Positions 1 through 64,000 of a stretch of DNA of 64,000 nucleotides are shown piece by piece. A program made the translations under genes and the position numbers. The notes under the pieces are model-generated. The model searched no databases. It was not told where the DNA came from and saw only the letters and a program-made list of their open reading frames with translations. Every line of letters starts with the position of its first letter. Positions within the stretch are counted from its first letter, which is position 1. Origin of the DNA: Alcaligenes faecalis (GTDB lineage Bacteria; Pseudomonadota; Gammaproteobacteria; Burkholderiales; Burkholderiaceae_B); assembly GCF_041521385.1 (NCBI RefSeq), contig NZ_CP168006.1, forward strand, positions 2,198,858 to 2,262,857, given 5' to 3'.

Positions 1-548
1 AGCAGGAAGATGCTCCTCTAGCGCACTGGGCGGCTCAAGATGCCTTGATGCGCGCTCAACACGCTCTGGACAAGGTACTGGAAAACTTCCCGAACCGTCC
101 TTTGGCGGCCGTGCTGCGCTTCCTGGTTTTCCCTCTGGGTATGCGCCGTCTGGGTCCGGATGACAAGCTGGATCACACCGTTGCCAAACTGCTAACCAAG
201 CCCGGTGCTACTCGTGATCGCCTGACGTATGACACCTACTTGCCTGAGGACGATATGGAACCCGTCGGCGCGATTGAAGCTGCCTTGCTGGCGACGCTGA
301 ACACTCGCGATATTGACGCCAAAATCCGTCAGTTCGAGAAAAGTGGTCAATTGCAGGACAACCCCAAAGCCAACGTGCGCGATCTGGCCGAAGCCGTCTT
401 CCAGGCCGGTGGCATCACCGCTCAGGAATACGAACAAATTCAGGCTCGGGACATCGTACGTGACCGCGTTATTGCTGTAGATGATTTCCCCTTCGATCTG
501 CGTCGGGAAAATCCCGCCGCTGAAGCTGCCAGTGGGAGCCAGGCATGA
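1..548 (+). CDS. fadE: Acyl-CoA dehydrogenase FadE, C-terminal part (clipped by window edge)
   Basis: The reading frame is open from base 3 to the stop at 546-548, giving about 181 residues, so only the C-terminus of the gene lies here. The residues resemble the C-terminal DUF1974 region of FadE-type long-chain acyl-CoA dehydrogenases: an HWAAQDAL stretch, a basic LRFLVFPLGMRRLGP segment, then helices ending in an acidic DDFPFD motif. FadE catalyses the first, FAD-dependent step of beta-oxidation. The stop overlaps the start of the thiolase gene by 4 bases (ATGA), so the two are probably translationally coupled. The catalytic core is outside the window, so the assignment rests on the tail and on the neighbouring beta-oxidation genes. 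Confidence 0.85.
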   Translation, partial: QEDAPLAHWAAQDALMRAQHALDKVLENFPNRPLAAVLRFLVFPLGMRRLGPDDKLDHTVAKLLTKPGATRDRLTYDTYLPEDDMEPVGAIEAALLATLNTRDIDAKIRQFEKSGQLQDNPKANVRDLAEAVFQAGGITAQEYEQIQARDIVRDRVIAVDDFPFDLRRENPAAEAASGSQA

Positions 549-1840
549 GTTTTCAACCGGTCTATATTATTGACGGTGCACGCAGCCCGTTTCTGAAAGC
601 GCGTAATGCGCCCGGCCCTTTCTCCGCTGGAGATCTGGCCGTGCAAACCGGACGCGAGCTGCTGCTGCGCCAACCCTTTGAGGCCCCGCAGCTCAGCGAG
701 GTCATTCTGGGCTGCGCCGCCCCCTCGCCCGATGAAACCAATATTGGCCGGGTTTTGGGGCTGCGTCTGGGCACAGGTCACAAAGTGCCCGGCTGGACGG
801 TCATGCGAAACTGCGCCTCGGGCATGCAGGCGCTGGACTCTGGCGTACAGGCCATTCAAACCGGCCGTTCGGATCTGGTGCTGGCCGGTGGCGTCGATGC
901 GCTGTCTCACGCCCCCATCCTGTTCAGCGATGACATGGTGCGCTGGCTGGCCACCTGGGGCAAGGCCCGCAGTGTAGGCGCACGCCTGAAAGCCCTGCGC
1001 AGTCTACGCCTGTCCTACTTGAAACCTGTCATCGGCCTGCTCAAAGGGTTGACCGATCCCGTGGTCGGTTTGTCCATGGGCCAGACCGCTGAAAATCTGG
1101 CACACGAGTTTGGCATTACCCGTCAGGACATGGACGAATTTGCGGCCCGCAGCCATCGCCTGGCACTGCGCGCACAGCAAGAAAACGCGTTTGAGGAAAT
1201 CGTGCCGCTTAGCGACACGCGCGGGAATAACTACCCGCAAGATGATGGCGTACGCGAAGACTCCAACCCCGAAAAACTGGCCAAGCTGCGCCCAGTCTTT
1301 GACCCGCCCTGGGGCAATATCACAGCCGGCAACAGCTCGCAGGTCACTGACGGCGCAGCCCTGCTGATTCTGGCCAGCGAAGCTGCCGTCAAGGAACATC
1401 AGCTCAAGCCCATTGGCCGCATTGTGGATGCACAATGGGCCGGCCTGGACCCAGCCACCATGGGCCTGGGCCCCGTTTTTGCCGCAACGCCTATTTTGGA
1501 GCGCAACCGTCTTGCCTTAAATGGCCCGGATTTGTGGGAAATCAACGAGGCCTTTGCAGCACAAGTCCTAGCATGTCGTGCTGCATGGGACGACCAGGAG
1601 TGGTGCCAAAAACACCTGGATCGTGATGCGTTGGGACTGCTGGATATGGACAAGCTCAATGTGGACGGCGGCGCCATTGCGATCGGCCACCCAGTGGGTG
1701 CCTCCGGCGCCCGAATTGTGCTGCATTGCTTGAACGCCCTGCGTCGTCGCAACCTGCGCCTAGGCATGGCCGCTATTTGTATTGGCGGCGGTCAAGGCGG
1801 CGCCATGCTGATCGAATCGCTGCAAGGAACTGAATCATGA
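545..1840 (+). CDS. Acetyl-CoA C-acyltransferase (3-ketoacyl-CoA thiolase)
   Basis: A 431-residue thiolase-family enzyme that cleaves 3-ketoacyl-CoA with CoA in the last step of beta-oxidation. The nucleophilic cysteine is Cys90 in NCASGMQ. The catalytic His382 lies in GHPVGASGAR, and the second cysteine, Cys412, lies in CIGGGQGG. The length is nearer FadI (about 436) than FadA (about 390), but it also matches a thiolase paralogue paired with a short FadB-like protein in pseudomonads, so no symbol is given. It overlaps the upstream FadE stop and the downstream bifunctional enzyme start by 4 bases each, which indicates one operon with coupled translation. The family call is firm; the chain-length preference is not visible. 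Confidence 0.93.
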   Translation: MSFQPVYIIDGARSPFLKARNAPGPFSAGDLAVQTGRELLLRQPFEAPQLSEVILGCAAPSPDETNIGRVLGLRLGTGHKVPGWTVMRNCASGMQALDSGVQAIQTGRSDLVLAGGVDALSHAPILFSDDMVRWLATWGKARSVGARLKALRSLRLSYLKPVIGLLKGLTDPVVGLSMGQTAENLAHEFGITRQDMDEFAARSHRLALRAQQENAFEEIVPLSDTRGNNYPQDDGVREDSNPEKLAKLRPVFDPPWGNITAGNSSQVTDGAALLILASEAAVKEHQLKPIGRIVDAQWAGLDPATMGLGPVFAATPILERNRLALNGPDLWEINEAFAAQVLACRAAWDDQEWCQKHLDRDALGLLDMDKLNVDGGAIAIGHPVGASGARIVLHCLNALRRRNLRLGMAAICIGGGQGGAMLIESLQGTES

Positions 1841-3780
1841 TGCCCGTCGCTACCTTGGATCTGCAAAACTTCACGCTGTACACGGACGATCAGCATATTG
1901 CCTGGCTGAAAATCGATTGTGTGGGCAGTTCAGTCAACCGACTCTCGGCAGCGGTTCTACAGGAACTGAATCAGGCGCTGGACTACCTGGGCAGCCATCC
2001 TCCTAAAGCACTGATCATTTACTCCGGCAAAGCAACCGGTTTTATTGCCGGTGCCGATATCGATGAGTTCTCCGAACACGGTAACAACCCAGAGAAAGGG
2101 CTGGCACTAGTCACACGGGGCTGGACCGTATTCAACAAGCTAGCGAAACAAAGCTACCCCACACTGGCCTTGGTACAAGGCCACTGCTTGGGCGGTGGTC
2201 TGGAACTGGCCCTGGCCTGCCGCTACTGCTTGGCGGTGGAGCAGAAAGACACACGACTGGCTCTGCCCGAAGTGATGCTGGGTATTTTCCCCGGCTGGGG
2301 CGGCATGTTGCGCCTGCCTGAATATATAGGCCCTGCCGCTGCCATGGACTTGATGCTCAGTGGCAAAAGCGTGGATGCCCGCAAGGCCGCCCGTCTAGGC
2401 ATGGTCGATGCTTGCGTCCCTGTCCGTCTGGCCAAGCAAGCCGCCGTCAAGCAAGTACTCAGTGGCAAGAAGCCACGTCGTGCCAAAGGTCTGCCACGCT
2501 TGATGAATACCAAGCTGCTGCGCCCCCTGGTGGCTGGCCAAGTACGCAAGCAGTTGGAAAAGCGCGATCCGTATCAACACTATCAGGCCCCTCGCGCCAT
2601 TTTGGAGATCTGGGAAAAACACAACGGCAACGCCTTGAAAGCTCCCGAGCTGATCGAGCAAATCACCCGCTCCAACACCGCGGCCAATCTGCTGCGTGTA
2701 TTCCATCTGCAAGAGCGTCTGAAAAGCGTGGGCAAACACTCATCGACGCAAGAAATCAGCCATATCCATGTGGTTGGCGCCGGTGTCATGGGAGGCGATA
2801 TTGCTGCCGTATGTGCATTGAAAGGCATGCGTGTGACCCTGCAGGATCAGGACCGCAAACGTATCGCCCAAGCTCAAGGTCGTGCCGCCAAGCTGTTTCA
2901 GCGTCGCCTGAAAGACCGCAGGCTGGTACAAGCCGCACTGGATCGATTGATCCCGGACCCGGACGGCCACGGCATCCCTTCGGCAGATCTGGTCCTGGAA
3001 GCGATCTTCGAGAACGCCGATGCCAAACGCAGCCTGTACACCACCATTGAGCCTATGCTAAAGCCCGGTGCCGTGCTGGCGACCAATACCTCCAGCCTGC
3101 CACTGTCCGAACTCAGCCTGAACCTGATCAATCCGCAACGGTTGGTCGGCATTCACTTCTTTAACCCGGTCTCTCGTATGCCATTGGTTGAAGTGGTGGA
3201 AAGCGAACTCCTGGACCCGGACGTACGCAGCGTCGCCTATGCCTTTGTCAACCAGATTGGCAAGCTGCCCCTGCCCGTTAAAGACAGCCCCGGCTTTCTG
3301 GTCAATGCCGTCCTGGCTCCCTATATGTTGGAAGCCATGCGCTGCGTGGATGAAGGACTGGACCCGGCCACCGTAGACAAAGCCATGCTGCAATTCGGCA
3401 TGCCCATGGGCCCGCTTGAATTGGCCGATACCGTGGGCCTGGATATTGCCCGTGATGCAGGCGCGCAACTTAGCCAGCAGGCGGCTATGCCAGCCTGCCT
3501 GAAAACTCATCTGGAGCGTCAGGAACTGGGCCGTAAAACTGGCCAGGGTTTCTACACCTGGAAAGATTGCAAAGCCCAAAAATCTCCTGCGGGAACAGTC
3601 CCAAGCGGTCTGGCTGATCGCTTGATCAAACCACTGATCGAGCAGACCGAACAGCAGGTTCGCATCGGGGTTGTGCAGGACGACGATCTGGCCGATGCAG
3701 GTGTCATTTTCGGCACCGGCTTTGCCCCATTCAGAGGGGGTCCTCTGCACTACAAAGCAACACAAAAACAACGCAATTAG
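1837..3780 (+). CDS. Bifunctional enoyl-CoA hydratase / 3-hydroxyacyl-CoA dehydrogenase (FadB/FadJ family)
   Basis: A 647-residue two-domain enzyme for the middle steps of beta-oxidation. The N-terminal crotonase domain has the oxyanion-hole motif FIAGADIDEF near residue 75 and the catalytic glutamate in LPEVMLGIFPGWGG near residue 145. The NAD-binding Rossmann motif VVGAGVMGGDIA starts near residue 312, and the dehydrogenase histidine lies in GIHFFNPVSRMP. It is clearly shorter than E. coli FadB (729) or FadJ (714), mainly at the C-terminal end. Two ATG codons are adjacent at the start; either keeps the overlap with the thiolase. It presumably forms the trifunctional complex with the upstream thiolase. 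Confidence 0.93.
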   Translation: MMPVATLDLQNFTLYTDDQHIAWLKIDCVGSSVNRLSAAVLQELNQALDYLGSHPPKALIIYSGKATGFIAGADIDEFSEHGNNPEKGLALVTRGWTVFNKLAKQSYPTLALVQGHCLGGGLELALACRYCLAVEQKDTRLALPEVMLGIFPGWGGMLRLPEYIGPAAAMDLMLSGKSVDARKAARLGMVDACVPVRLAKQAAVKQVLSGKKPRRAKGLPRLMNTKLLRPLVAGQVRKQLEKRDPYQHYQAPRAILEIWEKHNGNALKAPELIEQITRSNTAANLLRVFHLQERLKSVGKHSSTQEISHIHVVGAGVMGGDIAAVCALKGMRVTLQDQDRKRIAQAQGRAAKLFQRRLKDRRLVQAALDRLIPDPDGHGIPSADLVLEAIFENADAKRSLYTTIEPMLKPGAVLATNTSSLPLSELSLNLINPQRLVGIHFFNPVSRMPLVEVVESELLDPDVRSVAYAFVNQIGKLPLPVKDSPGFLVNAVLAPYMLEAMRCVDEGLDPATVDKAMLQFGMPMGPLELADTVGLDIARDAGAQLSQQAAMPACLKTHLERQELGRKTGQGFYTWKDCKAQKSPAGTVPSGLADRLIKPLIEQTEQQVRIGVVQDDDLADAGVIFGTGFAPFRGGPLHYKATQKQRN

Positions 3781-3905
3781 TTCGGATTGGCACAAACACC
3801 TATACGCCGATTGGCCTAGGTCATGCACCATAGAAAACAAACAGGTGTTTTAAAACCTGTCCCAAGCCTCTGTCAGACGTCGCACCTATATCTTGGAGAA
3901 GAGAC

Positions 3906-5231
3906 ATGAAAAAGACGGTTGTAGCTTTGCGTACCATCCCCGCCTTGCTGATTCCTCTGGGAATGAGTATGGGAATGGGTCAAGCCCAAGCGGCTGGTTT
4001 TAACTTGCTGGAGCAAAATGCGAGCGGCCTGGGTAATGCCTACGCAGGCTCGGCCGCCATTGGTGACAATGCCAGCACGATCTACTTCAACCCGGCTGGC
4101 ATGACCTTGCTACCCGAGACGAACTTCTCGGCGGGTTTGAACGTGATTAAACCTACGTTCAAGTTCTCCGATAAAGGCAGTACCGACCCCTTGGCCCTGA
4201 CAGGTGGTGCCAGCCGCCCCGCCACCGGTGGCTCGGGTGGTGATGCCGGTAAAGTCGCTGCTGTTCCCAATATTTATCTGTCCCACCAGCTCTCGCCCAA
4301 GTGGTGGGTAGGTCTAGGCATTGGTGTCCCGTTTGGCCTGACAACTGAATACGACGAAGGCTGGGTTGGCCGTTACCACTCCGAAAAGTTCGCCATTGAA
4401 ACCATCAACGTCAACCCGTCGGTGGCTTACAAAGTCAACGATCAACTGTCCTTCGGTGTGGGGGTGAACTGGCTGCACATTGATGCGGACTACCGTCTGG
4501 CAACACCCGTTGGTTACCATCCCGCGCTGGGGCCACTGGACATGAACACCCGCGTCAAGATGAAAGGCGATGCTTGGGGCTGGAACGCTGGCTTGCTGTA
4601 TCAAATTACCCCCAGCACACGTTTGGGTGTGTCCTATCGCTCGCAAATCAAAGTTACCGCTGACGGCGACACCAAACTGCGCAACCGCAACATCCCCGCC
4701 GGCATTCCTGCCCCCAACATCAACTGGGATGCAGAAGCCACCATCAAGCTGCCTGACACCGCCATTGTCAGCTTGGTGCACGACCTGAACTCGCGCTGGC
4801 AATTGCTGGCCGATGTGTCCTGGACAGGCTGGAGCAGCATTCCACGCCTGACCATTGAAAACAGCGGCCCCGGTGCCAAGGATTCCGGTCTGGAGCTGAA
4901 ATTCAAAGACGCATGGCGCGTGGCTCTGGGTGCCAACTACCACTACAACGAGCAGTGGACCTTCAAGGGTGGTGTAGCGTGGGATCAATCGCCCGTACGC
5001 GACAAGAACTACCGCCCCACCGCCCTGCCTGATAGCGACCGTTACTGGGTGTCCCTGGGTGCCCAGTACCGTCCCAGCAAAAACGCGACTTGGGATATTG
5101 GCTACACCCACTTGTTCCTGAAAAACACCGACATGAACAACAACACCGATGTCGGCGCGCGTGGTTTGACACGTGGGACGTACAAAAACAGTGGGGACAT
5201 CCTGGGCGTGCAGTTCAGCTATCGCTTCTAA
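3906..5231 (+). CDS. fadL: Outer-membrane long-chain fatty acid transporter FadL
   Basis: A 441-residue outer-membrane beta-barrel that takes up long-chain fatty acids or other hydrophobic substrates. A signal peptide ends at about residue 30 (GQAQA), and the mature protein begins AGFNLLEQNASGLGNAYAG, the typical FadL N-terminal plug. The NPAGM motif near residue 60 is conserved in the family, and the C-terminus ends in VQFSYRF with the terminal phenylalanine used in barrel assembly. The start is preceded by GGAGAAGAG. It follows the beta-oxidation operon after 125 bases, so it could have its own promoter. Members of this family also import aromatic hydrocarbons, so the exact substrate is an inference from context. 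Confidence 0.93.
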   Translation: MKKTVVALRTIPALLIPLGMSMGMGQAQAAGFNLLEQNASGLGNAYAGSAAIGDNASTIYFNPAGMTLLPETNFSAGLNVIKPTFKFSDKGSTDPLALTGGASRPATGGSGGDAGKVAAVPNIYLSHQLSPKWWVGLGIGVPFGLTTEYDEGWVGRYHSEKFAIETINVNPSVAYKVNDQLSFGVGVNWLHIDADYRLATPVGYHPALGPLDMNTRVKMKGDAWGWNAGLLYQITPSTRLGVSYRSQIKVTADGDTKLRNRNIPAGIPAPNINWDAEATIKLPDTAIVSLVHDLNSRWQLLADVSWTGWSSIPRLTIENSGPGAKDSGLELKFKDAWRVALGANYHYNEQWTFKGGVAWDQSPVRDKNYRPTALPDSDRYWVSLGAQYRPSKNATWDIGYTHLFLKNTDMNNNTDVGARGLTRGTYKNSGDILGVQFSYRF

Positions 5232-5240
5232 GGATGGACT

Positions 5241-5759
5241 ATGGCCCGCAGTCGCCGCATGGAGCTGCTCGCACGCCTTCCCCCCGCATGGCGTGCGCGC
5301 TTTTTGCAGCTGGGCTTTAACTGGCACCCCGCCTTCCGGGCAACCGGCGGGCGGGTCCACAAAGTTTCAGCGAACTTGCAACACATCGTCGTACGCCTGC
5401 CATTGCGTCGACGTACTCGCAACATCAATGGCTCTTTATTTGGTGGATCCCTGTTTGCCATCACCGACGGCGTACACGCCGCCATGCTTCTGGCTGGCTT
5501 GCAGCGCCATGTTGTTGTCTGGGACAAGAATGCAGAGATTCAGTATCGCCGTCCAGGCTACCAGACGCTGTATGCCAACTTTCAAATCAATCCAGATGAA
5601 CTGGACGCCATACGAGGACAGCTAGACCAATACCACGAGGCTGAAGCCACATTTACCGTGCAGATCCAGGACCCTGAAGGCCAGGTCTACACCACGGTAG
5701 AACGCACCATCTATATCGCCGACGCCCACTTCTACCAGCAGAAATCACAATCACGCTAA
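5241..5759 (+). CDS. DUF4442 / PaaI-like hotdog-fold thioesterase family protein
   Basis: A 172-residue cytoplasmic protein that looks like the DUF4442 branch of hotdog-fold acyl-CoA thioesterases. The central NINGSLFGGSLFAITDGVHA segment corresponds to the hotdog helix that often carries catalytic residues, followed by strands KNAEIQYRRPGYQTLYANF and EATFTVQIQDPEG. It starts 9 bases after fadL and lies between fadL and fadD, so a role in trimming acyl-CoA during fatty-acid degradation is plausible. The activity itself is inferred from fold and context. Confidence 0.8.
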   Translation: MARSRRMELLARLPPAWRARFLQLGFNWHPAFRATGGRVHKVSANLQHIVVRLPLRRRTRNINGSLFGGSLFAITDGVHAAMLLAGLQRHVVVWDKNAEIQYRRPGYQTLYANFQINPDELDAIRGQLDQYHEAEATFTVQIQDPEGQVYTTVERTIYIADAHFYQQKSQSR

Positions 5760-5778
5760 TTTGTCGGAGGACCGCTTC

Positions 5779-6351
5779 ATGTTTACCCCCCGCTGTGCCG
5801 CCCTGATTTTAAGTCTGTCCCTAGGGTTAACCGCCGCTCAGGCCGCTACTGTTGCCACTGTCACCGTGCCAGACATGGTTACCGTTCAGCAGCAAAGCCT
5901 GAAACTGAATGGGGCAGGTCTGCGTAAGAAAATTGTTTTTGATGTGTACGTTGCAGCCCTTTATACCGCGTCTCCTTCCCAGGATGCCGACGCCCTGATT
6001 CAGGCTCCCGGCCCACATCAAGTACGGATGGTTCTCAAACGCGACCTGGATGCCCAAACCCTGATCGATGCCCTGAAAGACGGTATTCACAGCAACCTGA
6101 CGGATCCTGAAAAGCAGGAATTGGCCGCCGTGATCACGCAATTTGAAGACTTGATGCGACAGGTTGGCCAAGCCAAAGAAGGCGACATCGTCATACTGAA
6201 CATGAATGCCCCCCAGGTCACGATTCTGTTTAACGACAAGGTTTTGGGGCAGCTCTCTCACCCTGATCTCTCCCCTGCTTTGTTGAAAATCTGGCTAGGC
6301 AAGAAACCTGCCCAAGAATCGCTCAAAAAGGCCCTGCTGGGATTGTCTTGA
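5779..6351 (+). CDS. Secreted chalcone-isomerase-fold protein
   Basis: I place the start at ATG 5779, giving 190 residues, because a GGAGGA ribosome-binding site lies at 5766-5771, seven bases upstream. An in-frame TTG at 5761 would put that site inside the gene. The N-terminus is a clear signal peptide (MFTPRCAALILSLSLG...AQA-ATV), so the product is periplasmic. The body matches the bacterial chalcone isomerase-like family: LKLNGAGLRKKIVFDVYVAALYT, a KRDLDAQTLIDAL segment and a C-terminal WLGKKPAQESLKKALLG. Bacterial members bind fatty acids rather than making flavonoids, which agrees with its place just before fadD. No catalytic role can be claimed. Confidence 0.85.
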   Translation: MFTPRCAALILSLSLGLTAAQAATVATVTVPDMVTVQQQSLKLNGAGLRKKIVFDVYVAALYTASPSQDADALIQAPGPHQVRMVLKRDLDAQTLIDALKDGIHSNLTDPEKQELAAVITQFEDLMRQVGQAKEGDIVILNMNAPQVTILFNDKVLGQLSHPDLSPALLKIWLGKKPAQESLKKALLGLS

Positions 6352-6374
6352 ACCTACTCGCCCTGGAGCGATTC

Positions 6375-8039
6375 ATGGATAAAGTCTGGCTGCAAAACTA
6401 CCCCACTGGTATTCCTGCCACTATCGAAGATCAGGCCCAGCAGTACTCGTCCTTGCTGGATGTATTTGAACAAAGTTGTACCGAGTTCGCGCAGCGCACG
6501 GCCTATATCAGCATGGGCAAACGCATGAGCTACCGCGAACTGTCGGACAATGCCTTGGCCCTGGCCAGTTGGCTGCAAAGTCAAGGTGTGAAAAAAGGCG
6601 ACCGCGTCGCCCTGATGATGCCCAATATGCTGCAATACCCCATCAGCCTGTATGGGGTATTGCGCAGCGGGGCCACGATTATCAATACCAACCCGCTGTA
6701 TACCGCCCGTGAGCTGCGTCACCAGTTGCAAGACAGCGGCGCTGAAACCATCATCATTGCGGAAAATTTTGCTCACGTGCTGCAAGAGGTTTTACACGAA
6801 ACACCTATCAAGCGAATCATTGTGACCAGCGTGGGCGATTGCTTGGGCGGCTTCAAGGGCTGGCTGGTCAATCAGGTGGTGCGCCACATTAAAAAAGGAG
6901 TACCTGCCTGGTCTTTGCCTACCTCCGTCTCGTTCAAGACGGTACTGGCCCAAGGTCGTGGCCGCGTACCCGCCCCCGTCACACTGACTCACGATGACAT
7001 TGCCTGCCTGCAATACACGGGGGGTACCACAGGCGTGGCCAAAGGGGCCATCCTGACCCACGGCAATCTGGTCTCCAACCTGAGCCAGGCGCTGGCCTGG
7101 ATTCGCCCCAATCTGAAAGAAGGCCAGATTGACTGCATTGTCACTGCTTTGCCGCTCTACCATATCTTCGCCTTCACCGCGAACCTGCTGGTGTTTCTGC
7201 GTCTGGGCGCAGAGAACCTGCTGATCATCAATGCTCGCGACATTCCAGCCATGATCAAGGACATGTCCAAAATACGGTTTACCGCCATTACCGGGGTGAA
7301 CACCCTGTTCAATGCCATGTTGAACAATGCCGAGTTCCGCAAGCTGGATTTCTCCTCCCTGCGCTTTACACTGGGCGGCGGCATGGCAGTGCAGGAAGTG
7401 GTCGCCCAGCGTTGGCTGCAAGCCACGGGCAAACCTTTGGCCCAAGCGTATGGCCTGACTGAAACCTCCCCCGCCGCGACCATCAATCCACTGGATAAAC
7501 AAGAGTTCACCGGCTCCATTGGTCTGCCCATTCCATCTACCGACATACGCATACGCGACGAAGACCAGAACGATTTGCCCCTGGGCGAGACGGGCGAGTT
7601 GTGCATTCGTGGCCCGCAAGTCACTCCGGGTTACTGGCAGCGCCCTGATGAAACCGCCAAGGTTTTTGATCGCGATGGCTTTTTACGCACGGGTGATATC
7701 GGCTATATGGACGAGCAAGGCTATGTCTTCCTGCTGGATCGCAAAAAGGACATGATTCTGGTCTCGGGCTTTAACGTCTATCCCAATGAAGTCGAAGCCG
7801 TGGCCGCTCAGCATCCGGATATTGTCGAGGCCGCTGCCGTCGGTGTTCCCGATGAAAAAGCAGGTGAGGTCGTCAAACTGTATGTCATCAGCCGGAATCC
7901 CGATTTGACGGAACAAGACGTGATCGCCTTCTGCCGCAAGAACCTGACCGGCTACAAGGCCCCACGCAGTGTCGAATTCCGCGACGATTTACCGCGTACC
8001 AACGTGGGCAAAATCCTGCGTCGGGAGCTGCGTCCATAG
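6375..8039 (+). CDS. fadD: Long-chain fatty acid-CoA ligase FadD
   Basis: Activates fatty acids to acyl-CoA with ATP, using FadL-imported substrate and feeding the FadE/thiolase/FadB enzymes encoded upstream. The start is set at ATG 6375 (554 residues) because GGAG at 6365-6368 precedes it by six bases and the sequence MDKVWLQNYPTGIPATI mirrors the E. coli FadD N-terminus. A TTG at 6348 inside the previous gene is less likely. The adenylate-forming motif YTGGTTGVAKGA, the AYGLTETSPAA motif, the TGDIGYMDEQGYVFLLDRKKDMI motif and the C-terminal lysine in TNVGKILRRELR are all present. A terminator follows, so this appears to be the last gene of the block. Confidence 0.95.
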   Translation: MDKVWLQNYPTGIPATIEDQAQQYSSLLDVFEQSCTEFAQRTAYISMGKRMSYRELSDNALALASWLQSQGVKKGDRVALMMPNMLQYPISLYGVLRSGATIINTNPLYTARELRHQLQDSGAETIIIAENFAHVLQEVLHETPIKRIIVTSVGDCLGGFKGWLVNQVVRHIKKGVPAWSLPTSVSFKTVLAQGRGRVPAPVTLTHDDIACLQYTGGTTGVAKGAILTHGNLVSNLSQALAWIRPNLKEGQIDCIVTALPLYHIFAFTANLLVFLRLGAENLLIINARDIPAMIKDMSKIRFTAITGVNTLFNAMLNNAEFRKLDFSSLRFTLGGGMAVQEVVAQRWLQATGKPLAQAYGLTETSPAATINPLDKQEFTGSIGLPIPSTDIRIRDEDQNDLPLGETGELCIRGPQVTPGYWQRPDETAKVFDRDGFLRTGDIGYMDEQGYVFLLDRKKDMILVSGFNVYPNEVEAVAAQHPDIVEAAAVGVPDEKAGEVVKLYVISRNPDLTEQDVIAFCRKNLTGYKAPRSVEFRDDLPRTNVGKILRRELRP

Positions 8040-8070
8040 CATGTCTGGTGCACACGCTTAGACCAGGATG

Positions 8071-8092
8071 AAAGGGGCTTATGCCCCTTTTT
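8071..8092 (+). terminator. Rho-independent terminator after fadD
   Basis: An AAAGGGGC / GCCCCTTT stem (8071-8078 and 8083-8090) with a 4-base loop is followed by a T run. It ends the fatty-acid gene block before cysJ. Confidence 0.85.
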
Positions 8093-8193
8093 CATTAACC
8101 GACGTATTCATAAACAAATAAGAATCGGATCGTTCGTCGCCCTGATACCGCTCTTTAGAATGGGACAAACTATTGATATAAGCGAGTGTCAGA
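8093..8193 (+). promoter_or_regulatory. cysJ upstream region, probable CysB-controlled promoter
   Basis: This 100-base spacer contains an A/T-rich stretch (TTCATAAACAAATAAGAAT, 8107-8125) of the kind bound by CysB upstream of cys genes. No clear -35/-10 pair stands out. CysB binding is inferred from the regulated genes downstream, not from a defined consensus. Confidence 0.35.
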
Positions 8194-10026
8194 ATGCACG
8201 CCCTGTCCCGCCTCTCAGAGGCCAATCGCACCGCGATTGCCCACATTACCGACGAGCTCGATCCGCTTTCCCTGAACTGGCTATCCGGCTATCTCGCAGG
8301 TGTCGCGCAAGTACGCCACACCGGCCTTCCCGCTCAAGCGCCTGCTTCCCCTGAACTGTCTTTGGTGCCCGCCGCCGCTGCACCCGCCCAACGACCCGCC
8401 ACCATTGTGTTTGGCAGTCAGACAGGCAATGCCCAACGCGTCGCCGAAGCCTTTGCCCAACGCTGCGAAGCCGCCGGTATCCCCGTGCGCCTGCTGCGCG
8501 CCGACCGTTACCCCACGCGCGAGCTGAAAGAAGAGCGTCTGCTGTACATCATTATCAGCACCCAGGGTGAAGGCGACCCGCCAGACGACTCTATCGCGTT
8601 TTTCGAGTTTCTGTCCGGTGCCCGTGCTCCCAAGCTGCCCGAGCTGAAATTCGGTGTGCTGGGCTTGGGTGATTCCAGCTACCCCCTGTTCTGTGGGATC
8701 GCGGAAAAGATCGATCAACGTCTGCTGGCTCTGGGTGCGCAACGCATTCTGGACGCAGGCCTGGCCGATCTGGATATTGATACGGTTGCCGCCCCCTGGC
8801 AGGACAGAGCCTTTGGTTTTCTGGAAACGGATCACCAGGCCCACGCCGCGTCAACCGTTCCTGCCGCCCAATCCAGCAATGTGACGGTGCTGGAAACCCA
8901 GAATCGCAGCAACTTCACCCGCGACAATCCATTCCAAGCCACCGTGCTGCAAAGCCAAAGCATTACGGGCCGCAACAGCACCCGCGATATCTATCACTAC
9001 GAGTTGTCGCTGGAAGGCAGTGGCCTGAACTACCAACCCGGTGATGCATTGGGTGTTTGGCCTACGCAAAACGCCAAGCTGGTCCAAGCCGTTATCCAGA
9101 CCTTAAGGCTGGACCCGCAAGAGACCGTCACCCTTCAGGACAAGTCGCATACGCTGCAAGCGTGGCTGAGCCACTACCGTGAGCTGACACAACTGACCAA
9201 GCCTTTCCTGGTGGAACTGGCCAAGCGCAACAACGATACCGTGCTGCAAACGGCTGTGGGCCCAGATGGTTTGAGTACCCTGCAAGAGTTGCTGAAAACC
9301 CATCAAGTGCTGGACGTACTGGAACGCTTCCCCGCCACCTGGAGCGCCACCGAGTTGGTGCAAGCCCTGCGCCCTCTAGCACCCCGCATGTACTCCATTG
9401 CCTCCAGCCAGTCCGAGGTGGACGAAGAAGTGCATCTGACTGTGGCTAATGTGCGCTACCAGTTCAACGAGCAGGATCGTTGGGGCGTGGCTTCCGACTA
9501 TCTGGCCCGCCTCAGTGAAGGCGATACGGTTCCCGTCTTTATCGACCCCAATACTCGCTTCCGCCTGCCTGAAGATACCAACCGCGACGTGATCATGATT
9601 GGTCCCGGCACCGGCGTCGCCCCCTTCCGTGCCTTTGTGCAGGAACGCAGCGTTCAGGGTGGTGAAGGCCGTAATTGGCTGTTCTTTGGTAACCCGCACT
9701 TTCACTCCGATTTTCTCTACCAGACCGAATGGCAACGCGCCTTGCAGGACGGCCAGTTACAGCACCTGGACCTGGCGTTCTCGCGCGATCAGGAAAACAA
9801 GGTTTACGTCCAGCACCGCTTGCTGGAAAAAGCAGCCGAGGTCTATGCCTGGGTTCAGGGCGGCGCCCACATTTATGTGTGCGGTGATGCCAAGCAGATG
9901 GCCAGGGACGTACACCAGACCCTGCAAGAAATTGCCCGCCAGGAAGGTGGATTGGACGCAGACCAGGCTCGCAGCTGGTTGGAGGAACTCTCGGCGCAGG
10001 GCCGCTACGCCCGCGACGTTTACTGA
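8194..10026 (+). CDS. cysJ: Sulfite reductase (NADPH) flavoprotein subunit CysJ
   Basis: The 610-residue alpha subunit carries electrons from NADPH through FAD and FMN to the CysI hemoprotein for assimilatory sulfite reduction. It begins with the short helical stretch typical of CysJ (LSRLSEANRTAIAHITDELDPLSLNWLSGYL, of which the second half is the marker). A flavodoxin domain follows from about residue 68 (IVFGSQTGNAQRVAEAF), then an FAD domain with MYSIASSQ and an NADPH domain with GPGTGVAPFRAF and YVCGDAKQMARDV. The C-terminus ends in RYARDVY, as in the family. The start codon has only a weak Shine-Dalgarno. It sits 11 bases upstream of cysI. Confidence 0.96.
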   Translation: MHALSRLSEANRTAIAHITDELDPLSLNWLSGYLAGVAQVRHTGLPAQAPASPELSLVPAAAAPAQRPATIVFGSQTGNAQRVAEAFAQRCEAAGIPVRLLRADRYPTRELKEERLLYIIISTQGEGDPPDDSIAFFEFLSGARAPKLPELKFGVLGLGDSSYPLFCGIAEKIDQRLLALGAQRILDAGLADLDIDTVAAPWQDRAFGFLETDHQAHAASTVPAAQSSNVTVLETQNRSNFTRDNPFQATVLQSQSITGRNSTRDIYHYELSLEGSGLNYQPGDALGVWPTQNAKLVQAVIQTLRLDPQETVTLQDKSHTLQAWLSHYRELTQLTKPFLVELAKRNNDTVLQTAVGPDGLSTLQELLKTHQVLDVLERFPATWSATELVQALRPLAPRMYSIASSQSEVDEEVHLTVANVRYQFNEQDRWGVASDYLARLSEGDTVPVFIDPNTRFRLPEDTNRDVIMIGPGTGVAPFRAFVQERSVQGGEGRNWLFFGNPHFHSDFLYQTEWQRALQDGQLQHLDLAFSRDQENKVYVQHRLLEKAAEVYAWVQGGAHIYVCGDAKQMARDVHQTLQEIARQEGGLDADQARSWLEELSAQGRYARDVY

Positions 10027-10037
10027 GAAGCAAGGAC

Positions 10038-11747
10038 ATGACAACAAAGAAAATCGCCGCTATCGAGCAGGTAAAAATTGATAGCCGCTATCTGCGCGGT
10101 GGCATTACCGAGGGTCTGGCTGACCCGATTACCGGCGCCATCAGCGAAGACGACAACAAGCTGCTGAAGTTTCACGGCAGCTATCAGCAAGACGACCGCG
10201 ACCAGCGCGAAGAGCGTCGCAAACAAAAGCTGGAACCGGCGTTCAGCTTCATGATTCGTGCCCGCTTGCCCGGCGGCGTAGTCACGCCCGCCCAGTGGCT
10301 GGCCTTTGACCAGATCGCCTGTGACTGGGCCCAGTTTGGCCTGCGCATTACCACCCGCCAGACCTTTCAGTGGCACGGCGTGCGCAAGCCCTTTTTAAAG
10401 CCCACCCTGCAAGCCATCAACAAGGCCATGTCCACGACATTGGCCACTTGCGGCGACGTGAACCGCCAGGTGGTCAGCGCCACCAACCCCTTGCTGTCCG
10501 AACAGCACGGTCTGGTCCAAGAGTGGGCTGACAAGATTTCCGAAACCTTCCTGCCCAAAACTCGCGCCTATGCCGAAATCTGGCTGGACGGCAAAAAAGT
10601 CGAAGACGCGATTGATGGCGAAGACTTTGAACCGATTTACGGCAAGACTTACCTGCCCCGCAAATTCAAGATCGGCATTGCCGTGCCTCCCTTGAATGAT
10701 GTGGACGTGTTTGCGCAGGACATCGGCCTGATCGCAATTATTGAAAACAATCAGTTGCTGGGCTTTAACGTCGCCATTGGCGGCGGCATGGGTGCCACAC
10801 ATGGCGACGACACCACCTACCCGCGACTGGGCAGCGTAATCGGCTTTGTCCGCCCCGAGCAATTGCTGGCTGTTTGCGAAGCCGTTATCACCACACAACG
10901 AGACCACGGCAACCGCGACGAGCGCCGTCATGCCCGTCTGAAATACACCGTGGATAAGCTGGGTGCCGACTGGTTCCTGGAAGAGGTCCAAAACCGCAGT
11001 GGTCAAACACTGGAGCCGTCGCGCCCCTATCACTTTGACCACAATGGCGACCGCTTCGGTTGGACCCAGGGCAGCAATGGCCGCTGGCACCTGAGCCTGC
11101 GTATCGATTCGGGCCGCATCATGGATACCGAAGTCGGCCCCTGGCTGACGGGTATGCGTGAAATTGCCAAGATTCACCAAGGACAGTTCCGCCTGACCTG
11201 CAACCAGAACCTGATCATTGCTGATGTACCTGAAGCGAATAAGGCCAAGATCGACAAGCTGGTTGCCGACCACAAGCTGGATGTGTACCAGACACAAAGC
11301 GGCATACGCAGCAGCACGATTGCCTGTGTCTCTCTGCCAACCTGCGGCCTGGCCATGGCCGAGAGTGAACGCTACGCCCCCATCTTGCTGCCCAAGCTGG
11401 AAACTCTGCTGGACAAGTACCAGTTGCGTGACGAGCGCATTGTGCTGCGTATCTCCGGCTGCCCCAACGGCTGCGCCCGTCCGTACCTGGGTGAGATTGC
11501 CCTGGTGGGCCGTGCCCTGGGTCGCTATGACCTACGTTTGGGTGCGAACTTCAGCGGCGAACGCCTGAACGTCATCTACCGCCAGAATATTGATGAACCT
11601 GAAATTCTGAGCATTCTGGACGAGCTGTTTGGCCGCTTCGCTGCCGAGCGTCTGAAGGGCGAACATTTTGGTGATTTCCTGGTTCGCGCTGGCGTGGTTG
11701 CCGAACCTTCAAGCCGATTGATTCCTTTGGTTTTACAACCAGCCTGA
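10038..11747 (+). CDS. cysI: Sulfite reductase (NADPH) hemoprotein beta subunit CysI
   Basis: This 569-residue subunit reduces sulfite to sulfide at a coupled siroheme/4Fe-4S centre. The cluster cysteines are visible as [14 protein letters not shown] and [14 protein letters not shown], together forming the C-x5-C ... C-x3-C pattern. Siroheme-contacting arginines are expected in the [10 protein letters not shown] segment near residue 115. The length matches E. coli CysI (570). It lies 11 bases after cysJ and one base before cysG, whose product makes its siroheme cofactor. Confidence 0.97.
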
Positions 11748-11748
11748 T

Positions 11749-13203
11749 ATGAACCTCTTTCCTTTATTCGCCAACTTGAAGCAGCGCGCCGTACTAGTGA
11801 TCGGTGGTGGAGAAATCGCCGAGCGCAAAGTGCGTCTGGTCCTGGCTGCGGGTGCCCAGGTCACATTGATCGCCCCCTATGTGGTGGACAGTCTGCAAGA
11901 GCTGGCGAACCAAGGGCGCATCACCCTGATTCGGCAGTGCTATCAGGCCCAGCATCTGCAAGGGGCCTGGCTGATTATTGCCGCTACTGACAAGCGGAAC
12001 GTGAATCAGGTCATTGCCCAGGATGCACAAGAAGCACGCATTCTGGTCAATGTAGTGGACGACCCCGAATTGTCCAGTTTTCAGGTGCCGGCCATTGTGG
12101 ATCGTTCTCCGCTGATTATTGCGATTTCCTCAGCGGGGTCAGCTCCCATGTTGGCACGGCGAGTACGGGAGCAATTGGAAACCATGTTGGACCACAGCCT
12201 GGGTGCGATCAGCCGTCTGGCGCAGGAATACCGCAGCGCCATTCGGCGCGCTCGCCCCGAGCTGGGTGCGCGCCGCCGTTTCTACGACTGGCTGCTGGAT
12301 GGCCCGGTGGGGGCGGCACTACGTAGCCATCAAAATGAACAGGCACGCCTTAGTCTGGAAAGCGCGCTGCAACAGCCGGAATCGCCTCGCGCCACACAAG
12401 GCCGTGTGATTCTGGTGGGCGCCGGCCCAGGCGATCCAGGTCTGCTGACGCTGCATGCCTTGCGCGCACTGAACCGTGCTGATGTGATTCTGTACGATAG
12501 GCTGGTATCCGATCAGGTGATGGAACTAGCCCGTCGCGATGCGCACCGCATTTTTGTCGGTAAGCAGTTGGGCGAAGACCATCATCAAACTCAGAACCGT
12601 ATTCATCAGCTCATGATTGAACATGCCCGCGCCGGCCAAACTGTGGTGCGCCTGAAAGGCGGCGATGGCTTTATCTTTGGCCGGGGCGGTGAAGAGCTGG
12701 AATATCTGGCCGAGCACGGTGTCGCCTTTGAAGTGGTGCCCGGCATCACGGCTGCCCTTGCCTGTGCGGCTTATAGCGGCATTCCTCTGACACACCGCGA
12801 TCACGCCCAGTCCGTACAGTTTGTGACGGCACATCGTAAAAGTGGTCACGGTATCGAGGATTGGAACCCGCTACTCGATACCAGCCAGACGGTAGCTGTG
12901 TACATGGGCCTGCAGCAAATTCTGGGGTTTAGCCATGAGCTGGTACAGCGTGGCCGCAGTGCCGCTACGCCCTGCGCCTTGATTGAAAACGGCTCACGCC
13001 CCGAACAGCGCACCTTGTTGTCCACACTGGAAAATATTGCCCAGGATGCCCAGCAATATCAGTTTGCCAGCCCCTGCATTTTGGTGATTGGTCAGGTGGC
13101 GACCTTGGGCGCTACCTTGTCCTGGTATGGCGAGTTGATCGATCAGCTAAGCCCACGTATGGCGATTGAGCAGGATGCGGATAGTACGCTAGTCGCAGCC
13201 TGA
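11749..13203 (+). CDS. cysG: Siroheme synthase CysG (trifunctional)
   Basis: A 484-residue fusion that makes siroheme for CysI from uroporphyrinogen III. The N-terminal NAD-dependent precorrin-2 dehydrogenase/ferrochelatase domain starts with [17 protein letters not shown] near residue 17. The C-terminal SAM-dependent methyltransferase starts near residue 220 with [19 protein letters not shown] and has [17 protein letters not shown] and [21 protein letters not shown] (only the first part is essential). It is about 27 residues longer than E. coli CysG, with a variable tail. The start ATG lies one base after the cysI stop, which supports cotranscription of cysJIG. Confidence 0.95.
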
Positions 13204-13246
13204 ACCCGCCGTCCCCAGAGTAATAGCGGCACCAAGATGAACATAA

Positions 13247-13279
13247 AAAGGCCCTCAACATGTCTTGTTGAGGGCCTTT
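13247..13279. terminator. Bidirectional terminator between cysG and the ABC importer operon
   Basis: A perfect 14-bp stem (13247-13260 with 13266-13279) has a 5-base loop. The T tract is longer on the minus strand (TTTTTAT), so it is strongest for the leftward ABC operon. It also ends cysJIG, which converges on it. Confidence 0.85.
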
Positions 13280-13453
13280 CCAGTCGGTATTCCGGTGTTT
13301 CTGCAACAACCGCCAAACACGCACACCACCCAAGCGATGCAGCAAAAGTGTGAAACGGCGGGTTCCGTGCTCATTTTCGCTACCCTGCACTTCCTGAAAG
13401 CACTGAGCAGTCAACTGCTTCCCCCCTTGAAGTCGAAGGGCAAGCGTATGTTT

Positions 13454-14284
13454 TTAACGCTGTCCAAAAGCCGCAAACATGGCTCGCAACGCACTATCCA
13501 GCAGATAGCCAATCAGACCAATCAGGACAATCACGGCCATCAACTCGGAATACGCCATGCGATCACGCGTATCCAGAATCAGGTAACCCAAACCGGCTGA
13601 CACACCCAGCATTTCGCAGGGCACCAGCACAATCCACAAGACACCGATGGCCAGTCGGCTACCCGTCAGTACCGAGCCGACAATGCCGGGCAGAATCAAA
13701 TACACAAGCGTTTCCATCTTGGTGGCTGCCAGACTGCGCCCCAGCATCAGCCAACGCGGATTCAAATGACGTACACCCGAAGCCGTATTCAGCAAGACAG
13801 GCCAGACACCAGCCACACCCAGCAGAAAATAAATCGGTGCATCCCCAATCCCGAAGGCCATGACAGCAATGGGCATCCAGGACAAGGGCGAGATCATGCG
13901 CAAGAACTGGAACAAGGGAGTCAATGCGGCGTGGGCTCGGGCTGACAAACCCAGCAGCAAACCAGCCGGCACGCCGACACCCAATGAAATGGCCAAGCCC
14001 ACAACAATACGCTGCAAGCTGGCGCCTACATGCATCCAGGTCTCTGACCAGCCCAGTATGTCCAGCAAGCTATGAAACGCGGCTGCAGGACCGAATTGCT
14101 GCATTAAAGCGCTGCTGGACCAGGCCGTGGCCAGGTACCACAGCACGACTCCCGTCAACAAACCGCCCAGACCCCACAGGGTGCTGGCAATCCAGGCATT
14201 CAATTTTGGACGTCGCAAAGACGCAGCCGATCGCGGATCGGACTGCGCCAATGGCGAAGAAGAAGCAGACACACTCAAACTCAT
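13454..14284 (-). CDS. ABC transporter permease, nitrate/sulfonate/taurine (SsuC) type
   Basis: A 276-residue inner-membrane protein with about six hydrophobic segments. The BPD-type signature near the loop that contacts the ATPase is seen as GRSLAATKMETLVYLILPGIVGSVLTGSRLA (the EAA loop; only its G-x-L pattern is diagnostic). After a 35-residue cytoplasmic N-terminus the first segment runs WGLGGLLTGVVLWYLATAW. The start overlaps the stop of the binding-protein gene by 4 bases. It completes an importer with the two upstream genes. Sulfonate or related organosulfur is the favoured substrate because of the cys genes next door, but nitrate, taurine or thiamine-precursor importers look alike. Confidence 0.85.
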   Translation of the reverse strand: MSLSVSASSSPLAQSDPRSAASLRRPKLNAWIASTLWGLGGLLTGVVLWYLATAWSSSALMQQFGPAAAFHSLLDILGWSETWMHVGASLQRIVVGLAISLGVGVPAGLLLGLSARAHAALTPLFQFLRMISPLSWMPIAVMAFGIGDAPIYFLLGVAGVWPVLLNTASGVRHLNPRWLMLGRSLAATKMETLVYLILPGIVGSVLTGSRLAIGVLWIVLVPCEMLGVSAGLGYLILDTRDRMAYSELMAVIVLIGLIGYLLDSALRAMFAAFGQR

Positions 14285-15477
14285 ACAACAATGCTCTCGT
14301 TGCGGCTGTATTGCTCGGACAAGCCAAACTGCGCCAGACCACCCTGCTTTTCCAACGCGGCACGGACAAAGCGGTCATCCACCAGATCACTGGCTACGTG
14401 CTCAGGAGACAGCCCTTCCAGAAAGCCACGTTCGCCCTGGATCAAGGTCCCTTGCAGCATTTGCACCAAAGACTCGGTGTAGCTGGGGAAGGGATAAGGT
14501 TGAAAATCGATACGCTGGTCGTCCCAGTCCGGATGACGAATCACGCCAGACTTCACATATTGCGCACGATCTGCCGGGTCCGGGGACAGCACTTTCAACA
14601 GATTTTCCTGAGTATGCGGGGTATAACGGTTACCCCCTTCGCGCGACAGAATTTTGGCCGCCTCAGCACGGTTACTGCGTATCCAGATCTGTGCCTTGAC
14701 CAGGCCATCCACCACGCCTTGCGACCATTGGGGTCGAGTCTGCAAATCCTGCTCGTGCATGAAGGCTACGCAACAGGCATGATCGCGCCAAACGTCGCCG
14801 GTAAAGCGCAGGATGCGGCCCATACCTTGAGTTTCTGCCAAGGCATTGAAAGGTTCAGCCACAGTAAAACCGGCAATTCGACCCGAAGCCAAGGCCGGAG
14901 GCATATCGGCAGGGGCCATCACCACCAGATTGACCTCATTGGGTGCCAGCGCACCGGCGTGTTTCACGACTGGCGTCAGGCCATGTGCTTTGAGCACATG
15001 CTGCAACACCACATTGTGAATCGAGTACCAGAAAGGAATCGCCACTGTCTGCCCGCCCAGTTGCTCGGCCGAGCTGATGTTCTGCGCCACCGTGATGGCG
15101 GAGCCACTCATGTGATTCCAGGCCACCACTTTTGCAGGTACTTTGCTGCCGTAGCGTGCCCACACCGTCATGGGCGAGAGCAAATGCACCAAATTGACCT
15201 GACCGGAGATAAAGGCCTCAACCAGTTGCGCCCAGCTGCGCACCATCACAGGCTTTTCCACCGCAATGCCTGCTTCTTCAAAGTATCCATTGTGATGCGC
15301 GACCAACATGGCGGTGGCATCGGTAATCGGCAAATAGCCGATACGCAAAGGCGCATTCGACTCGCTTTGTGCACGGGCTGCCCCTTGGGCCAGCAAGGGT
15401 GCAGCGCCCGCTACCGTCAACAAGGACGCCAGTTTCAACAGGTCGCGACGGGTACGGGACGTAGGAGATTCAATCAT
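14281..15477 (-). CDS. Tat-exported ABC substrate-binding protein (NMT1/SsuA-like)
   Basis: The start is placed at ATG 15477 (398 residues) because AAGGTG lies six bases upstream and because the protein then begins MIESPTSRTRRDLLKLA, a twin-arginine export signal ending at ...RAQS. A longer frame from 15636 would overlap the ATPase gene and hide the signal. The mature part starts LRIGYLPITDATAMLVAHHNGYF, typical of NrtA/SsuA/CmpA-type binding proteins. Tat export suggests folding before export. The gene lies 10 bases after the ATPase gene and overlaps the permease gene. The substrate is not evident from sequence; an organosulfur compound is inferred. Confidence 0.87.
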   Translation of the reverse strand: MIESPTSRTRRDLLKLASLLTVAGAAPLLAQGAARAQSESNAPLRIGYLPITDATAMLVAHHNGYFEEAGIAVEKPVMVRSWAQLVEAFISGQVNLVHLLSPMTVWARYGSKVPAKVVAWNHMSGSAITVAQNISSAEQLGGQTVAIPFWYSIHNVVLQHVLKAHGLTPVVKHAGALAPNEVNLVVMAPADMPPALASGRIAGFTVAEPFNALAETQGMGRILRFTGDVWRDHACCVAFMHEQDLQTRPQWSQGVVDGLVKAQIWIRSNRAEAAKILSREGGNRYTPHTQENLLKVLSPDPADRAQYVKSGVIRHPDWDDQRIDFQPYPFPSYTESLVQMLQGTLIQGERGFLEGLSPEHVASDLVDDRFVRAALEKQGGLAQFGLSEQYSRNESIVV

Positions 15478-15487
15478 GAAGTGCACC

Positions 15488-16297
15488 TTACAAAACAGAA
15501 GCGTGAACCGCCTGGGCGAGGCTTTGCTCCAGGCTGGCCACAATTTCCAGGCGTATGGCCTGAAGCCAGTTATCCAGATGAGATCGGGGATGTGCCGGGC
15601 AGCTCCATTCACGCTGCAAGCCGGCAGGACGGCCACCTAGAAGCAGGGCGCGGTCCGCCAGCAAGAGGGCTTCATCAATATCGTGAGTGACCAGCACAAT
15701 GGCGCAGCCAGTCTGGTCGCGTATCGACAGAATCAGCTCCTGCATCTGCCGACGGGTGACTTCGTCCAGCGCACCAAAAGGCTCATCCATCAACAAGACC
15801 TGCGGACGACGAGCCAGACAACGCGCAATGGCAACACGCTGTGCCATCCCGCCCGACAAGGCGCCAGGACGCTGATGGCGGTTTTCATAGAGGCCGACCT
15901 GACGCAGCGCCTGTTCAACGCGCTGGCGGCGCTCTGCAGCCGATACGGAAGGTTGGCGCGCAAAGCCCAGGCCAAAGCCGGTATTGGCCTGCACGTTCAG
16001 CCACGGCAAGAGAATGGCTTCCTGAAACGCCATGGCCAAAGCGGGATGAACTCCACGCACGGCCTGCCCCAGAAAGGACACCTCGCCCTGAGTAGGCGCT
16101 TGCAAACCAGCCAGAACCCGCAACAAGGAGGACTTGCCCACCCCGCTGGGCCCCAGCAACGCCACGATCTCGCCCGCGCGCACGTTCAAGTCCAGGTTCT
16201 GCAAGATCGTCTGGCCACCGTAGGCCAGACTGATCCCCCGTGCGGACAAGAGCCCGGCCCCTTCAGAATCGGTATGCGAGGGGGCGGCGGAACTCAT
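15488..16297 (-). CDS. ABC transporter ATPase, nitrate/sulfonate (SsuB) type
   Basis: A 269-residue nucleotide-binding subunit. Walker A is GPSGVGKSS near residue 50. The signature LSGGMAQRVAIARCLARRP is followed by Walker B VLLMDEPFGALDE and the H-loop VTHDIDEALLLADR. It resembles SsuB/TauB/NrtD proteins. The start overlaps the stop of the flavoprotein gene by 4 bases (ATGA), placing it third in the operon. It would energise uptake through the permease encoded two genes downstream. Confidence 0.9.
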   Translation of the reverse strand: MSSAAPSHTDSEGAGLLSARGISLAYGGQTILQNLDLNVRAGEIVALLGPSGVGKSSLLRVLAGLQAPTQGEVSFLGQAVRGVHPALAMAFQEAILLPWLNVQANTGFGLGFARQPSVSAAERRQRVEQALRQVGLYENRHQRPGALSGGMAQRVAIARCLARRPQVLLMDEPFGALDEVTRRQMQELILSIRDQTGCAIVLVTHDIDEALLLADRALLLGGRPAGLQREWSCPAHPRSHLDNWLQAIRLEIVASLEQSLAQAVHASVL

Positions 16298-17385
16298 ACG
16301 GCATCCTGCCCAAGTTCGGCTTTCAGTTGCGCCACCGTGGGCGAGATCAAAGGCACCAGCATGGCTTCACGATAACGGCGCAACAGTTGCGGATGCTTGC
16401 CCTGCATATAGGTTGCCCCGCCAATTGCAGAGCTTTCCAAGGCCACAGCCTGCGACGCCAGACTGCTTAGCTCGATACGCACTTTGAACAGGTCAGGCGG
16501 CGTGGCCGAGCCAGGCTTACGTACGGCATCAACCAGCACATCCGACAACTCCTGTACACGATCCAGCAAACGGCGAGCGGGCTGTTCCTGTACCCATTGG
16601 CAGCGGGGCGCATCCAGCACTTGTTTCAAGGAACGGCGCGCCAGGCCCATGGTCATGCCGCATTGCAGCGCCATGAAACGGGGGCGTACCGTGCGCACAA
16701 AGTGGCCTGCATCGGGATGCAGCAAGCGCTCCTGTCCCAGACGCACGGCATTGAACGTCAAGGCGGCGGTATTGCTGCCACGTAGTCCGACCAGATCCAG
16801 GTCTGCCGAACGCTCCAATCCTGGATCACCCAGTTCTGCCACCCAAATACCAGCCTGATTCTCGGGCATGGCGGCCACAATGGCGACCAGGCAGTTGCCG
16901 GGGCGCAGATTGGTAATCCAGGGCAGGCGGCCTTCAAACTGCCATTGCCCTTGTTCGGGCTGAGCACGCACTTGCAACTCTTCAATGCCACCCAAAAACT
17001 TGATGGCATTGGACAGGCCCGTCGCACCGGCAATACTGCCGTCCAGCAAACCGGGTAGATAACGCTCGCGCATGGCGGAGTCCTGCACGTCACGCAGGTA
17101 TTCAATAAAGGTGCGCTGGCTCCACAGGACAAAACCCGCTGCTAGCGAATGCTCAGCCACTTCCACGATGGATTGAACGGCATCGCCAAAGTCGGAAAAA
17201 TCTGCTTTCAAGCCCAGGCTCAACAAACCGTCTTGCGCCAGGCGAGGCAGCAAGGCCTGCGCCTGGGAGGCATCGCTATCCAGCGACAGGGCGTGCTCTT
17301 CCAGCCACTGAGCCAAGCCGGGCGACAAAACAGGGCGCTCTGAGGCCAGCACAGGCTGCTCAGCGCATTTTAAGGGGTTTCCCAT
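16294..17385 (-). CDS. Acyl-CoA-dehydrogenase-like flavoprotein (SfnB-like, sulfur acquisition)
   Basis: A 363-residue protein with the fold pattern of acyl-CoA dehydrogenases and flavin-dependent monooxygenases: an N-terminal helical domain, a middle beta domain near residues 115-215 (GATGLSNAIKFL, LPWITNLRPG) and a C-terminal helical domain. Its small size and its place with a nitrate/sulfonate-type ABC importer fit the SfnB/DszC-like group used in sulfur acquisition rather than beta-oxidation. The start lies 16 bases inside the upstream gene, preceded by GGAGG, so translation is coupled. The oxidised substrate and the source of reduced flavin are unknown; no flavin reductase gene is adjacent. 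Confidence 0.7.
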   Translation of the reverse strand: MGNPLKCAEQPVLASERPVLSPGLAQWLEEHALSLDSDASQAQALLPRLAQDGLLSLGLKADFSDFGDAVQSIVEVAEHSLAAGFVLWSQRTFIEYLRDVQDSAMRERYLPGLLDGSIAGATGLSNAIKFLGGIEELQVRAQPEQGQWQFEGRLPWITNLRPGNCLVAIVAAMPENQAGIWVAELGDPGLERSADLDLVGLRGSNTAALTFNAVRLGQERLLHPDAGHFVRTVRPRFMALQCGMTMGLARRSLKQVLDAPRCQWVQEQPARRLLDRVQELSDVLVDAVRKPGSATPPDLFKVRIELSSLASQAVALESSAIGGATYMQGKHPQLLRRYREAMLVPLISPTVAQLKAELGQDAV

Positions 17386-17930
17386 GCGTAGGCCTCCAGC
17401 TGGCTATTGAGCGGCGTACGGGCCAGATTATTGGCAAAGTTGCAGATCGTCGCCAAGCCGATGCCGGTAATCACTTCCAAAGCCTGCTGGTCGCCATAAC
17501 CGGCAGCACGGAAATCAGCCAGGGCTTGGTCGGATACCTGACCACGGGTATCGATCACGGCGCGACTGAACAAAGCCAATGCTTGCAGGCGCTCGTCGTT
17601 GATCTGATCAAAGCCACGCGCACGCAAGGCAGCCAGGATTTCCGGGTCCAGCTTGGCTTTATGGGTCGCAATGGCAGTGTGACCAGCCACGCAGAAGCGG
17701 CAACCGTGAGTGGTGCCGGCAACCAGTTGCACCACCTCGCGCTCGACCAGCGACAGGCTGGCGGTGGCGTTCAGGGCGGACATATCCTGATAGGCTTGCA
17801 GGGCAACGGGTGCATTGGCCAAAATAGCCAGCAAATTGGACAAAAAGCCGCTACCACGCACCGCTTTTTCAAGGGCTGGTTTGACCGCCTCTGGTGCGGA
17901 GTCCACAGTATGCAAAGTTAAGCGGGTCAT
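17370..17930 (-). CDS. AhpD-like / carboxymuconolactone decarboxylase family protein
   Basis: A 186-residue member of the CMD/AhpD fold. The redox motif is visible as HGCRFCVAGH with Cys77, Cys80 and His84, preceded by the conserved glutamate in LVEREVVQLV. Proteins with this motif act as peroxidase-like thiol enzymes. It is the first gene of the five-gene operon that continues with the flavoprotein and ABC importer, and it is divergent from the AraC regulator. A role in dealing with peroxide or reactive sulfur made by the flavoprotein is possible, but this is only a context inference. Confidence 0.8.
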   Translation of the reverse strand: MTRLTLHTVDSAPEAVKPALEKAVRGSGFLSNLLAILANAPVALQAYQDMSALNATASLSLVEREVVQLVAGTTHGCRFCVAGHTAIATHKAKLDPEILAALRARGFDQINDERLQALALFSRAVIDTRGQVSDQALADFRAAGYGDQQALEVITGIGLATICNFANNLARTPLNSQLEAYAWETP

Positions 17931-18059
17931 GATGGCGACAATTCCTTAGTTAATCCGAGAAGGTTTTATTGTCGATTGACTGACGCCTTATCTCCATGTG
18001 CGAACATAGCGGTATTCATATTAAAAATATCCACGAAAAGAAATAAGCATATTTTTTGC

Positions 18060-19028
18060 ATGAGCGACTCTGCCCTTCCTGACAGCCATTGTGCTGTCGA
18101 CTCCAAAGACACCGGACACCCTGTGGAGGAACTGCTCTTGTCCGGGCTGGAGATCTCGGCCAGCCTGTTTCACTTGGGCCAGTACTGCAACCAATGGGAA
18201 AGCAGCCTGCATGGGCATCAACGGGCAGGCTTTCATGTGGTCTTGCATGGGCCGTGCTGGCTGCATATTCAGCATCAGGACGCTTGGGCCTTGCAGGCGG
18301 GTGACGCGGTGTTCTTCTTGCGGGATGTGCCCCATCGCCTAAGTTCTTCACCCACGCCGCCAGACTGGAATGTGTCAATGCGGCGGCAAACCATGCAGAA
18401 CCTGGAGCCCCAGGTACCGCAAAGCACAGGTTTGCTGTGCGGATTTCTGGATCTGGGCCGCGGCTTGAGCGAATTGCTGCTGGCAACCGTGCCGGATGTT
18501 TTATTGATTGATGGTGCTCAGGCGGATGCCGATTCGGGACGTCCCTTACTGGACTTGATTCAGGCCGAGATGCGACGTCAGCCACAAGCGAATTCCAGCC
18601 TGCTGGAGAAGCTGGTGGAGCTGTTGTTGTTCTATACCTTACGTCAGCAAATCGGACAGACACCGCCCGACGGAGCCCTGCCTGCCGGCTTGATTCATCT
18701 GGCCAGCGATTCTGCGTTTGGAGGCTTGATCGAGCAACTACTGCGTGAGCCTGCCAAAGCCTGGTCGGTTGATGATATGGCTGCCTATCTGAACATGTCG
18801 CGCGCTGCTTTTCACCGCCGCTTTACCTTGCTGTGCGGGATGGCACCGGCTCAGGTCCTATTGCAACTACGCATGCAGTTGGCCAAACGTCAGTTGGAAC
18901 AAGGGCTGACCATGGAACAGATTGCCGAGCGTATCGGTTATAGCTCCGCCGCCGCCTTCAGTGCTGCTTTCAGGCGCAGTGTGGGTGTCAGCCCGGCTCA
19001 GTGGCGCAAACAGGAAACACGTGGCTAA
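18060..19028 (+). CDS. AraC-family transcriptional regulator with N-terminal cupin
   Basis: The ATG at 18060 gives 322 residues and the start MSDSALPDSHCAV; an in-frame TTG at 17976 is less likely. No strong ribosome-binding site precedes it. The N-terminal half is an AraC-binding cupin (HVVLHGPCWLHIQHQDAW, AGDAVFFLRDVPHRL). The C-terminal 100 residues carry two helix-turn-helix units: WSVDDMAAYLNMSRAAFHRRF and MEQIAERIGYSSAAAFSAAFRR. It is divergently transcribed from the AhpD-like/ABC operon, with 129 bases between the starts, and so is the likely regulator of that operon. The effector is unknown. Confidence 0.88.
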   Translation: MSDSALPDSHCAVDSKDTGHPVEELLLSGLEISASLFHLGQYCNQWESSLHGHQRAGFHVVLHGPCWLHIQHQDAWALQAGDAVFFLRDVPHRLSSSPTPPDWNVSMRRQTMQNLEPQVPQSTGLLCGFLDLGRGLSELLLATVPDVLLIDGAQADADSGRPLLDLIQAEMRRQPQANSSLLEKLVELLLFYTLRQQIGQTPPDGALPAGLIHLASDSAFGGLIEQLLREPAKAWSVDDMAAYLNMSRAAFHRRFTLLCGMAPAQVLLQLRMQLAKRQLEQGLTMEQIAERIGYSSAAAFSAAFRRSVGVSPAQWRKQETRG

Positions 19029-19253
19029 GTCGCCAGTATGCAGCTTACGACTGCAACCAGCCTCTGTTTTCAGCCCAATCATCCATGCAGGTCAATGGCC
19101 CGAGCCATAAGGAATAGCCGATGTCCTGTGCAAGATGCCATAAAACCCACAGGCCACTCGGAATCAAACGCTAATTCCAACCTTCAGGCTGGCAACAGGC
19201 ACACCATACGATCACTCTTCTGTTCCAGTGCCCGTCGATAAACAAGCGGACAT
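19029..19253. other. Non-coding spacer between the AraC gene and the rpsQ terminator
   Basis: About 225 bases without a recognisable gene. I see no tRNA, repeat or ribosomal gene here. The genes that usually follow rpsQ (rplN-rplX-rplE of the spc operon) are absent. Confidence 0.6.
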
Positions 19254-19290
19254 AAAAAAACCCCGATCTGTAAATAGATCGGGGTTTTTT
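19254..19290. terminator. Bidirectional terminator between rpsQ and the AraC gene
   Basis: A perfect 9-bp CCCCGATCT / AGATCGGGG stem (19261-19269 and 19276-19284) has a 6-base loop and is flanked by A7 on the left and T6 on the right. It can end both the leftward ribosomal operon and the rightward AraC transcript. Confidence 0.92.
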
Positions 19291-19333
19291 GACCTACCAG
19301 AGCCAGGCCGAAGCCTGACATCTGAGCAAGCGT

Positions 19334-19609
19334 TTAGATCACGCGGGCTGCTTCGATCAGACGCACAACAGTCCAGGACTTGCTGCGGCTGATAGGACGG
19401 CCTTCGGAAATCTCAACGGTATCGCCTTCGTTGTACTGGTTGGTCTCGTCATGCGCTTTGTATTTATTGGAGCGCACGATGATCTTGCCATACAAAGGAT
19501 GTTTAACGCGGCGTTCAACCAGAACGACGACAGTTTTGTCCATCTTGTTGCTGACAACTTGACCAATCAGGGTACGTTGACGTTTTTCGGTAGTTTGAGT
19601 TTCGCTCAT
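19334..19609 (-). CDS. rpsQ: 30S ribosomal protein S17
   Basis: The ATG at 19609 gives 91 residues starting [19 protein letters not shown], with the family motif [24 protein letters not shown] longer frame would run into rpmC and is rejected. S17 binds 16S rRNA early in 30S assembly. It is the last gene of this ribosomal cluster and lies two bases after rpmC. A terminator follows about 45 bases downstream, which separates it from any spc operon. Confidence 0.97.
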
Positions 19610-19610
19610 C

Positions 19611-19802
19611 TTACTTTCCTGCGGTCTCAGCCATGACAGTACGGACGCGCGCGATGTCGCGACGTACTTTGCCCAATTGGCTGGTGTTGGAAAGCTGTTG
19701 AGTAGCACGCTGCATGCGCAGGTTAAATTGTGCTTTCAACAGGCTCTCGAGCTCTTTTTGGAGCTCGGCGGCATCTTTGGTACGGAGTTCGCTGGCTTTC
19801 AT
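19611..19802 (-). CDS. rpmC: 50S ribosomal protein L29
   Basis: A 63-residue protein starting [22 protein letters not shown], the two-helix pattern of L29, with [14 protein letters not shown] in the middle. It lies near the peptide exit tunnel in the 50S subunit. It is in its usual place between rplP and rpsQ, separated by 9 and 1 bases. Confidence 0.97.
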
Positions 19803-19811
19803 GACGTCTCC

Positions 19812-20228
19812 TTAAGCACCGATCTGACGCGTTACGAACGTCGTCGAGATAGGCAGCTTGGCAGCGGCCAGACGGAATGCTTCGCGTGCCAGCTCTTCGC
19901 TAACACCTTCCATTTCGTACAGGACCTTGCCTGGTTGAATCTCAGCGACCCAGAACTCTGGATTACCCTTACCGTTACCCATACGAACTTCGGCAGGTTT
20001 CTGCGAAATTGGCTTATCGGGGAAGATACGGATCCAGATGCGGCCACCACGTTTGATGTGACGGTTAATTGCACGACGTGCTGCTTCGATCTGGCGAGCA
20101 GTCAGACGGCCACGGTCAGTGGCTTTCAGACCAAATTCGCCAAACGAAACTTGCGCACCGCGAGTTGCCAGACCGGTGTTACGGCCTTTGTGCTCTTTGC
20201 GGTACTTTCTGCGAGAAGGTTGCAGCAT
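19812..20228 (-). CDS. rplP: 50S ribosomal protein L16
   Basis: A 138-residue protein with the standard N-terminus [17 protein letters not shown] and conserved segments [24 protein letters not shown] and [23 protein letters not shown]16 organises the A-site region of 23S rRNA. It lies three bases after rpsC, in conserved order. Confidence 0.98.
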
Positions 20229-20231
20229 GTT

Positions 20232-21005
20232 TTATTCTCCTTCGGACGCAGCAGGAGCAGCGTCTTTACGAGGACCGCGGCCACGACCACCTGGACGGCG
20301 GTTTTCAGGGCGGTCACCACGTGGACGACGTGGGCGGCGCTCTTCAGGGGCTACGGTGTCAACAGGCATTTCGCCGTTAGGCAGCATGTCGCCCTTGTAG
20401 ACCCAGACCTTGATACCGATGATCCCGTACGTCGTGTGCGCTTCGGAAGTACCGTAATCGATGTTAGCGCGCAGGGTGTGCAGAGGCACACGGCCTTCGC
20501 GGTACCATTCGGTACGAGCGATTTCGATGCCGTTCAAGCGACCCGAGCTCATGATCTTGATGCCTTGGGCACCCAGACGCATGGCGTTTTGCATGGAACG
20601 CTTCATCGCACGACGGAACATGATGCGCTTTTCCAATTGCTGAGCAATGGAGTCGGCGATCAGTTGAGCGTCGGTTTCAGGTTTGCGAATTTCTTCGATG
20701 TTAACGTGCACGGGCACGCCCAACAGGCGCTGCAGGTCAGCCTTCAGGCTTTCGATATCCTCGCCACGCTTGCCGATCACTACACCAGGACGAGCCGAGT
20801 AAATAGTGATACGAGCATTCTTGGCAGGACGTTCGATGACCACACGGCCAACGGACGCGCTTTTCAGCTTGCGTTTCAGGTATTCGCGCACACGGATGTC
20901 GTCAGCCAACATCGTACCGAACTCAGCACCGTCAGCGTACCAACGCGAGCTCCAGTTACGGTTAACAGCCAGGCGGAACCCAATTGGGTGGATTTTCTGT
21001 CCCAT
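20232..21005 (-). CDS. rpsC: 30S ribosomal protein S3
   Basis: A 257-residue protein starting [20 protein letters not shown]. It has the KH domain ([17 protein letters not shown]) and the C-terminal S3 domain ([31 protein letters not shown] pattern). It is about 24 residues longer than E. coli S3 (233). The extra residues form an Arg/Pro/Gly-rich tail ([18 protein letters not shown] and on), a feature I regard as lineage-specific. It lies between rplV and rplP in the normal order. Confidence 0.98.
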
Positions 21006-21014
21006 TGTGACTCC

Positions 21015-21344
21015 TTAAGCGCCGACTTTGACCACAATGTGGCAAGTCTGCTTCTCAATACGGTTACCGCGGCCTTTGGCTCGTGCAGAAAAACGCTTCA
21101 ACGACTGAGCCTTGTCCACGTAAATGGAGGTGACTTTCAGTTCGTCGATGTCGGCGCCGTCATTGTGCTCAGCGTTGGCAATCGCCGATTCCAGAGCTTT
21201 CTTGATGATGCCAGCGGCTTTCTTGGGAGTGAAAGTCAGCGTATTCAGAGCGTGAGCGACGGACTTGCCGCGGACCATGTCCGCAACCAGACGTGCTTTT
21301 TGCGCCGAAATATGGACTCCACGAATAATTGCTGTAGTTTCCAT
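21015..21344 (-). CDS. rplV: 50S ribosomal protein L22
   Basis: The start is ATG 21344 (109 residues, [27 protein letters not shown]), chosen over a GTG one codon upstream because GGAG stands seven bases before the ATG. The long hairpin that lines the peptide tunnel and the C-terminal [19 protein letters not shown] are present. It lies three bases after rpsS. Confidence 0.97.
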
Positions 21345-21347
21345 CAC

Positions 21348-21623
21348 TTATCTCCGGGCCTTTTTGTCCGCAGCGTGACCCTTGAAAGTACGGGTCAAAG
21401 CGAACTCGCCGAGCTTGTGGCCAACCATGTTCTCGTTGATGTAAACGGGAATGTGTTGACGGCCATTGTGAACGGCAATCGTCAGCCCAATGAACTCGGG
21501 CAGGATGGTAGAGCGGCGCGACCAGGTTTTGATTGGTCGCTTGTCGTTACCCACAACGGCTGCGTCAACCTTTTTGATCAGGTGAGCATCAACGAATGGG
21601 CCTTTTTTAATCGAACGTGACAT
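21348..21623 (-). CDS. rpsS: 30S ribosomal protein S19
   Basis: A 91-residue protein beginning [18 protein letters not shown], with [20 protein letters not shown] and the C-terminal [18 protein letters not shown]. It sits in the 30S head, paired with S13. It follows rplB by 12 bases. Confidence 0.98.
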
Positions 21624-21635
21624 AGTGTTCGCCCC

Positions 21636-22463
21636 TTACTTGCGCTTACGGCGCGAAACAATCATGTTGTCTGTGCGCTTGTTACGACGGGTGCGGTAGC
21701 CCTTGGCAGGCGTACCCCATGGGCTGACTGGCTCACGGCCTTCACCCGTACGACCTTCACCACCACCGTGGGGGTGATCGACTGGGTTCATCGCCACACC
21801 GCGAACGGTAGGACGAATACCACGCCAGCGAACAGCACCGGCTTTACCGATTTGACGCAGGCTGTGATCGTGGTTGCTGACTTCGCCAATCGTGGCGCGG
21901 CAGTCGATGTGAATGCGGCGAACTTCACCGGAACGCAGACGCACTTGAGCGTACGTGCCTTCACGAGCCAGCAACACAGCGGAACCACCAGCGGAACGAG
22001 CGATCTGAGCACCCTTACCCGGCATCATCTCGATGCAGTGAATGGTTTGACCCACAGGAATGTTGCGGATGGGCAAAGTGTTGCCGGAACGGATAGGAGC
22101 TTCCGCGCCAGAGACAACTGTTGCACCCACTTCCAGACCACGAGGGGCGATGATGTAACGACGTTCGCCGTCTGCGTAACACACCAATGCGATGTGAGCA
22201 CTGCGGTTAGGGTCGTATTCCAGACGTTCTACTTTCGCAGGAATACCGTCTTTGTTGCGACGGAAGTCGACAATACGGTAGTGCTGCTTGTGACCGCCGC
22301 CACGGTGACGAACCGTGATGTGACCGTTGTTGTTACGGCCAGCACTGCTGGATTTCTTTTCCAGCAAAGCCGCGTAAGGAGCGCCTTTGTGCAGTTCAGG
22401 GTGAACTACTTTGATCATGCCACGGCGACCTGGCGACGTTGGTTTTACTTTTACCAATGCCAT
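21636..22463 (-). CDS. rplB: 50S ribosomal protein L2
   Basis: A 275-residue protein with the expected domains. The N-terminal RNA-binding part includes [20 protein letters not shown], and the C-terminal SH3-like part includes [17 protein letters not shown], which carries the invariant histidine near the peptidyl-transferase centre. It is required for subunit association and peptidyl transfer. It lies one base after rplW. Confidence 0.98.
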
Positions 22464-22464
22464 A

Positions 22465-22761
22465 TTAGTTCACCTCAGAAAAGTCGAGTTCCTGACCGGG
22501 CTTGAGCGAGACATATGCCTTGCGCACACTGCGGCGGCGACCCATGAAACGGCCAAAGCGCTTTTCTTTGCCCTTCTGATTGAGCACCTGCACCGACTCA
22601 ACTTCTACCTTGAACAGCAGTTCAATGGCAGCTTTGATTTCAGGCTTGGTCGCATCAGGAGCGACGCGGAAAGCGATTTGCTGATTTTTTTCGGCAACGT
22701 ACGTGGCTTTTTCAGTCACGACAGGAGCCAGAATGACTTGCAATAGACGTTCGGCGTTCAT
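22465..22761 (-). CDS. rplW: 50S ribosomal protein L23
   Basis: A 98-residue protein starting [20 protein letters not shown], with [21 protein letters not shown]23 lies at the tunnel exit and docks the signal recognition particle and trigger factor. Its start overlaps the rplD stop by 4 bases. Confidence 0.97.
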
Positions 22762-23378
22762 CCCAACATCTCCTCAAACTGAGCGACAGCCGCTTTGGTG
22801 ACCAACACTTTTTTGTAGTGGATCAGGGACAGCGGGTCGGCGTAGCGTGGTTCAACCACAGCAACGTGAGGCAGGTTACGCGTAGCCAGGTACACGTTCT
22901 CGTCCAACGCGTCGGTGATGATCAGCACGGATTCCAGGCCCAGGTCTTTCAGCTTGTTGGCTGCCAGACGGGTCTTGGGTGCTTCCAGAGTGAAGGAATC
23001 AACAACCAACAGACGCTCGTCACGGACCAACTGAGACAGAATCGCGCTGATACCGGCGCGGTACATCTTCTTGTTGACCTTGTGTGCGTAGTTTTCTTCA
23101 CCGGTGTTGGGGAATGCACGACCGCCTCCACGCCACACGGGCGAGGATGTCATACCAGCACGAGCGCGGCCGGTGCCTTTCTGGCGCCATGGCTTCTTGG
23201 TGCTGTGGTTGACTTCGGCACGAGTCAATTGCTTGCTGTTACCGCTGCGAGCATTGGCTTGGTATGCAACAACGATCTGGTGAACCAGAGCTTCGTTGAA
23301 TTCACGACCGAAAACGGTTTCGTTGGCCTGCAATGTGGCTGCAGCTTGGCCTTGTTCGTTCAGGAGCTTCAGTTCCAT
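22758..23378 (-). CDS. rplD: 50S ribosomal protein L4
   Basis: A 206-residue protein starting [16 protein letters not shown] and carrying the conserved loop [25 protein letters not shown] that extends into the peptide tunnel (its KGTGRARAG core is diagnostic). In E. coli L4 also represses its own S10 operon by binding the leader upstream of rpsJ. Here rpsJ is separated from this gene, so that control would have to act at a different leader. It lies three bases after rplC. Confidence 0.98.
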
Positions 23379-23381
23379 GGA

Positions 23382-24056
23382 TTAGGCTCCTTTCACAGCA
23401 GGGCGCACAACGATATTGGCATTCTTGTGACCTGGGACAGCGCCCCGGACCAGCAACAAGCCACGCTCGGCGTCGACGCGGATCACGTCAAGATTCTGAA
23501 CCGTACGGGTAACGTCACCCATATGGCCCGACATTTTTTTACCTTTGAACACACGGCCTGGATCCTGGGCTTGACCAATGGAACCGGGTACGCGGTGCGA
23601 GCGCGAGTTACCGTGGCTGTTACGCTGGCCGCCAAAATTGTGGCGTTTGATGGTACCGGCAAAGCCTTTACCGATCGTGGTGCCCGTAACGTCAACCTTC
23701 TGACCCGCTTCGAAAATGCTTTCCACAGCCACTACGGAACCGGCGGAAAGCTCGGCGATAGCAGCGGGGTCGAGGCGGAATTCTTTCAGGATGCTGCCAG
23801 CTTCAACGCCAGCTTTTGCATAGTGCCCTGCCTGGGGCTTGGTAACGCGTGTTGCACGACGGGTGCCAAAGGCAACCTGTACAGCGGCGTAACCGTCAAC
23901 TGCGGGCGTCTTGACCTGGGTGATGCGGTTGTTGGACACGTCCAGCACGGTCACAGGGATGGACTCGCCTTCCTCTGTAAACACACGGGTCATGCCAACT
24001 TTACGCCCAACAAGGCCCAGCCGCCACGCGGCAGGCGTAGGTGTCGAGTTCGACAT
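23382..24056 (-). CDS. rplC: 50S ribosomal protein L3
   Basis: The start is set at ATG 24056 (224 residues, [26 protein letters not shown]) because GGAG at 24063-24066 lies six bases upstream; an upstream GTG/ATG option at 24068 would lie on that site. The N-terminus is about 14 residues longer than E. coli L3, which starts at the [11 protein letters not shown] motif. The methylation-site motif [21 protein letters not shown] is present. The gene is first in its transcription unit here, with its own promoter and leader, instead of following rpsJ. Confidence 0.96.
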
Positions 24057-24150
24057 CGTTTTCTCCATTCCTGACTACGATTGGTCAGGGCTAACTGAGA
24101 GTACACGCAATGATTTGCGCGACGACCATAGCCAAAACTTTTTGGCTAAG
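24057..24150 (-). promoter_or_regulatory. rplC leader with two hairpins
   Basis: The predicted untranslated leader is about 95 bases. A near-perfect AGCCAAAA / TTTTGGCT stem (24130-24147) stands at its very 5' end. A second stem CCTGAC / GTCAGG (24070-24075 with 24084-24089) ends three bases upstream of the Shine-Dalgarno GGAG at 24063-24066. These could stabilise the transcript or gate translation. Whether L4 or L3 binds here is unknown. Confidence 0.55.
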
Positions 24151-24156
24151 CTAGTA

Positions 24157-24186
24157 AATATAGCACGCGGCTGTAAAGCCAAGCAA
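24157..24186 (-). promoter_or_regulatory. Candidate extended -10 promoter for the rplC-rpsQ operon
   Basis: Read on the minus strand, a TTGCTT -35 (24181-24186) is followed after 18 bases by TATATT (24157-24162), preceded by TGC as an extended -10. The start point would be near 24150, just upstream of the first leader hairpin. This supplies the promoter that rplC needs once it is cut off from rpsJ. Confidence 0.6.
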
Positions 24187-24296
24187 GATTTACTGCAAAA
24201 ATTGGCCCTAAACTGCTTGATTGACAACAGTTTTTTTGAATTCGGGGTGCTTGGCTACACAGTCTGAATCAGAAAAATTGATCTGCCGCGCATTTT

Positions 24297-25139
24297 CTAT
24301 TGGTGCGCCTTATTGACAAAACGAGCCACGTATTCGTTCACCGGTTCATCACGAATTTGAGCCGGAGTACCGCTTTGTTCCACCCTGCCCTCACGCAGCA
24401 CCACAATGTGCTGACCCAGCCGCAAAGCCTCATCAATATCGTGCGTAATAAAAATGATGGTTTTGTTCAGGCTGCTTTGCAGGCGTAGCAGCTCGTCCTG
24501 CATCTCGTAACGAATCAAAGGGTCCAGAGCCGAGAAGGCCTCATCCATCAGCAGGATGTCGGCATCAACGGCCAAGGCTCGGGCCAGACCAACCCGTTGC
24601 TGCATCCCGCCTGACAATTCATCGGGGTAGTTATCGGCATAGTCCTGCAGGCCCACGCGCTCCAGCCATTGCCGAGCCTGCTCTCTGGCTTGCATGCGTT
24701 TATCACCTCGCACTTCCAGGCCAAAGGCGACGTTCTCGACCACTGTTAAATGGGGCAACAGGCCAAAAGCCTGAAAGACCATGCTGATTCCATAGCGGCG
24801 GAACTGTCGCAAACTGGCCATGTCCAGCTGCAATATGTCCTGCCCATCCACCAACACCTGCCCGGCACTGGGATCGATCAAACGGTTGATGTGACGCACT
24901 AGCGTGGATTTACCCGAACCGGATAAGCCCATGACGCAGGATATCTGCTGCGCGGGAAAGCAGGCATTCACACCGGCCAGCCCCACGATGCAGTCCGTCT
25001 GCTTTTGCACCGCCAACTTGTCGGCTCCCTGCTTCAACAAGTCCACGGCTTCGGTCGCCCGGTTGCCAAAGACCTTATAGACGTCTCGCAGCTCTATCTT
25101 GCAGACCTGATCACCCGAGCTAGTAGATAGGGTATTCAT
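24297..25139 (-). CDS. Glycine betaine/proline-type ABC transporter ATPase (ProV/OpuAA-like)
   Basis: A 280-residue ATPase with a ProV-type N-terminus (VYKVFGNRATEAVDLLKQG). Walker A is GLSGSGKST, the signature LSGGMQQRVGLARALAVD, Walker B ILLMDEAFSALDP and the H-loop ITHDIDEAL. It stops soon after the ATPase core (QSGTPAQIRDEPVNEYVARFV), so it lacks the two CBS domains that sense ionic strength in full-length ProV (400 residues) and OpuA. The start overlaps the upstream permease gene by 4 bases. No terminator is evident after it, so some read-through into rplC is possible. Substrate: a quaternary amine such as betaine, choline or carnitine, by family. Confidence 0.9.
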   Translation of the reverse strand: MNTLSTSSGDQVCKIELRDVYKVFGNRATEAVDLLKQGADKLAVQKQTDCIVGLAGVNACFPAQQISCVMGLSGSGKSTLVRHINRLIDPSAGQVLVDGQDILQLDMASLRQFRRYGISMVFQAFGLLPHLTVVENVAFGLEVRGDKRMQAREQARQWLERVGLQDYADNYPDELSGGMQQRVGLARALAVDADILLMDEAFSALDPLIRYEMQDELLRLQSSLNKTIIFITHDIDEALRLGQHIVVLREGRVEQSGTPAQIRDEPVNEYVARFVNKAHQ

Positions 25140-27067
25140 GCTTGCCTCCTGACCTTGCGACGATGACGCTGAGAACGACCAAAGGATTGAGAAATCCGGT
25201 CAATAACAATAGCGAGGATCACAATCGCGACCCCTGCCTGCAAACCACGCCCTATATCCAGTGTCTGAATGCCGGCCAACACATCCTCACCCAAGCCTTG
25301 AGCACCAATCATGGAAGCCACCACCACCATGGACAGCGCCATCATGGTGGTTTGATTAATGCCCGCCATAATGCTGGGACGCGCCAAGGGCAAGGTAACC
25401 TTCATCAGCATTTGCCACCGCGTGACTCCGTAGGCCTGCGCCGCCTCCATCACATGCTTGTCCACCTGTTGCAAGCCCAAACTGGTCAGGCGAATCAAGG
25501 GTGGAACAGCATAGACAACGGTAGCAAGAACCGCAGGTACTTTACCCAGACCGAACAGCATCAGCACCGGAATCAGGTACACAAAGCTGGGCATGGTTTG
25601 CATCACATCCAGCACCGGCGTCAGCACTTTTCTGAGTAGACGGCTGCGGGCACTAAGAATACCCACCGGGACACCAATCAGGACAGAGAAGACAGTCGCC
25701 ACCAACACCAGGGTAAAGGTTTGCATCAACTTATCCCACAAGCCCATGGCTCCGATCAGATACAAGCCCCCCGCATAGAGCAGTACGGGCAGAAAACGAC
25801 GCTGCCCCCACCAGGCCAACAAGCCCGTCAACACCAGGATGGCCCATGCGGGCACCTGCTGCAACACACGCTCTACCGGCAAGATGGCATACGTCAGAAT
25901 CCACGAACTGATCTGGCGAAAGCCTGTCCCCCAGTCTTGCACGGCAACCAACAACTGACGGTTCACCCAATCTGCGGCTGACCACTCCGGGAAAAAACGG
26001 GACTGTACGGCGACTGGCTTTCCTACTTCATCTTCCAAGGCGGCCTGCAAGCGATCTGCCTGGGCAAGCGGCATCCACTGGCGCCATTGCTCTTCGTTTT
26101 CTTTCAGGAACTTCTGTACCTGCGTGCTGGCGTTTTGCCCACCCTCGGTCATGCCCAAAATGATCTCATTCATCTGCCCAGGCTCTAGCTGGATCTTCTC
26201 AAACAAAGCCACCAGCTCGGGGTGAGACTCCACGAAGGGAGTAGAAGCTGCCACGCCTATATTCGCCACGATGAAATCCGTAGGACAAATCTCACCCTTG
26301 CCTGAAACAGCCGCCTTCCAGCAGCTTTCATTGAAAGGGGCACTGGCCAACTTCTTGAAGGAGTATTTGGCCATCAAGCCAGCAGGTTGCCAGTAATAGA
26401 ACAGAATTGGCACACGCCTGTCATAGGCGGCACTGATTGCTGCATCCAGAGCTGCGCCAGTACCAGGTCGGAAGTTTTGATAGTGTTCGCCCAGGCCATA
26501 GAGATCAAACAGGCGGCTATTGAAGGTTTCACATACCCAGCCGGACGGACAGTTATAGAAGCGGCCCTTATCAGGTTGCTCCGGGTCCCTAAATACGGCG
26601 GCGTAGCGTTTCAAATCCTGAACTGTCTGCAAATTCGGGGCAATTGGCTTGACGCCCTTATCCAGATCGCCATCGACGACATAATCCGGCACATACCAGC
26701 CCTGCTCGGCCCCGCCTTTCAAGGTATTGCCCAGCACCTGAACCTGACCGGCTTCAATGGCTTTTTCAATGATCTCAGTACGTCCTGACCAGATCTCGCC
26801 AATTACCTGAATATCGTTTTGAGCCAGCGCACTTTCCAGAGCGGCTGAGGAGCCTGGCACCCGTTCGGTCTTGCAACCGTAGGCCTTCTCCAGAATCTGC
26901 TGATACAGCTCGGTGCTAAACGCGGCACTCTCCCAGCTCAGATCGGCCAAACGTACGGATTTACCGTCTGCACACACTTGTGCGGATGCGCTAGCCCCCC
27001 ATAGGCATAGCCACAAGCCCATGAAATACCACAAGGCCAGATACGGCTTATTTCTGTGCATTCTCAT
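25136..27067 (-). CDS. Fused substrate-binding protein-permease of a glycine betaine-type ABC transporter
   Basis: A 643-residue fusion. A signal sequence or anchor ends at ...GASASAQV near residue 30. An OpuAC/ProX-like binding domain follows (LADLSWESAAFSTELYQQILEKAYG at its start; YYWQPAGLMAKY contributes aromatic residues that can form a cation-pi cage). From about residue 410 the chain becomes a ProW-like permease with several membrane segments and the EAA loop (EAAQAYGVTRWQMLMKVTLP). The binding domain is N-terminal, the reverse of Gram-positive OpuABC-type permease-first fusions. The start ATG 27067 has GGAGG six bases upstream. It is cotranscribed with the ATPase gene and sits between rpsJ and rplC. 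Confidence 0.9.
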   Translation of the reverse strand: MRMHRNKPYLALWYFMGLWLCLWGASASAQVCADGKSVRLADLSWESAAFSTELYQQILEKAYGCKTERVPGSSAALESALAQNDIQVIGEIWSGRTEIIEKAIEAGQVQVLGNTLKGGAEQGWYVPDYVVDGDLDKGVKPIAPNLQTVQDLKRYAAVFRDPEQPDKGRFYNCPSGWVCETFNSRLFDLYGLGEHYQNFRPGTGAALDAAISAAYDRRVPILFYYWQPAGLMAKYSFKKLASAPFNESCWKAAVSGKGEICPTDFIVANIGVAASTPFVESHPELVALFEKIQLEPGQMNEIILGMTEGGQNASTQVQKFLKENEEQWRQWMPLAQADRLQAALEDEVGKPVAVQSRFFPEWSAADWVNRQLLVAVQDWGTGFRQISSWILTYAILPVERVLQQVPAWAILVLTGLLAWWGQRRFLPVLLYAGGLYLIGAMGLWDKLMQTFTLVLVATVFSVLIGVPVGILSARSRLLRKVLTPVLDVMQTMPSFVYLIPVLMLFGLGKVPAVLATVVYAVPPLIRLTSLGLQQVDKHVMEAAQAYGVTRWQMLMKVTLPLARPSIMAGINQTTMMALSMVVVASMIGAQGLGEDVLAGIQTLDIGRGLQAGVAIVILAIVIDRISQSFGRSQRHRRKVRRQA

Positions 27068-27150
27068 TCTTGCCCTCCTTTAACCCCGCCCATCGTCGCA
27101 TTTGTTTCCCAGTCAAAGTGTGTCTGGTCGTAAAAAACAAACTGACAGGC

Positions 27151-27180
27151 AAAAAAAAACGCCATGCAGTTGCATGGCGT
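27151..27180 (-). terminator. Strong terminator directly after rpsJ
   Basis: On the minus strand a perfect 10-bp ACGCCATGCA / TGCATGGCGT stem (27159-27168 and 27171-27180) is followed by nine T residues. It closes the tRNA-tuf-rpsJ transcript 34 bases after the rpsJ stop and isolates rpsJ from the rest of the S10 genes. Confidence 0.93.
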
Positions 27181-27213
27181 TTCTTTCGATGTATCCCGAA
27201 CAGCTAGGCAGAA

Positions 27214-27525
27214 TTACTGCAGAGCGATTTCGACGTCAACACCGGCTGGCAAATCCAGACGCATCAGAGCATCAACGGTCTTGTCGGTAGGATCGACAAT
27301 GTCCATCAAACGCTGGTGGGTACGCATTTCAAACTGATCGCGCGATGTCTTGTTGACGTGCGGCGAACGCAGAATGTCGTAGCGACGGATACGTGTTGGC
27401 AGTGGCACTGGACCACGAACAACAGCGCCGGTGCGCTTGGCGGTTTCTACGATCTCAGCAGCAGACTGATCGATCAACTTGTAATCGTAAGCCTTCAGAC
27501 GGATGCGGATTTTCTGGTTTTTCAT
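27214..27525 (-). CDS. rpsJ: 30S ribosomal protein S10 (NusE)
   Basis: A 103-residue protein, [20 protein letters not shown]..., with [25 protein letters not shown] and the C-terminal [11 protein letters not shown]10 is a 30S protein and, as NusE, part of transcription antitermination complexes. It follows tuf by 146 bases, as in many proteobacteria. Unlike them it is followed by a strong terminator and a transporter operon, not by rplC. Confidence 0.98.
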
Positions 27526-27671
27526 GGGTAATCCTAAAGAACGATATAAGTAGGGGCTTTTTACCTGGGCCTATCGATTACTCGAAGAAACTCTGACTAA
27601 AAAGCATCCCTTTTGGGGGTAGCAAAGACGCGGTGGGAAAGTTGGTACCTTCACACCGCGATCAAGGCCTA
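27526..27671 (-). other. tuf-rpsJ spacer with hairpins
   Basis: This transcribed spacer contains a CGCGGTG / CACCGCG stem (27629-27635 and 27654-27660) with an 18-base loop, then a weak imperfect hairpin and five T residues on the minus strand near 27599-27603. It could be an attenuator or the remnant of the S10 leader. It is not strong enough to call a terminator. Confidence 0.35.
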
Positions 27672-28862
27672 TTACTTGATGATTTTTGCCACCACGCCAG
27701 CGCCAACGGTACGGCCGCCTTCGCGAATCGCAAAGCGCAGACCTTCTTCCATGGCGATAGGAGCGATCAGGGACACTTTCATCGAAATGTTGTCGCCTGG
27801 CAGAACCATTTCCTTGTCTTCGGGCAGCTCGATGGTGCCGGTCACGTCAGTCGTACGGAAGTAGAACTGAGGACGGTAGCCCTTGAAGAAAGGCGTGTGA
27901 CGACCACCCTCTTCTTTGGACAGAATGTACACCTCGGCGTCAAAGTCGGTATGAGGCATGATCGAACCGGGCTTGGCCAGAACCTGACCACGCTCCACGT
28001 CTTCACGCTTGGTACCGCGCAGCAACAGACCGACGTTATCGCCAGCTTCGCCTTGGTCCAGCAGTTTGCGGAACATTTCAACGCCGGTGCAAGTGGTCTT
28101 GACCGTGTCTTTGATACCCACGATTTCGATTTCTTCGCCAACCTTGATGATGCCGCGCTCAATACGACCGGTCACAACCGTACCACGGCCAGAGATCGAG
28201 AACACGTCTTCAACAGGCATCAAGAAGGTACCGTCAACGGCACGCTCAGGCGTAGGAATGTAGTTGTCCAGCGCCTCGGCCAGAGCCAGAACAGCTTGGC
28301 TGCCCAGGGGGCCTTCGTCGCCTTCCAGAGCCAGTTTGGCCGAACCCTTGATGATCGGGGTGTCGTCGCCGGGGAAGTCGTACTTGGACAACAGCTCACG
28401 AACTTCCATTTCAACCAGTTCGATCAGCTCTTCGTCATCGACCATGTCGGCCTTGTTCAGGAACACGATGATGTAAGGAACGCCAACCTGACGGCTCAGC
28501 AAAATGTGCTCGCGAGTCTGGGGCATTGGGCCATCAGCGGCCGAGCAAACCAAAATAGCGCCGTCCATCTGGGCAGCACCCGTAATCATGTTCTTGACGT
28601 AGTCAGCGTGGCCGGGGCAGTCAACGTGTGCGTAGTGACGGTTAGGCGTCTCGTACTCAACGTGCGAGGTGCTGATGGTGATACCACGTGCTTTTTCTTC
28701 AGGGGCGTTGTCAATCTGCGAGTAATCGCGTGCTTCGCCGCCAAATGCCTTGGACAGAACCGTGCAGATTGCAGCGGTCAGAGTGGTTTTACCGTGGTCA
28801 ACGTGACCGATAGTACCGACGTTGACGTGCGGTTTAGTCCGTTCAAACTTGCCTTTAGCCAT
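27672..28862 (-). CDS. tuf: Elongation factor Tu
   Basis: A 396-residue GTPase that delivers aminoacyl-tRNA to the ribosome. The G motifs [21 protein letters not shown] and NKADMVDD are visible, and the domain 2-3 sequences ([33 protein letters not shown]) are normal. Its upstream neighbours are tRNA-Thr, tRNA-Gly and tRNA-Tyr, the usual context of tufB. Its downstream neighbour is rpsJ, the usual context of tufA. The gene therefore marks a hybrid junction. Confidence 0.98.
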
Positions 28863-28905
28863 GGCAGACTCCTGAAGGGATAGAACGATAGAGAGAAGAG
28901 AGATG

Positions 28906-28980
<75 letters not shown>

Positions 28981-29018
28981 ATTCAACTTCAGCCCAGAAT
29001 GGCCAAAGATTTTAAACC

Positions 29019-29092
29019 TGGAGCGGGTGAAGGGGATCGAACCCTCGTCTTAAGCTTGGAAGGCTTCTGCTCTACCATTGAGCTACACCCGC
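29019..29092 (-). tRNA. tRNA-Gly (anticodon TCC)
   Basis: Acceptor GCGGGTG / CACCCGC, anticodon loop CTTCCAA, T loop TTCGATC, discriminator T and encoded CCA. The outermost anticodon-stem pair is G-A, a mismatch. It lies between tRNA-Tyr and tRNA-Thr, as in other proteobacterial tRNA-tuf operons. Confidence 0.95.
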
Positions 29093-29148
29093 AGACTTTT
29101 CTTCACCCTCTCCTAAAGCCGCCTTGCTGGCTGACTTTAGAAAAGTGC

Positions 29149-29235
29149 TGGTGGTGGGAGTTGGATTCGAACCAACGTAGGCGCAGGGCCAACAGATTTA
29201 CAGTCTGCCTCCTTTAACCACTCGGACATCCCACC
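29149..29235 (-). tRNA. tRNA-Tyr (anticodon GTA)
   Basis: An 87-base class II tRNA with a long variable arm. Acceptor GGTGGGA / TCCCACC, anticodon loop CTGTAAA, T loop TTCGAAT and encoded CCA. It is the first gene of the tRNA-tuf-rpsJ transcript. Confidence 0.96.
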
Positions 29236-29250
29236 CGAAGCGAAAATCGA

Positions 29251-29279
29251 ATTATGGACATATTTTGGGAAGTCGTCAA
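29251..29279 (-). promoter_or_regulatory. Promoter of the tRNA-Tyr/Gly/Thr-tuf-rpsJ operon
   Basis: On the minus strand TTGACG (29274-29279) and CATAAT (29251-29256) are separated by exactly 17 bases. The start would fall near 29245, about ten bases before the tRNA-Tyr 5' end. This is a near-consensus sigma-70 promoter, as expected for stable RNA. Confidence 0.75.
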
Positions 29280-29561
29280 GCCTTTTAGGAAGAAAACTGA
29301 ATAATTCGATGAATTTTTTAGAAAAACCTGATTTTGAACGCTTTTCTTACTGGTTTCTTCACTGTTTCCTAAGGCTATAAGCACCGTATTTGAGTACTTT
29401 AAAAGCTGAAAAAACAGGGACAGATACGGGTAAACACATAGATTTTTCTCTGTTTTCAGCATCTATGATTGTAAACAAAAGAAACGAAACTATATTTTCC
29501 GATTTTAGTTCGACTTGCAGAAAGATGGCCCCCAGCAGCAAAACGCGAGCCATCGCAAAGA
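29280..29561. other. Non-coding spacer between the tRNA promoter and parB terminator
   Basis: An A+T-rich stretch of about 280 bases. I see no gene, repeat or further tRNA in it. It may contain upstream activating sequence for the tRNA promoter. Confidence 0.5.
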
Positions 29562-29586
29562 AAAAGCCGACCTGGGGCCGGCTTTT
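29562..29586 (-). terminator. Terminator after parB
   Basis: An AAAAGCCG / CGGCTTTT stem (29562-29569 and 29579-29586) is followed on the minus strand by a T-rich run. It closes the mnmG-rsmG-parA-parB transcript. Confidence 0.8.
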
Positions 29587-29627
29587 CTACAGCAGTCGCA
29601 TCGTCTTTCGTGTGGCACGAACTTAGC

Positions 29628-30566
29628 TTAATCGTCCGTTTGCTCCAGCAAGGACGACAAGCCCTGCTTTTCCAGCAAGGTATTCAGGTGTTCCCAACCA
29701 TGAAAAGCAATCTGTAGTTGGCCTTTATCCTTGGCACCAACCTTCAAGGTCACTTTAGTTCCCAGGTGATCAGACAGCACTTTTTCAAAACGCTGCACAT
29801 CGCCACTGCGACTGGCTTTGCTTTGAGCCTGTTTGCTAGCGGGCTCGTCATCCTCGTGCAGGGCTCGGGCAACCAGTTTTTCGGTTTCACGCACCGACAG
29901 ACGGCGGGCAATCACCTCGTTGGCCAGCATGATCTGGCGCGCGGCATCCATGGCCAGCAAGGCGCGAGCGTGCCCCATATCGATATCTCCCGCCAACAAC
30001 ATGATCTGTACTGGCTCTGCCAGGTTGATCAAGCGCAGCAGGTTACTGGTGGTCGAGCGCGAACGACCAATCGCCTGGGCAGCCTGCTCGTGGGTCAAAC
30101 CAAACTCGTCCAACAGACGTTTCACGCCTTGTGCCTCTTCCAGCGGATTCAGATCTTCACGCTGAATGTTCTCAATCAGGGCCATGATGGCGGCGTTTTC
30201 ATCCCCCACTTCGCGCACCAGGACTGGGACTTCTTCCAGCCCAGCAATTTGCGACGCGCGGAAACGGCGTTCACCGGCGATAATTTCGTATTTGCCCTTA
30301 TCCTTACCCGACAAAGGACGCACCAAAATAGGCTGCATCACACCCTGGGTGCGAATGGATTCGGCCAGCTCATTCAAGGCTCCCTCGTCCATTCGAGTAC
30401 GCGGCTGATACACCCCTGCCTTCAGCAGCTTAACGGGCAGATTGGAAGGCGGACCATCGCTCACCGCCGCTTCGCCCTTTTTCCCTATAGTTGCGATAGC
30501 GCCTGTGTCTGCGCCGAGCAAGGCATCCAAGCCTCGACCTAGACCTTTTGGTTTTCGTGTAGCCAT
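29628..30566 (-). CDS. parB: Chromosome-partitioning protein ParB (CTPase, parS-binding)
   Basis: A 312-residue ParB/Spo0J protein. The N-terminus has KGLGRGLDALLG, a typical ParA-interacting peptide. The CTP-binding motif region has ELAESIRTQGVMQPILVRP and GERRFRASQIAGLEEVPVLV with the GERR box. The helix-turn-helix recognised by parS reads LTHEQAAQAIGRSRSTTSNLLRL. It lies 29 bases after parA and acts on the four parS sites found between 31.8 and 43.5 kb. Confidence 0.97.
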   Translation of the reverse strand: MATRKPKGLGRGLDALLGADTGAIATIGKKGEAAVSDGPPSNLPVKLLKAGVYQPRTRMDEGALNELAESIRTQGVMQPILVRPLSGKDKGKYEIIAGERRFRASQIAGLEEVPVLVREVGDENAAIMALIENIQREDLNPLEEAQGVKRLLDEFGLTHEQAAQAIGRSRSTTSNLLRLINLAEPVQIMLLAGDIDMGHARALLAMDAARQIMLANEVIARRLSVRETEKLVARALHEDDEPASKQAQSKASRSGDVQRFEKVLSDHLGTKVTLKVGAKDKGQLQIAFHGWEHLNTLLEKQGLSSLLEQTDD

Positions 30567-30595
30567 GCTTACATTCCTATTGATTCTTGTGTGCC

Positions 30596-31411
30596 TTACG
30601 CCTTATCGCTGCGGGAGTCTTTCTTCAAACGCTTGATCAACTCTTTACCAAAGTCCAAATAGGCCTTGGCACCCCGGGAGTTCTTATCGTAGACAATACC
30701 GGGCATACCGTGACTTGGCGCCTCAGCCAAACGCACATTACGTGGTACCACCGTCTTGAACACCTTATCGCCAAAGTGTGTCTCGATCTGATTGGAGACT
30801 TGCTGCTGCAAAGTTACGCGGCCATCAAACATCACTCGCAGCAAGCCAATCAACTGCAAATCCGGGTTGATATTGCGATAGACCCGCTTAACCGTATTGA
30901 CCAGATCTGACAGTCCTTCCAGAGCAAAATATTCGCACTGCATGGGGATGATGACCCCGTGTGCGCTGGCCAGGCCATTGAGCGTTAACAACGACAAAGT
31001 AGGTGGACAGTCGATCAGCACAAAATCGTAATCGTCCAGTACCTGTGCCAGAGCTTGTTTCAGTTGTTGCTCGCGCTCTTGCATCTGGATCAGGTCGATT
31101 TCTGCGCCCGACAGCTCCCGGTTGGAAGGCAGGACATCGTAACCACCTGTTTCTGAATGTATCTTTACACTAGCAATACCTTCATCGCCAATGAGCACTT
31201 GATACAAATTACCAGACAGACTGTTCTTATCAATACCACTACCCATAGTGGCATTACCCTGGGGATCCAGGTCAATCAACAAAACTTTTTTCTTCAGCAA
31301 CGCAAGTGCAGCTGCCAAATTGATTGCAGTGGTTGTCTTGCCCACCCCGCCCTTTTGGTTTGCGATACAAAACACATAGGCACGGGGAGATTTTTCGTCG
31401 TTTTTACTCAT
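30596..31411 (-). CDS. parA: Chromosome-partitioning ATPase ParA
   Basis: The start is ATG 31411 (271 residues, MSKNDEKSPRAYVFCIANQ) with AGGA six bases upstream; it lies just after the rsmG stop. A longer frame from 31444 would overlap rsmG. The deviant Walker A KGGVGKTT (residues 20-27), the DLDPQGNATMGSG motif and LIDCPPTLSLLT are those of ParA/Soj. With ParB it segregates the origin region. Confidence 0.97.
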   Translation of the reverse strand: MSKNDEKSPRAYVFCIANQKGGVGKTTTAINLAAALALLKKKVLLIDLDPQGNATMGSGIDKNSLSGNLYQVLIGDEGIASVKIHSETGGYDVLPSNRELSGAEIDLIQMQEREQQLKQALAQVLDDYDFVLIDCPPTLSLLTLNGLASAHGVIIPMQCEYFALEGLSDLVNTVKRVYRNINPDLQLIGLLRVMFDGRVTLQQQVSNQIETHFGDKVFKTVVPRNVRLAEAPSHGMPGIVYDKNSRGAKAYLDFGKELIKRLKKDSRSDKA

Positions 31412-31413
31412 GA

Positions 31414-32085
31414 TTATCCTTGCTGCACCAACCACACTAGACAACGCTGTGCCTCTAGCTCCGGTACGGTTAATGATTCTATTCGTTCGACCTGCCAGTT
31501 ACTTTCCGATTGCAATGCGGCTATTTCTAAATCAGGTTCTTTACCCTTCATAGCTGCAATGCGCCCACCTGGGCGAACATGCCTGCCTGCCAAATTCACG
31601 AAATCAAGCAGCGAAGAAAAAGCTCGGGAGACCACAATATCTGCCTGCATGGGCTCCTGCTGCTCCACACGTACATGCATGGCCGACAAATTGGGCAAGG
31701 CCAAAACCCCAACCATTTGACGAACAAATGCCATTTTTTTCTCAACCGCATCAATGCAAGTAATGTTCCACGTGGAACACGATGCTGCCAAAACAACACC
31801 CGGCAAACCAGCCCCTGACCCTACATCAACAATCCGAACAGCCTCTTGAGTCGATTGATTGCAGCTGGCCAGATAACTCTGGAACGGGCGAACAATCGAC
31901 AGGCTATCAAAAATATGCTGCACCAGCATTTGATCTGGGTCACGCAAGGCAGTCAGGTTGTAAGTACGGTTCCACCGCTGCAACTGCTTAATATAATTCA
32001 GTAGCTTACGCACCAAGGCGGGATCTTGATCCAAGCCTAAATCCTGTAAGGCCTGATTCAGCCGTTCTGAAAAAATATCGCTCAT
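31414..32085 (-). CDS. rsmG: 16S rRNA (guanine-527-N7) methyltransferase RsmG
   Basis: A 223-residue SAM-dependent methyltransferase. Motif I is [15 protein letters not shown]; the N-terminal helical part includes [25 protein letters not shown], strongly conserved in GidB (the NLTA and HxxDSL parts are diagnostic). It overlaps the mnmG stop by 4 bases. A perfect parS sequence lies within the coding region at 31764-31779. Confidence 0.97.
31764..31779. other. parS site 1 (inside rsmG)
   Basis: TGTTCCACGTGGAACA is a perfect 16-bp palindrome differing from the classic TGTTTCACGTGAAACA only by the symmetric C/G change. It lies in the rsmG coding sequence, so the site and the protein constrain each other. 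Confidence 0.9.
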
Positions 32086-33998
32086 GCCGTTTGTTTGTTT
32101 TTTTGCTTGCGCTTCAGGTGTACCAACAATAAAGAAACTGCCGCAGGTGTTACACCCTGAACACGTCCGGCCTGCCCAATGGTCAAAGGCTTAGCAGCCT
32201 TCAAACGTTGACGCACTTCAATCGACAATCCTTTGATGTCGTCGTAATCCAGATCCTCTGGAATGGCCTGCTCTTCCAGAGCTGCTTGACGAGTAACCTC
32301 GTCTTGCTGGCGTGCCACATAGCCAGCATATTTCACTTGGATTTCCACCTGCTCAACATGCACAGGATCATCCAGACCTGGACCTGCCACTGGCATGCCT
32401 TGATCATTCAACACGGCCATCAACTTTGCATAGTCCACTTCAGGACGTTTAAGCAAATCGAAGAAGGAATACTCCCGTTCGATATTTTTACCTAACAGTT
32501 CGTGAGCCTGTTCAGCAGGTAAGCTGCGAGGATTCACCCAGGTAGCCTTTAAGCGTTCAATTTCACGTGCAACAGCATCACGCTTGCGATTGAAATGATC
32601 CCAACGGGCATCGTCCACCAAGCCCAGTTCACGACCTATTTCAGTCAGTCGCTGGTCTGCATTATCTTCCCGCAGGCTCAAACGGTATTCGGCGCGAGAG
32701 GTAAACATGCGGTAAGGCTCGGTCACCCCACGGGTAATCAAATCGTCTACCAGCACACCCAGGTAAGCCTCGTTACGGCGTGGATACCACTGCTCTTTCT
32801 CTTGCGCCAAACGGGCGGCGTTCACCCCGGCCAACAAACCTTGAGCGGCTGCCTCTTCATACCCCGTCGTGCCGTTGATCTGGCCGGCAAAGAACAAGCC
32901 ACGAATCTGTTTGGTTTCCAAGGTAGGGTATAAGGACCGAGGATCAAAATAATCGTACTCAATCGCGTAACCGGGACGCATGATGCGAGCATTTTCCAAA
33001 CCTGGCAGGCTGCGCACCATAGCCAGTTGAATATCGAAAGGCAAGCTGGTCGAGACACCGTTTGGGTAGATCTCGGTCGTGCTCAAGCCTTCTGGCTCCA
33101 AAAACACTTGATGACTGCTTTTGTCCGCAAAGCGATGAATCTTGTCTTCGATAGAGGGGCAGTAACGCGGGCCAATCCCCTCAATGGTGCCCTGATCGCT
33201 ATACATGGGCGAGCGATCCAGACCCGAACGAATAATATCGTGGGTACGCTCGTTAGTATGCGTAATCCAGCACGGCATCTGTTGGGGATGCATGGAAACA
33301 TCGCCCATATAGGAAAACACCGGAATCGGATCACTATCGCCAGGCTGGACTTCCAAGCGGGAAAAATCGATGGTGTTGGCATCAATACGTGGAGGAGTCC
33401 CTGTCTTCAATCGCCCTTGTGGCAACTGCAGTTCTTGCAAGCGATGCGCCAGGCTGATAGATGGAGGATCCCCTGCCCGGCCTGCTGAGTAATTATTCAG
33501 GCCTACATGAACCAGTCCATTCAAAAAGGTACCCGCTGTCAGGACCACGGATTTGGCCTTGAACTTCAAGCCAATCTTGGTGACAGCACCCACCACCTGA
33601 TCACCTTCCACAATCAAGTCTTCAACTGATTGCTGGAACACCATCAAGTTGGGCTGGTTCTGCAAAACCTCGCGAATTGCCTTGCGGTACAAGGAACGGT
33701 CAGCCTGAGCTCGAGTGGCGCGCACGGCTGGCCCTTTGGAGCTATTCAGGGTTCGGAATTGAATACCAGCGTAATCGGTAGCCAAAGCCATTGCCCCGCC
33801 CAGCGCATCCACTTCCTTGACCAAATGCCCCTTGCCAATCCCCCCAATAGAAGGGTTGCAGGACATCTGCCCCAAGGTATCCATATTATGGGTTAGTAAT
33901 AAGGTAGACACGCCGGTTCGAGCTGCCGCTAAAGCCGCTTCGGTACCAGCATGTCCGCCGCCTATGACAATAACGTCAAACTCTTCGGGATAAATCAT
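32082..33998 (-). CDS. mnmG: tRNA uridine-34 carboxymethylaminomethyl-modifying enzyme MnmG (GidA)
   Basis: A 638-residue FAD/NADH enzyme that, with MnmE, modifies the wobble uridine of several tRNAs. The FAD motif [15 protein letters not shown] lies near residue 13, followed by [23 protein letters not shown] (the SCNPSIGG box is diagnostic). The Cys-containing segment [14 protein letters not shown] and C-terminal [17 protein letters not shown] are present. It heads the leftward mnmG-rsmG-parA-parB operon, and DnaA boxes and parS sites lie directly upstream. Its partner mnmE is also in this window at 54.3 kb. Confidence 0.97.
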
Positions 33999-34048
33999 GT
34001 CAGAACAGCTAAAAAGTAAAAATCAATTATACGATTACCAGCGGTGTA

Positions 34049-34064
34049 TGTTCCACGTGAAACA
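34049..34064. other. parS site 2
   Basis: TGTTCCACGTGAAACA matches the classic parS with one base change in the left half. It lies 51 bases upstream of the mnmG start. Confidence 0.9.
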
Positions 34065-34079
34065 CATGGAACCAATATC

Positions 34080-34095
34080 TGTTCCACGTGGAACA
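34080..34095. other. parS site 3
   Basis: TGTTCCACGTGGAACA, identical to site 1. It is 31 bases from site 2 (start to start), so the two form a close pair next to the mnmG promoter region. Confidence 0.92.
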
Positions 34096-34117
34096 CAGTT
34101 TTTTGCGTAAAAACCAC

Positions 34118-34339
34118 TGTGGATAACTTTGTGGAGAAAGAGGCCGTTCTTTATCTCTAGACAACTTTCCAAGGTCCAGGCAACGGCTGCGAAGATTTTT
34201 CTTGCCCATGATACGCTAGGGAGCGAAGCCATAAAAGGCGCGCGTATTGCTCCTAAATCCCCTAAAAATGGGTATCTAAGCGGGTGCTCTACCTTGGGTG
34301 GATAAAATCGACATGGGCAGGGAGCCAAATTGTGGATAA
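34118..34339 (-). other. DnaA-box cluster A (two perfect 9-mers)
   Basis: TGTGGATAA occurs at 34118-34126 and 34331-34339, the reverse complement of the consensus TTATCCACA. Both point the same way. Confidence 0.85.
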
Positions 34340-34874
34340 CAGAGCAAAAAAGAAACGCTGCTTGAGAAGCAGGAATACCAGTATCCAATCTAGTGGCAAA
34401 GGAGATTTCGCCGCTCCGAATACAAGAGAGCGCCTCGATATCCCGACCTGACTACGTTAGCTCTAGTCCTAAAAAGTCCTAAGAACAAAAAAAGAGCTCA
34501 CTCAGATAAGTTTAGGCTGTCTGCAACAGGCAAGCATAGATTGCCTCTATCCTGATCCGTTTGAAAATGTGCCACCCTATTGAAGGCTATGCTTAAGACA
34601 TAGGTTTGTCATAAAAATTCCTTCAATCACAACGAATACCCGTGATGGAGCAATTAGAAGAAGAACAAGCAGCAAGAAAAAACGGGACCCGACACCCATA
34701 TAGGCAACAGCTATATCAATACAAGAAACTGTCCTGAGTGATCGGTTCCACGATCAACAGATACGCGCAGAATCTATGGTATTTTCGACAAGAATTTGTC
34801 CGATACTTCGCCACCCAACTTTTTACTCAAACCTGAAGCGCGGGTGCATTTTTATTATTCATATCAGTAGACCC

Positions 34875-36047
34875 ATGCAGATCACATCCAAGCTCCCTTC
34901 TGTGGGCACCACCATCTTTACCACCATGAGCCAGCTGGCTCTGGAACATAAGGCCATTAACCTGGGCCAGGGCTTTCCAGACTTCAATCCGGATCCAGCC
35001 CTGATTGAGGCTGTGCACCAAGCCATGCTGGATGGCATCAACCAGTATCCTGCCATGGCGGGCTACCCTGCCCTGCGAGCCGCTATTGCCAGCAAGGCGC
35101 AGGCTCGGTATGGCCGCCTTTACAACGTGGATACGGAAATCACCGTCACCAGTGGCGCTACTGAGGCTTTAATGGCCAGTTTCCAGGCCTTTGTGCACAC
35201 AGGCGATGAAGTCATCGTGATCGAGCCCTGCTACGACCTGTATATCCCCGCCATCGAGCTGGCCGGCGGTACCCCTGTTGCTGTCCCCATGACAGCGCCT
35301 AGCGAGGCTGTACCCTACTATCGCGTCGACTGGGACCGTGTGGAGCAAGCCATAACCAGCAAGACCCGTATGCTGGTAATCAATTTCCCACACAACCCAA
35401 CCTGCACCATCTTGCAACCTCAGGATCTGGACGCGTTGGAGCAGATTGTTGAAAAGCATCCTTCTTTGATCATCTTGTCCGACGAGGTCTATGAACACCT
35501 GACCTTCGATCAGAAAGAGCATCTAAGCCTTGCTACCCGTCCTCTCCTGGCAGAACGAGCAGTCATCGTTTCTTCCTTTGGCAAAACCTTCCACGCCACA
35601 GGTTGGAAAGTAGGCTACTGTTGTGCTTCTGCCAGTCTCAGCATGGAAATTCGCAAGGTCCACCAATACACTGTCTTTACCGTTCCTAGCCCCTTACAGG
35701 CCGGTTTAGCCACCTATATGCAGGATCCAGCCACCTGGGAGAGTCTGCCCGCTTTCTACCAGGAAAAACGCGATCATTTGCACCATGGTCTGCAGAACAC
35801 CCGTTTTACTCCTATGCCCTGTGAAGGGACTTTCTTCTTGCTAGCCAGCTATGAACACATTTCAGAACTGTCCGAGCTGGATTTTGCCAAGCATTTGAAC
35901 CAGAACTATGGCGTAGGCGCGATCCCCGTGTCAGCCTTCTACCTGAATCCCAATTCTGAGCAGGCTAACCATCGTTTGCTGCGTTTTTGCTTTGCCAAGC
36001 AGCTCAGCACCTTGGACCAGGCTATTGAACGCCTGATAAAGGTCTAA
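34875..36047 (+). CDS. PLP-dependent aminotransferase (class I/II, methionine aminotransferase YbdL-like)
   Basis: The start is ATG 34875 (390 residues, MQITSKLPSVGTTIFTTMSQLA), which matches the length and N-terminus of YbdL-like enzymes; the frame continues upstream to 34776 but that part is not family-like. No clear Shine-Dalgarno is seen. The family motifs NLGQGFPDFNPDP, VTSGATEALMASFQAF, INFPHNPTC and the PLP lysine in SSFGKTFHATGWKVGY are present. E. coli YbdL prefers methionine, histidine and phenylalanine. The gene lies between two DnaA-box clusters and is followed by a terminator. Confidence 0.9.
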   Translation: MQITSKLPSVGTTIFTTMSQLALEHKAINLGQGFPDFNPDPALIEAVHQAMLDGINQYPAMAGYPALRAAIASKAQARYGRLYNVDTEITVTSGATEALMASFQAFVHTGDEVIVIEPCYDLYIPAIELAGGTPVAVPMTAPSEAVPYYRVDWDRVEQAITSKTRMLVINFPHNPTCTILQPQDLDALEQIVEKHPSLIILSDEVYEHLTFDQKEHLSLATRPLLAERAVIVSSFGKTFHATGWKVGYCCASASLSMEIRKVHQYTVFTVPSPLQAGLATYMQDPATWESLPAFYQEKRDHLHHGLQNTRFTPMPCEGTFFLLASYEHISELSELDFAKHLNQNYGVGAIPVSAFYLNPNSEQANHRLLRFCFAKQLSTLDQAIERLIKV

Positions 36048-36070
36048 AGGCCCTTCTCCCCGCCTTCATC

Positions 36071-36095
36071 AAACCGCCGTCAGGCGGTTTTTTTT
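36071..36095 (+). terminator. Terminator after the aminotransferase gene
   Basis: A perfect AAACCGCC / GGCGGTTT stem (36071-36078 and 36083-36090) with a GTCA loop is followed by T residues. Confidence 0.93.
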
Positions 36096-36113
36096 GCCGC
36101 CGGATCGCCCCAA

Positions 36114-36170
36114 GAAAAAAGTTTCCCCTCTGGGACAGCAAACCGAAGGCGTAGCAAGGAGGCGCCTTTT
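36114..36170. repeat. Dispersed repeat copy A, directly after a terminator
   Basis: This segment shares the core CAGYAARCCGAAGGCGTAGC and a flanking TCCCTC-GGG block with 42344-42400. Both copies follow a terminator by about 20-40 bases and contain short complementary A-rich and T-rich ends that could pair. It looks like a family of short extragenic repeats. Only two copies are in the window. Confidence 0.6.
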
Positions 36171-37292
36171 GGTACCCTGATTTTTGTGGACAAGTACAGT
36201 CGTCGCAATCTTGCCTATATCTGCTACAAACGCCCTACAGCAGCCAGGTGAGACAGCAAGCATCATCCGAACCACAAAACACCTGTCGCAAGCTACAAAA
36301 CCCGCATCTTGTAGTTCGCAAGACGCCAAGCGTGAAACAGGCAATCCGTCGCCCCAACACTGTCCTGTTGATAACTTTGGGGGTAAACCTGATTTTTTGC
36401 CCAGTTATTGCTTCTTTTCCTTTGATAAAAGCAAAAACCTGTCAGCTTTACCGCTTCTTTGTTTCAGTACCGACAAGCAGCAAAAAAAATAGCCTAAAAA
36501 TTAAAACAACAAAAAATATAGATATAAAACAAGGACTTATTTCAACATTACACGTTCTTGAAACATAGCTAAGCTGTGAAAATACACAGTTCACTCAACT
36601 ACTTCAGGCTAAACAAGCCCCGTGCGAGCACAAACACACGCTTTACCCACAAAATGTGGATAAGTCAAAAATTCAAACAAGATTGACCTAGTACAAGTTT
36701 TAGGCTCAGCAATCCCTGAAGCCATCGCAAATTCTTGGTCAACCACGTTTTTCAGGTAGAACTCCTCTCTCTTGCTAATCAACGCCTTTACTTGAGCTTT
36801 TCTCATGTTGGAAGAGAACTCAGAGGCGTGACAGCAAAGTCGAACTTGAACGGCTCTGAAAACAAATTTTCAGTCGTTGCGGCTTAGATTTCTATATGCA
36901 AAAGTCGCATAAGCCAGCCTTGAGCGAGATCGTGATTTTTGTACATGGACTGAATCTTAGTCGAGAACTTTTGGCTTGCAAAGGGCAAGGGCCTAGTCTG
37001 CAGGGAGTTGAACTTATCTTATATAACAAACACTTAAATCTTTTATTAGAATTATTGGATGGAAGCCTGTTGATAAGTCGAACAAGTGTCTTTAGCAATG
37101 AAAAAACAAGAGCTTAGCAGTTTTTTTTCCGGGGATAGATCTAACGCTTACCGGTGGATGGTTTAGGTACAACTTTTAGACTCCCCAAAGAAGTACCTAC
37201 TTATGCCTTAGGTATCCACACCCTGTTCACAATGCCCTTCCTAGAGCTTATCCACAGAAAAGAAAATTGTAACAGTGGGAGGAAAAATGAAT
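36171..37292. other. Intergenic origin segment 2
   Basis: More than 1.1 kb without a convincing gene between the aminotransferase and the metallophosphoesterase. It holds two perfect DnaA boxes and several one-mismatch boxes, and is A+T-rich from about 36.48 to 36.6 kb and again near 37.02-37.06 kb. Short open frames here have no family resemblance. Confidence 0.65.
36643..37256. other. DnaA-box cluster B
   Basis: Perfect boxes are TGTGGATAA at 36655-36663 and TTATCCACA at 37248-37256. One-mismatch boxes are TTACCCACA at 36643-36651 and TGTTGATAA at 37068-37076; a further TGTTGATAA lies at 36366. The pair at 36643/36655 is in inverted orientation. Confidence 0.8.
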
Positions 37293-38351
37293 TTAGCGGG
37301 TTGGCTGCGTAAAACCAGTGTCCGTCATGATGATTTTCTCTGGCCAACGCAAAGCCGCCAGGTGAAAAGCCGAGTCTTGCGGCGCCTGGTCTTTATGGCG
37401 ATCGCGCCAACGAGCTCCAACAGAAAAGTCCACGCAAAACGTGTTTTTCTTTGCTCCATGCCAGGAAAATGGGTCTATATCCTTGAATAATAAAGAGTAT
37501 TTAGAAATTTTCGCTGTTGGTTGAGGGAAAAGCTGACGCCAGTAGTGGCCGAAAATAACCGGAATGTCATCCTGGTAACTGTTCCACCAAGGAGTTCTGT
37601 CGGAAAAACGCCAACGATTGCCAGCAAAAAAAGGGCGATCCGCAGGTCCTTCGGTTCCAGAAGTCAGCAAACGGATGGGGTTGAAGTCATTTTTGACTAA
37701 ATCGTAGTCAATGTAGGCCTGCAATAAAGGCATTATGGCCTTTGGATCTTCAATTTTTTCTTTCCATTCTTGTTTTGCAGTCAGATATTTATTCAGAATT
37801 CCTCTTTTTTCTGCATATATATCCGCTTTGTTCTCGCATTCAAAGAAAAAATCAAGAAAATCTTCGCTTTTAACTGATCTAATTGCATTAATAGCTGGAT
37901 TATTCCAGGCGGCATGCACAATTCTGAGGTCACTTCTTTCCAATGCAATGGGTAGTGATCTTAAAAAATTTCGGATTTTGTCTCTATTTTGAGGTTTTGC
38001 ACGCTTAAATGGCGAGTAATTCTTTAAATCTGACTGATATCGCTGATCAAAATACCATCCTGATCCATCTTTTGCATCGTCTATCAGTAGATTAATTTCA
38101 TGATTACCTAATATTCCTTTTGCTTTATTATTATTTATCAAGGACTTAAGGTACTCAATTACAGCAGGGCTATTGGGACCACGATCACAATAATCTCCCA
38201 CGAATATCAGGCTGCGTTGCTCCGGATGAGAGCCATCTTCCTGGTAACCCAAATTTTGGATCAGTTGTTGCAAGGCCTGAAGCTCTCCATGTACATCACC
38301 GATGATGTCTAAAGAACCAGCAGGTAAAGGCTGTACAAGAAAGTTGGGCAT
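37293..38351 (-). CDS. Metallophosphoesterase (PPP-family calcineurin-like) located inside the origin region
   Basis: A 352-residue protein with the complete phosphoesterase signature: GDVHGE near residue 18, GDYCDRGPNS near 52, GNHE near 82 and a later H in VFGHYW. This is the pattern of bacterial PPP-type phosphatases and ApaH-like enzymes. The rest, with an insertion of about 100 residues before the FGHY motif, is not familiar to me. The middle of the gene is notably A+T-rich and uses codons unlike its neighbours, which suggests acquisition. It is flanked on both sides by DnaA boxes. Substrate is unknown: phosphoprotein or a dinucleotide polyphosphate are both possible. Confidence 0.83.
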   Translation of the reverse strand: MPNFLVQPLPAGSLDIIGDVHGELQALQQLIQNLGYQEDGSHPEQRSLIFVGDYCDRGPNSPAVIEYLKSLINNNKAKGILGNHEINLLIDDAKDGSGWYFDQRYQSDLKNYSPFKRAKPQNRDKIRNFLRSLPIALERSDLRIVHAAWNNPAINAIRSVKSEDFLDFFFECENKADIYAEKRGILNKYLTAKQEWKEKIEDPKAIMPLLQAYIDYDLVKNDFNPIRLLTSGTEGPADRPFFAGNRWRFSDRTPWWNSYQDDIPVIFGHYWRQLFPQPTAKISKYSLLFKDIDPFSWHGAKKNTFCVDFSVGARWRDRHKDQAPQDSAFHLAALRWPEKIIMTDTGFTQPTR

Positions 38352-38413
38352 GGGTGAAGAGATCTTTATTTAACAATAACTATATATATAACTGGTAATG
38401 GATAATGGGTGTC

Positions 38414-38881
38414 TGTGGATAAGTAGCATAGATTGAAATTCACATTTAATTTCAGCATCTTATGGACTATTCCAGCCTGTGTACCACCCCGATGGAGTCG
38501 GTGGACCGAAACTGGACAAAATTTGAGATCTGGAATGACAGGCAACTTATCCCCCTTTCATCCACAGCACGTCCACAACAGGCCTTCTTGGAGCTTATCC
38601 ACAGGGGGCCAGAGCCAGTAGCTGCCTTAAATATAGCTTTTTTGCCCAGTCCCTGACCGATTTTCTGGTCGGATCTCGCCCGCCTAAAGCGTCTAGATGA
38701 GCTGGTATCGGTGTTTGCACCAACGCCATGTTGGAGTGCGAACTAAGCCTTTATAATATCCACAAATTATTCACTTTTTTATTAACCGATTATTTCCCCC
38801 AAGTTCCATATTTCCATTTTTGGTTTAATCTGTTTTGTTAATAAAATTGTGGGTTTCTTTGTTATGCAAGCCTGTGGATAA
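38414..38881. other. DnaA-box cluster C, best oriC candidate
   Basis: Perfect boxes: TGTGGATAA at 38414-38422, TTATCCACA at 38595-38603 and TGTGGATAA at 38873-38881. One-mismatch boxes: TCATCCACA at 38558 and ATATCCACA at 38756. The cluster abuts the A+T-rich tract at 38740-39250, the arrangement expected of a bacterial origin. No dnaA gene is nearby in the window. Confidence 0.75.
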
Positions 38882-39250
38882 GTCGGGTCATCACAACTGT
38901 TATTGGCTTTCTTTTTCTAAACAAAACCCTGTTTTTGTAATTCAATATTACCGTTTTGTTTTTGATTTCAGTTTTAATTTTATTTCCAGAAAATAACAAC
39001 TGGAAATTTAATTTATTTTTTTGATTATTGACTTGATTGTGTTGTTTTTCTTTATTTGATATAGATAGGCTTGTTTTTGTTTAATACTTCACTTAAAAAA
39101 ACCAAAATCAATCAATAATTTGAATTTGTTTTCCTCTATCCTCCAGTTGTTTTCTCTGATTATTAGTTGATTCCTTTCTGGTCTTTGTAGATAAAGTTTG
39201 CTCTTCTTTAATAAAAAAATGGCTTGGAGCAGAGCAATAAACATTGAATG
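38740..39250. other. A+T-rich tract, candidate DNA-unwinding element
   Basis: About 500 bases that are overwhelmingly A and T, with many T-runs on the plus strand, unlike anything else in this roughly 55% GC window. Next to DnaA-box cluster C, this is the most likely unwinding region. Confidence 0.6.
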
Positions 39251-39277
39251 ATCTGGTTTAACGATGGAACCTATCTG

Positions 39278-39313
39278 CCGACCCGACCCGACCCGACCCG
39301 ACCCGACCCGACG
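39278..39313. repeat. Pentanucleotide tandem repeat (ACCCG)6
   Basis: Six full ACCCG units (39281-39310) flanked by partial units. It sits at the edge of the A+T-rich tract and about 0.5 kb upstream of the diguanylate cyclase gene. A small frame from ATG 39264 crosses it, but I do not regard that frame as a gene. Confidence 0.9.
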
Positions 39314-39819
39314 TGCTGTGGCCAGTTATGGGCATATAGATCTGGATATTCTCTCAGTATTGGATATAAACCCAGCTTCTGTCTCGGCCTGCTTCAGCTT
39401 CTTTAGCCTGGGCATGCTTGATCCCCCGTTTTTTGCCTGGATGCCAAACGTGACTTTTTGACGATAGTGGGGGATTTGTTTTGTCAGCTCTCTACGTTGA
39501 CAGGACAATCTGCTCATTGCGGAACTTTCGGGGCGTTTGGGTCGACAAAGCCTTGGGTTTGAATCGCAAATTGCTGACAAGGTGAGGCCCATCAGGCGCT
39601 TGTCTGAGTATATGGACAGCGTAATTGCTGCTTGGGCTCGCGGAATCACCCATTTATCTTTAAGGGATATGTTTTTTCCGTGGAAGTAGCAAGGGTATTC
39701 TCCTGCTAGCCTGTGGCCGGTATCGCTATAAGAAATAGCGTGAAATCTCCCCTCATGTAACAATTGCCGCCAAGGCTGTTTAATCCTTAAGCATCGTCTC
39801 GCTACTCACTCCGTACTTC

Positions 39820-41187
39820 ATGCCTCAACCGAATATCGAAGAAGCCGCTCAGGACTGGCACGGCTTGCTCCAGAAAGTGCCCCTGGCGGTCCGTGCTCAT
39901 GTGTTGGCTATCACCCAAGATAACCAGGACGAGCTTGCGACCCACTTTTATACGCATATGCTCAAGCACCCTGCTGCACAGGTGTATCTATCGCACGATC
40001 AGGTACACAAACGCTTGCATCGTTCCTTGCGCAGTTGGTTGGTTCAGCTATTTTCGGTAGATGAGCACAGTGATATGCAAGACCAGGTCAAGCTGCAAAA
40101 TCAGGTTGGCGAGGTTCACGCTCGGGTGGGAGTGCCTGTTCATCTGGTGCTGCGCGGTGCACGCTTGCTCAAGGGGCGTTACGCCCGCTTTTTGTTTGAA
40201 TCCTCGACTATTAGTTCCGAGCAGGCTTGGGAATGCTTTCGCTATGTTCAGAATTTTATTGACTTGGCGATGGAGCTGATGAGCCATGCCTACGCCAATT
40301 CGCGCGAGCGTAAATCCCGGGCTGAAGAGTCCTACCGCTTGTTTGCCATTGTGCAGAACGTGGCGGCCGAGCGCGGCCGACAGCGAGCCGCACTGCTGGA
40401 TTGGGAAAATCTCTTCATGTTTGCGATGGCGGTCAACAATGGTGTGACGCCTGCTCCGCGGATTGGGGACTCGGACTTCGGTATCTGGTTCAAGCATAAG
40501 GGCGCGCATGCCTTCCAGGGTACGGTAGAGAGCCGTGAGATCCTGGACCTGATGAACTTGATTGATACCGAGCTGATGCCCGCATTCGAGCAAGGGGATG
40601 TGAAAGGACAGGTTTCGCGCTTGCACGAGCTGCGTGATCGAACCCGGGCGATTGGTTTGCACCTGGATCGCTTGTTTGAGCAGCAAAACGAGCTGGAGTC
40701 TGGTCGGGACGTGTTGACCCGCCTGTTAAGCCGCAAGTACCTGCCGGTCGTTCTTAGCCGGGAAGTGGGTTATGCCCAGCAGCGGGGATCGCGTTTTGCT
40801 CTGCTGGCCGTGGATATCGATTTCTTCAAGCGCGTCAATGACACTTACGGGCATGACGCGGGTGATCGTATTCTGCGTCAGTTTGCCGAGCTGCTTAGCA
40901 ATAGTGCTCGTGCTGGTGACTATGTGTTCCGTCTTGGGGGCGAGGAGTTCCTTCTGGTATTGGTCGACGTGGATGCGGATGGTGCGATGCGCGCTGCTCG
41001 TAATTTACGTCTTCGCATCCATGCAGAAACCTTCCGGGTTGTGGATGGGGAAACTATGAGTATCACTGCCAGTATTGGTGTGGCTTTGTACGATGGACAC
41101 CCCGATTACGAGCGTACGCTGCGTCGCGTTGACCGCGCCTTGTATCAAGCCAAAGAAGAAGGACGTGATCAGGTCGTGTACGTCTGA
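39820..41187 (+). CDS. Globin-coupled sensor diguanylate cyclase
   Basis: A 455-residue protein that should make cyclic di-GMP in response to oxygen bound at heme. The N-terminal sensor globin has the proximal His100 in GEVHARVGVP and a distal-pocket Tyr44 in THFYTHM. A helical linker follows (about residues 170-290). The C-terminal GGDEF domain carries the active signature GGEEF at about 373-377, and the inhibitory site RAGD (R364) lies five residues before it, so product feedback is expected. The domain order matches BpeGReg of Bordetella and E. coli DosC. It is the first gene right of the origin. Confidence 0.93.
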   Translation: MPQPNIEEAAQDWHGLLQKVPLAVRAHVLAITQDNQDELATHFYTHMLKHPAAQVYLSHDQVHKRLHRSLRSWLVQLFSVDEHSDMQDQVKLQNQVGEVHARVGVPVHLVLRGARLLKGRYARFLFESSTISSEQAWECFRYVQNFIDLAMELMSHAYANSRERKSRAEESYRLFAIVQNVAAERGRQRAALLDWENLFMFAMAVNNGVTPAPRIGDSDFGIWFKHKGAHAFQGTVESREILDLMNLIDTELMPAFEQGDVKGQVSRLHELRDRTRAIGLHLDRLFEQQNELESGRDVLTRLLSRKYLPVVLSREVGYAQQRGSRFALLAVDIDFFKRVNDTYGHDAGDRILRQFAELLSNSARAGDYVFRLGGEEFLLVLVDVDADGAMRAARNLRLRIHAETFRVVDGETMSITASIGVALYDGHPDYERTLRRVDRALYQAKEEGRDQVVYV

Positions 41188-41407
41188 TAGAACGCGCTTG
41201 TCCACCCTTTTATGTCGTATGGCGGCAACCTGTGCTACAAGTGCGTATAGTTTTGTTCTTGCCAGTGTTTACCGCCTGATTTCTGACTATGTGTGGCCTT
41301 TGAAATAGGGGCTCCGGGTCCGATGTGGTGCGATAAACACAATTATATTGAATGGCATAGACGCTTTGGCCTCAGGCTGAAGCAGGATTTGTTTGCGAGC
41401 TGATTTT

Positions 41408-42256
41408 ATGCATCCCCGTTTGGCTGTTCTACCCCAGTATTTACTCCCTAAACAGGCACTGACCGAGTTTCTAGGCGGCTTGGCTTCCAAGCCTATGGGC
41501 GGGCGTACGACCTGGCTTATCAAGCGGTTTATCGATCGTTATCAGGTCGACATGAACGAGGCGGAAAACGCCGATCCAGCCAGCTACGCCACCTTTAACG
41601 AGTTCTTTGGTCGTGCCTTGCGCCCAGGTGCCCGCCCTATTGCGGATACGCCACTGGTCAGCCCGGTCGATGGTGCTATTAGCCAACTGGGTCCTATCCA
41701 AGGCGCCGAGGTGTTCCAGGCGAAAGGCCATAGCTATTCAACCACCGCGTTGGTGGGCGGTGATGCTAAGGAAGCTGCCCGCTATCAGGATGGAGTGTTT
41801 GCAACCCTGTATTTGAGTCCCAGTGATTATCACCGGGTGCACATGCCTTGCGCGGGTGTTCTTAAGCGCATGATTCATGTGCCGGGCGATTTGTTTTCGG
41901 TCAACCCTACGACAGCACGTGGTGTCCCCGGGCTGTTTGCGCGTAACGAACGTGTAGTCTGCTTTTTTGACTCTGAGCAAGGCCCTTTCGTATTAGTGCT
42001 GGTGGGAGCGACGGTAGTGGGCAGTATGGTTACAGTCTGGCATGGTGTGGTGAATGCCTCGCGCGATGGCAATATCCACGAGTGGAACTACGATGGCCAG
42101 CATATTGCTTTGGAAAAGGGGCAGGAAATGGGCCGTTTTTTGCTGGGTTCCACGGTGGTGATGCTGTTCCCTAAAGAAAGTGGATACCGTTTTGATCCTA
42201 GCTGGCAGCCTCAAGGTGTCATTCGCCAAGGCCAGGCGATGGGTTATCAGGGCTAA
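41408..42256 (+). CDS. psd: Phosphatidylserine decarboxylase proenzyme
   Basis: Makes phosphatidylethanolamine from phosphatidylserine at the inner membrane. The ATG at 41408 gives 282 residues (MHPRLAVLPQYLLPK); the TTG at 41393 is less likely, though the ATG has only a weak ribosome-binding site. The self-cleavage motif LGST near residue 251, which makes the pyruvoyl cofactor, is present in GRFLLGSTVVMLFP. Other family segments are FNEFFGRALRPGARPI, SPVDGAISQLG and LSPSDYHRVHMP. It stands alone and is followed by a terminator. Confidence 0.95.
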   Translation: MHPRLAVLPQYLLPKQALTEFLGGLASKPMGGRTTWLIKRFIDRYQVDMNEAENADPASYATFNEFFGRALRPGARPIADTPLVSPVDGAISQLGPIQGAEVFQAKGHSYSTTALVGGDAKEAARYQDGVFATLYLSPSDYHRVHMPCAGVLKRMIHVPGDLFSVNPTTARGVPGLFARNERVVCFFDSEQGPFVLVLVGATVVGSMVTVWHGVVNASRDGNIHEWNYDGQHIALEKGQEMGRFLLGSTVVMLFPKESGYRFDPSWQPQGVIRQGQAMGYQG

Positions 42257-42276
42257 ACCCTGTTTTCCAATGAATA

Positions 42277-42310
42277 AAACCTGTGTTCAAGTGGACACAG
42301 GTTTTTTTTT
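42277..42310 (+). terminator. Terminator after psd
   Basis: A perfect 10-bp AAACCTGTGT / ACACAGGTTT stem (42277-42286 and 42295-42304) is followed by more T residues. Confidence 0.93.
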
Positions 42311-42343
42311 GTCGTCGGGCCGTTCCAAGGTTTGGCGTTTCCG

Positions 42344-42400
42344 GGAAAAAACTCTCCCTCGGGGGGCAGTAAGCCGAAGGCGTAGCGTAGGGGATTTTTG
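42344..42400. repeat. Dispersed repeat copy B, directly after a terminator
   Basis: Second copy of the element at 36114-36170, with the shared core AGCCGAAGGCGTAGCG. It again follows a terminator, that of psd, and again has an A-rich left end and a T-rich right end. Confidence 0.6.
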
Positions 42401-42453
42401 GGACTGTTCGGCGCTTAAAAGTTGCTTGTATTCAAGATGTTTGTGGAGTGAGT

Positions 42454-43455
42454 ATGAAAAGGTGGGGGGCGATAGTGATCAAGATTTTGGTCCTGTTATT
42501 GGTCTTGGTGATAGCGACCTGGGGGACGCTGGCATTGCAGTTTCAGTTGTCGGCAGGCTTGGGACGCTGGTTGGCTATGGCCGGCTGGATAGCGGTGGCT
42601 GTATTGAGCTTGTACGCTTTGAGCAAGGGCAAGAATTGGCTCTTTGTTCCTCAGATCTTGGGTTTTCTAGTTCTGGTGGGGTGGTGGAGCAGCATTGTGC
42701 CCAGCAATGCTCGGGAATGGGCGCCTGATGTGGCCAGAATGAGTTACGGCGAGGTAAATGGCTCTGTTGTGACCCTGCATAATGTGCGCGATTTTAACTG
42801 GCGCAGTGAAACCGATTTTGATGAGAGCTGGATACAGCAAGCCTACGATTTGCAGACGATCAAATCGGTAGACATGTTCCTGTCGTACTGGATGGGCCCG
42901 ATTATTGCCCATACCTTGGTGTCTTTTGGCTTTGAGGATGGTCGCCATGTGGTGTTCTCGGTAGAAATCCGCAAGGAAAAGCATGAGGGCTTTTCTGCAA
43001 TAGGCGGTTTTTTTAAAGATTTTGAACTGAGTCTGATCGCGGCGACCGAGCAGGACATTGTGCGTACTCGCAGCAATGTGCGTGGTGAGGATGTGTATAT
43101 GTACAGCGTGGAGTTATCCAAACCGGCTATGCAGGCACTGTTTTTGTCGTATGTGGAGCAAGGTCAGCAGTTACAGACCACTCCCCGCTTTTACAACACG
43201 TTGACGGCTAACTGCACGACCATTGTTTATGACATGGTCGCCAAAATTGTGGACGGCGTGCCGTGGGACTGGCGTGTGCTGGCGTCGGGCTATTTGGCCG
43301 AGTATGTGTATGGTTTGAATGCTTTGGCGCCAGACCATAGTTTCCAGGAACTGAAGCAATTAGGCTATATCAATCCAAGGGCTGTGTCGCAGCAGGACGG
43401 GCAAGATTTTTCAGCCTTGATTCGACGGGATTTGCCTCTCGTAAAGCCTTTTTAG
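42454..43455 (+). CDS. DUF4105 membrane protein
   Basis: The ATG at 42454 (333 residues) follows GTGGAG by five bases; the in-frame GTG at 42448 is part of that site. The N-terminus has three hydrophobic segments (about 6-26, 33-52 and 60-78). The rest is a DUF4105 domain: WNNP-like HNVRDFNWRSETDF, an FGFEDGRHVVFSVEIRKEK strand pair, and TLTANCTTIVYDMV with a conserved cysteine (Cys in NCTT). Such domains resemble papain-like folds facing the periplasm, but no activity is established. It lies alone between psd and a parS site. Confidence 0.82.
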   Translation: MKRWGAIVIKILVLLLVLVIATWGTLALQFQLSAGLGRWLAMAGWIAVAVLSLYALSKGKNWLFVPQILGFLVLVGWWSSIVPSNAREWAPDVARMSYGEVNGSVVTLHNVRDFNWRSETDFDESWIQQAYDLQTIKSVDMFLSYWMGPIIAHTLVSFGFEDGRHVVFSVEIRKEKHEGFSAIGGFFKDFELSLIAATEQDIVRTRSNVRGEDVYMYSVELSKPAMQALFLSYVEQGQQLQTTPRFYNTLTANCTTIVYDMVAKIVDGVPWDWRVLASGYLAEYVYGLNALAPDHSFQELKQLGYINPRAVSQQDGQDFSALIRRDLPLVKPF

Positions 43456-43473
43456 GGCTTTTTTAGGTGTTTT

Positions 43474-43489
43474 TGTTCCACGTGAAACA
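43474..43489. other. parS site 4
   Basis: TGTTCCACGTGAAACA, identical to site 2, lies 18 bases after the DUF4105 stop. It is about 9.4 kb from sites 2-3, on the other side of the origin. Confidence 0.9.
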
Positions 43490-43552
43490 TATGTTTTACT
43501 GATTATGATCTAATAATTAGATTGTTTTTTTGGAATAAAAAAATAAAGAAAA

Positions 43553-43588
43553 CCCCAGCATATGAAAATCATGTTGTGGGGTTTTTTA
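43553..43588. terminator. Terminator between the DUF4105 gene and the dehydratase-like gene
   Basis: An ACCCCA / TGGGGT stem with an imperfect AT-rich upper part is flanked by A residues on the left and TTTTTT on the right, so it may serve both converging genes. Confidence 0.75.
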
Positions 43589-43670
43589 GTGATTTTTTGC
43601 GGCTGGAATAATAACGGCGATATGGCAACTGTCCGATTTTGTTAAATGTTCAAGTTTTGCCAAGAAAGGC

Positions 43671-44588
43671 TCAAGGCGTCGCTCGCCATTGCACTAACTG
43701 CTCCAGTGTCATGGTGTTGCCACCACACACCACAACCAGAATGTTTTTGTAGGGAGCCAGTGCTTCATGGTCCAGGTACAAAGTCGATAAAGCCGCGCCA
43801 CATGCGGGTTCAACTAGAACGCGGTGGTCGGTCAGGAAACGTAAACAGGCGCTGACGGCCTGGGCATCACTGACCTGAACGCAAGTAGTGGGATGGGATT
43901 GGCTAATGGCATATGCCTGGTCACAAACACGTGGTGCTGCCAGCGAGGTGGCGACCCCACTGACCTGACTGAGGGTGATGTGCTGGCGTTGTCGTACTGA
44001 CTCGCCCAAGCTGGCGGTGCCTTCGGTTTCGACGGCAATAATGGTGGTCTTGTCCCAACCTTGTTCTCGCAGACCTTGTGCTATGCCGCTTAGCAAGCCT
44101 CCTCCCCCTACCGCCAGCAAGACGGCATCGGGCTGTACGCCCATTTGAGCGACTTCAGTAATCAGGCTGGCATGGCCTTCCCAAAGCAAAGGGTCGTCAA
44201 AGGGGTGAATCAGGGCATCATCTTCTTGCACCAGGGTCAACGCATATTCATGGGCCTCCTGCCAATTCTTGCCCACCACGTGCAGCTCGGCTTTTTCCCG
44301 TTGAATCAAACGCCTGGCGTGTTCGCTGGTGCTTTCAGGGACGACAACAAGGGTTGGGGTGGTGAGCCGGCGCCCCGCGTAAGCGACGGCAATCCCTGCA
44401 TTGCCACCTGAGGAAATGACGAAGCGTTTCTTGTTTTGTTGAGCATGATGCTGGCACAAGTGCCCGATACCGCGAATCTTGAATGATCCGCTAGGTTGTA
44501 ATGCATCCATTTTTAACCAGATTTGTTTGCCGAGTGGATCGCTCAAGGCATGTGAATAAATAAGTGGTGTCTCAAGGTGAAGAATCAT
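43671..44588 (-). CDS. PLP-dependent serine/threonine dehydratase-like enzyme
   Basis: A 305-residue tryptophan-synthase-beta-fold enzyme. The PLP lysine is in PSGSFKIRG near residue 37, the phosphate/substrate loop is SSGGNAGIA near 60, and the PLP-phosphate glycine loop is GGGGLLSGI near 162. It resembles short L-serine dehydratases (SDH/SDS type) rather than biosynthetic IlvA, since it lacks a regulatory domain. Standing alone and convergent with the DUF4105 gene, it gives no pathway context. Confidence 0.85.
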   Translation of the reverse strand: MILHLETPLIYSHALSDPLGKQIWLKMDALQPSGSFKIRGIGHLCQHHAQQNKKRFVISSGGNAGIAVAYAGRRLTTPTLVVVPESTSEHARRLIQREKAELHVVGKNWQEAHEYALTLVQEDDALIHPFDDPLLWEGHASLITEVAQMGVQPDAVLLAVGGGGLLSGIAQGLREQGWDKTTIIAVETEGTASLGESVRQRQHITLSQVSGVATSLAAPRVCDQAYAISQSHPTTCVQVSDAQAVSACLRFLTDHRVLVEPACGAALSTLYLDHEALAPYKNILVVVCGGNTMTLEQLVQWRATP

Positions 44589-45150
44589 TTCTTATCGTTC
44601 CAGATTTTATAGTGATCTGCGAGGGCATGATAAGTGCTCAAGGCCCTGTTCACCCCATTTTATCGATCTGAAACAGGTGTGGCTGAAGATCTTGAGCTGT
44701 GTTTTGTGACGGTCAGGTCAAGCTTTGGGGAAACGGTGTGGAAAGGATGTTTATAGCAAAGGGCCTGGGTTTTGTAACTGTCTGCGCTCTTTGCACCAAG
44801 CCTCATAATTAGCGTTTAATGTGAGGCGACTTACTATCTGTAAGTTTGTCTGCACCTTCTTACAATTTCGCTTCTTCGGGGCCTTGGTGTTCAAGCTAAA
44901 TTAAGGGCTTATCTGATAAAATCCCAGTTAAATTGCCCGACTCAAGACCTTTTTGCGTATAGGATTCAGGCTTGGTCTTAAGCGTTTAATTTTAAGTGCA
45001 TGATAAGCACAAAAAACCATTCCAATCACTCCGGCCATAAAGCAGGGTTGTTTTTTGCTTTGCCTGATCGGAATAAAAACAATAATAACCAGAACTTATT
45101 TCTAGAAAAGGCGCTGTTGTAGCGGCTCTTAAAGGAATAAAGATTTTGTT
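44589..45150. other. Non-coding spacer of about 560 bases
   Basis: Upstream region of both the dehydratase-like gene and the MarR-type gene. I see short direct repeats of GCGTTTAAT (44813 and 44981) but no gene or terminator. A 74-codon minus-strand frame at its right end is not convincing. Confidence 0.45.
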
Positions 45151-45504
45151 ATGAAAACTGCTACCAGACCTGCTGATATATATATGCGTTTTTTGCAGCT
45201 CGCCGATTCGCTGCATACCTTGCCTTGCTTACCTTGCCTGGACCCTCTTGAAGAGCGTATCTTGGTGCTGGTTGCCAAGGCGTCAAAAGATTGTCTGCGT
45301 TTGTCGGTACGCGATGTCATGGCCGTAGAGCGGCTGGGGTCGCCAGCGACCATACATACCCGGCTCAAGTCCATGCGCGAGAAAGGCTGGATCGTTCTCA
45401 GTGACACGGAGGACACACGCCGCAAACAAGTTGATCTGAGCCAGGCTGCCCTGCTGCATTTTGACCGCCTTTCTGCCTGTCTTTTAGAGGCGGCTAATGT
45501 CTGA
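45151..45504 (+). CDS. MarR-like winged-helix DNA-binding protein
   Basis: A 117-residue protein with a winged helix-turn-helix: SVRDVMAVERLGSPATIHTRLKSMREKGWIVLSDTEDTRRKQVDLS is the recognition-helix-plus-wing pattern of MarR proteins (the DTRRKQVDL wing is the diagnostic part). It is shorter than usual MarR regulators (about 140), with reduced dimerisation helices. A CLPCL segment near residue 26 contains two cysteines. The target is unknown; the neighbouring genes do not form an obvious regulon. Confidence 0.75.
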   Translation: MKTATRPADIYMRFLQLADSLHTLPCLPCLDPLEERILVLVAKASKDCLRLSVRDVMAVERLGSPATIHTRLKSMREKGWIVLSDTEDTRRKQVDLSQAALLHFDRLSACLLEAANV

Positions 45505-45729
45505 TTGCACAAATAGTGTAGTGATGCATTGTGTGTACTTCCAGAATCTGCAGACAGTAAGCTTTTGGCATCACGCAAATAAGTTGGACGCATTTATCCC
45601 AAAAGTACGTATGTCCGACACAAAAAAGAAAGGCTAAAAATCAGGCATTTGTTCCAAGATTTGCCTGCCAGCAAAGAGTCTATTTTCTATACTCAAGACT
45701 CATGTTGAATTTCCAGGTTTGGAGGCAGA

Positions 45730-46518
45730 ATGCGCTTACCCATCTATCAGGTCGATGCCTTTACTGACACCTTGTTTGCAGGCAACCCTGCCGCTGTGGT
45801 GTTGTTGTCCGAGTTCCCTGACGACGCTTTGATGCAGTCGATTGCGGGCGAGAACAATTTGGCTGAGACGGCCTTTCTGGTACCACAAGGTCCGGATTTT
45901 GGCTTGCGCTGGTTTACCCCCACGGTAGAAGTGCCCTTGTGTGGTCACGCTACGTTGGCCAGTGCGGCGGTCGTGCTGCAATACATACGTCCTCAAGATA
46001 GCCAAGTGGTGTTCCATACCCTGAGTGGTGCGTTGACGGTGCGTCGCGATGAGACAGGCTATGTCATGGATTTTCCGGCGCGTCCGGTTACTCGTGTGGA
46101 TGACGATCCCAGGCTGGAAGAAACTTTGGGTACCAAGATTACGCAATTGTGGCGTAATGACTTTACCCATTTGGCTGTAGTGGAAACCGAGGAACAGGTG
46201 CGACAACTGCAGATAGATACGGCAGCTATGATGGCGATTGGTTACGAAGGATGTATTGTGACCGCGGCGGGCTCGGGCCAGTTTGATATTGTCAGTCGCT
46301 TTTTTGCGCCCGGTCACGGCATTGAAGAAGATCCTGTGACGGGGTCGGCTCACTGTGCCTTGTTGCCTTATTGGGCCCCTATTCTGGGTAAAAATCATCT
46401 ACGGGCTTATCAGGCTTCCGAGCGTGGGGGCGTACTGGATTGCACCTTGGATGGTGATCGCGTGTTTCTGAAGGGGCAAGCCGCCATGTATATGGAAGGC
46501 CATATCCAGGTTGGTTAA
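45730..46518 (+). CDS. PhzF-family isomerase/epimerase-like protein
   Basis: A 262-residue PhzF-fold protein. The N-terminal YQVDAFTDTLFAGNPAAVVLL, the active-site glutamate segment NNLAETAFLV (Glu near residue 46), PLCGHATLASAAVV and EEDPVTGSAHCALLPYW are all characteristic. GGAGG lies six bases before the ATG. In phenazine makers PhzF isomerises dihydrohydroxyanthranilate, but no other phenazine gene is here, so a metabolic role of unknown substrate is likelier. Confidence 0.9.
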   Translation: MRLPIYQVDAFTDTLFAGNPAAVVLLSEFPDDALMQSIAGENNLAETAFLVPQGPDFGLRWFTPTVEVPLCGHATLASAAVVLQYIRPQDSQVVFHTLSGALTVRRDETGYVMDFPARPVTRVDDDPRLEETLGTKITQLWRNDFTHLAVVETEEQVRQLQIDTAAMMAIGYEGCIVTAAGSGQFDIVSRFFAPGHGIEEDPVTGSAHCALLPYWAPILGKNHLRAYQASERGGVLDCTLDGDRVFLKGQAAMYMEGHIQVG

Positions 46519-46571
46519 GGTGGCGTGGGGCGTGCTTTTTGTAGGGTGATTTTTATGCTTTTTGATCTCTT

Positions 46572-47597
46572 ATGATTCCTGTCGCGCCGTTTTCGCCGAT
46601 ACTTTTATTGCTCATTACGCTTGGCCCGCTCGCATTGTTTTTTTTGCTGGTTTGGGTGGTTTTGCTTTTAGTTCAGCCACAGCGGCGGGCAAACTTTAAG
46701 AAAAACCCCTGGCCACGAATACTACTTTTACTTCCCTTGCTGGTATTGGCGCTCTACTACAGTTTTTTCCAGTGGGAGGTCTATCAGTTCAAGAAACGTC
46801 AGGAACAGGAGCTGGCTAGTCGCCAGCATGTTTTAAAAGAGCCTGGTCGTTTTGCTGGAATTGATATGCCAGCCGGAACAGAGCTGGAGTTGAGTGTATG
46901 GGGCGACCCGGACAGCGTGTCCTGGGCTCGTTTTCCGGAGGCGGTCATGGTGGGCAATGCCCCAGTACTGTCCTTCGAGCGCCCCCGTCCCGATCTGCAA
47001 AACTCTAGCTGGAAACTGCATCTGGCCGGTGATGCAACGCTGGAGGGTTGGCAGTGTGATGGCAGCCAAGTAATTGAAATGGAACAAGATTCTACGGTAG
47101 AGACCGGCTTTCGCTTTGTTAGCTGCTTTTTGAGCAAAGGGAACCGGATTACAGGCTGGAGTCCCTATGCGGCGGCTTCCAATATGAGCTCTGCTCCGGA
47201 CCTCATGCTGGATTTGCCTGCTGGAACCTTGGTTCAGTCCCGACCCGACGGAACTTTGTACACCAATGGTGATCGGGATCAGGACCGTTGGATGGTACGT
47301 GTAGAGGAAGAAGGCTTACAGATTCAGGCATGGAACCTGCTTTTGGAGCATGCTTATTTCTCAGTCGATAAAAATAAAGACTTGCTCTATCTCTCTCAAG
47401 CGCGATTGGCTCAGAAAATTCAATTGGGTGGGTTTACCTATCTGGCCGGTACTCGTGTGTCTACACCTAACTATCGTTTTTACCCTCAGTGGCCTCTTTT
47501 ACTGAAAATGGTATTGGACTCTGGTGAGGATTCGGTTCAACGTAAAGAACAGTTCCATACGTTGCCCGATGGCCAGATTTTGGACGAATTTCAGTAG
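46572..47597 (+). CDS. Unrecognised membrane-anchored protein
   Basis: A 341-residue protein I do not recognise. Two hydrophobic segments are visible near residues 7-34 and 49-66, then a long soluble part, probably periplasmic. That part has a beta-rich look with repeated short motifs: AGIDMPAGTELELS, LDLPAGTLVQSRPDGTLY and GGFTYLAGTRVSTPNYRFYP, each with an (I/L)xxPAGT-like turn. It has two cysteines, in WQCDGS and SCFLS. It starts 53 bases after the PhzF gene, with no clear Shine-Dalgarno. Function is unknown. Confidence 0.65.
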   Translation: MIPVAPFSPILLLLITLGPLALFFLLVWVVLLLVQPQRRANFKKNPWPRILLLLPLLVLALYYSFFQWEVYQFKKRQEQELASRQHVLKEPGRFAGIDMPAGTELELSVWGDPDSVSWARFPEAVMVGNAPVLSFERPRPDLQNSSWKLHLAGDATLEGWQCDGSQVIEMEQDSTVETGFRFVSCFLSKGNRITGWSPYAAASNMSSAPDLMLDLPAGTLVQSRPDGTLYTNGDRDQDRWMVRVEEEGLQIQAWNLLLEHAYFSVDKNKDLLYLSQARLAQKIQLGGFTYLAGTRVSTPNYRFYPQWPLLLKMVLDSGEDSVQRKEQFHTLPDGQILDEFQ

Positions 47598-47886
47598 TTA
47601 ACGGCGCAATGCTGGCTTTTTTTACCTGTAATCTGCATTTTTTTTGTGGTGAGTGTAATTAAATAAGGCGAATTTGTTTTGGTTGGCTCAATTTGAGTTA
47701 ATGTAAGCATTTGAAGCGATTGTATAAAATAAAAACGTAACATTTTCAAAAGTTGGCTGTTAGACAGCCAGAAATTTGGTGGCTACTGGTTTCCTTTCCT
47801 GAGGTTTGGGGCTCGAGCGGCAGGAACGTGCCGCCATCCTGAAACCGCCCTATTGCTGGCGTAACTGAACAAGGTTAGATGCCGCT
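47598..47886. other. Spacer upstream of the FecR-like gene
   Basis: Nearly 290 bases, A+T-rich between 47.63 and 47.76 kb. No sigma-factor gene or other gene is present. Inverted AGCCAACAT... type pairs were sought but none is convincing. Confidence 0.4.
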
Positions 47887-48639
47887 ATGACGACATATCA
47901 AGGGGAGCTGCTGGAGCATACGCAGGCTCACGCACAAGCTGCTTATTGGTTCACTCGCTTGAACTCCGGCGAGGCGACGGCTGCCGAATTACGGGAATTT
48001 GAGGATTGGCGTCGTGACAATCCTGAAAATGAACGTTCATATCGATACATTTGCTATTTTTGTGACGCCAGTCTGGATGCGCCTGAGCATGAAATCCGCC
48101 GTTTATTGGTGAGTTCAGGACAGAAGGCTGCCTCGCTCAAGCTTTCTCACCGTGGTTTGCTGGCCGGCTTGTTTGTTGTGACCTTGGCGCTGACGGTGTT
48201 TTTCTTTTGGCCGGAGCGGGTACTGCGACAAGAGCATCTGGTATCGGGTACACAAACGCTGGAGCAGCGGTTTGTGGATGGCACTGTCGTGCGACTGGGG
48301 CCTGATTCAGCTCTTGAAGTCCGCGAGTACGAGGACAGGCTGAATCTGCAACTGTTACGCGGTCAGGTCACTTTGCTGCTGGCTGATCCCACACAAAAGA
48401 GCGTGACGGTCTTTAACAGTTTTGCGCAGGCACGCAGCGACAAGGGGCAGTTTTCGGCCTTTCTGGACAGCGATCAAATGAAGTTTGCCGTGGATACCGG
48501 CTCGGTCGAAGTCTCCAGTGGAACATGGTGGCGTCGGCAAATCCGGGTGCTGATTCCTGGTCAGCATATTTTTGTGGATCGATGGTCTGGAATGAAACGG
48601 GTTCAACCCGCTCCTATATCTCCCAATAAGGCCGACTAA
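47887..48639 (+). CDS. FecR-like membrane protein with DUF4880, no adjacent sigma factor
   Basis: A 250-residue protein. The N-terminal DUF4880 domain has AYWFTRLNSGEATAAELREFEDWR; a membrane segment is near residues 88-106 (LLAGLFVVTLALTVFFFW); the periplasmic FecR domain has the pattern TLEQRFVDGTVVRLGPDSALEVREYEDRLNLQLLRGQVTLLL (the DGT-x-L-x-x-S core is diagnostic). Such proteins normally regulate an ECF sigma factor for TonB-dependent uptake, but neither a sigma-factor gene nor a TonB receptor is in the vicinity. The converging neighbour is the autotransporter. It may be an orphan regulator. Confidence 0.83.
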   Translation: MTTYQGELLEHTQAHAQAAYWFTRLNSGEATAAELREFEDWRRDNPENERSYRYICYFCDASLDAPEHEIRRLLVSSGQKAASLKLSHRGLLAGLFVVTLALTVFFFWPERVLRQEHLVSGTQTLEQRFVDGTVVRLGPDSALEVREYEDRLNLQLLRGQVTLLLADPTQKSVTVFNSFAQARSDKGQFSAFLDSDQMKFAVDTGSVEVSSGTWWRRQIRVLIPGQHIFVDRWSGMKRVQPAPISPNKAD

Positions 48640-48649
48640 AAGTCGGCCT
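48630..48649. terminator. Terminator overlapping the FecR-like stop
   Basis: A perfect AGGCCGACT / AGTCGGCCT stem (48630-48638 and 48641-48649) has a minimal loop and includes the stop codon of the FecR-like gene. It lies 18 bases from the autotransporter stop, so it may serve both converging genes. The T tract is poor. Confidence 0.6.
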
Positions 48650-48666
48650 CTTACATTTCAGCGCGT

Positions 48667-51600
48667 TTAGAACATCCAGTTCAAGAACAATTTACCGTTT
48701 ATATCGGCCCGACTATCACCCAATAAACGGGTATTGGCCGACAACCCTAAACGCAGTCGCTCGGACTGCTGCAAGCTGATGCTGGTTCCCAGCGACAAGG
48801 CATGGTGATCCACTCGTGCATAACGCCCCTCAAAACCTACAGATTGGGCACTGGCAAAAGCCGCTTCCTGGGTTTGATTGCGGCTTAGCAACGCCTGCTC
48901 CCAGGCCACTGAGAAGGATGTTTGCAGTTGGCGATTCTGGCTTAAATCCCAGTTCTGACGCAGGGCCAGGCCGATGGAAGCCTGCAAGGCGTTTTGTCGG
49001 CTGGCGTCCAGGCGCAGACGGCTGGCGGCATCGCCACTTTCTTCCAGTCCTGGGCGACGGTAATGGAGGTAATCCAGAGCCAGAACCGGCCCGATGCTGC
49101 CGTTTGCACCCAGTGCCCAGTTGTAGCCAGTCTGTACCCCTAGCGAGAAGGTATGAGCAGTCCAATCCGAAGCAGGACGCGCCTGATAGCCTGCAAAACT
49201 GATGTCACGGTTCATCTTGCCCTGCTCTATCCCTACGCGCATTTGCGCCAGGCCGTTCCAGCCTTCCTGGCTGTAGCCACGGTAGCGGGCATGCACACCC
49301 AGGCCCAGGCCCGTCAGCTTGCTCTTGGCCTGGAAGGGGGCATTTACATTGACGCGTTGCTCGTTGGCATTGCCGTGTACGCCCAGGCTCCAGTCACTGC
49401 CTTCAGCGCGGTGTTCTACCCCCAGCATCACTCCATAGATTTCGCTGCGGTGATCAACATCATTGCCGCCCAGTTGCCAGTGGTAGCGGCCGCCATAGGT
49501 CTGGATGAAGCTTTGCCAGCCGCTCTTGTTGATACCGTTGGTTTGGCGCAGTTGTTCGGATACCAGGTGTTCGCGGCGCAAGGCGGCGGCGGTTTGGGCG
49601 GCGTAGGAACCAGCACTTAGCTGATCCAGGGCCAGACCAATATCGCTGCCATCTGCACGCGAGAAGTCCATGGCTTGATACACGGCCGCCAGGGACTGAT
49701 TACCTGCGGAAGCCTGTGCCAGGCTGGTACCAACAGCGGCGGCATTGGGCGATGCTGCGTACTGGGCATACGCATTCTGATTACGGCTGACAGTCCAGCC
49801 ATTGCCTGTACTTTCTACATTCAGGGTGGGGGATGTCAGCGTGGCATTGAGCGCAGCAAACTGCCCTTGTGTCTGGCTGGCGGTGAACACCTTGTCCTGA
49901 TTCAATGTCCAGCCGTTTTGATACCAGTCTGGCTGCAGATCCACGGTCAACTCGCCATCGAGCTGAGCCAGGCCCTGCACATCAACATGATCATTCTGGG
50001 TGGCCGAGGCCTCCAACAGAATGCGGCCAGCGGCACCTTGGACAAAATTGCCCTTGATCGTCATGTGCCCGTAGGAGTTCCCGGGGCTGAGTGTGCCGTT
50101 ATTGGTGAAGTTGTATTCAGGGTTGAGGGTGAATTCGCTATTGCCATACAGGGTCGCGCCCTGATCCACGCGCAAGCCGTACAGCTCATGCTGGCCATTC
50201 AAGGAAGTGGCGCCCCCGGCAATGACGACAGCCAGATTGTTTTGGCCTTTGATATTGCCGTCATAACGTATCTGGAAGTCGGGGTCAGCCGCATTGGTAG
50301 CACGACCATTTTTATCGGCCTTTTGACCAAAGCTGATACGGGTCAGCAGCAGTTGCTGGTCGGCGTCGCGGCGGTTGTAATCCGAGGTAATGTCACCTGT
50401 GATTTGTGCGCCCTGCAGAATATTGATGTTCTGTACCCAGGCATTGTCCGCGATATGGATGGCCGCCTTCTGACCCGACAAGGTGCCGGACAAATCGTAA
50501 TTACTGATCAAGGCACCTTGCAATATTTCCGGTACAGTGCGTAGCTGGCCTTTAGCCATGAGCATCCAGGAGCCGTGATACTCATCGTTGCTACCCATGG
50601 CGTTCTGCCCGAAATCGAACAAGGCTCCGACGCCATCCTGACCATCTGCCCGGACTTCACCTTGCTGGACAATATTGTGATGGCGGCCATAGCTGAACTG
50701 CAGGCCACGACCATACCAGCCGTGGGCATGAATACGCGTCGACTCGGGAATGATGAGCGTGTTTTCGCTACCGTCCACACGTACGCCTACCCCCCCTGGC
50801 CCGGCTGTCAGCAGATCCGCCGCCTGGCGAATGAGGTTGCGTTCGCCATAAATGTGCAGGCCCAAGCCTTGTGTGGCCATGTTGTATTGACCAGGCAGAT
50901 AGGTCGTGCCGTCTTCATTGCGCGCAAAGTAGCCATTGGTATTGTTCAGGGTGACGTCGTCCCCATAGACCGAATAGCCAAAGAAGTTGCGGCGATCAAT
51001 GCTCAGCCCAATATCCTGCAGGGCGGCAATTTCGGCTTCCATCAGATTCACGTAGTTGCGATAGGTCTGATGGCTCATCAAGCTGTTGCGCAGCTCGGTG
51101 TGGCTCATATAGTTGCGATCCACGCCATACTGCGGCTGGTCGTGGACGTTCAAGATGCTGACCGGGATGCCCGGCATGGCGCCATTCAGGACTGCCTGTA
51201 CATGATCCCCAGTGAAGTAGCCCTTGTCCTGGCGCAGGTCAAAAGCGTCAGGGTCGTAGGGGTTGGTGCAAACGGAACACAGGATTTTCTGCCCAGGGCT
51301 GGGGGCTCGACCCTGATCATCGCGCAAGCCCAAGGCCCAGGGGCTAAGGTCATTCTGGAAGAAGGGGTCGGGTGGATCGAAACTGTCTGCAGGCAAGTTG
51401 TCCATGACTGTGTTGCTGATGCCCAAGGCATGAGCTAGCTCATGAAAAATTACCGCGTTGTAATCGACTTTGCCGGTCAAGGGCAGTTGGCTGGGAGTAG
51501 CTGGGACCGTGTCCATATCCAGTTTTCCGACACCGATAACGGCATCGGGGTTGTTTGGATCGCCCTGGAAGATCCCCTGCAAGCGTGCTTGTAAGGCCGA

Positions 51601-51969
51601 CAAGGTGAAATTGGGATGGGATGGGCTGGTCAGTCGAGCACCATAAGCATTGGCGTTCTTTTCATTCATAGTGCCCAGGTTGATGACAGCCGGTGTGTAT
51701 CCCACTGGCAACTTAATGATTTCGGCCCAGCGCCCCAGTGCGGCACGAATTTTCAGTCGCCCATTCTCGTCAATTTCTTGGGGGGAAACGCGTGGATCGG
51801 ACTGATCCGACGTATCGTAGCCCCCATCATCAGGTCCATAGATCCGCAATTCAAAGGCCGGTTGACCCTGTTGGTTCAAAATGAATTCAGTCTGGTAAGC
51901 ATGGGCGCTGCTGGTCCAGCTCAAGGCCACCAGGGTGTGGCCGAGTAGTGCTTTGATTTTGAAGTCCAT
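48667..51969 (-). CDS. Autotransporter (type V secretion) with an HExxH zinc-metalloprotease-like passenger
   Basis: Counted from ATG 51969 the protein has 1100 residues and begins MDFKIKALLGHTLVALSW, a signal peptide ending SSAHA. A GTG at 52014 would add 15 residues; neither start has a good ribosome-binding site. The passenger has HELAHALGIS (residues 176-185) and a possible Met-turn SLMSHQTYRNY, so it resembles a zinc metalloprotease, but the third metal ligand expected two residues later is Asn, not His. A CSVC pair lies near residue 282. Beta-helix-like repeats follow, then a C-terminal autotransporter barrel from about residue 820, ending NGKLFLNWMF. It is alone, converging on the FecR-like gene. 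Confidence 0.88.
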   Translation of the reverse strand: MDFKIKALLGHTLVALSWTSSAHAYQTEFILNQQGQPAFELRIYGPDDGGYDTSDQSDPRVSPQEIDENGRLKIRAALGRWAEIIKLPVGYTPAVINLGTMNEKNANAYGARLTSPSHPNFTLSALQARLQGIFQGDPNNPDAVIGVGKLDMDTVPATPSQLPLTGKVDYNAVIFHELAHALGISNTVMDNLPADSFDPPDPFFQNDLSPWALGLRDDQGRAPSPGQKILCSVCTNPYDPDAFDLRQDKGYFTGDHVQAVLNGAMPGIPVSILNVHDQPQYGVDRNYMSHTELRNSLMSHQTYRNYVNLMEAEIAALQDIGLSIDRRNFFGYSVYGDDVTLNNTNGYFARNEDGTTYLPGQYNMATQGLGLHIYGERNLIRQAADLLTAGPGGVGVRVDGSENTLIIPESTRIHAHGWYGRGLQFSYGRHHNIVQQGEVRADGQDGVGALFDFGQNAMGSNDEYHGSWMLMAKGQLRTVPEILQGALISNYDLSGTLSGQKAAIHIADNAWVQNINILQGAQITGDITSDYNRRDADQQLLLTRISFGQKADKNGRATNAADPDFQIRYDGNIKGQNNLAVVIAGGATSLNGQHELYGLRVDQGATLYGNSEFTLNPEYNFTNNGTLSPGNSYGHMTIKGNFVQGAAGRILLEASATQNDHVDVQGLAQLDGELTVDLQPDWYQNGWTLNQDKVFTASQTQGQFAALNATLTSPTLNVESTGNGWTVSRNQNAYAQYAASPNAAAVGTSLAQASAGNQSLAAVYQAMDFSRADGSDIGLALDQLSAGSYAAQTAAALRREHLVSEQLRQTNGINKSGWQSFIQTYGGRYHWQLGGNDVDHRSEIYGVMLGVEHRAEGSDWSLGVHGNANEQRVNVNAPFQAKSKLTGLGLGVHARYRGYSQEGWNGLAQMRVGIEQGKMNRDISFAGYQARPASDWTAHTFSLGVQTGYNWALGANGSIGPVLALDYLHYRRPGLEESGDAASRLRLDASRQNALQASIGLALRQNWDLSQNRQLQTSFSVAWEQALLSRNQTQEAAFASAQSVGFEGRYARVDHHALSLGTSISLQQSERLRLGLSANTRLLGDSRADINGKLFLNWMF

Positions 51970-52077
51970 GGGATTCAGAGAAAGAAGGCAATGGTTAGGG
52001 GGCACTTTTATCACGGTAAAGAACGATTGGGTTTCAGCCGTAACTTCTAAGGGATAAAGTGTTCAAGAGAGGAAAGT

Positions 52078-52578
52078 ATGACCATAGAGATCAGTGGACG
52101 GGGTTTAATACAGAGACAAACTAGGCCCGTGGCCGAACCGTTGAATGCGACGGCCATGACACCTTCAGTAGTGCCCGAACAAGACAAGCTGGATTCCATA
52201 GACGCATCGGGGCGTATCAAAGTGAACCTGTCTTCCTTGGGAAAAGAGCTGTCGCTGACCAGTCAGCAAGCTCCAAAAAAAGGTCGCGATAAGGATATTG
52301 ATAGCAGTTCCTTGCCCGATGGCATCAAGGACATACTTAAACGTATCCGTGATCTGAAAGAGCAGATTCAACAGAAATTGATGGAGCTGCAGCGTATCCA
52401 GGCCAGCCACAAAAGCAGCGAAGCAGAAAAAAAACAGGAGCTGGAGCGCGTGCAAAGCGAGCTCAATAGCTTGAACGGTGCTCTGTCCAGTGCGCATGCC
52501 ATGTTGAACAAGATCATGGACGACATTGAACTGGATGGAGATAGCCGTATGGAAGTGGCAGATTTGTTGATGAAGTAA
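52078..52578 (+). CDS. FlxA-like coiled-coil protein
   Basis: A 166-residue soluble protein. Residues 1-80 are low in structure; residues 82-150 form a coiled coil with heptads (IKDILKRIRDLKEQIQQKLMELQRIQ and on), like FlxA family proteins. AGAGAGGAAAG precedes the ATG. FlxA in E. coli belongs to the flagellar regulon, but the function is unknown, and no flagellar gene is nearby. It is divergent from the autotransporter with about 110 bases between the starts. Confidence 0.7.
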   Translation: MTIEISGRGLIQRQTRPVAEPLNATAMTPSVVPEQDKLDSIDASGRIKVNLSSLGKELSLTSQQAPKKGRDKDIDSSSLPDGIKDILKRIRDLKEQIQQKLMELQRIQASHKSSEAEKKQELERVQSELNSLNGALSSAHAMLNKIMDDIELDGDSRMEVADLLMK

Positions 52579-52696
52579 GAAGCCGTTCGACTGGCTTCGG
52601 GAGCCCTTGGGGGCGCAGATAGGTATGTCCACCTAAGCCTGTATGAATATGGACTGCGTCCTTTTTTGGGCAGCCAGGGGCTGTTTTTGCTGACGC

Positions 52697-53086
52697 TCAG
52701 GGTTGGTTTGCCACCGTCAAAGCTTGTGTAATTTTGTCGTTGAGCTGATGCGGAGACATCAAATTGGTGGTGACCTGTGCCTTGGTGCGAATGATATAGG
52801 CGGTCGAGGGATTCAGATTAATGCAATACACTACCAGCGAGCCCGCCCCCATGGGGGCCGCGCCAATATAAACCCCTAACTGATCGCTGGCTGCCGAATC
52901 ATTACGCTGGTGGTAGCCCTCCCCCGCGGCTGCCTGTTTGACTGTATCCAGACACTGAGCCACGTTTAAACGGGAGATGGAACGCTGTTCTGCCTCCAGC
53001 TCCAACGGCATCAGTTCCTGAGCCTGTACCGCCCAAGCGCCATGAAGCAAAGCTGCCATCAAAACCCACTTGTTGAGTGTGTGCAT
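52697..53086 (-). CDS. Small exported protein of unknown function
   Basis: A 129-residue protein with a signal peptide (MHTLNKWVLMAALLHGAWAVQA, the first 20 residues forming the hydrophobic core) and a mature domain starting QELMPLELEAEQ. Two cysteines (in AQCLDTV and VVYCINLN) could form a disulfide. An alternating NPSTAYIIRTKAQVTTN strand pattern follows. I do not recognise the family. It is monocistronic as far as can be seen. Confidence 0.7.
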   Translation of the reverse strand: MHTLNKWVLMAALLHGAWAVQAQELMPLELEAEQRSISRLNVAQCLDTVKQAAAGEGYHQRNDSAASDQLGVYIGAAPMGAGSLVVYCINLNPSTAYIIRTKAQVTTNLMSPHQLNDKITQALTVANQP

Positions 53087-53288
53087 GATGCCCTCCCGCA
53101 GGAGACAATGGAGCGTTCAGCATAGTCCCGATTGATCAGGGCAGGCTTTGATAGTGCTTAATTCAGGAACGAATATCGGGTTTTTACTGAGGTGGGGCCT
53201 GCTGGTAGCAGCCTGAATAGAGTAAGTATGCGGCCATCAGTGCACGGTCTGTTTTACGTCTTTTTTCTTTTAGCCAGGACTCTGGGCC

Positions 53289-54152
53289 TTAGTTCTTCTG
53301 CTTTGGGGCTGGTAGCTTTCCAGTTTGCTTCAGCAGTTTCTTTTCTTCTGTTTTGACGCGACGCTCCAGTTTTTTAATATCTTCCTCGGCAGGGAGCTGT
53401 TCAGGCCGGATACCGCGCTGACCCAGCATATCGCGCACGCTGCGGTTGTTTTGCTCATGCTCATGGGTGATCAACGTTTCACCATGCAGTTGCTCTTGCG
53501 TGACGTTGTGGTTCGTCATTTCCGTGGCAAGGTTCTTGGCGGCAATGGTTAGTGTAGGTAGAAAGTCAGCCAAGGGGCGGGTTTGAGTAATACCGTAGCG
53601 GTCTTTCATCATCTGGGTGGTGTGCCCACCAAATAGCGCCGCATCCCCTTTGGATCGGATGCGGCCAAAGCCTTTGTCGTCTACCCCATGTTCATAGAGG
53701 TTTTGCGATAGCGTCCTTTCGGACTCGCGAAGGCGTTCGCGGGCATCCAACCTGGCCTGCAGACGCATACGGTCTTCAATCAGCTCTTGCTTGCGGGTCT
53801 GGATGGCGAAGTAGCTTTGAGCAAAGGCAATGGCCGGCTTGCGTGGGTCGCCGTTCTGGGCGATGAGGTAGCAAGCATAGCGGGTGAGCATGATGTCTTC
53901 TATCGAACGATCTGCACCGCTGCCAATCTGGACCATTTTCGTGACGCCACGAAAATGGTCTCCTTCTTCGTACCCCGTTGTTTTACAAGACTCTACTGCC
54001 CTATCTATCGCTGTCTTGAAGTTCTCCCAGCGCACATAGCCCAAGGGTTCCATCAAGTCGCGGGCGAACCAGAACTCCACGCCCTCTTCTGGGATGGTGT
54101 GGCTCAAGCCGTCGAACTGATTTGTTAGCTGCTTAATGTCTTGAGATTCCAC
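53289..54152 (-). CDS. dinD: DNA-damage-inducible protein D (DinD) family
   Basis: The start is set at GTG 54152 (287 residues, VESQDIKQLTNQFDGLSHT) because GGAG lies seven bases before it; the frame upstream to 54233 has no family resemblance. The N-terminal BRO-N-like domain reads FWFARDLMEPLGYVRWENFK, followed by TRYACYLIAQNGDPRKPAIAFAQSYFA, typical of DinD. E. coli DinD (274 residues) inhibits RecA strand exchange. It ends in a lysine-rich tail. I looked for a LexA box upstream and did not find one, so induction by DNA damage is not supported here. Confidence 0.88.
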   Translation of the reverse strand: MESQDIKQLTNQFDGLSHTIPEEGVEFWFARDLMEPLGYVRWENFKTAIDRAVESCKTTGYEEGDHFRGVTKMVQIGSGADRSIEDIMLTRYACYLIAQNGDPRKPAIAFAQSYFAIQTRKQELIEDRMRLQARLDARERLRESERTLSQNLYEHGVDDKGFGRIRSKGDAALFGGHTTQMMKDRYGITQTRPLADFLPTLTIAAKNLATEMTNHNVTQEQLHGETLITHEHEQNNRSVRDMLGQRGIRPEQLPAEEDIKKLERRVKTEEKKLLKQTGKLPAPKQKN

Positions 54153-54253
54153 TTGATGTCTCCGGGTTGTATGACACTTGCCATCACGTCGCCAAAAGCC
54201 TTGTCTGGTTCTGGGGCCAGTGCGATGAGACACCGAGGACGTTCAGGCCTGCA

Positions 54254-55627
54254 TCACTTCCCAATACAAAAACTGGAGAAAATCTCTCCCAGCAAATCAT
54301 CGCTGCTGAACTCGCCGGTAATTGAACACAGATCCAGATGTGCCAGGCGCAGTTCTTCGGCAAACAGATCCAGCACCTGATCGCTGTGCGTGGCGTGTTC
54401 TGCGGCCAAGCCCAGGTGGTACTCCGCGCGCTCCAGGGCCCGCAGGTGTCGTTCTCGTGCCAGCCAGGGGGATTCACTGCCGGGGTTCCAGCCGGCGATA
54501 TCCAGCAAGGTGCGGCGCAAGCTGTCCAGACCGATATCCTTACGGGCGGAAATTGGCAGCACGGTGGCGCCACTCTCTTGTGCGGGTAAGGCAGCCTGTT
54601 GTTCATCTGTCAGCAAGTCTATCTTGTTATAGACGCGCAGCACGGGTACATGGGATGGCAGGCGAGTGGTAATGGCACTGTCCAGCTCGTCTTGCGGGTG
54701 GCGAGCATCGAGCAGGTGCACGATTACGTTGGCTTTGGCGATTTCGTCCCAGGTACGGGCAATACCGATGCGCTCTACGGTGTCCTCGGTGTCACGGAGA
54801 CCTGCGGTATCCACGATGTGTAGCGGGATACCGTCAATGTGGATCAACTGCATGACGCGGTCGCGGGTGGTGCCGGCGATGTCGGTCACGATAGCCACGT
54901 CTTCACCAGCCAGTGCGTTGAGCAGGCTGGATTTGCCCACATTGGGCTGGCCTGCCAGTACAACGTGCAGGCCCTCGCGCAAAATCGCCCCCTGACGCGA
55001 ATGCTGCAAGATGCGTTCCAGCTCGTCCTGTATGCCTTGCAGGGTGGCTGCCGCCTGGTACTTTTCCAGGAAGTCGATTTCTTCTTCGGGGAAATCCAAC
55101 GTGGCTTCCACCAGCATGCGCAGGTGAATGATGCGGTCGGCCAGGGCGTTGACCTTATTGGAAAACACGCCGGATAAGGAAGCCACGGCACTGCGGGCAG
55201 CGGCTTCTGAAGAGGCGTCGATCAGGTCTGCCACGGCTTCGGCCTGGGCCAGGTCCAGCCTGTCATTCAGGAAGGCGCGCTGGGTGAACTCTCCCGGCTC
55301 GGCCAGGCGCAGGCCTTGATCTTTACCTGCTTCCAGGCAGCGATCCAGCAGGCGGCGCAGAACAGCCGGGCCGCCGTGACCTTGCAGTTCCAGCACGTCT
55401 TCGCCGGTATAGGAATGCGGGCCTTTAAAGAACAGCGCAATGCCCTCGTCGATTGCCTCGCCTTGTGCATCCTTGAAGGGCAAAAAGTGGGCATGGCGTG
55501 CTTGCAGCGTGCGGCCAAACAGGGTCTGGATCAGAGCATCAAGCTCCTTGCCGGAGACACGGATAACACCAATACCACCCCGGCCGGGGGCGGTGGCAAT
55601 AGCCACAATAGGGGAAGAACTGGACAT
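54254..55627 (-). CDS. mnmE: tRNA-modifying GTPase MnmE (TrmE)
   Basis: The start ATG 55627 gives 457 residues ([23 protein letters not shown]), the length of the family; the frame continues upstream to 55768 without family similarity. The N-terminal tetrahydrofolate-binding domain is followed by an embedded G domain: [31 protein letters not shown] and NKID. The C-terminus ends FCIGK with the catalytic cysteine motif. Together with MnmG (32-34 kb) it modifies U34 of tRNAs. It lies 100 bases beyond dinD, away from the rnpA-yidC context usual for mnmE, as far as this window shows. Confidence 0.96.
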
Positions 55628-55759
55628 GGGCAGATCGATCAAAGAGGCGGAACAGAGCCGTATTGTAATGGAGCAGGTGGATGGTTCGAGCTTGGGGGGT
55701 AAGCCTTGTTGGTATCTGAAACGCTTGTATTTATGTACTTGTAGCCTAGGATCTTGATA

Positions 55760-55791
55760 ATCAGGCAATCAGGCAATCAGGCAATCAGACA
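55760..55791. repeat. Octanucleotide tandem repeat (ATCAGGCA)x3 plus a variant unit
   Basis: Three perfect ATCAGGCA units (55760-55783) and a fourth unit ATCAGACA (55784-55791). It lies in the spacer between mnmE and the XRE-cupin gene, about 130 bases upstream of the mnmE start. Confidence 0.9.
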
Positions 55792-55882
55792 GAGGTCTGA
55801 ACTGTCGAGCAGGGGCCAAGGTAAACAACAAACCAGAAGCCTCATAAAAACGGTTGAAGCTAGCCGTTTGTGCCCCTTGCAA

Positions 55883-56485
55883 TTAGTGATGGTTCACACA
55901 AACCACCAGAATCTCCACGCTTTCTCCGTGCTCGCACAGATAAAGATGGCCCAGATTGCTTTTGAAGTAGATGCTGTCACGCGCTTGCAGTACATGCCGG
56001 CGGCCGTCCTGGAACTGCATGGTCAACTGCCCTTCAATCACAAAAATGAACTCTTCGCCTTCGTGCTGGCTGAAGTCGCTGGCATCGCGCGGTTGACCGG
56101 CCAGCACGCGCCCGTGCATGGGCGTCATTTTTTTGTTGATCCATTCTGAGGCCAACATACCGTACTCATAGCGGTGAGCATGGTAGGTCACGGTGCTAGA
56201 AGCCCGTCCTACCAGAATGTCCATGCCGGACTCGTTCTGATCACGGGGCGTCTTGAACAGGTCGGACAAATCCATTTTCAAGGCTCGGCTGACGGCCAGG
56301 AACTTCTCGTAGCTCAAGCCAATCAGACCGCGTTCTGCCTTGGACAGGGTGGACAAAGATACATTGGATAAGCGTGCCAACATGAGCAGGGTCAGGCCCT
56401 GACGCTTGCGTTCATCACGTATGCGCGCCCCCATGGCTGTTTTGCTTAATAAATTGGGGGCGGTGTTAGCCAAGTCTTTTGTCAT
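55883..56485 (-). CDS. XRE-family transcriptional regulator with C-terminal cupin
   Basis: A 200-residue regulator. The N-terminal helix-turn-helix is RIRDERKRQGLTLLMLARLSNVSLSTLSKAERGL in HTH_3 form (the LSNVSLSTLSKAERG core is diagnostic). The C-terminal cupin has HEGEEFIFVIEGQLTMQF and LQARDSIYFKSNLGHLY. Regulators of this shape sense small metabolites and typically control adjacent amino-acid or amine catabolic operons. It is divergent from the ArgE-like operon, with 109 bases between the starts that hold a repeated palindromic motif. Confidence 0.9.
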   Translation of the reverse strand: MTKDLANTAPNLLSKTAMGARIRDERKRQGLTLLMLARLSNVSLSTLSKAERGLIGLSYEKFLAVSRALKMDLSDLFKTPRDQNESGMDILVGRASSTVTYHAHRYEYGMLASEWINKKMTPMHGRVLAGQPRDASDFSQHEGEEFIFVIEGQLTMQFQDGRRHVLQARDSIYFKSNLGHLYLCEHGESVEILVVCVNHH

Positions 56486-56509
56486 AACCTAAAGAAGTAA
56501 TAAACAACA

Positions 56510-56542
56510 TTCTTATAAATATTATTGATTTTCTTATAAGAA
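56510..56542. promoter_or_regulatory. Candidate operator of the XRE-cupin regulator
   Basis: TTCTTATAA occurs at 56510 and 56531, exactly 21 bases apart, two helical turns. The second copy extends to the perfect palindrome TTCTTATAAGAA (56531-56542). It lies between the divergent regulator gene and the ArgE-like operon. Which regulator binds is inferred from position. Confidence 0.6.
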
Positions 56543-56594
56543 AACTCTGTCCTATTGTATAGAACTACACGCTTTACGTTGGGAGAAAGAAGGC

Positions 56595-57791
56595 ATGACT
56601 GCGTTATTTGATCCTACTGCTTATCCCTCTACCTCGGTGGAATGGGTAAAAAAACTGATTGCTTATGATACGACAAGCCGGGAATCGAACCTGGAACTGA
56701 TTCACGACGTACAGGCCTATTTGCAGCAGCAAGGTCTGCAAACCGTGCTGACACATGATGCCAGCGGCCGCAAGGCCAATCTGTTCGCCACGATTCCGGC
56801 AGCCGATGGCTCACGGACTGGTGGCATTGTTCTGTCTGGCCATACCGATGTGGTGCCCGTCGATGGTCAGAGCTGGAGCAGCGACCCGTTCAAGGCCCAG
56901 GTCCGTGACGATCGCCTGTATGGCCGTGGCACTTGTGACATGAAAGGCTTTGTCGGTGTGACCTTGCAATTGGTTCCTGAAATGTTGGCGACCAAGCTGG
57001 CCAAACCCATCCACCTGGCTTACTCCTACGACGAAGAAGTCGGTTGTGTCGGCGCGCCCGTCATGATTGATGATCTGGTTCGTCGTGGCGTGAAACCCGA
57101 AGGCTGCGTGGTGGGTGAACCCACCAGCATGCGCACCATCGTGGCGCATAAAGGCATTAACGCTTATCGCTGCCGCGTACATGGTCATGCCGCTCATTCC
57201 TCGCTGACCCCCAAGGGTGTGAACGCGATTGAACATGCGGCACGCATCATTACCGCCATCCGTGATCTGGCCGACGACTACAAGAGCATGGGTCCTTACG
57301 ATCACGATTTCGATGTGCCCTTCACCACCTTGCAGACCAGCATGATTCGGGGCGGCATCGCCTTGAATACGGTGCCTGATCTGTGCGAATTCGAGTTTGA
57401 ATACCGCAATCTGCCCGGTGTGGATCCCGAGCCGATCTTGCAAGAAATCCGCGAATTTATCGATATGAAGGTCCTGCCCGCCATGCGCCGCGAGCATCCC
57501 GATGCTGCGGTGGAGCTGGAAAAGCTGGCCAGCGCCCCTGGCCTGAACCCTGAAGAGCAAGCAGCTATTACCAAGTTGGTGCGCGAGCTGACGCGGGACG
57601 ACACGGTGCGCAAAGTGGCCTATGGCACCGAAGCCGGCTTGTTCCAGCAAGCCGGTATCCCTTCAATTATTTGTGGTCCCGGCAATATCGAGCAGGCCCA
57701 TCGCCCGGATGAGTACGTGGAACTGGCCCAGCTTGAGCAATGCGAGCAGTTCTTGCGCGCCTTGATCCGCAGTCAGGCCGTGGCCGCTTAA
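56595..57791 (+). CDS. ArgE/DapE-family deacetylase (acetylornithine deacetylase-like)
   Basis: A 398-residue M20 family metallohydrolase. The metal-binding motifs are SGHTDVVPVDG (His near residue 80), GRGTCDMKGF, the catalytic Glu pair in SYDEEVGCVGA (Glu near 143) and the C-terminal His in IEQAHRPDEYVE. It is most like ArgE, which removes the acetyl group from N-acetylornithine. In this operon with a dehydratase and a cyclodeaminase it more likely acts in catabolism of an N-acylated amino acid than in arginine synthesis. GGGAGAAAGAAGG precedes the ATG. Confidence 0.88.
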   Translation: MTALFDPTAYPSTSVEWVKKLIAYDTTSRESNLELIHDVQAYLQQQGLQTVLTHDASGRKANLFATIPAADGSRTGGIVLSGHTDVVPVDGQSWSSDPFKAQVRDDRLYGRGTCDMKGFVGVTLQLVPEMLATKLAKPIHLAYSYDEEVGCVGAPVMIDDLVRRGVKPEGCVVGEPTSMRTIVAHKGINAYRCRVHGHAAHSSLTPKGVNAIEHAARIITAIRDLADDYKSMGPYDHDFDVPFTTLQTSMIRGGIALNTVPDLCEFEFEYRNLPGVDPEPILQEIREFIDMKVLPAMRREHPDAAVELEKLASAPGLNPEEQAAITKLVRELTRDDTVRKVAYGTEAGLFQQAGIPSIICGPGNIEQAHRPDEYVELAQLEQCEQFLRALIRSQAVAA

Positions 57792-57813
57792 AAACAGATT
57801 TCAACGCAAACCC

Positions 57814-58800
57814 ATGACAACAGAAAAAGTTACCCAGGAAAATGTGGTGCAGGCGCATGAGCGTCTGCGTTCCTATGTGCACCAGACGCCCGTGTTTGAT
57901 TACCAGACCGGGCGTCTGGATAGCGCCGTCAATTTCAAGTTTGAACATTTGCAGGCCTCGGGCACCTTCAAGGCACGCGGTGCTTTCAACAATTTGCTGA
58001 GCTTGTCCGAAGAGGCTCGCCAGCAAGGGGTGACCTGCGTGTCGGCGGGCAATCACGCGGTGGCGGTGGCTTATGCTGCGCATCAAATGGGTGTGAAGGC
58101 CAAAACCGTCATGATCAAGACGGCCAGCCCGGCTCGCGTTGCCTTGTGCCGTGAATACGGGGCCGAGATTGTCTTTGCCGATAACGGCGAACAAGCTTTT
58201 GAGCTGGTGCGCCAGATTGAAAAGGATGAACAGAAAACCTTCATTCATCCGTTCAGTACCTACCCCACCGTGCTGGGGACTGCCACGCTGGGCTACGAGT
58301 GGTTGCAACAGGCGGGCAAGCTGGACGCAGTGCTGATACCGATTGGGGGTGGTGGTTTGGCCGCTGGCGTATCGGCAGCCGTCAAGCTGTGGCAGCCTGA
58401 TTGCGTGGTCTACGGCATCGAGCCCGTAGGCGCGAACGTCATGGCGCTAAGTCGCCAGGCTGGCGAGCCACAAAAAATCGGTGCCATGCAGTCCATCGCA
58501 GACAGTCTGATGGCACCGCATACCGACGAGTTCAGCTTTCGCGTGTGTCAGGACAATATCGATACTCTGGTGACCGTTAACGACGACCAGATCCGCGCTG
58601 GCATGCACTTCCTGTTCAACGAATTCAAGCTGGCTACTGAACCGGCTTGCGCGGTGGCGACAGCCGCCTTGATGTTCCCCTTGCGCAAACATCTGGCCGG
58701 TCAACGAGTGGGCGTGCTGTTTTGCGGCTCCAACACGGATACCGACACCTTTATTCGCCATATCACCACGCCACTGGCGCAAGGCGAATCATGCAGCTAA
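57814..58800 (+). CDS. PLP-dependent threonine dehydratase-like enzyme (EutB-like)
   Basis: A 328-residue enzyme with the PLP lysine in SGTFKARGAFNN near residue 52, the loop SAGNHAVAVAYA near 79 and the glycine loop GGGGLAAGV near 180. No C-terminal ACT domain is present, so it is a catabolic-type enzyme. With the following OCD-family gene it resembles the EutB-EutC pair of hydroxyectoine utilisation. The start follows the ArgE-like stop by 22 bases, and its stop overlaps the next gene's start. Confidence 0.82.
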   Translation: MTTEKVTQENVVQAHERLRSYVHQTPVFDYQTGRLDSAVNFKFEHLQASGTFKARGAFNNLLSLSEEARQQGVTCVSAGNHAVAVAYAAHQMGVKAKTVMIKTASPARVALCREYGAEIVFADNGEQAFELVRQIEKDEQKTFIHPFSTYPTVLGTATLGYEWLQQAGKLDAVLIPIGGGGLAAGVSAAVKLWQPDCVVYGIEPVGANVMALSRQAGEPQKIGAMQSIADSLMAPHTDEFSFRVCQDNIDTLVTVNDDQIRAGMHFLFNEFKLATEPACAVATAALMFPLRKHLAGQRVGVLFCGSNTDTDTFIRHITTPLAQGESCS

Positions 58801-59795
58801 GCGTTTATGTAGCAAAAGCCCAGGAAGTGTATGAAGGGCTGGATATGGGGGCGGCGATTGATCTGATGCGCCAGGGTTTTATCGCCATGCAGCAAGGGCG
58901 TATTGACCAGCCCTTGCGCACGATTGTGCGCAGCCATTTGTCCAGCGGCTTTCTGGGCATGATGCCTGCCTGCATCGATATGCCCGAGATTTATCCCGAG
59001 CCTTTGTACGGTGCCAAGATGGGCACCCTGTTTCCAGACAATGTGCGCCTGGGTAAGGATCCCCATCAAGGCTGCGTGCTCTTGATGAGCGGCTTGACCG
59101 GCGAGACTCGTGCCATTCTGGATGCCAGCAGCGTGACGGCCTTGCGCACTGCAGCGGTCAGTGGCCTGGCCACCGACATGTTGGCGCGCCCGGATGCCAG
59201 CGTGCTGACCTTGTTTGGCGGCGGACATCAGGCCTTGTGGCAGTTGCGTGCCGTGGCGCAAGTGCGTCGCTTGAGCAACGTATTTGTGATTACCCGCTCC
59301 CCACAGTCGGCCCAGCATTTCATTGAACAAGCCCAGGCGTATCTGGATTGCCCCTTGATAGCCGGAGTCTCGGCCCAGGAAGCTGTGTCCCAGTCGGATA
59401 TGGTACTGACGGCCACCAGCTCTGCCACGCCTGTTTTGCAGCGCGAATGGCTGCGCCCTGGCACGCACATCACCGCCATGGGTTCCAGCACACCTGCCAG
59501 CAGCGAACTGGATGGCCCCACCATGACGGCAGGCCGTTTGTTTGTGGACCGTGCGCAATCGACTCGTAACGAGTCGGGCGAGTTCTTGAATGCGTGCAAG
59601 CAGGGTTACTTGTCAGCGGATACCGAGCTGAACGAGCTGGGAGCCGTTCTGGAGGGGCAAGCCGCAGGCCGCATCAGCAGTGAAGAAATCACGATTTTTA
59701 AATCCTTGGGACTGGCATTCGAGGATGTACTGACGGCGGCCGCCCTGTTAAGCCGTCATGCCGCACAAGGCAATGGACGAGTAGTAGAACTTTAG
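58791..59795 (+). CDS. Ornithine cyclodeaminase/mu-crystallin family protein (EutC-like)
   Basis: ATG 58791 gives 335 residues (MQLSVYVAKAQEVYEGLDMG); the longer frame from 58647 is rejected because it overlaps the upstream gene. The Rossmann motif is LFGGGHQALWQLRAV near residue 144, and the catalytic-loop aspartate region DRAQSTRNESGE is present. The family includes ornithine cyclodeaminase and imine reductases. It starts 10 bases inside the end of the EutB-like gene, implying coupled translation. The imine produced by the EutB-like enzyme is a natural candidate substrate. Confidence 0.82.
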   Translation: MQLSVYVAKAQEVYEGLDMGAAIDLMRQGFIAMQQGRIDQPLRTIVRSHLSSGFLGMMPACIDMPEIYPEPLYGAKMGTLFPDNVRLGKDPHQGCVLLMSGLTGETRAILDASSVTALRTAAVSGLATDMLARPDASVLTLFGGGHQALWQLRAVAQVRRLSNVFVITRSPQSAQHFIEQAQAYLDCPLIAGVSAQEAVSQSDMVLTATSSATPVLQREWLRPGTHITAMGSSTPASSELDGPTMTAGRLFVDRAQSTRNESGEFLNACKQGYLSADTELNELGAVLEGQAAGRISSEEITIFKSLGLAFEDVLTAAALLSRHAAQGNGRVVEL

Positions 59796-59825
59796 TCGCG
59801 TCATCAAAAGGAAGGGAGACAAGTC

Positions 59826-60797
59826 ATGACAAAGAAATGGGCGCAGGTTTTGCTGGGAACGGCGTTGGCCTTGGCAACAGGCATGTCTGTTGCCAGCAAA
59901 TTGCCGGACACCATACGTTTGGTCGTGGGCTATCCGGCCGGAGGAACAGCGGATGCCGTCGCGCGGGTGTATGCCGAGCAATTGCGTGAAAAGCTGGGTG
60001 TGAATGTGGTGGTGGATAACCGTGCAGGCGCAGGTGGGCAGGTTGCTGCCCAAGGCTTTTTGCGTTCGCCTACGGACGGTTCGGTGCTGTTGGTTGCCAA
60101 TAATCACATGATGACCACCCTGCCCCTGACGGTGAAAACGGTCAGCTACGACCCCATGAAGGATTTTGCGCCGGTGGCGGTGATCGCCAAGTTCGAGCAT
60201 ATCTTTGTGGTTGGTAAAACCACGCCTGCCAATACCTTGCAGGAATACGTAGAACTGGTGCGTAAAGAACCGGAGAAGTACGGACATTATGGTATTCCCG
60301 CTCCTGGTAGTGCCCCCCAGTTCATGGGCTACAGCATTGCCAAGAAGAACGATATCCAGATGTCCCCCGTGCCGTACAAAGGGGGCGCCCCCCTGATCAA
60401 CGACTTGTTGGGTGACCATATCCCTGCCGGTGTGGATGCGGTGGGCATGATTACCGAACACGTTGCTGCTGGCTCGGTGCGCGTTCTGGGAGTTACGGGT
60501 GCGGAACGTCTGCCTATCCTGAAGGATGTGCCTACCTTTGCAGAAATGGGTTATGGCGATCTGAAAGCGTCGGGCTGGATGGGAATTTTTGCACCGTTGG
60601 GCATGGAGCCGGAGATGGTCAAACAGTTCCAGGATGCCTTCAATGAAGTGGCCAAGCTGCCACGCATTGAAAGCGCGATTGTGCCGATTGGCTTTCGACC
60701 CGAATCGGGTGACGCACAGGAATTGGCCCGTACGGTTCAGGCGGATCTGGATACCTGGGGCCCCATTATCAAAGAGTCGGGGTATTTGCAGCAGTAA
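59826..60797 (+). CDS. Bug-family tripartite tricarboxylate transporter binding protein
   Basis: A 323-residue periplasmic binding protein with an N-terminal signal peptide (MTKKWAQVLLGTALALA) and the Bug pattern IRLVVGYPAGGTADAVARVYAEQL, NVVVDNRAGAGGQVA and VPTFAEMGYG. Bug proteins are abundant in Alcaligenaceae and often act as orphan binding proteins. GGAAGGGAG precedes the ATG. It is the last gene of the operon and may bind the substrate that the three enzymes degrade. No TctA/TctB membrane genes are adjacent. Confidence 0.9.
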   Translation: MTKKWAQVLLGTALALATGMSVASKLPDTIRLVVGYPAGGTADAVARVYAEQLREKLGVNVVVDNRAGAGGQVAAQGFLRSPTDGSVLLVANNHMMTTLPLTVKTVSYDPMKDFAPVAVIAKFEHIFVVGKTTPANTLQEYVELVRKEPEKYGHYGIPAPGSAPQFMGYSIAKKNDIQMSPVPYKGGAPLINDLLGDHIPAGVDAVGMITEHVAAGSVRVLGVTGAERLPILKDVPTFAEMGYGDLKASGWMGIFAPLGMEPEMVKQFQDAFNEVAKLPRIESAIVPIGFRPESGDAQELARTVQADLDTWGPIIKESGYLQQ

Positions 60798-60830
60798 GAC
60801 ATAAAGCTGCTAAAAAAATATGTCGTCAGT

Positions 60831-60877
60831 ACACCCCAAGGCTTGGCTTTTTGTTCAGGCTTTGGGGTGTTTTTCGT
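60831..60877 (+). terminator. Terminator after the Bug-protein gene
   Basis: An ACACCCCAA / TTTGGGGTGT-type stem with a long loop is followed by a T run (60871-60877 region). Confidence 0.85.
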
Positions 60878-60952
60878 GATGGCGACGGTACGTTGCCTAT
60901 GTCCATGGCGCTACCGCTGTAGCGAGAGCGAATGCATGGCTTGAGCGCCTAC

Positions 60953-61507
60953 TTAGGGTGCCAGTAAAGGCTGTAAAGCCTGGTAGATGTCTTGAGTCAG
61001 ATCTTTGCCGGGGAACATATTGGCATGGACGATCAGGCCTTCCAGACAAATGAAAACCAGCATAGCGTGCTGCTGGGCCTTGGCGCCGAAAGGCTCCTGC
61101 AAGATTGCTTCTAGCAAGGCCAAGATGGCCAGTTTGTGTTCTTGTGCGATCGTGCAAGCTTGCGGGTTCAAGGCACCGAACTCTTCCGATACCTTGATGA
61201 ACATGCAGCCATGAAAATCCGGTGACTGAAACCAGCTCTGATGCCACTCGAACAGCGCCCGAATTTTGTCCTGATAGTTGTCATGAGGCTCCAGATACTG
61301 CAGCAAGGCTTCCATGAAATGGCGGTGCCGCAACTCCAACGTTTCTTTGATCAAGCCATCTTTGGTGCCAAATTGCTTGTAGACCGTCATGCGGGCCACA
61401 TCGGATTCGGAAATGATGCGTTCAATCCCGACATTGCCGTAGCCGTACTGGCTGAAAAGGCGCAGGGCCGTTTCCAAAATCGTATCGCGCTTGGTGTTTT
61501 TCGTCAT
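60953..61507 (-). CDS. TetR-family transcriptional regulator
   Basis: The ATG at 61507 has GGAG six bases upstream and gives 184 residues (MTKNTKRDTILETALRLFSQYG). The helix-turn-helix reads VGIERIISESDVARMTVYKQFGTKDGLI. The C-terminal ligand domain includes FHGCMFIKVSEEFG. It is divergent from the HPP gene, and the 18-bp palindrome between them is the probable operator. The inducer is not known. Confidence 0.93.
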   Translation of the reverse strand: MTKNTKRDTILETALRLFSQYGYGNVGIERIISESDVARMTVYKQFGTKDGLIKETLELRHRHFMEALLQYLEPHDNYQDKIRALFEWHQSWFQSPDFHGCMFIKVSEEFGALNPQACTIAQEHKLAILALLEAILQEPFGAKAQQHAMLVFICLEGLIVHANMFPGKDLTQDIYQALQPLLAP

Positions 61508-61578
61508 CGGTGACTCCAGAAGGTAGCCTGGGAAAGTTTGACAGCCTCCAGCAGAATGATTATTGTACACGCCGGTAG

Positions 61579-61596
61579 ATAGACCGATCGGTCTAT
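61579..61596. promoter_or_regulatory. Perfect 18-bp palindrome, likely TetR operator
   Basis: ATAGACCGATCGGTCTAT is perfectly symmetric and contains the ACCGATCGGT core recognised by many TetR proteins. It lies between the TetR start (61507) and the HPP start (61612). Confidence 0.85.
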
Positions 61597-61611
61597 TTTT
61601 TGGAGCTTTGG

Positions 61612-62124
61612 ATGCGCTTTCTCTTTTCTCGAATTCAAGGGGGCGGTGTTTTGCCGCCTCGGCCGCAAAGTAAGCAGGTTTTGCTCAGTTTCCTGGGGGG
61701 AACCATAGGCATTATGGTGATTGCCTATTTAACGCAGCAGTTTGGCTTGCCTTTGATGATGGCGCCTTTTGGGGCCACCTGCGCTTTGCTGTTTGCTGCT
61801 CCGGATTCGCCCCTGGCACAGCCGCGCAGCGTGATTGGCGGGCATTTCATTGCCAGTCTGGTTGGCGTGGTGATTGCCAAGTATGTCGGTGCCGGTCCTG
61901 TCGAAATGGGCTTGGCGGTGGGCTTGGCCATTGCCTTGATGCATGTCAGCCGTACCTTGCATGCCCCGGCTGGTGCTGATCCATTGGTGATCTTGCTGGC
62001 CGGTGAGGCCTCGTGGTCTTACTTGCTTGTGCCCTCTTTGCTGGGCTCTATCGTGCTGGTGGTGATCGCTGTGGTGATCAACAACGTGGGGCACGAGAAA
62101 GCCTGGCCCAAGTATTGGTATTGA
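61612..62124 (+). CDS. HPP-family inner-membrane protein
   Basis: The ATG at 61612 (170 residues) has GGAG six bases upstream; the in-frame TTG at 61600 is part of a poorer context. The protein has about four hydrophobic segments (LLSFLGGTIGIMVIAYL, LMMAPFGATCALLFAAP, a middle pair and SYLLVPSLLGSIVLVVIAVVI). The HPP motif region reads LAQPRSVIGGHFIASLVGVVI, with HAPAGADPLVILL later. The family is of unknown transport function, sometimes linked to nitrite. The adjacent TetR palindrome implies inducible expression. Confidence 0.85.
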   Translation: MRFLFSRIQGGGVLPPRPQSKQVLLSFLGGTIGIMVIAYLTQQFGLPLMMAPFGATCALLFAAPDSPLAQPRSVIGGHFIASLVGVVIAKYVGAGPVEMGLAVGLAIALMHVSRTLHAPAGADPLVILLAGEASWSYLLVPSLLGSIVLVVIAVVINNVGHEKAWPKYWY

Positions 62125-62134
62125 TCGGCTTGTC

Positions 62135-62530
62135 TCATGCCGGCTTAATCGGCGTACACAACTCCACCACAATGCGCTCTGGCGTCTGCACATAAGACAC
62201 CACCTGTCCCCATGGCTTGTCCTGCGGCGGTGCCAGTTCTGTGCCCCCTTCCGCCAGTGCCTTGGCATGAGCGGCAGGCACGTCGTCGCAGACCAGGGCA
62301 ATTTCGATACCCAATGGCACGTCCGAGGCGTGCGGTGACAGATGACCCTTAGGGTAATTCATGTACGCCAGCATCTCGCCCGCAAAGGCCAAGGTGGTTT
62401 GGCCGGTTTCCAGCTCCCCGTACAGCCCGGTTTCATGCAGCATTTTGGTAGGCAAACCAAATGCACGGTTGAAGTAATCCAGTGCCTGGCTGACATCGGG
62501 GACGTAGATGATCGTGTAGCCAAATTGCAT
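62135..62530 (-). CDS. VOC-family (glyoxalase/bleomycin-resistance fold) protein
   Basis: The start ATG 62530 gives 131 residues (MQFGYTIIYVPDVSQALDYFNRAFGL). Metal-ligand-type residues are at His near 32, in MLHETGLYGELETG, and Glu in RIVVELCTP near the end, in the beta-alpha-beta-beta-beta arrangement of the fold. It stands between the HPP gene and katA on the minus strand. The enzymatic reaction is not predictable. Confidence 0.85.
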   Translation of the reverse strand: MQFGYTIIYVPDVSQALDYFNRAFGLPTKMLHETGLYGELETGQTTLAFAGEMLAYMNYPKGHLSPHASDVPLGIEIALVCDDVPAAHAKALAEGGTELAPPQDKPWGQVVSYVQTPERIVVELCTPIKPA

Positions 62531-62570
62531 AGTAAGGCTCGATAGGAAAACGCAGGGCCAGTGCAAAAAA

Positions 62571-62604
62571 AATCGGCTCCCCAATTGTAGATGGGGAGCC
62601 GATT
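62571..62604 (-). terminator. Terminator after the catalase gene
   Basis: A 13-bp AATCGGCTCCCCA / TGGGGAGCCGATT stem (62571-62583 and 62592-62604) is followed on the minus strand by an eight-T run. It closes the catalase transcript 31 bases after its stop. Confidence 0.93.
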
Positions 62605-62634
62605 CTTTGATGGCTTAAACAGCCCGATCAGGGT

Positions 62635-64000
62635 TTAAAGCTGACCGCGTTTCGTCAGTTCTGCTTTGACACCTGCACCGTAGGCAGGGTCCGCCTTGGT
62701 GAAGTGGCCCAACTGACGCTCGATGATTTCCTTGGGAACACCGGCCATGGCGTCGGCAATATTGCTGAACAGACGCTGCTTTTCCTCATCGTTGAACAGG
62801 CGGAACAGATTGCCGGGCTGTGAGTAGTAGTCATCGTCTACACGGTGATCCCAGTGATCTGCCGGCTGGCCGTCCAGCGCCAGAGGCGGTTCGCTGCGGG
62901 GAGCCTGTTGCCATTGCCCCTGGCTGTTGGGCTCGTAGTTGATCGTGCCGCCGTTATTGTCGCCCGTACGCATGGCGCCATCGCGGTGGTAGCTGTGGAA
63001 TGGGCAACGTGGTGCGTTCACCGGCAGCAGGCCGTGGTTCACGCCCAGACGGTAGCGTTGGGTATCTCCGTAGGAAAAGATACGGCCTTGCAGCATGCGG
63101 TCGGGCGAGTGACCAATACCGGGCACCAGGTTGGCAGGCGTAAAGGCCGCTTGCTCCACTTGGGCAAAGTAGTTGGTGGGGTTCTCGTTCAGTTCCAGCA
63201 TGCCCACATCGATCAGCGGGAAGTCGCCATGTGGCCAAACCTTGGTCACGTCAAAAGGGTTGATGTGGTAGTTGCGTGCCTGCTCTTCGGTCATGATCTG
63301 AATGCGCAGCGCCCAACGTGGAAAGTTGCCCTTTTCAATGTTCTCGTACAGATCGCGCTGCGAGCTTTCGCGGTCCTGGCCCACGACCTTGGTGGCTTCT
63401 TCGTTGGTGTAGTTGGCAATGCCCTGTTGGGATTTGAAGTGGAACTTCACCCAGTGGCGTTCGCCCTTGTCGTTGATCAGGCTGTAAGTGTGCGAACCGA
63501 AACCATGCTGCTGACGAAGGTTACAGGGCAAGCCGCGGTCGCTCATCAAGATGGTGACCTGGTGCAAGGACTCGGGCGACAAGGACCAGAAATCCCAGGC
63601 GGCACTCATATTGCGCAGGTGGCTGCGCGGGTCGCGTTTCTGGGTGTGGATGAAGTCGGGGAACTTCAGTGGATCCCGTATAAAGAAGACAGGAGTGTTA
63701 TTGCCCACGAGGTCCCAGTTTCCGTCTTCGGTATAGAACTTGATGGCAAATCCTCGAACGTCGCGTTCTGCATCGGCGGCTCCTGCTTCACCTGCTACGG
63801 TGGAAAAACGTAAGAAAACGGGGGTCTGGCTGCCAGGCTTGAAGACCTTGGCCATGCTGTACTGACTGATATCGTGCGTGACGGTAAACGTACCGAACGC
63901 GCCCGATCCTTTGGCGTGTACGACGCGCTCGGGGATGCGTTCACGGTCAAAGTGAGCCAGCTTCTCCAGCAGCCAATAATCCTGCATCAGGACGGGACCG
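62635..64000 (-). CDS. katA: Heme catalase, N-terminus clipped by window edge
   Basis: The frame is open to base 64000, giving about 454 residues; the visible start [10 protein letters not shown] is internal, preceded by GPVL, so the true N-terminus (perhaps 25-30 residues) is outside. The active-site His lies in [14 protein letters not shown], the Asn in [12 protein letters not shown], and the heme-ligand Tyr in [17 protein letters not shown]. The short length indicates a small-subunit monofunctional catalase. It decomposes hydrogen peroxide in the cytoplasm. No OxyR gene or site is visible here. The symbol katA is used by analogy with related small-subunit catalases. Confidence 0.94.

Follow-up and report, generated by a model that had tools for sequence, protein, structure and literature searches.

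A divided S10 ribosomal protein operon in Alcaligenaceae, with variable gene cargo between rpsJ and rplC and a candidate leader hairpin before rplC

We report that the S10 operon of Alcaligenaceae, in textbooks a conserved gene order controlled by one protein at its start, probably consists of two units, separated by a joint that would be permissive to gene cassettes, and that a hairpin before rplC would be a leader. To this explanation as a whole, in which the transporter found at the joint in Alcaligenes faecalis would be one old cargo retained in many genera, we give a probability of about 0.72. Specifically, the first unit would be (tuf-)rpsJ, closed by an intrinsic terminator, and the second rplC to rpsQ with its own promoter and leader RNA; metabolic gene cassettes would have been inserted repeatedly into the stretch between terminator and promoter. 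We infer that insertions between rpsJ and rplC cost little since the two were already separate units.

In the window (the whole A. faecalis stretch analysed, 64,000 nt) the order on the minus strand is tuf, rpsJ, terminator hairpin, two-gene transporter and rplC to rpsQ (Table 1), in agreement with the split of the S10 operon described in the earlier note. The strong terminator claimed there is also seen, with long arms, a T tract and a fold of -22.8 kcal/mol (z -5.0), even if the consensus terminator scanner missed this hairpin. Moreover, the claim that neither an IS element nor a direct repeat marks the transporter holds: no direct repeats ≥14 nt flank it, the sole pair detected being internal to the permease gene, and no tRNA gene is present at the joint in the window. 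The rplC start is most likely 24056 (MSNS...) rather than that of the ORF list, given the position of the Shine-Dalgarno GGAG. The second tuf of this genome was recovered as pieces, one of them at a contig end.

Table 1. Features of the S10 locus in the A. faecalis window, in order of transcription
Feature	Position	Strand	Evidence or remark
tuf	27672-28862	-	ORF list
rpsJ (S10)	27214..27525	-	TIGR01049, 153.3 bits
Intrinsic terminator after rpsJ	27153..27186	-	Arms 27153-27168/27171-27186 (16 nt), 2 nt between, T tract
Fused substrate-binding protein and permease ORF	25136..27067	-	OpuAC PF04069 and BPD_transp_1 PF00528
ABC transporter ATPase, ProV/ChoV-like, 280 aa	24297..25139	-	ABC_tran; no CBS found
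Candidate rplC promoter	24157..24186	-	Read from sequence; TTGCTT (24181-24186), 18 nt, extended -10 TGC-TATATT (-10 at 24157-24162)
Predicted 5' hairpin of candidate rplC leader	24125..24151	-	Leader fold, z -4.1
Candidate rplC leader hairpin	24070..24089	-	6-bp stem, loop CAAUCGUA (24076-24083)
rplC Shine-Dalgarno GGAG	24063..24066	-	Read from sequence; 3 nt past leader hairpin
rplC (L3)	23382..24056	-	TIGR03625; ORF-list start 24068
rplD, rplW, rplB, rpsS, rplV, rpsC, rplP, rpmC, rpsQ	19334..23378	-	Names assigned from translations

The earlier note had proposed a check of whether rplC directly follows rpsJ in other Alcaligenaceae. Among the 125 measurable genomes (200 drawn) the rpsJ-rplC gap is ≥1 kb in 74, representing 29 of 33 genera and with inserts that reach tens of kilobases, so the separation is not specific to the window. 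In the other families of the order (133 genomes, 46 families), where the distance ends at the first position of the L3 match instead of an annotated start, the median gap is 113 bp, 127 genomes are under 600 bp and only five (three genera) have ≥1 kb. Left out of these distances are 75 of the 200 genomes from the family and 11 of the 144 from other families, for which a gene was not found, was not among the matches listed or was on another contig or strand (five of the 11 have rpsJ and rplC on separate contigs or strands); of the 48 other families drawn, f40 and f45 drop out whole. The loci fetched with a whole rplC come from 65 of the 125 family genomes that could be measured, which makes 66 when the window is counted; to these were added 20 further loci with short gaps from the family, G034 and 39 loci from other families. 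On the rpsJ+rplC tree of the 66 loci, gain or loss of the insert accounts for seven changes, at least four of which are forced by supported branches, and both states are present inside four genera.

The cargo, which differs among Alcaligenaceae genera, follows the rpsJ terminator and precedes a promoter-like element and the hairpin in front of rplC. Elsewhere than in the window it is, for example, a MetN/I/Q-like trio or a guanine-deaminase-like gene (both names being our own), a TonB receptor, or nothing. Cargo genes were called with a home-made codon-score caller rather than an annotation pipeline, and 17 of the 20 cargo proteins scanned (six genomes; 462 ORFs called in total) have a Pfam family, all of them metabolic, transport or regulatory. 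When G168, with a young insert, is compared with the insert-free G118, the alignment breaks off at +85 after rpsJ and is taken up again at +116; the terminator call ends at +87 and the -35 is at about +165. For G100 and G120 it stops at +89 and resumes at +160; the terminator called in G100 ends at +84, none was called in G120, and the -35 of G120 is at about +169. On the other side, the alignment of G171 with relatives resumes only around the promoter, and that of G068 does so no earlier than 57 nt from rplC, on the 3' side of the promoter position in relatives. Chromosomal insertion hot spots are a known concept, and the rpsJ/rplC joint shares with them one place between conserved genes and differing cargo in relatives. 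In contrast to these, the joint interrupts an operon of ribosomal proteins. The usual marks of insertion by a mobile element were not seen: the Pfam scan of the 20 cargo proteins gave no integrase or transposase family, and at the joint in the window there is no flanking repeat and no tRNA.

Terminator-like hairpins after rpsJ are frequent in the family, with counts that vary with the scan settings: 62 of 66 family loci in a first scan and, with second settings, 81 of the 87 loci from the family and 17 of the 39 from other families. A strict scan gave 54/57 long-gap family, 13/21 short-gap family and 9/39 other-family loci (0.3, 0.3 and 0.1, respectively, in shuffled controls), nine of the 30 short-gap loci being outside the strict group of 21. 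Because the terminator is present in only 17 (nine by the strict scan) of the 39 other-family loci, the insulated joint is not order-wide. The extended promoter-like motif before rplC is present in 73 of 87 family loci (absent from 14), vs a mean of 1.9 in controls, and in only 3 of 39 other-family loci; this motif was chosen by eye after viewing the sequences and its control covers composition only. For the plain -10 form the numbers are 75/87 vs 19.5 in controls, and 11/39 vs 3.2 in the other families. The pattern written first was dropped (5/87 family loci vs 7.4 in controls). Both elements were called in 70 family loci; in eight of these the terminator does not end before the -35. The 30 short-gap family loci without the transporter carry the rplC hairpin (30/30), the promoter-like element (28/30) and a terminator-like hairpin (24/30), and therefore the uncoupling of rpsJ and rplC looks older than the transporter, as judged from these sequences.

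The hairpin before rplC has a family consensus of a 6 bp stem and the loop CAAUYGNA, and is positioned beside the Shine-Dalgarno. Its pattern (loop plus ≥4 of 7 pairs, by which the rows were picked) is present in 123 of 126 loci; the three others (G212, G213 and G226, two of which look on inspection like loop variants) were excluded from the covariation analysis, which used the 66 distinct 30-mers among the 123 loci. In this set 98.7% of the cells are paired, double changes are seen at all six pairs (83 cells vs 13.4 in shuffles), and the covariation score is 0.704 compared to at most 0.170 when slid. The hairpin model matches 184 of the 200 family genomes at E ≤ 0.01, and all 127 family matches with a listed rplC place are directly before rplC. 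Of the 16 genomes with no match at this cut-off, eight also have no rplC match, and the other eight are six of the eight genomes of a small-genome genus (g7), G039 and G158. In other orders the hairpin occurs sporadically: 13 of their 138 genomes have a match below E 0.02, which in 11 is at rplC, and none of 15 further loci fetched for weaker matches lies at rplC. Rfam 15 gave no match at 24069-24296 at E ≤ 5. With a structure supported by covariation and a consistent place before a ribosomal protein gene, the hairpin is a candidate ribosomal-protein leader.

The window transporter has in common with the ProU, OpuA and ChoXWV importers the OpuAC binding domain, the BPD_transp_1 permease and the ABC ATPase (Pfam), but differs from these in that binding protein and permease form one polypeptide, the former N-terminal, and that the ATPase is short and without a detected CBS domain. 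Both proteins also fall below the NCBIfam cut-offs, none of the 25 best models listed per protein being reached: for the fused ORF the choline permease model scores 283.9 bits against a cut-off of 363, and for the ATPase the choline ATPase and proV models score 337.6 against 483.75 and 321.7 against 326.6. In the ProV and choline ATPase models the C-terminal third is not covered by the ATPase match, which ends at 267/382 in the latter, and the best-scoring solved chain, 7ahc, is over the permease part of the fused ORF. The name "glycine betaine-type" is thus one at the family level.

That the split is an assembly artefact around tuf repeats is hardly credible; the broken second tuf and the many draft contigs beginning in tuf would be consistent with it, but tuf precedes rpsJ instead of separating it from rplC, and the split is found again in numerous independent genomes, some of them single-contig. 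It is also very improbable that a foreign osmoprotectant operon was recently inserted by horizontal transfer, in a strain- or species-specific manner. The transporter is patchy, with matches at E ≤ 1e-150 in at least 45 of 200 family genomes and 15 of 43 genera (a lower bound, divergent joint copies such as those of G013, G052, G080 and G102 missing the cut-off), but in 31 of the 45 genomes (12 genera) it is located between rpsJ and rplC, and in five more it adjoins one of the two genes. Named loci of Alcaligenes, Pusillimonas, Pollutimonas, Paenalcaligenes and Allopusillimonas show it as well. The split is therefore not the single-genome oddity first suspected; a family-wide arrangement with the same transporter, which the earlier note gave as the observation that would speak against its view, is what we see, and it rules out a strain-specific recent insertion. 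In addition, the S10-located copies cluster in the permease tree (3 label changes vs 14.3 in shuffles); no tree of 200 bootstraps has the one change of a single origin, at least two being forced. A coupling of the transporter to ribosome production, with salt stress driving transcription through it into rplC, we consider unlikely. Transporter and rplC are on the same strand, the transporter is retained at the joint in those 12 genera and, as a weak point, no terminator is listed between the ATPase gene and rplC by the consensus scanner (which missed that of rpsJ). On the other hand, other genera hold unrelated kinds of cargo or none, in 18 of the 58 genomes for which cargo was called its final gene lies on the opposite strand, and the C-terminal CBS domains that act as salt sensor in ProU/OpuA-type ATPases were not found in the 280-aa ATPase (Pfam scan). 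The idea that salt and growth control are joined in one locus consequently finds no support.

In E. coli, L4 in excess represses the S10 operon via a leader RNA, and such control of the operon is described in PMC10931766. This leader is the 5' UTR of the operon before rpsJ, whereas the Alcaligenaceae hairpin is 3' of rpsJ, before rplC. Furthermore, the 32 nt between rpsJ and rplC in E. coli K-12 are without a CAAUYGNA hairpin, unlike in Alcaligenaceae, and no E. coli-type S10 leader was found by the Rfam scan of 19000-29700 at E ≤ 5. The rplC hairpin resembles the candidates of Eckert and Weinberg 2020 (PMC7247131) in being a covariation-inferred structure before a ribosomal protein gene; in the available part of their Table 1 rplC is listed only under the L4 leader of Archaeoglobi, and the available main text has neither "Betaproteobacteria" nor "Burkholderiales". 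Searches of open-licence papers brought up none that, by its title or the start of its abstract, concerns a divided S10 operon in Alcaligenaceae or, for Burkholderiales, an rplC leader or the control of S10.

By analogy with L4 and its different leader in E. coli, the rplC hairpin would most likely be a ribosomal leader, to which an operon protein in excess (L4 or L3 are guesses) would bind and block rplC translation. It is possible, if somewhat improbable, that the structure instead has a stabilising, pausing or processing role close to the ribosome-binding site: it is a small, single hairpin, and the search for rRNA mimicry, which is frequent among ribosomal leaders though no requirement, gave no CAAUYGNA-loop hairpin in E. 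coli 16S or 23S and only five weak, relaxed matches with two loop mismatches each. Against this, the near-constant loop on a stem with changing letters suggests recognition of the loop, its constancy being partly built into the search pattern. Returning to the leader, a wider reading, that the hairpin is a new ribosomal-leader class controlling the Burkholderiales S10 operon before rplC, and that freeing rpsJ made the middle of the operon one of several places in the family where metabolic genes land, is tentative, with odds slightly short of even. Finally, a divided S10 operon in one family would let the importance of coupling S10 to the other proteins be tested, and the rplC hairpin offers something small and concrete on which binding and reporter work could be done.

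The contig that carries the window is a single one of 4.15 Mb, and the minus strand reads tuf, rpsJ, a hairpin with a T tract, a fused binding protein-permease gene, an ATPase gene and rplC-rpsQ, so the gene order given in the earlier note is correct. The view that a foreign transporter forms an isolated interruption of the S10 operon is not borne out, since the same transporter lies between rpsJ and rplC in 31 family genomes of 12 genera. What is worth attention is a family-wide rpsJ/rplC joint together with an uncharacterised hairpin before rplC; the family is taken as Alcaligenaceae on the strength of named loci from a permease scan.

The rpsJ-rplC distance was measured in 125 of the 200 family genomes drawn and varies between 149 bp and 78.5 kb, with 74 of the 125 at ≥1 kb. 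At least one genome at ≥1 kb is present in 29 of the 33 genera, and, judged by the genomes measured, four genera are short throughout and four have both short and long distances. In the rpsJ+rplC tree, built from 66 loci, seven changes between short and long are required, and at least four of these are forced by supported branches. For the other families of the order (133 of 144 genomes measured, representing 46 of 48 families) the median distance is 113 bp and 127 of the 133 genomes are <600 bp; one has 759 bp and five are at ≥1 kb. The latter belong to three families, with 4-17 kb between the two genes, probably as a result of independent insertions at the same joint.

The DNA between rpsJ and rplC (cargo) varies between genera, and a betaine-type transporter is present in many. 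Two genera carry a MetN/MetI/MetQ-like trio (named from size and order alone). An amidohydrolase cluster comprises 11 ORFs from nine genera, with Amidohydro_1 predicted by Pfam in one member; from the sequence we read it as a putative guanine deaminase. Single genomes have genes for a TonB receptor, for hydantoinases together with a TRAP transporter, for a porin together with an importer of the NMT1 type, or for a decarboxylase. The Pfam scan covered 20 proteins out of 462 called ORFs; among these 20 no integrase or transposase family was detected and three had no match. In L113-L116 (G068 and G176) the insert between the two genes is 20 kb long and contains one ORF of some 3900 codons.

In the window's transporter OpuAC and BPD_transp_1 form one fused protein, a CBS domain was not detected in the short ATPase, and the proteins score below the cut-offs of all listed NCBIfam models; betaine, choline or a related compound are candidate substrates. 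Salt control of the locus, as suggested earlier, finds no support. Strong transporter matches were present in 45 of the 200 family genomes: 31 between rpsJ and rplC, five adjoining one of the two genes, and nine elsewhere or at unknown places. Scanning named genomes gave 48 loci with a permease relative, those of Alcaligenes being nearest to the window. According to tblastn, rpsJ is upstream of the permease in Alcaligenes, Pusillimonas, Pollutimonas, Paenalcaligenes, Allopusillimonas, Candidimonas and a Castellaniella MAG, with rplC downstream where the examined stretch extends far enough; neither gene was found by tblastn in the examined stretches of the Paraburkholderia, Trinickia, Burkholderia, Lautropia, Thauera and Castellaniella S9 loci. 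S10-located copies cluster on a tree of 43 permeases (3 label changes vs 14.3 in shuffles), and the distribution fits one old insertion that would have been followed by losses or moves, with a single origin not supported by bootstrap (no bootstrap tree has just one label change). The Thauera Sel9 and Castellaniella S9 permeases nest among the S10-located copies and may have been transferred or have moved away from the joint.

A terminator-like hairpin is present 3' of rpsJ in 62 of 66 family loci. The strict scan called such hairpins in 54/57 long-gap and 13/21 short-gap family loci vs 0.3 in shuffled sequences, and in 9/39 loci of other families vs 0.1. rplC is preceded by an extended -10 with an (R)GCTT-like element after it in 73/87 family loci (1.9 in composition controls) and in 3/39 of other families (0.3 in controls). 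Compared with the insert-free G118, the alignment of G168 breaks at +85 to +116 after rpsJ; this break falls between the end of the terminator, at +87, and the -35 at about +165. For G100 vs G120 the break is at +89 to +160 and the -35 at about +169, the terminator being called in G100 only. In G171 alignment with relatives resumes only at about the putative promoter, and in G068 only 57 nt before rplC, beyond the promoter position.

Coordinates of features at the joint and of the tuf genes
Feature	Position	Strand
L3 N-terminal extension (12 residues)	24021-24056	
rplC hairpin	24070..24089	-
rpsJ-linked tuf with the preceding tRNA-Tyr, tRNA-Gly and tRNA-Thr	27672-29235	-
Second tuf of the window's genome, piece	C1:4124510-4125221	
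Second tuf of the window's genome, piece	C1:4147096-4147167	

The rplC hairpin, a 6-bp stem with the loop CAAUYGNA directly 5' of the Shine-Dalgarno sequence, is present in 87/87 family and 36/39 other-family loci; E. coli differs in having 32 nt between rpsJ and rplC without such a hairpin. Over 66 distinct sequences 98.7% of the stem cells are paired, where selection of rows by loop pattern and ≥4 of 7 pairs favours pairing, not double changes. Every stem pair shows both-sided changes, with 83 double-change cells vs 13.4 in shuffles that leave kinship in, and sliding the partner arm destroys the signal. With a covariance model the genome of the window has one strong match, which scores 39.3 bits and lies at rplC, the second-best reaching 20 bits. 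The model matched 184/200 family genomes at E ≤ 0.01, directly before rplC in all 127 for which the rplC position was available. Eight of the 16 matchless genomes also lack an rplC match; the others are six of the eight g7 genomes (0.7-0.8 Mb), G039 (0.9 Mb) and G158. Among 138 genomes from other orders of the class, whose sequences were not used for the model, the best match had E < 0.02 in 13, 11 of them at rplC, while none of 15 further loci with weaker matches was at rplC. Rfam 15 (E ≤ 5) gave no match at the hairpin, and the window's whole rplC leader folds better than shuffles (z -4.1). L3 of the window is extended ahead of LGLVGRK, the point at which rplC mostly starts in the other-family loci inspected.

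The tRNA genes, and not fusA, precede the rpsJ-linked tuf, a context that belongs to the other tuf gene and suggests recombination between tuf copies. A. pakistanensis (L011) has the same context, and no tRNA was found in the stretches examined of L009 and L010. Upstream of tuf in Pusillimonas (L012) there is a weak EF-G-like match. The second tuf appears only in pieces, one at a contig end, due to either an assembly fault or decay.

Most likely a promoter of its own would drive rplC-rpsQ transcription, and the hairpin beside the ribosome-binding site would bind a protein of the operon and thereby repress translation. As a guess from the E. coli case and position, this could be L4 or L3; mimicry of E. 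coli 16S or 23S rRNA by the hairpin was not found. On an economical reading rpsJ and rplC would have become separate transcription units first, with the space between them tolerating DNA, and we infer that insertions at this joint may come at a low cost.
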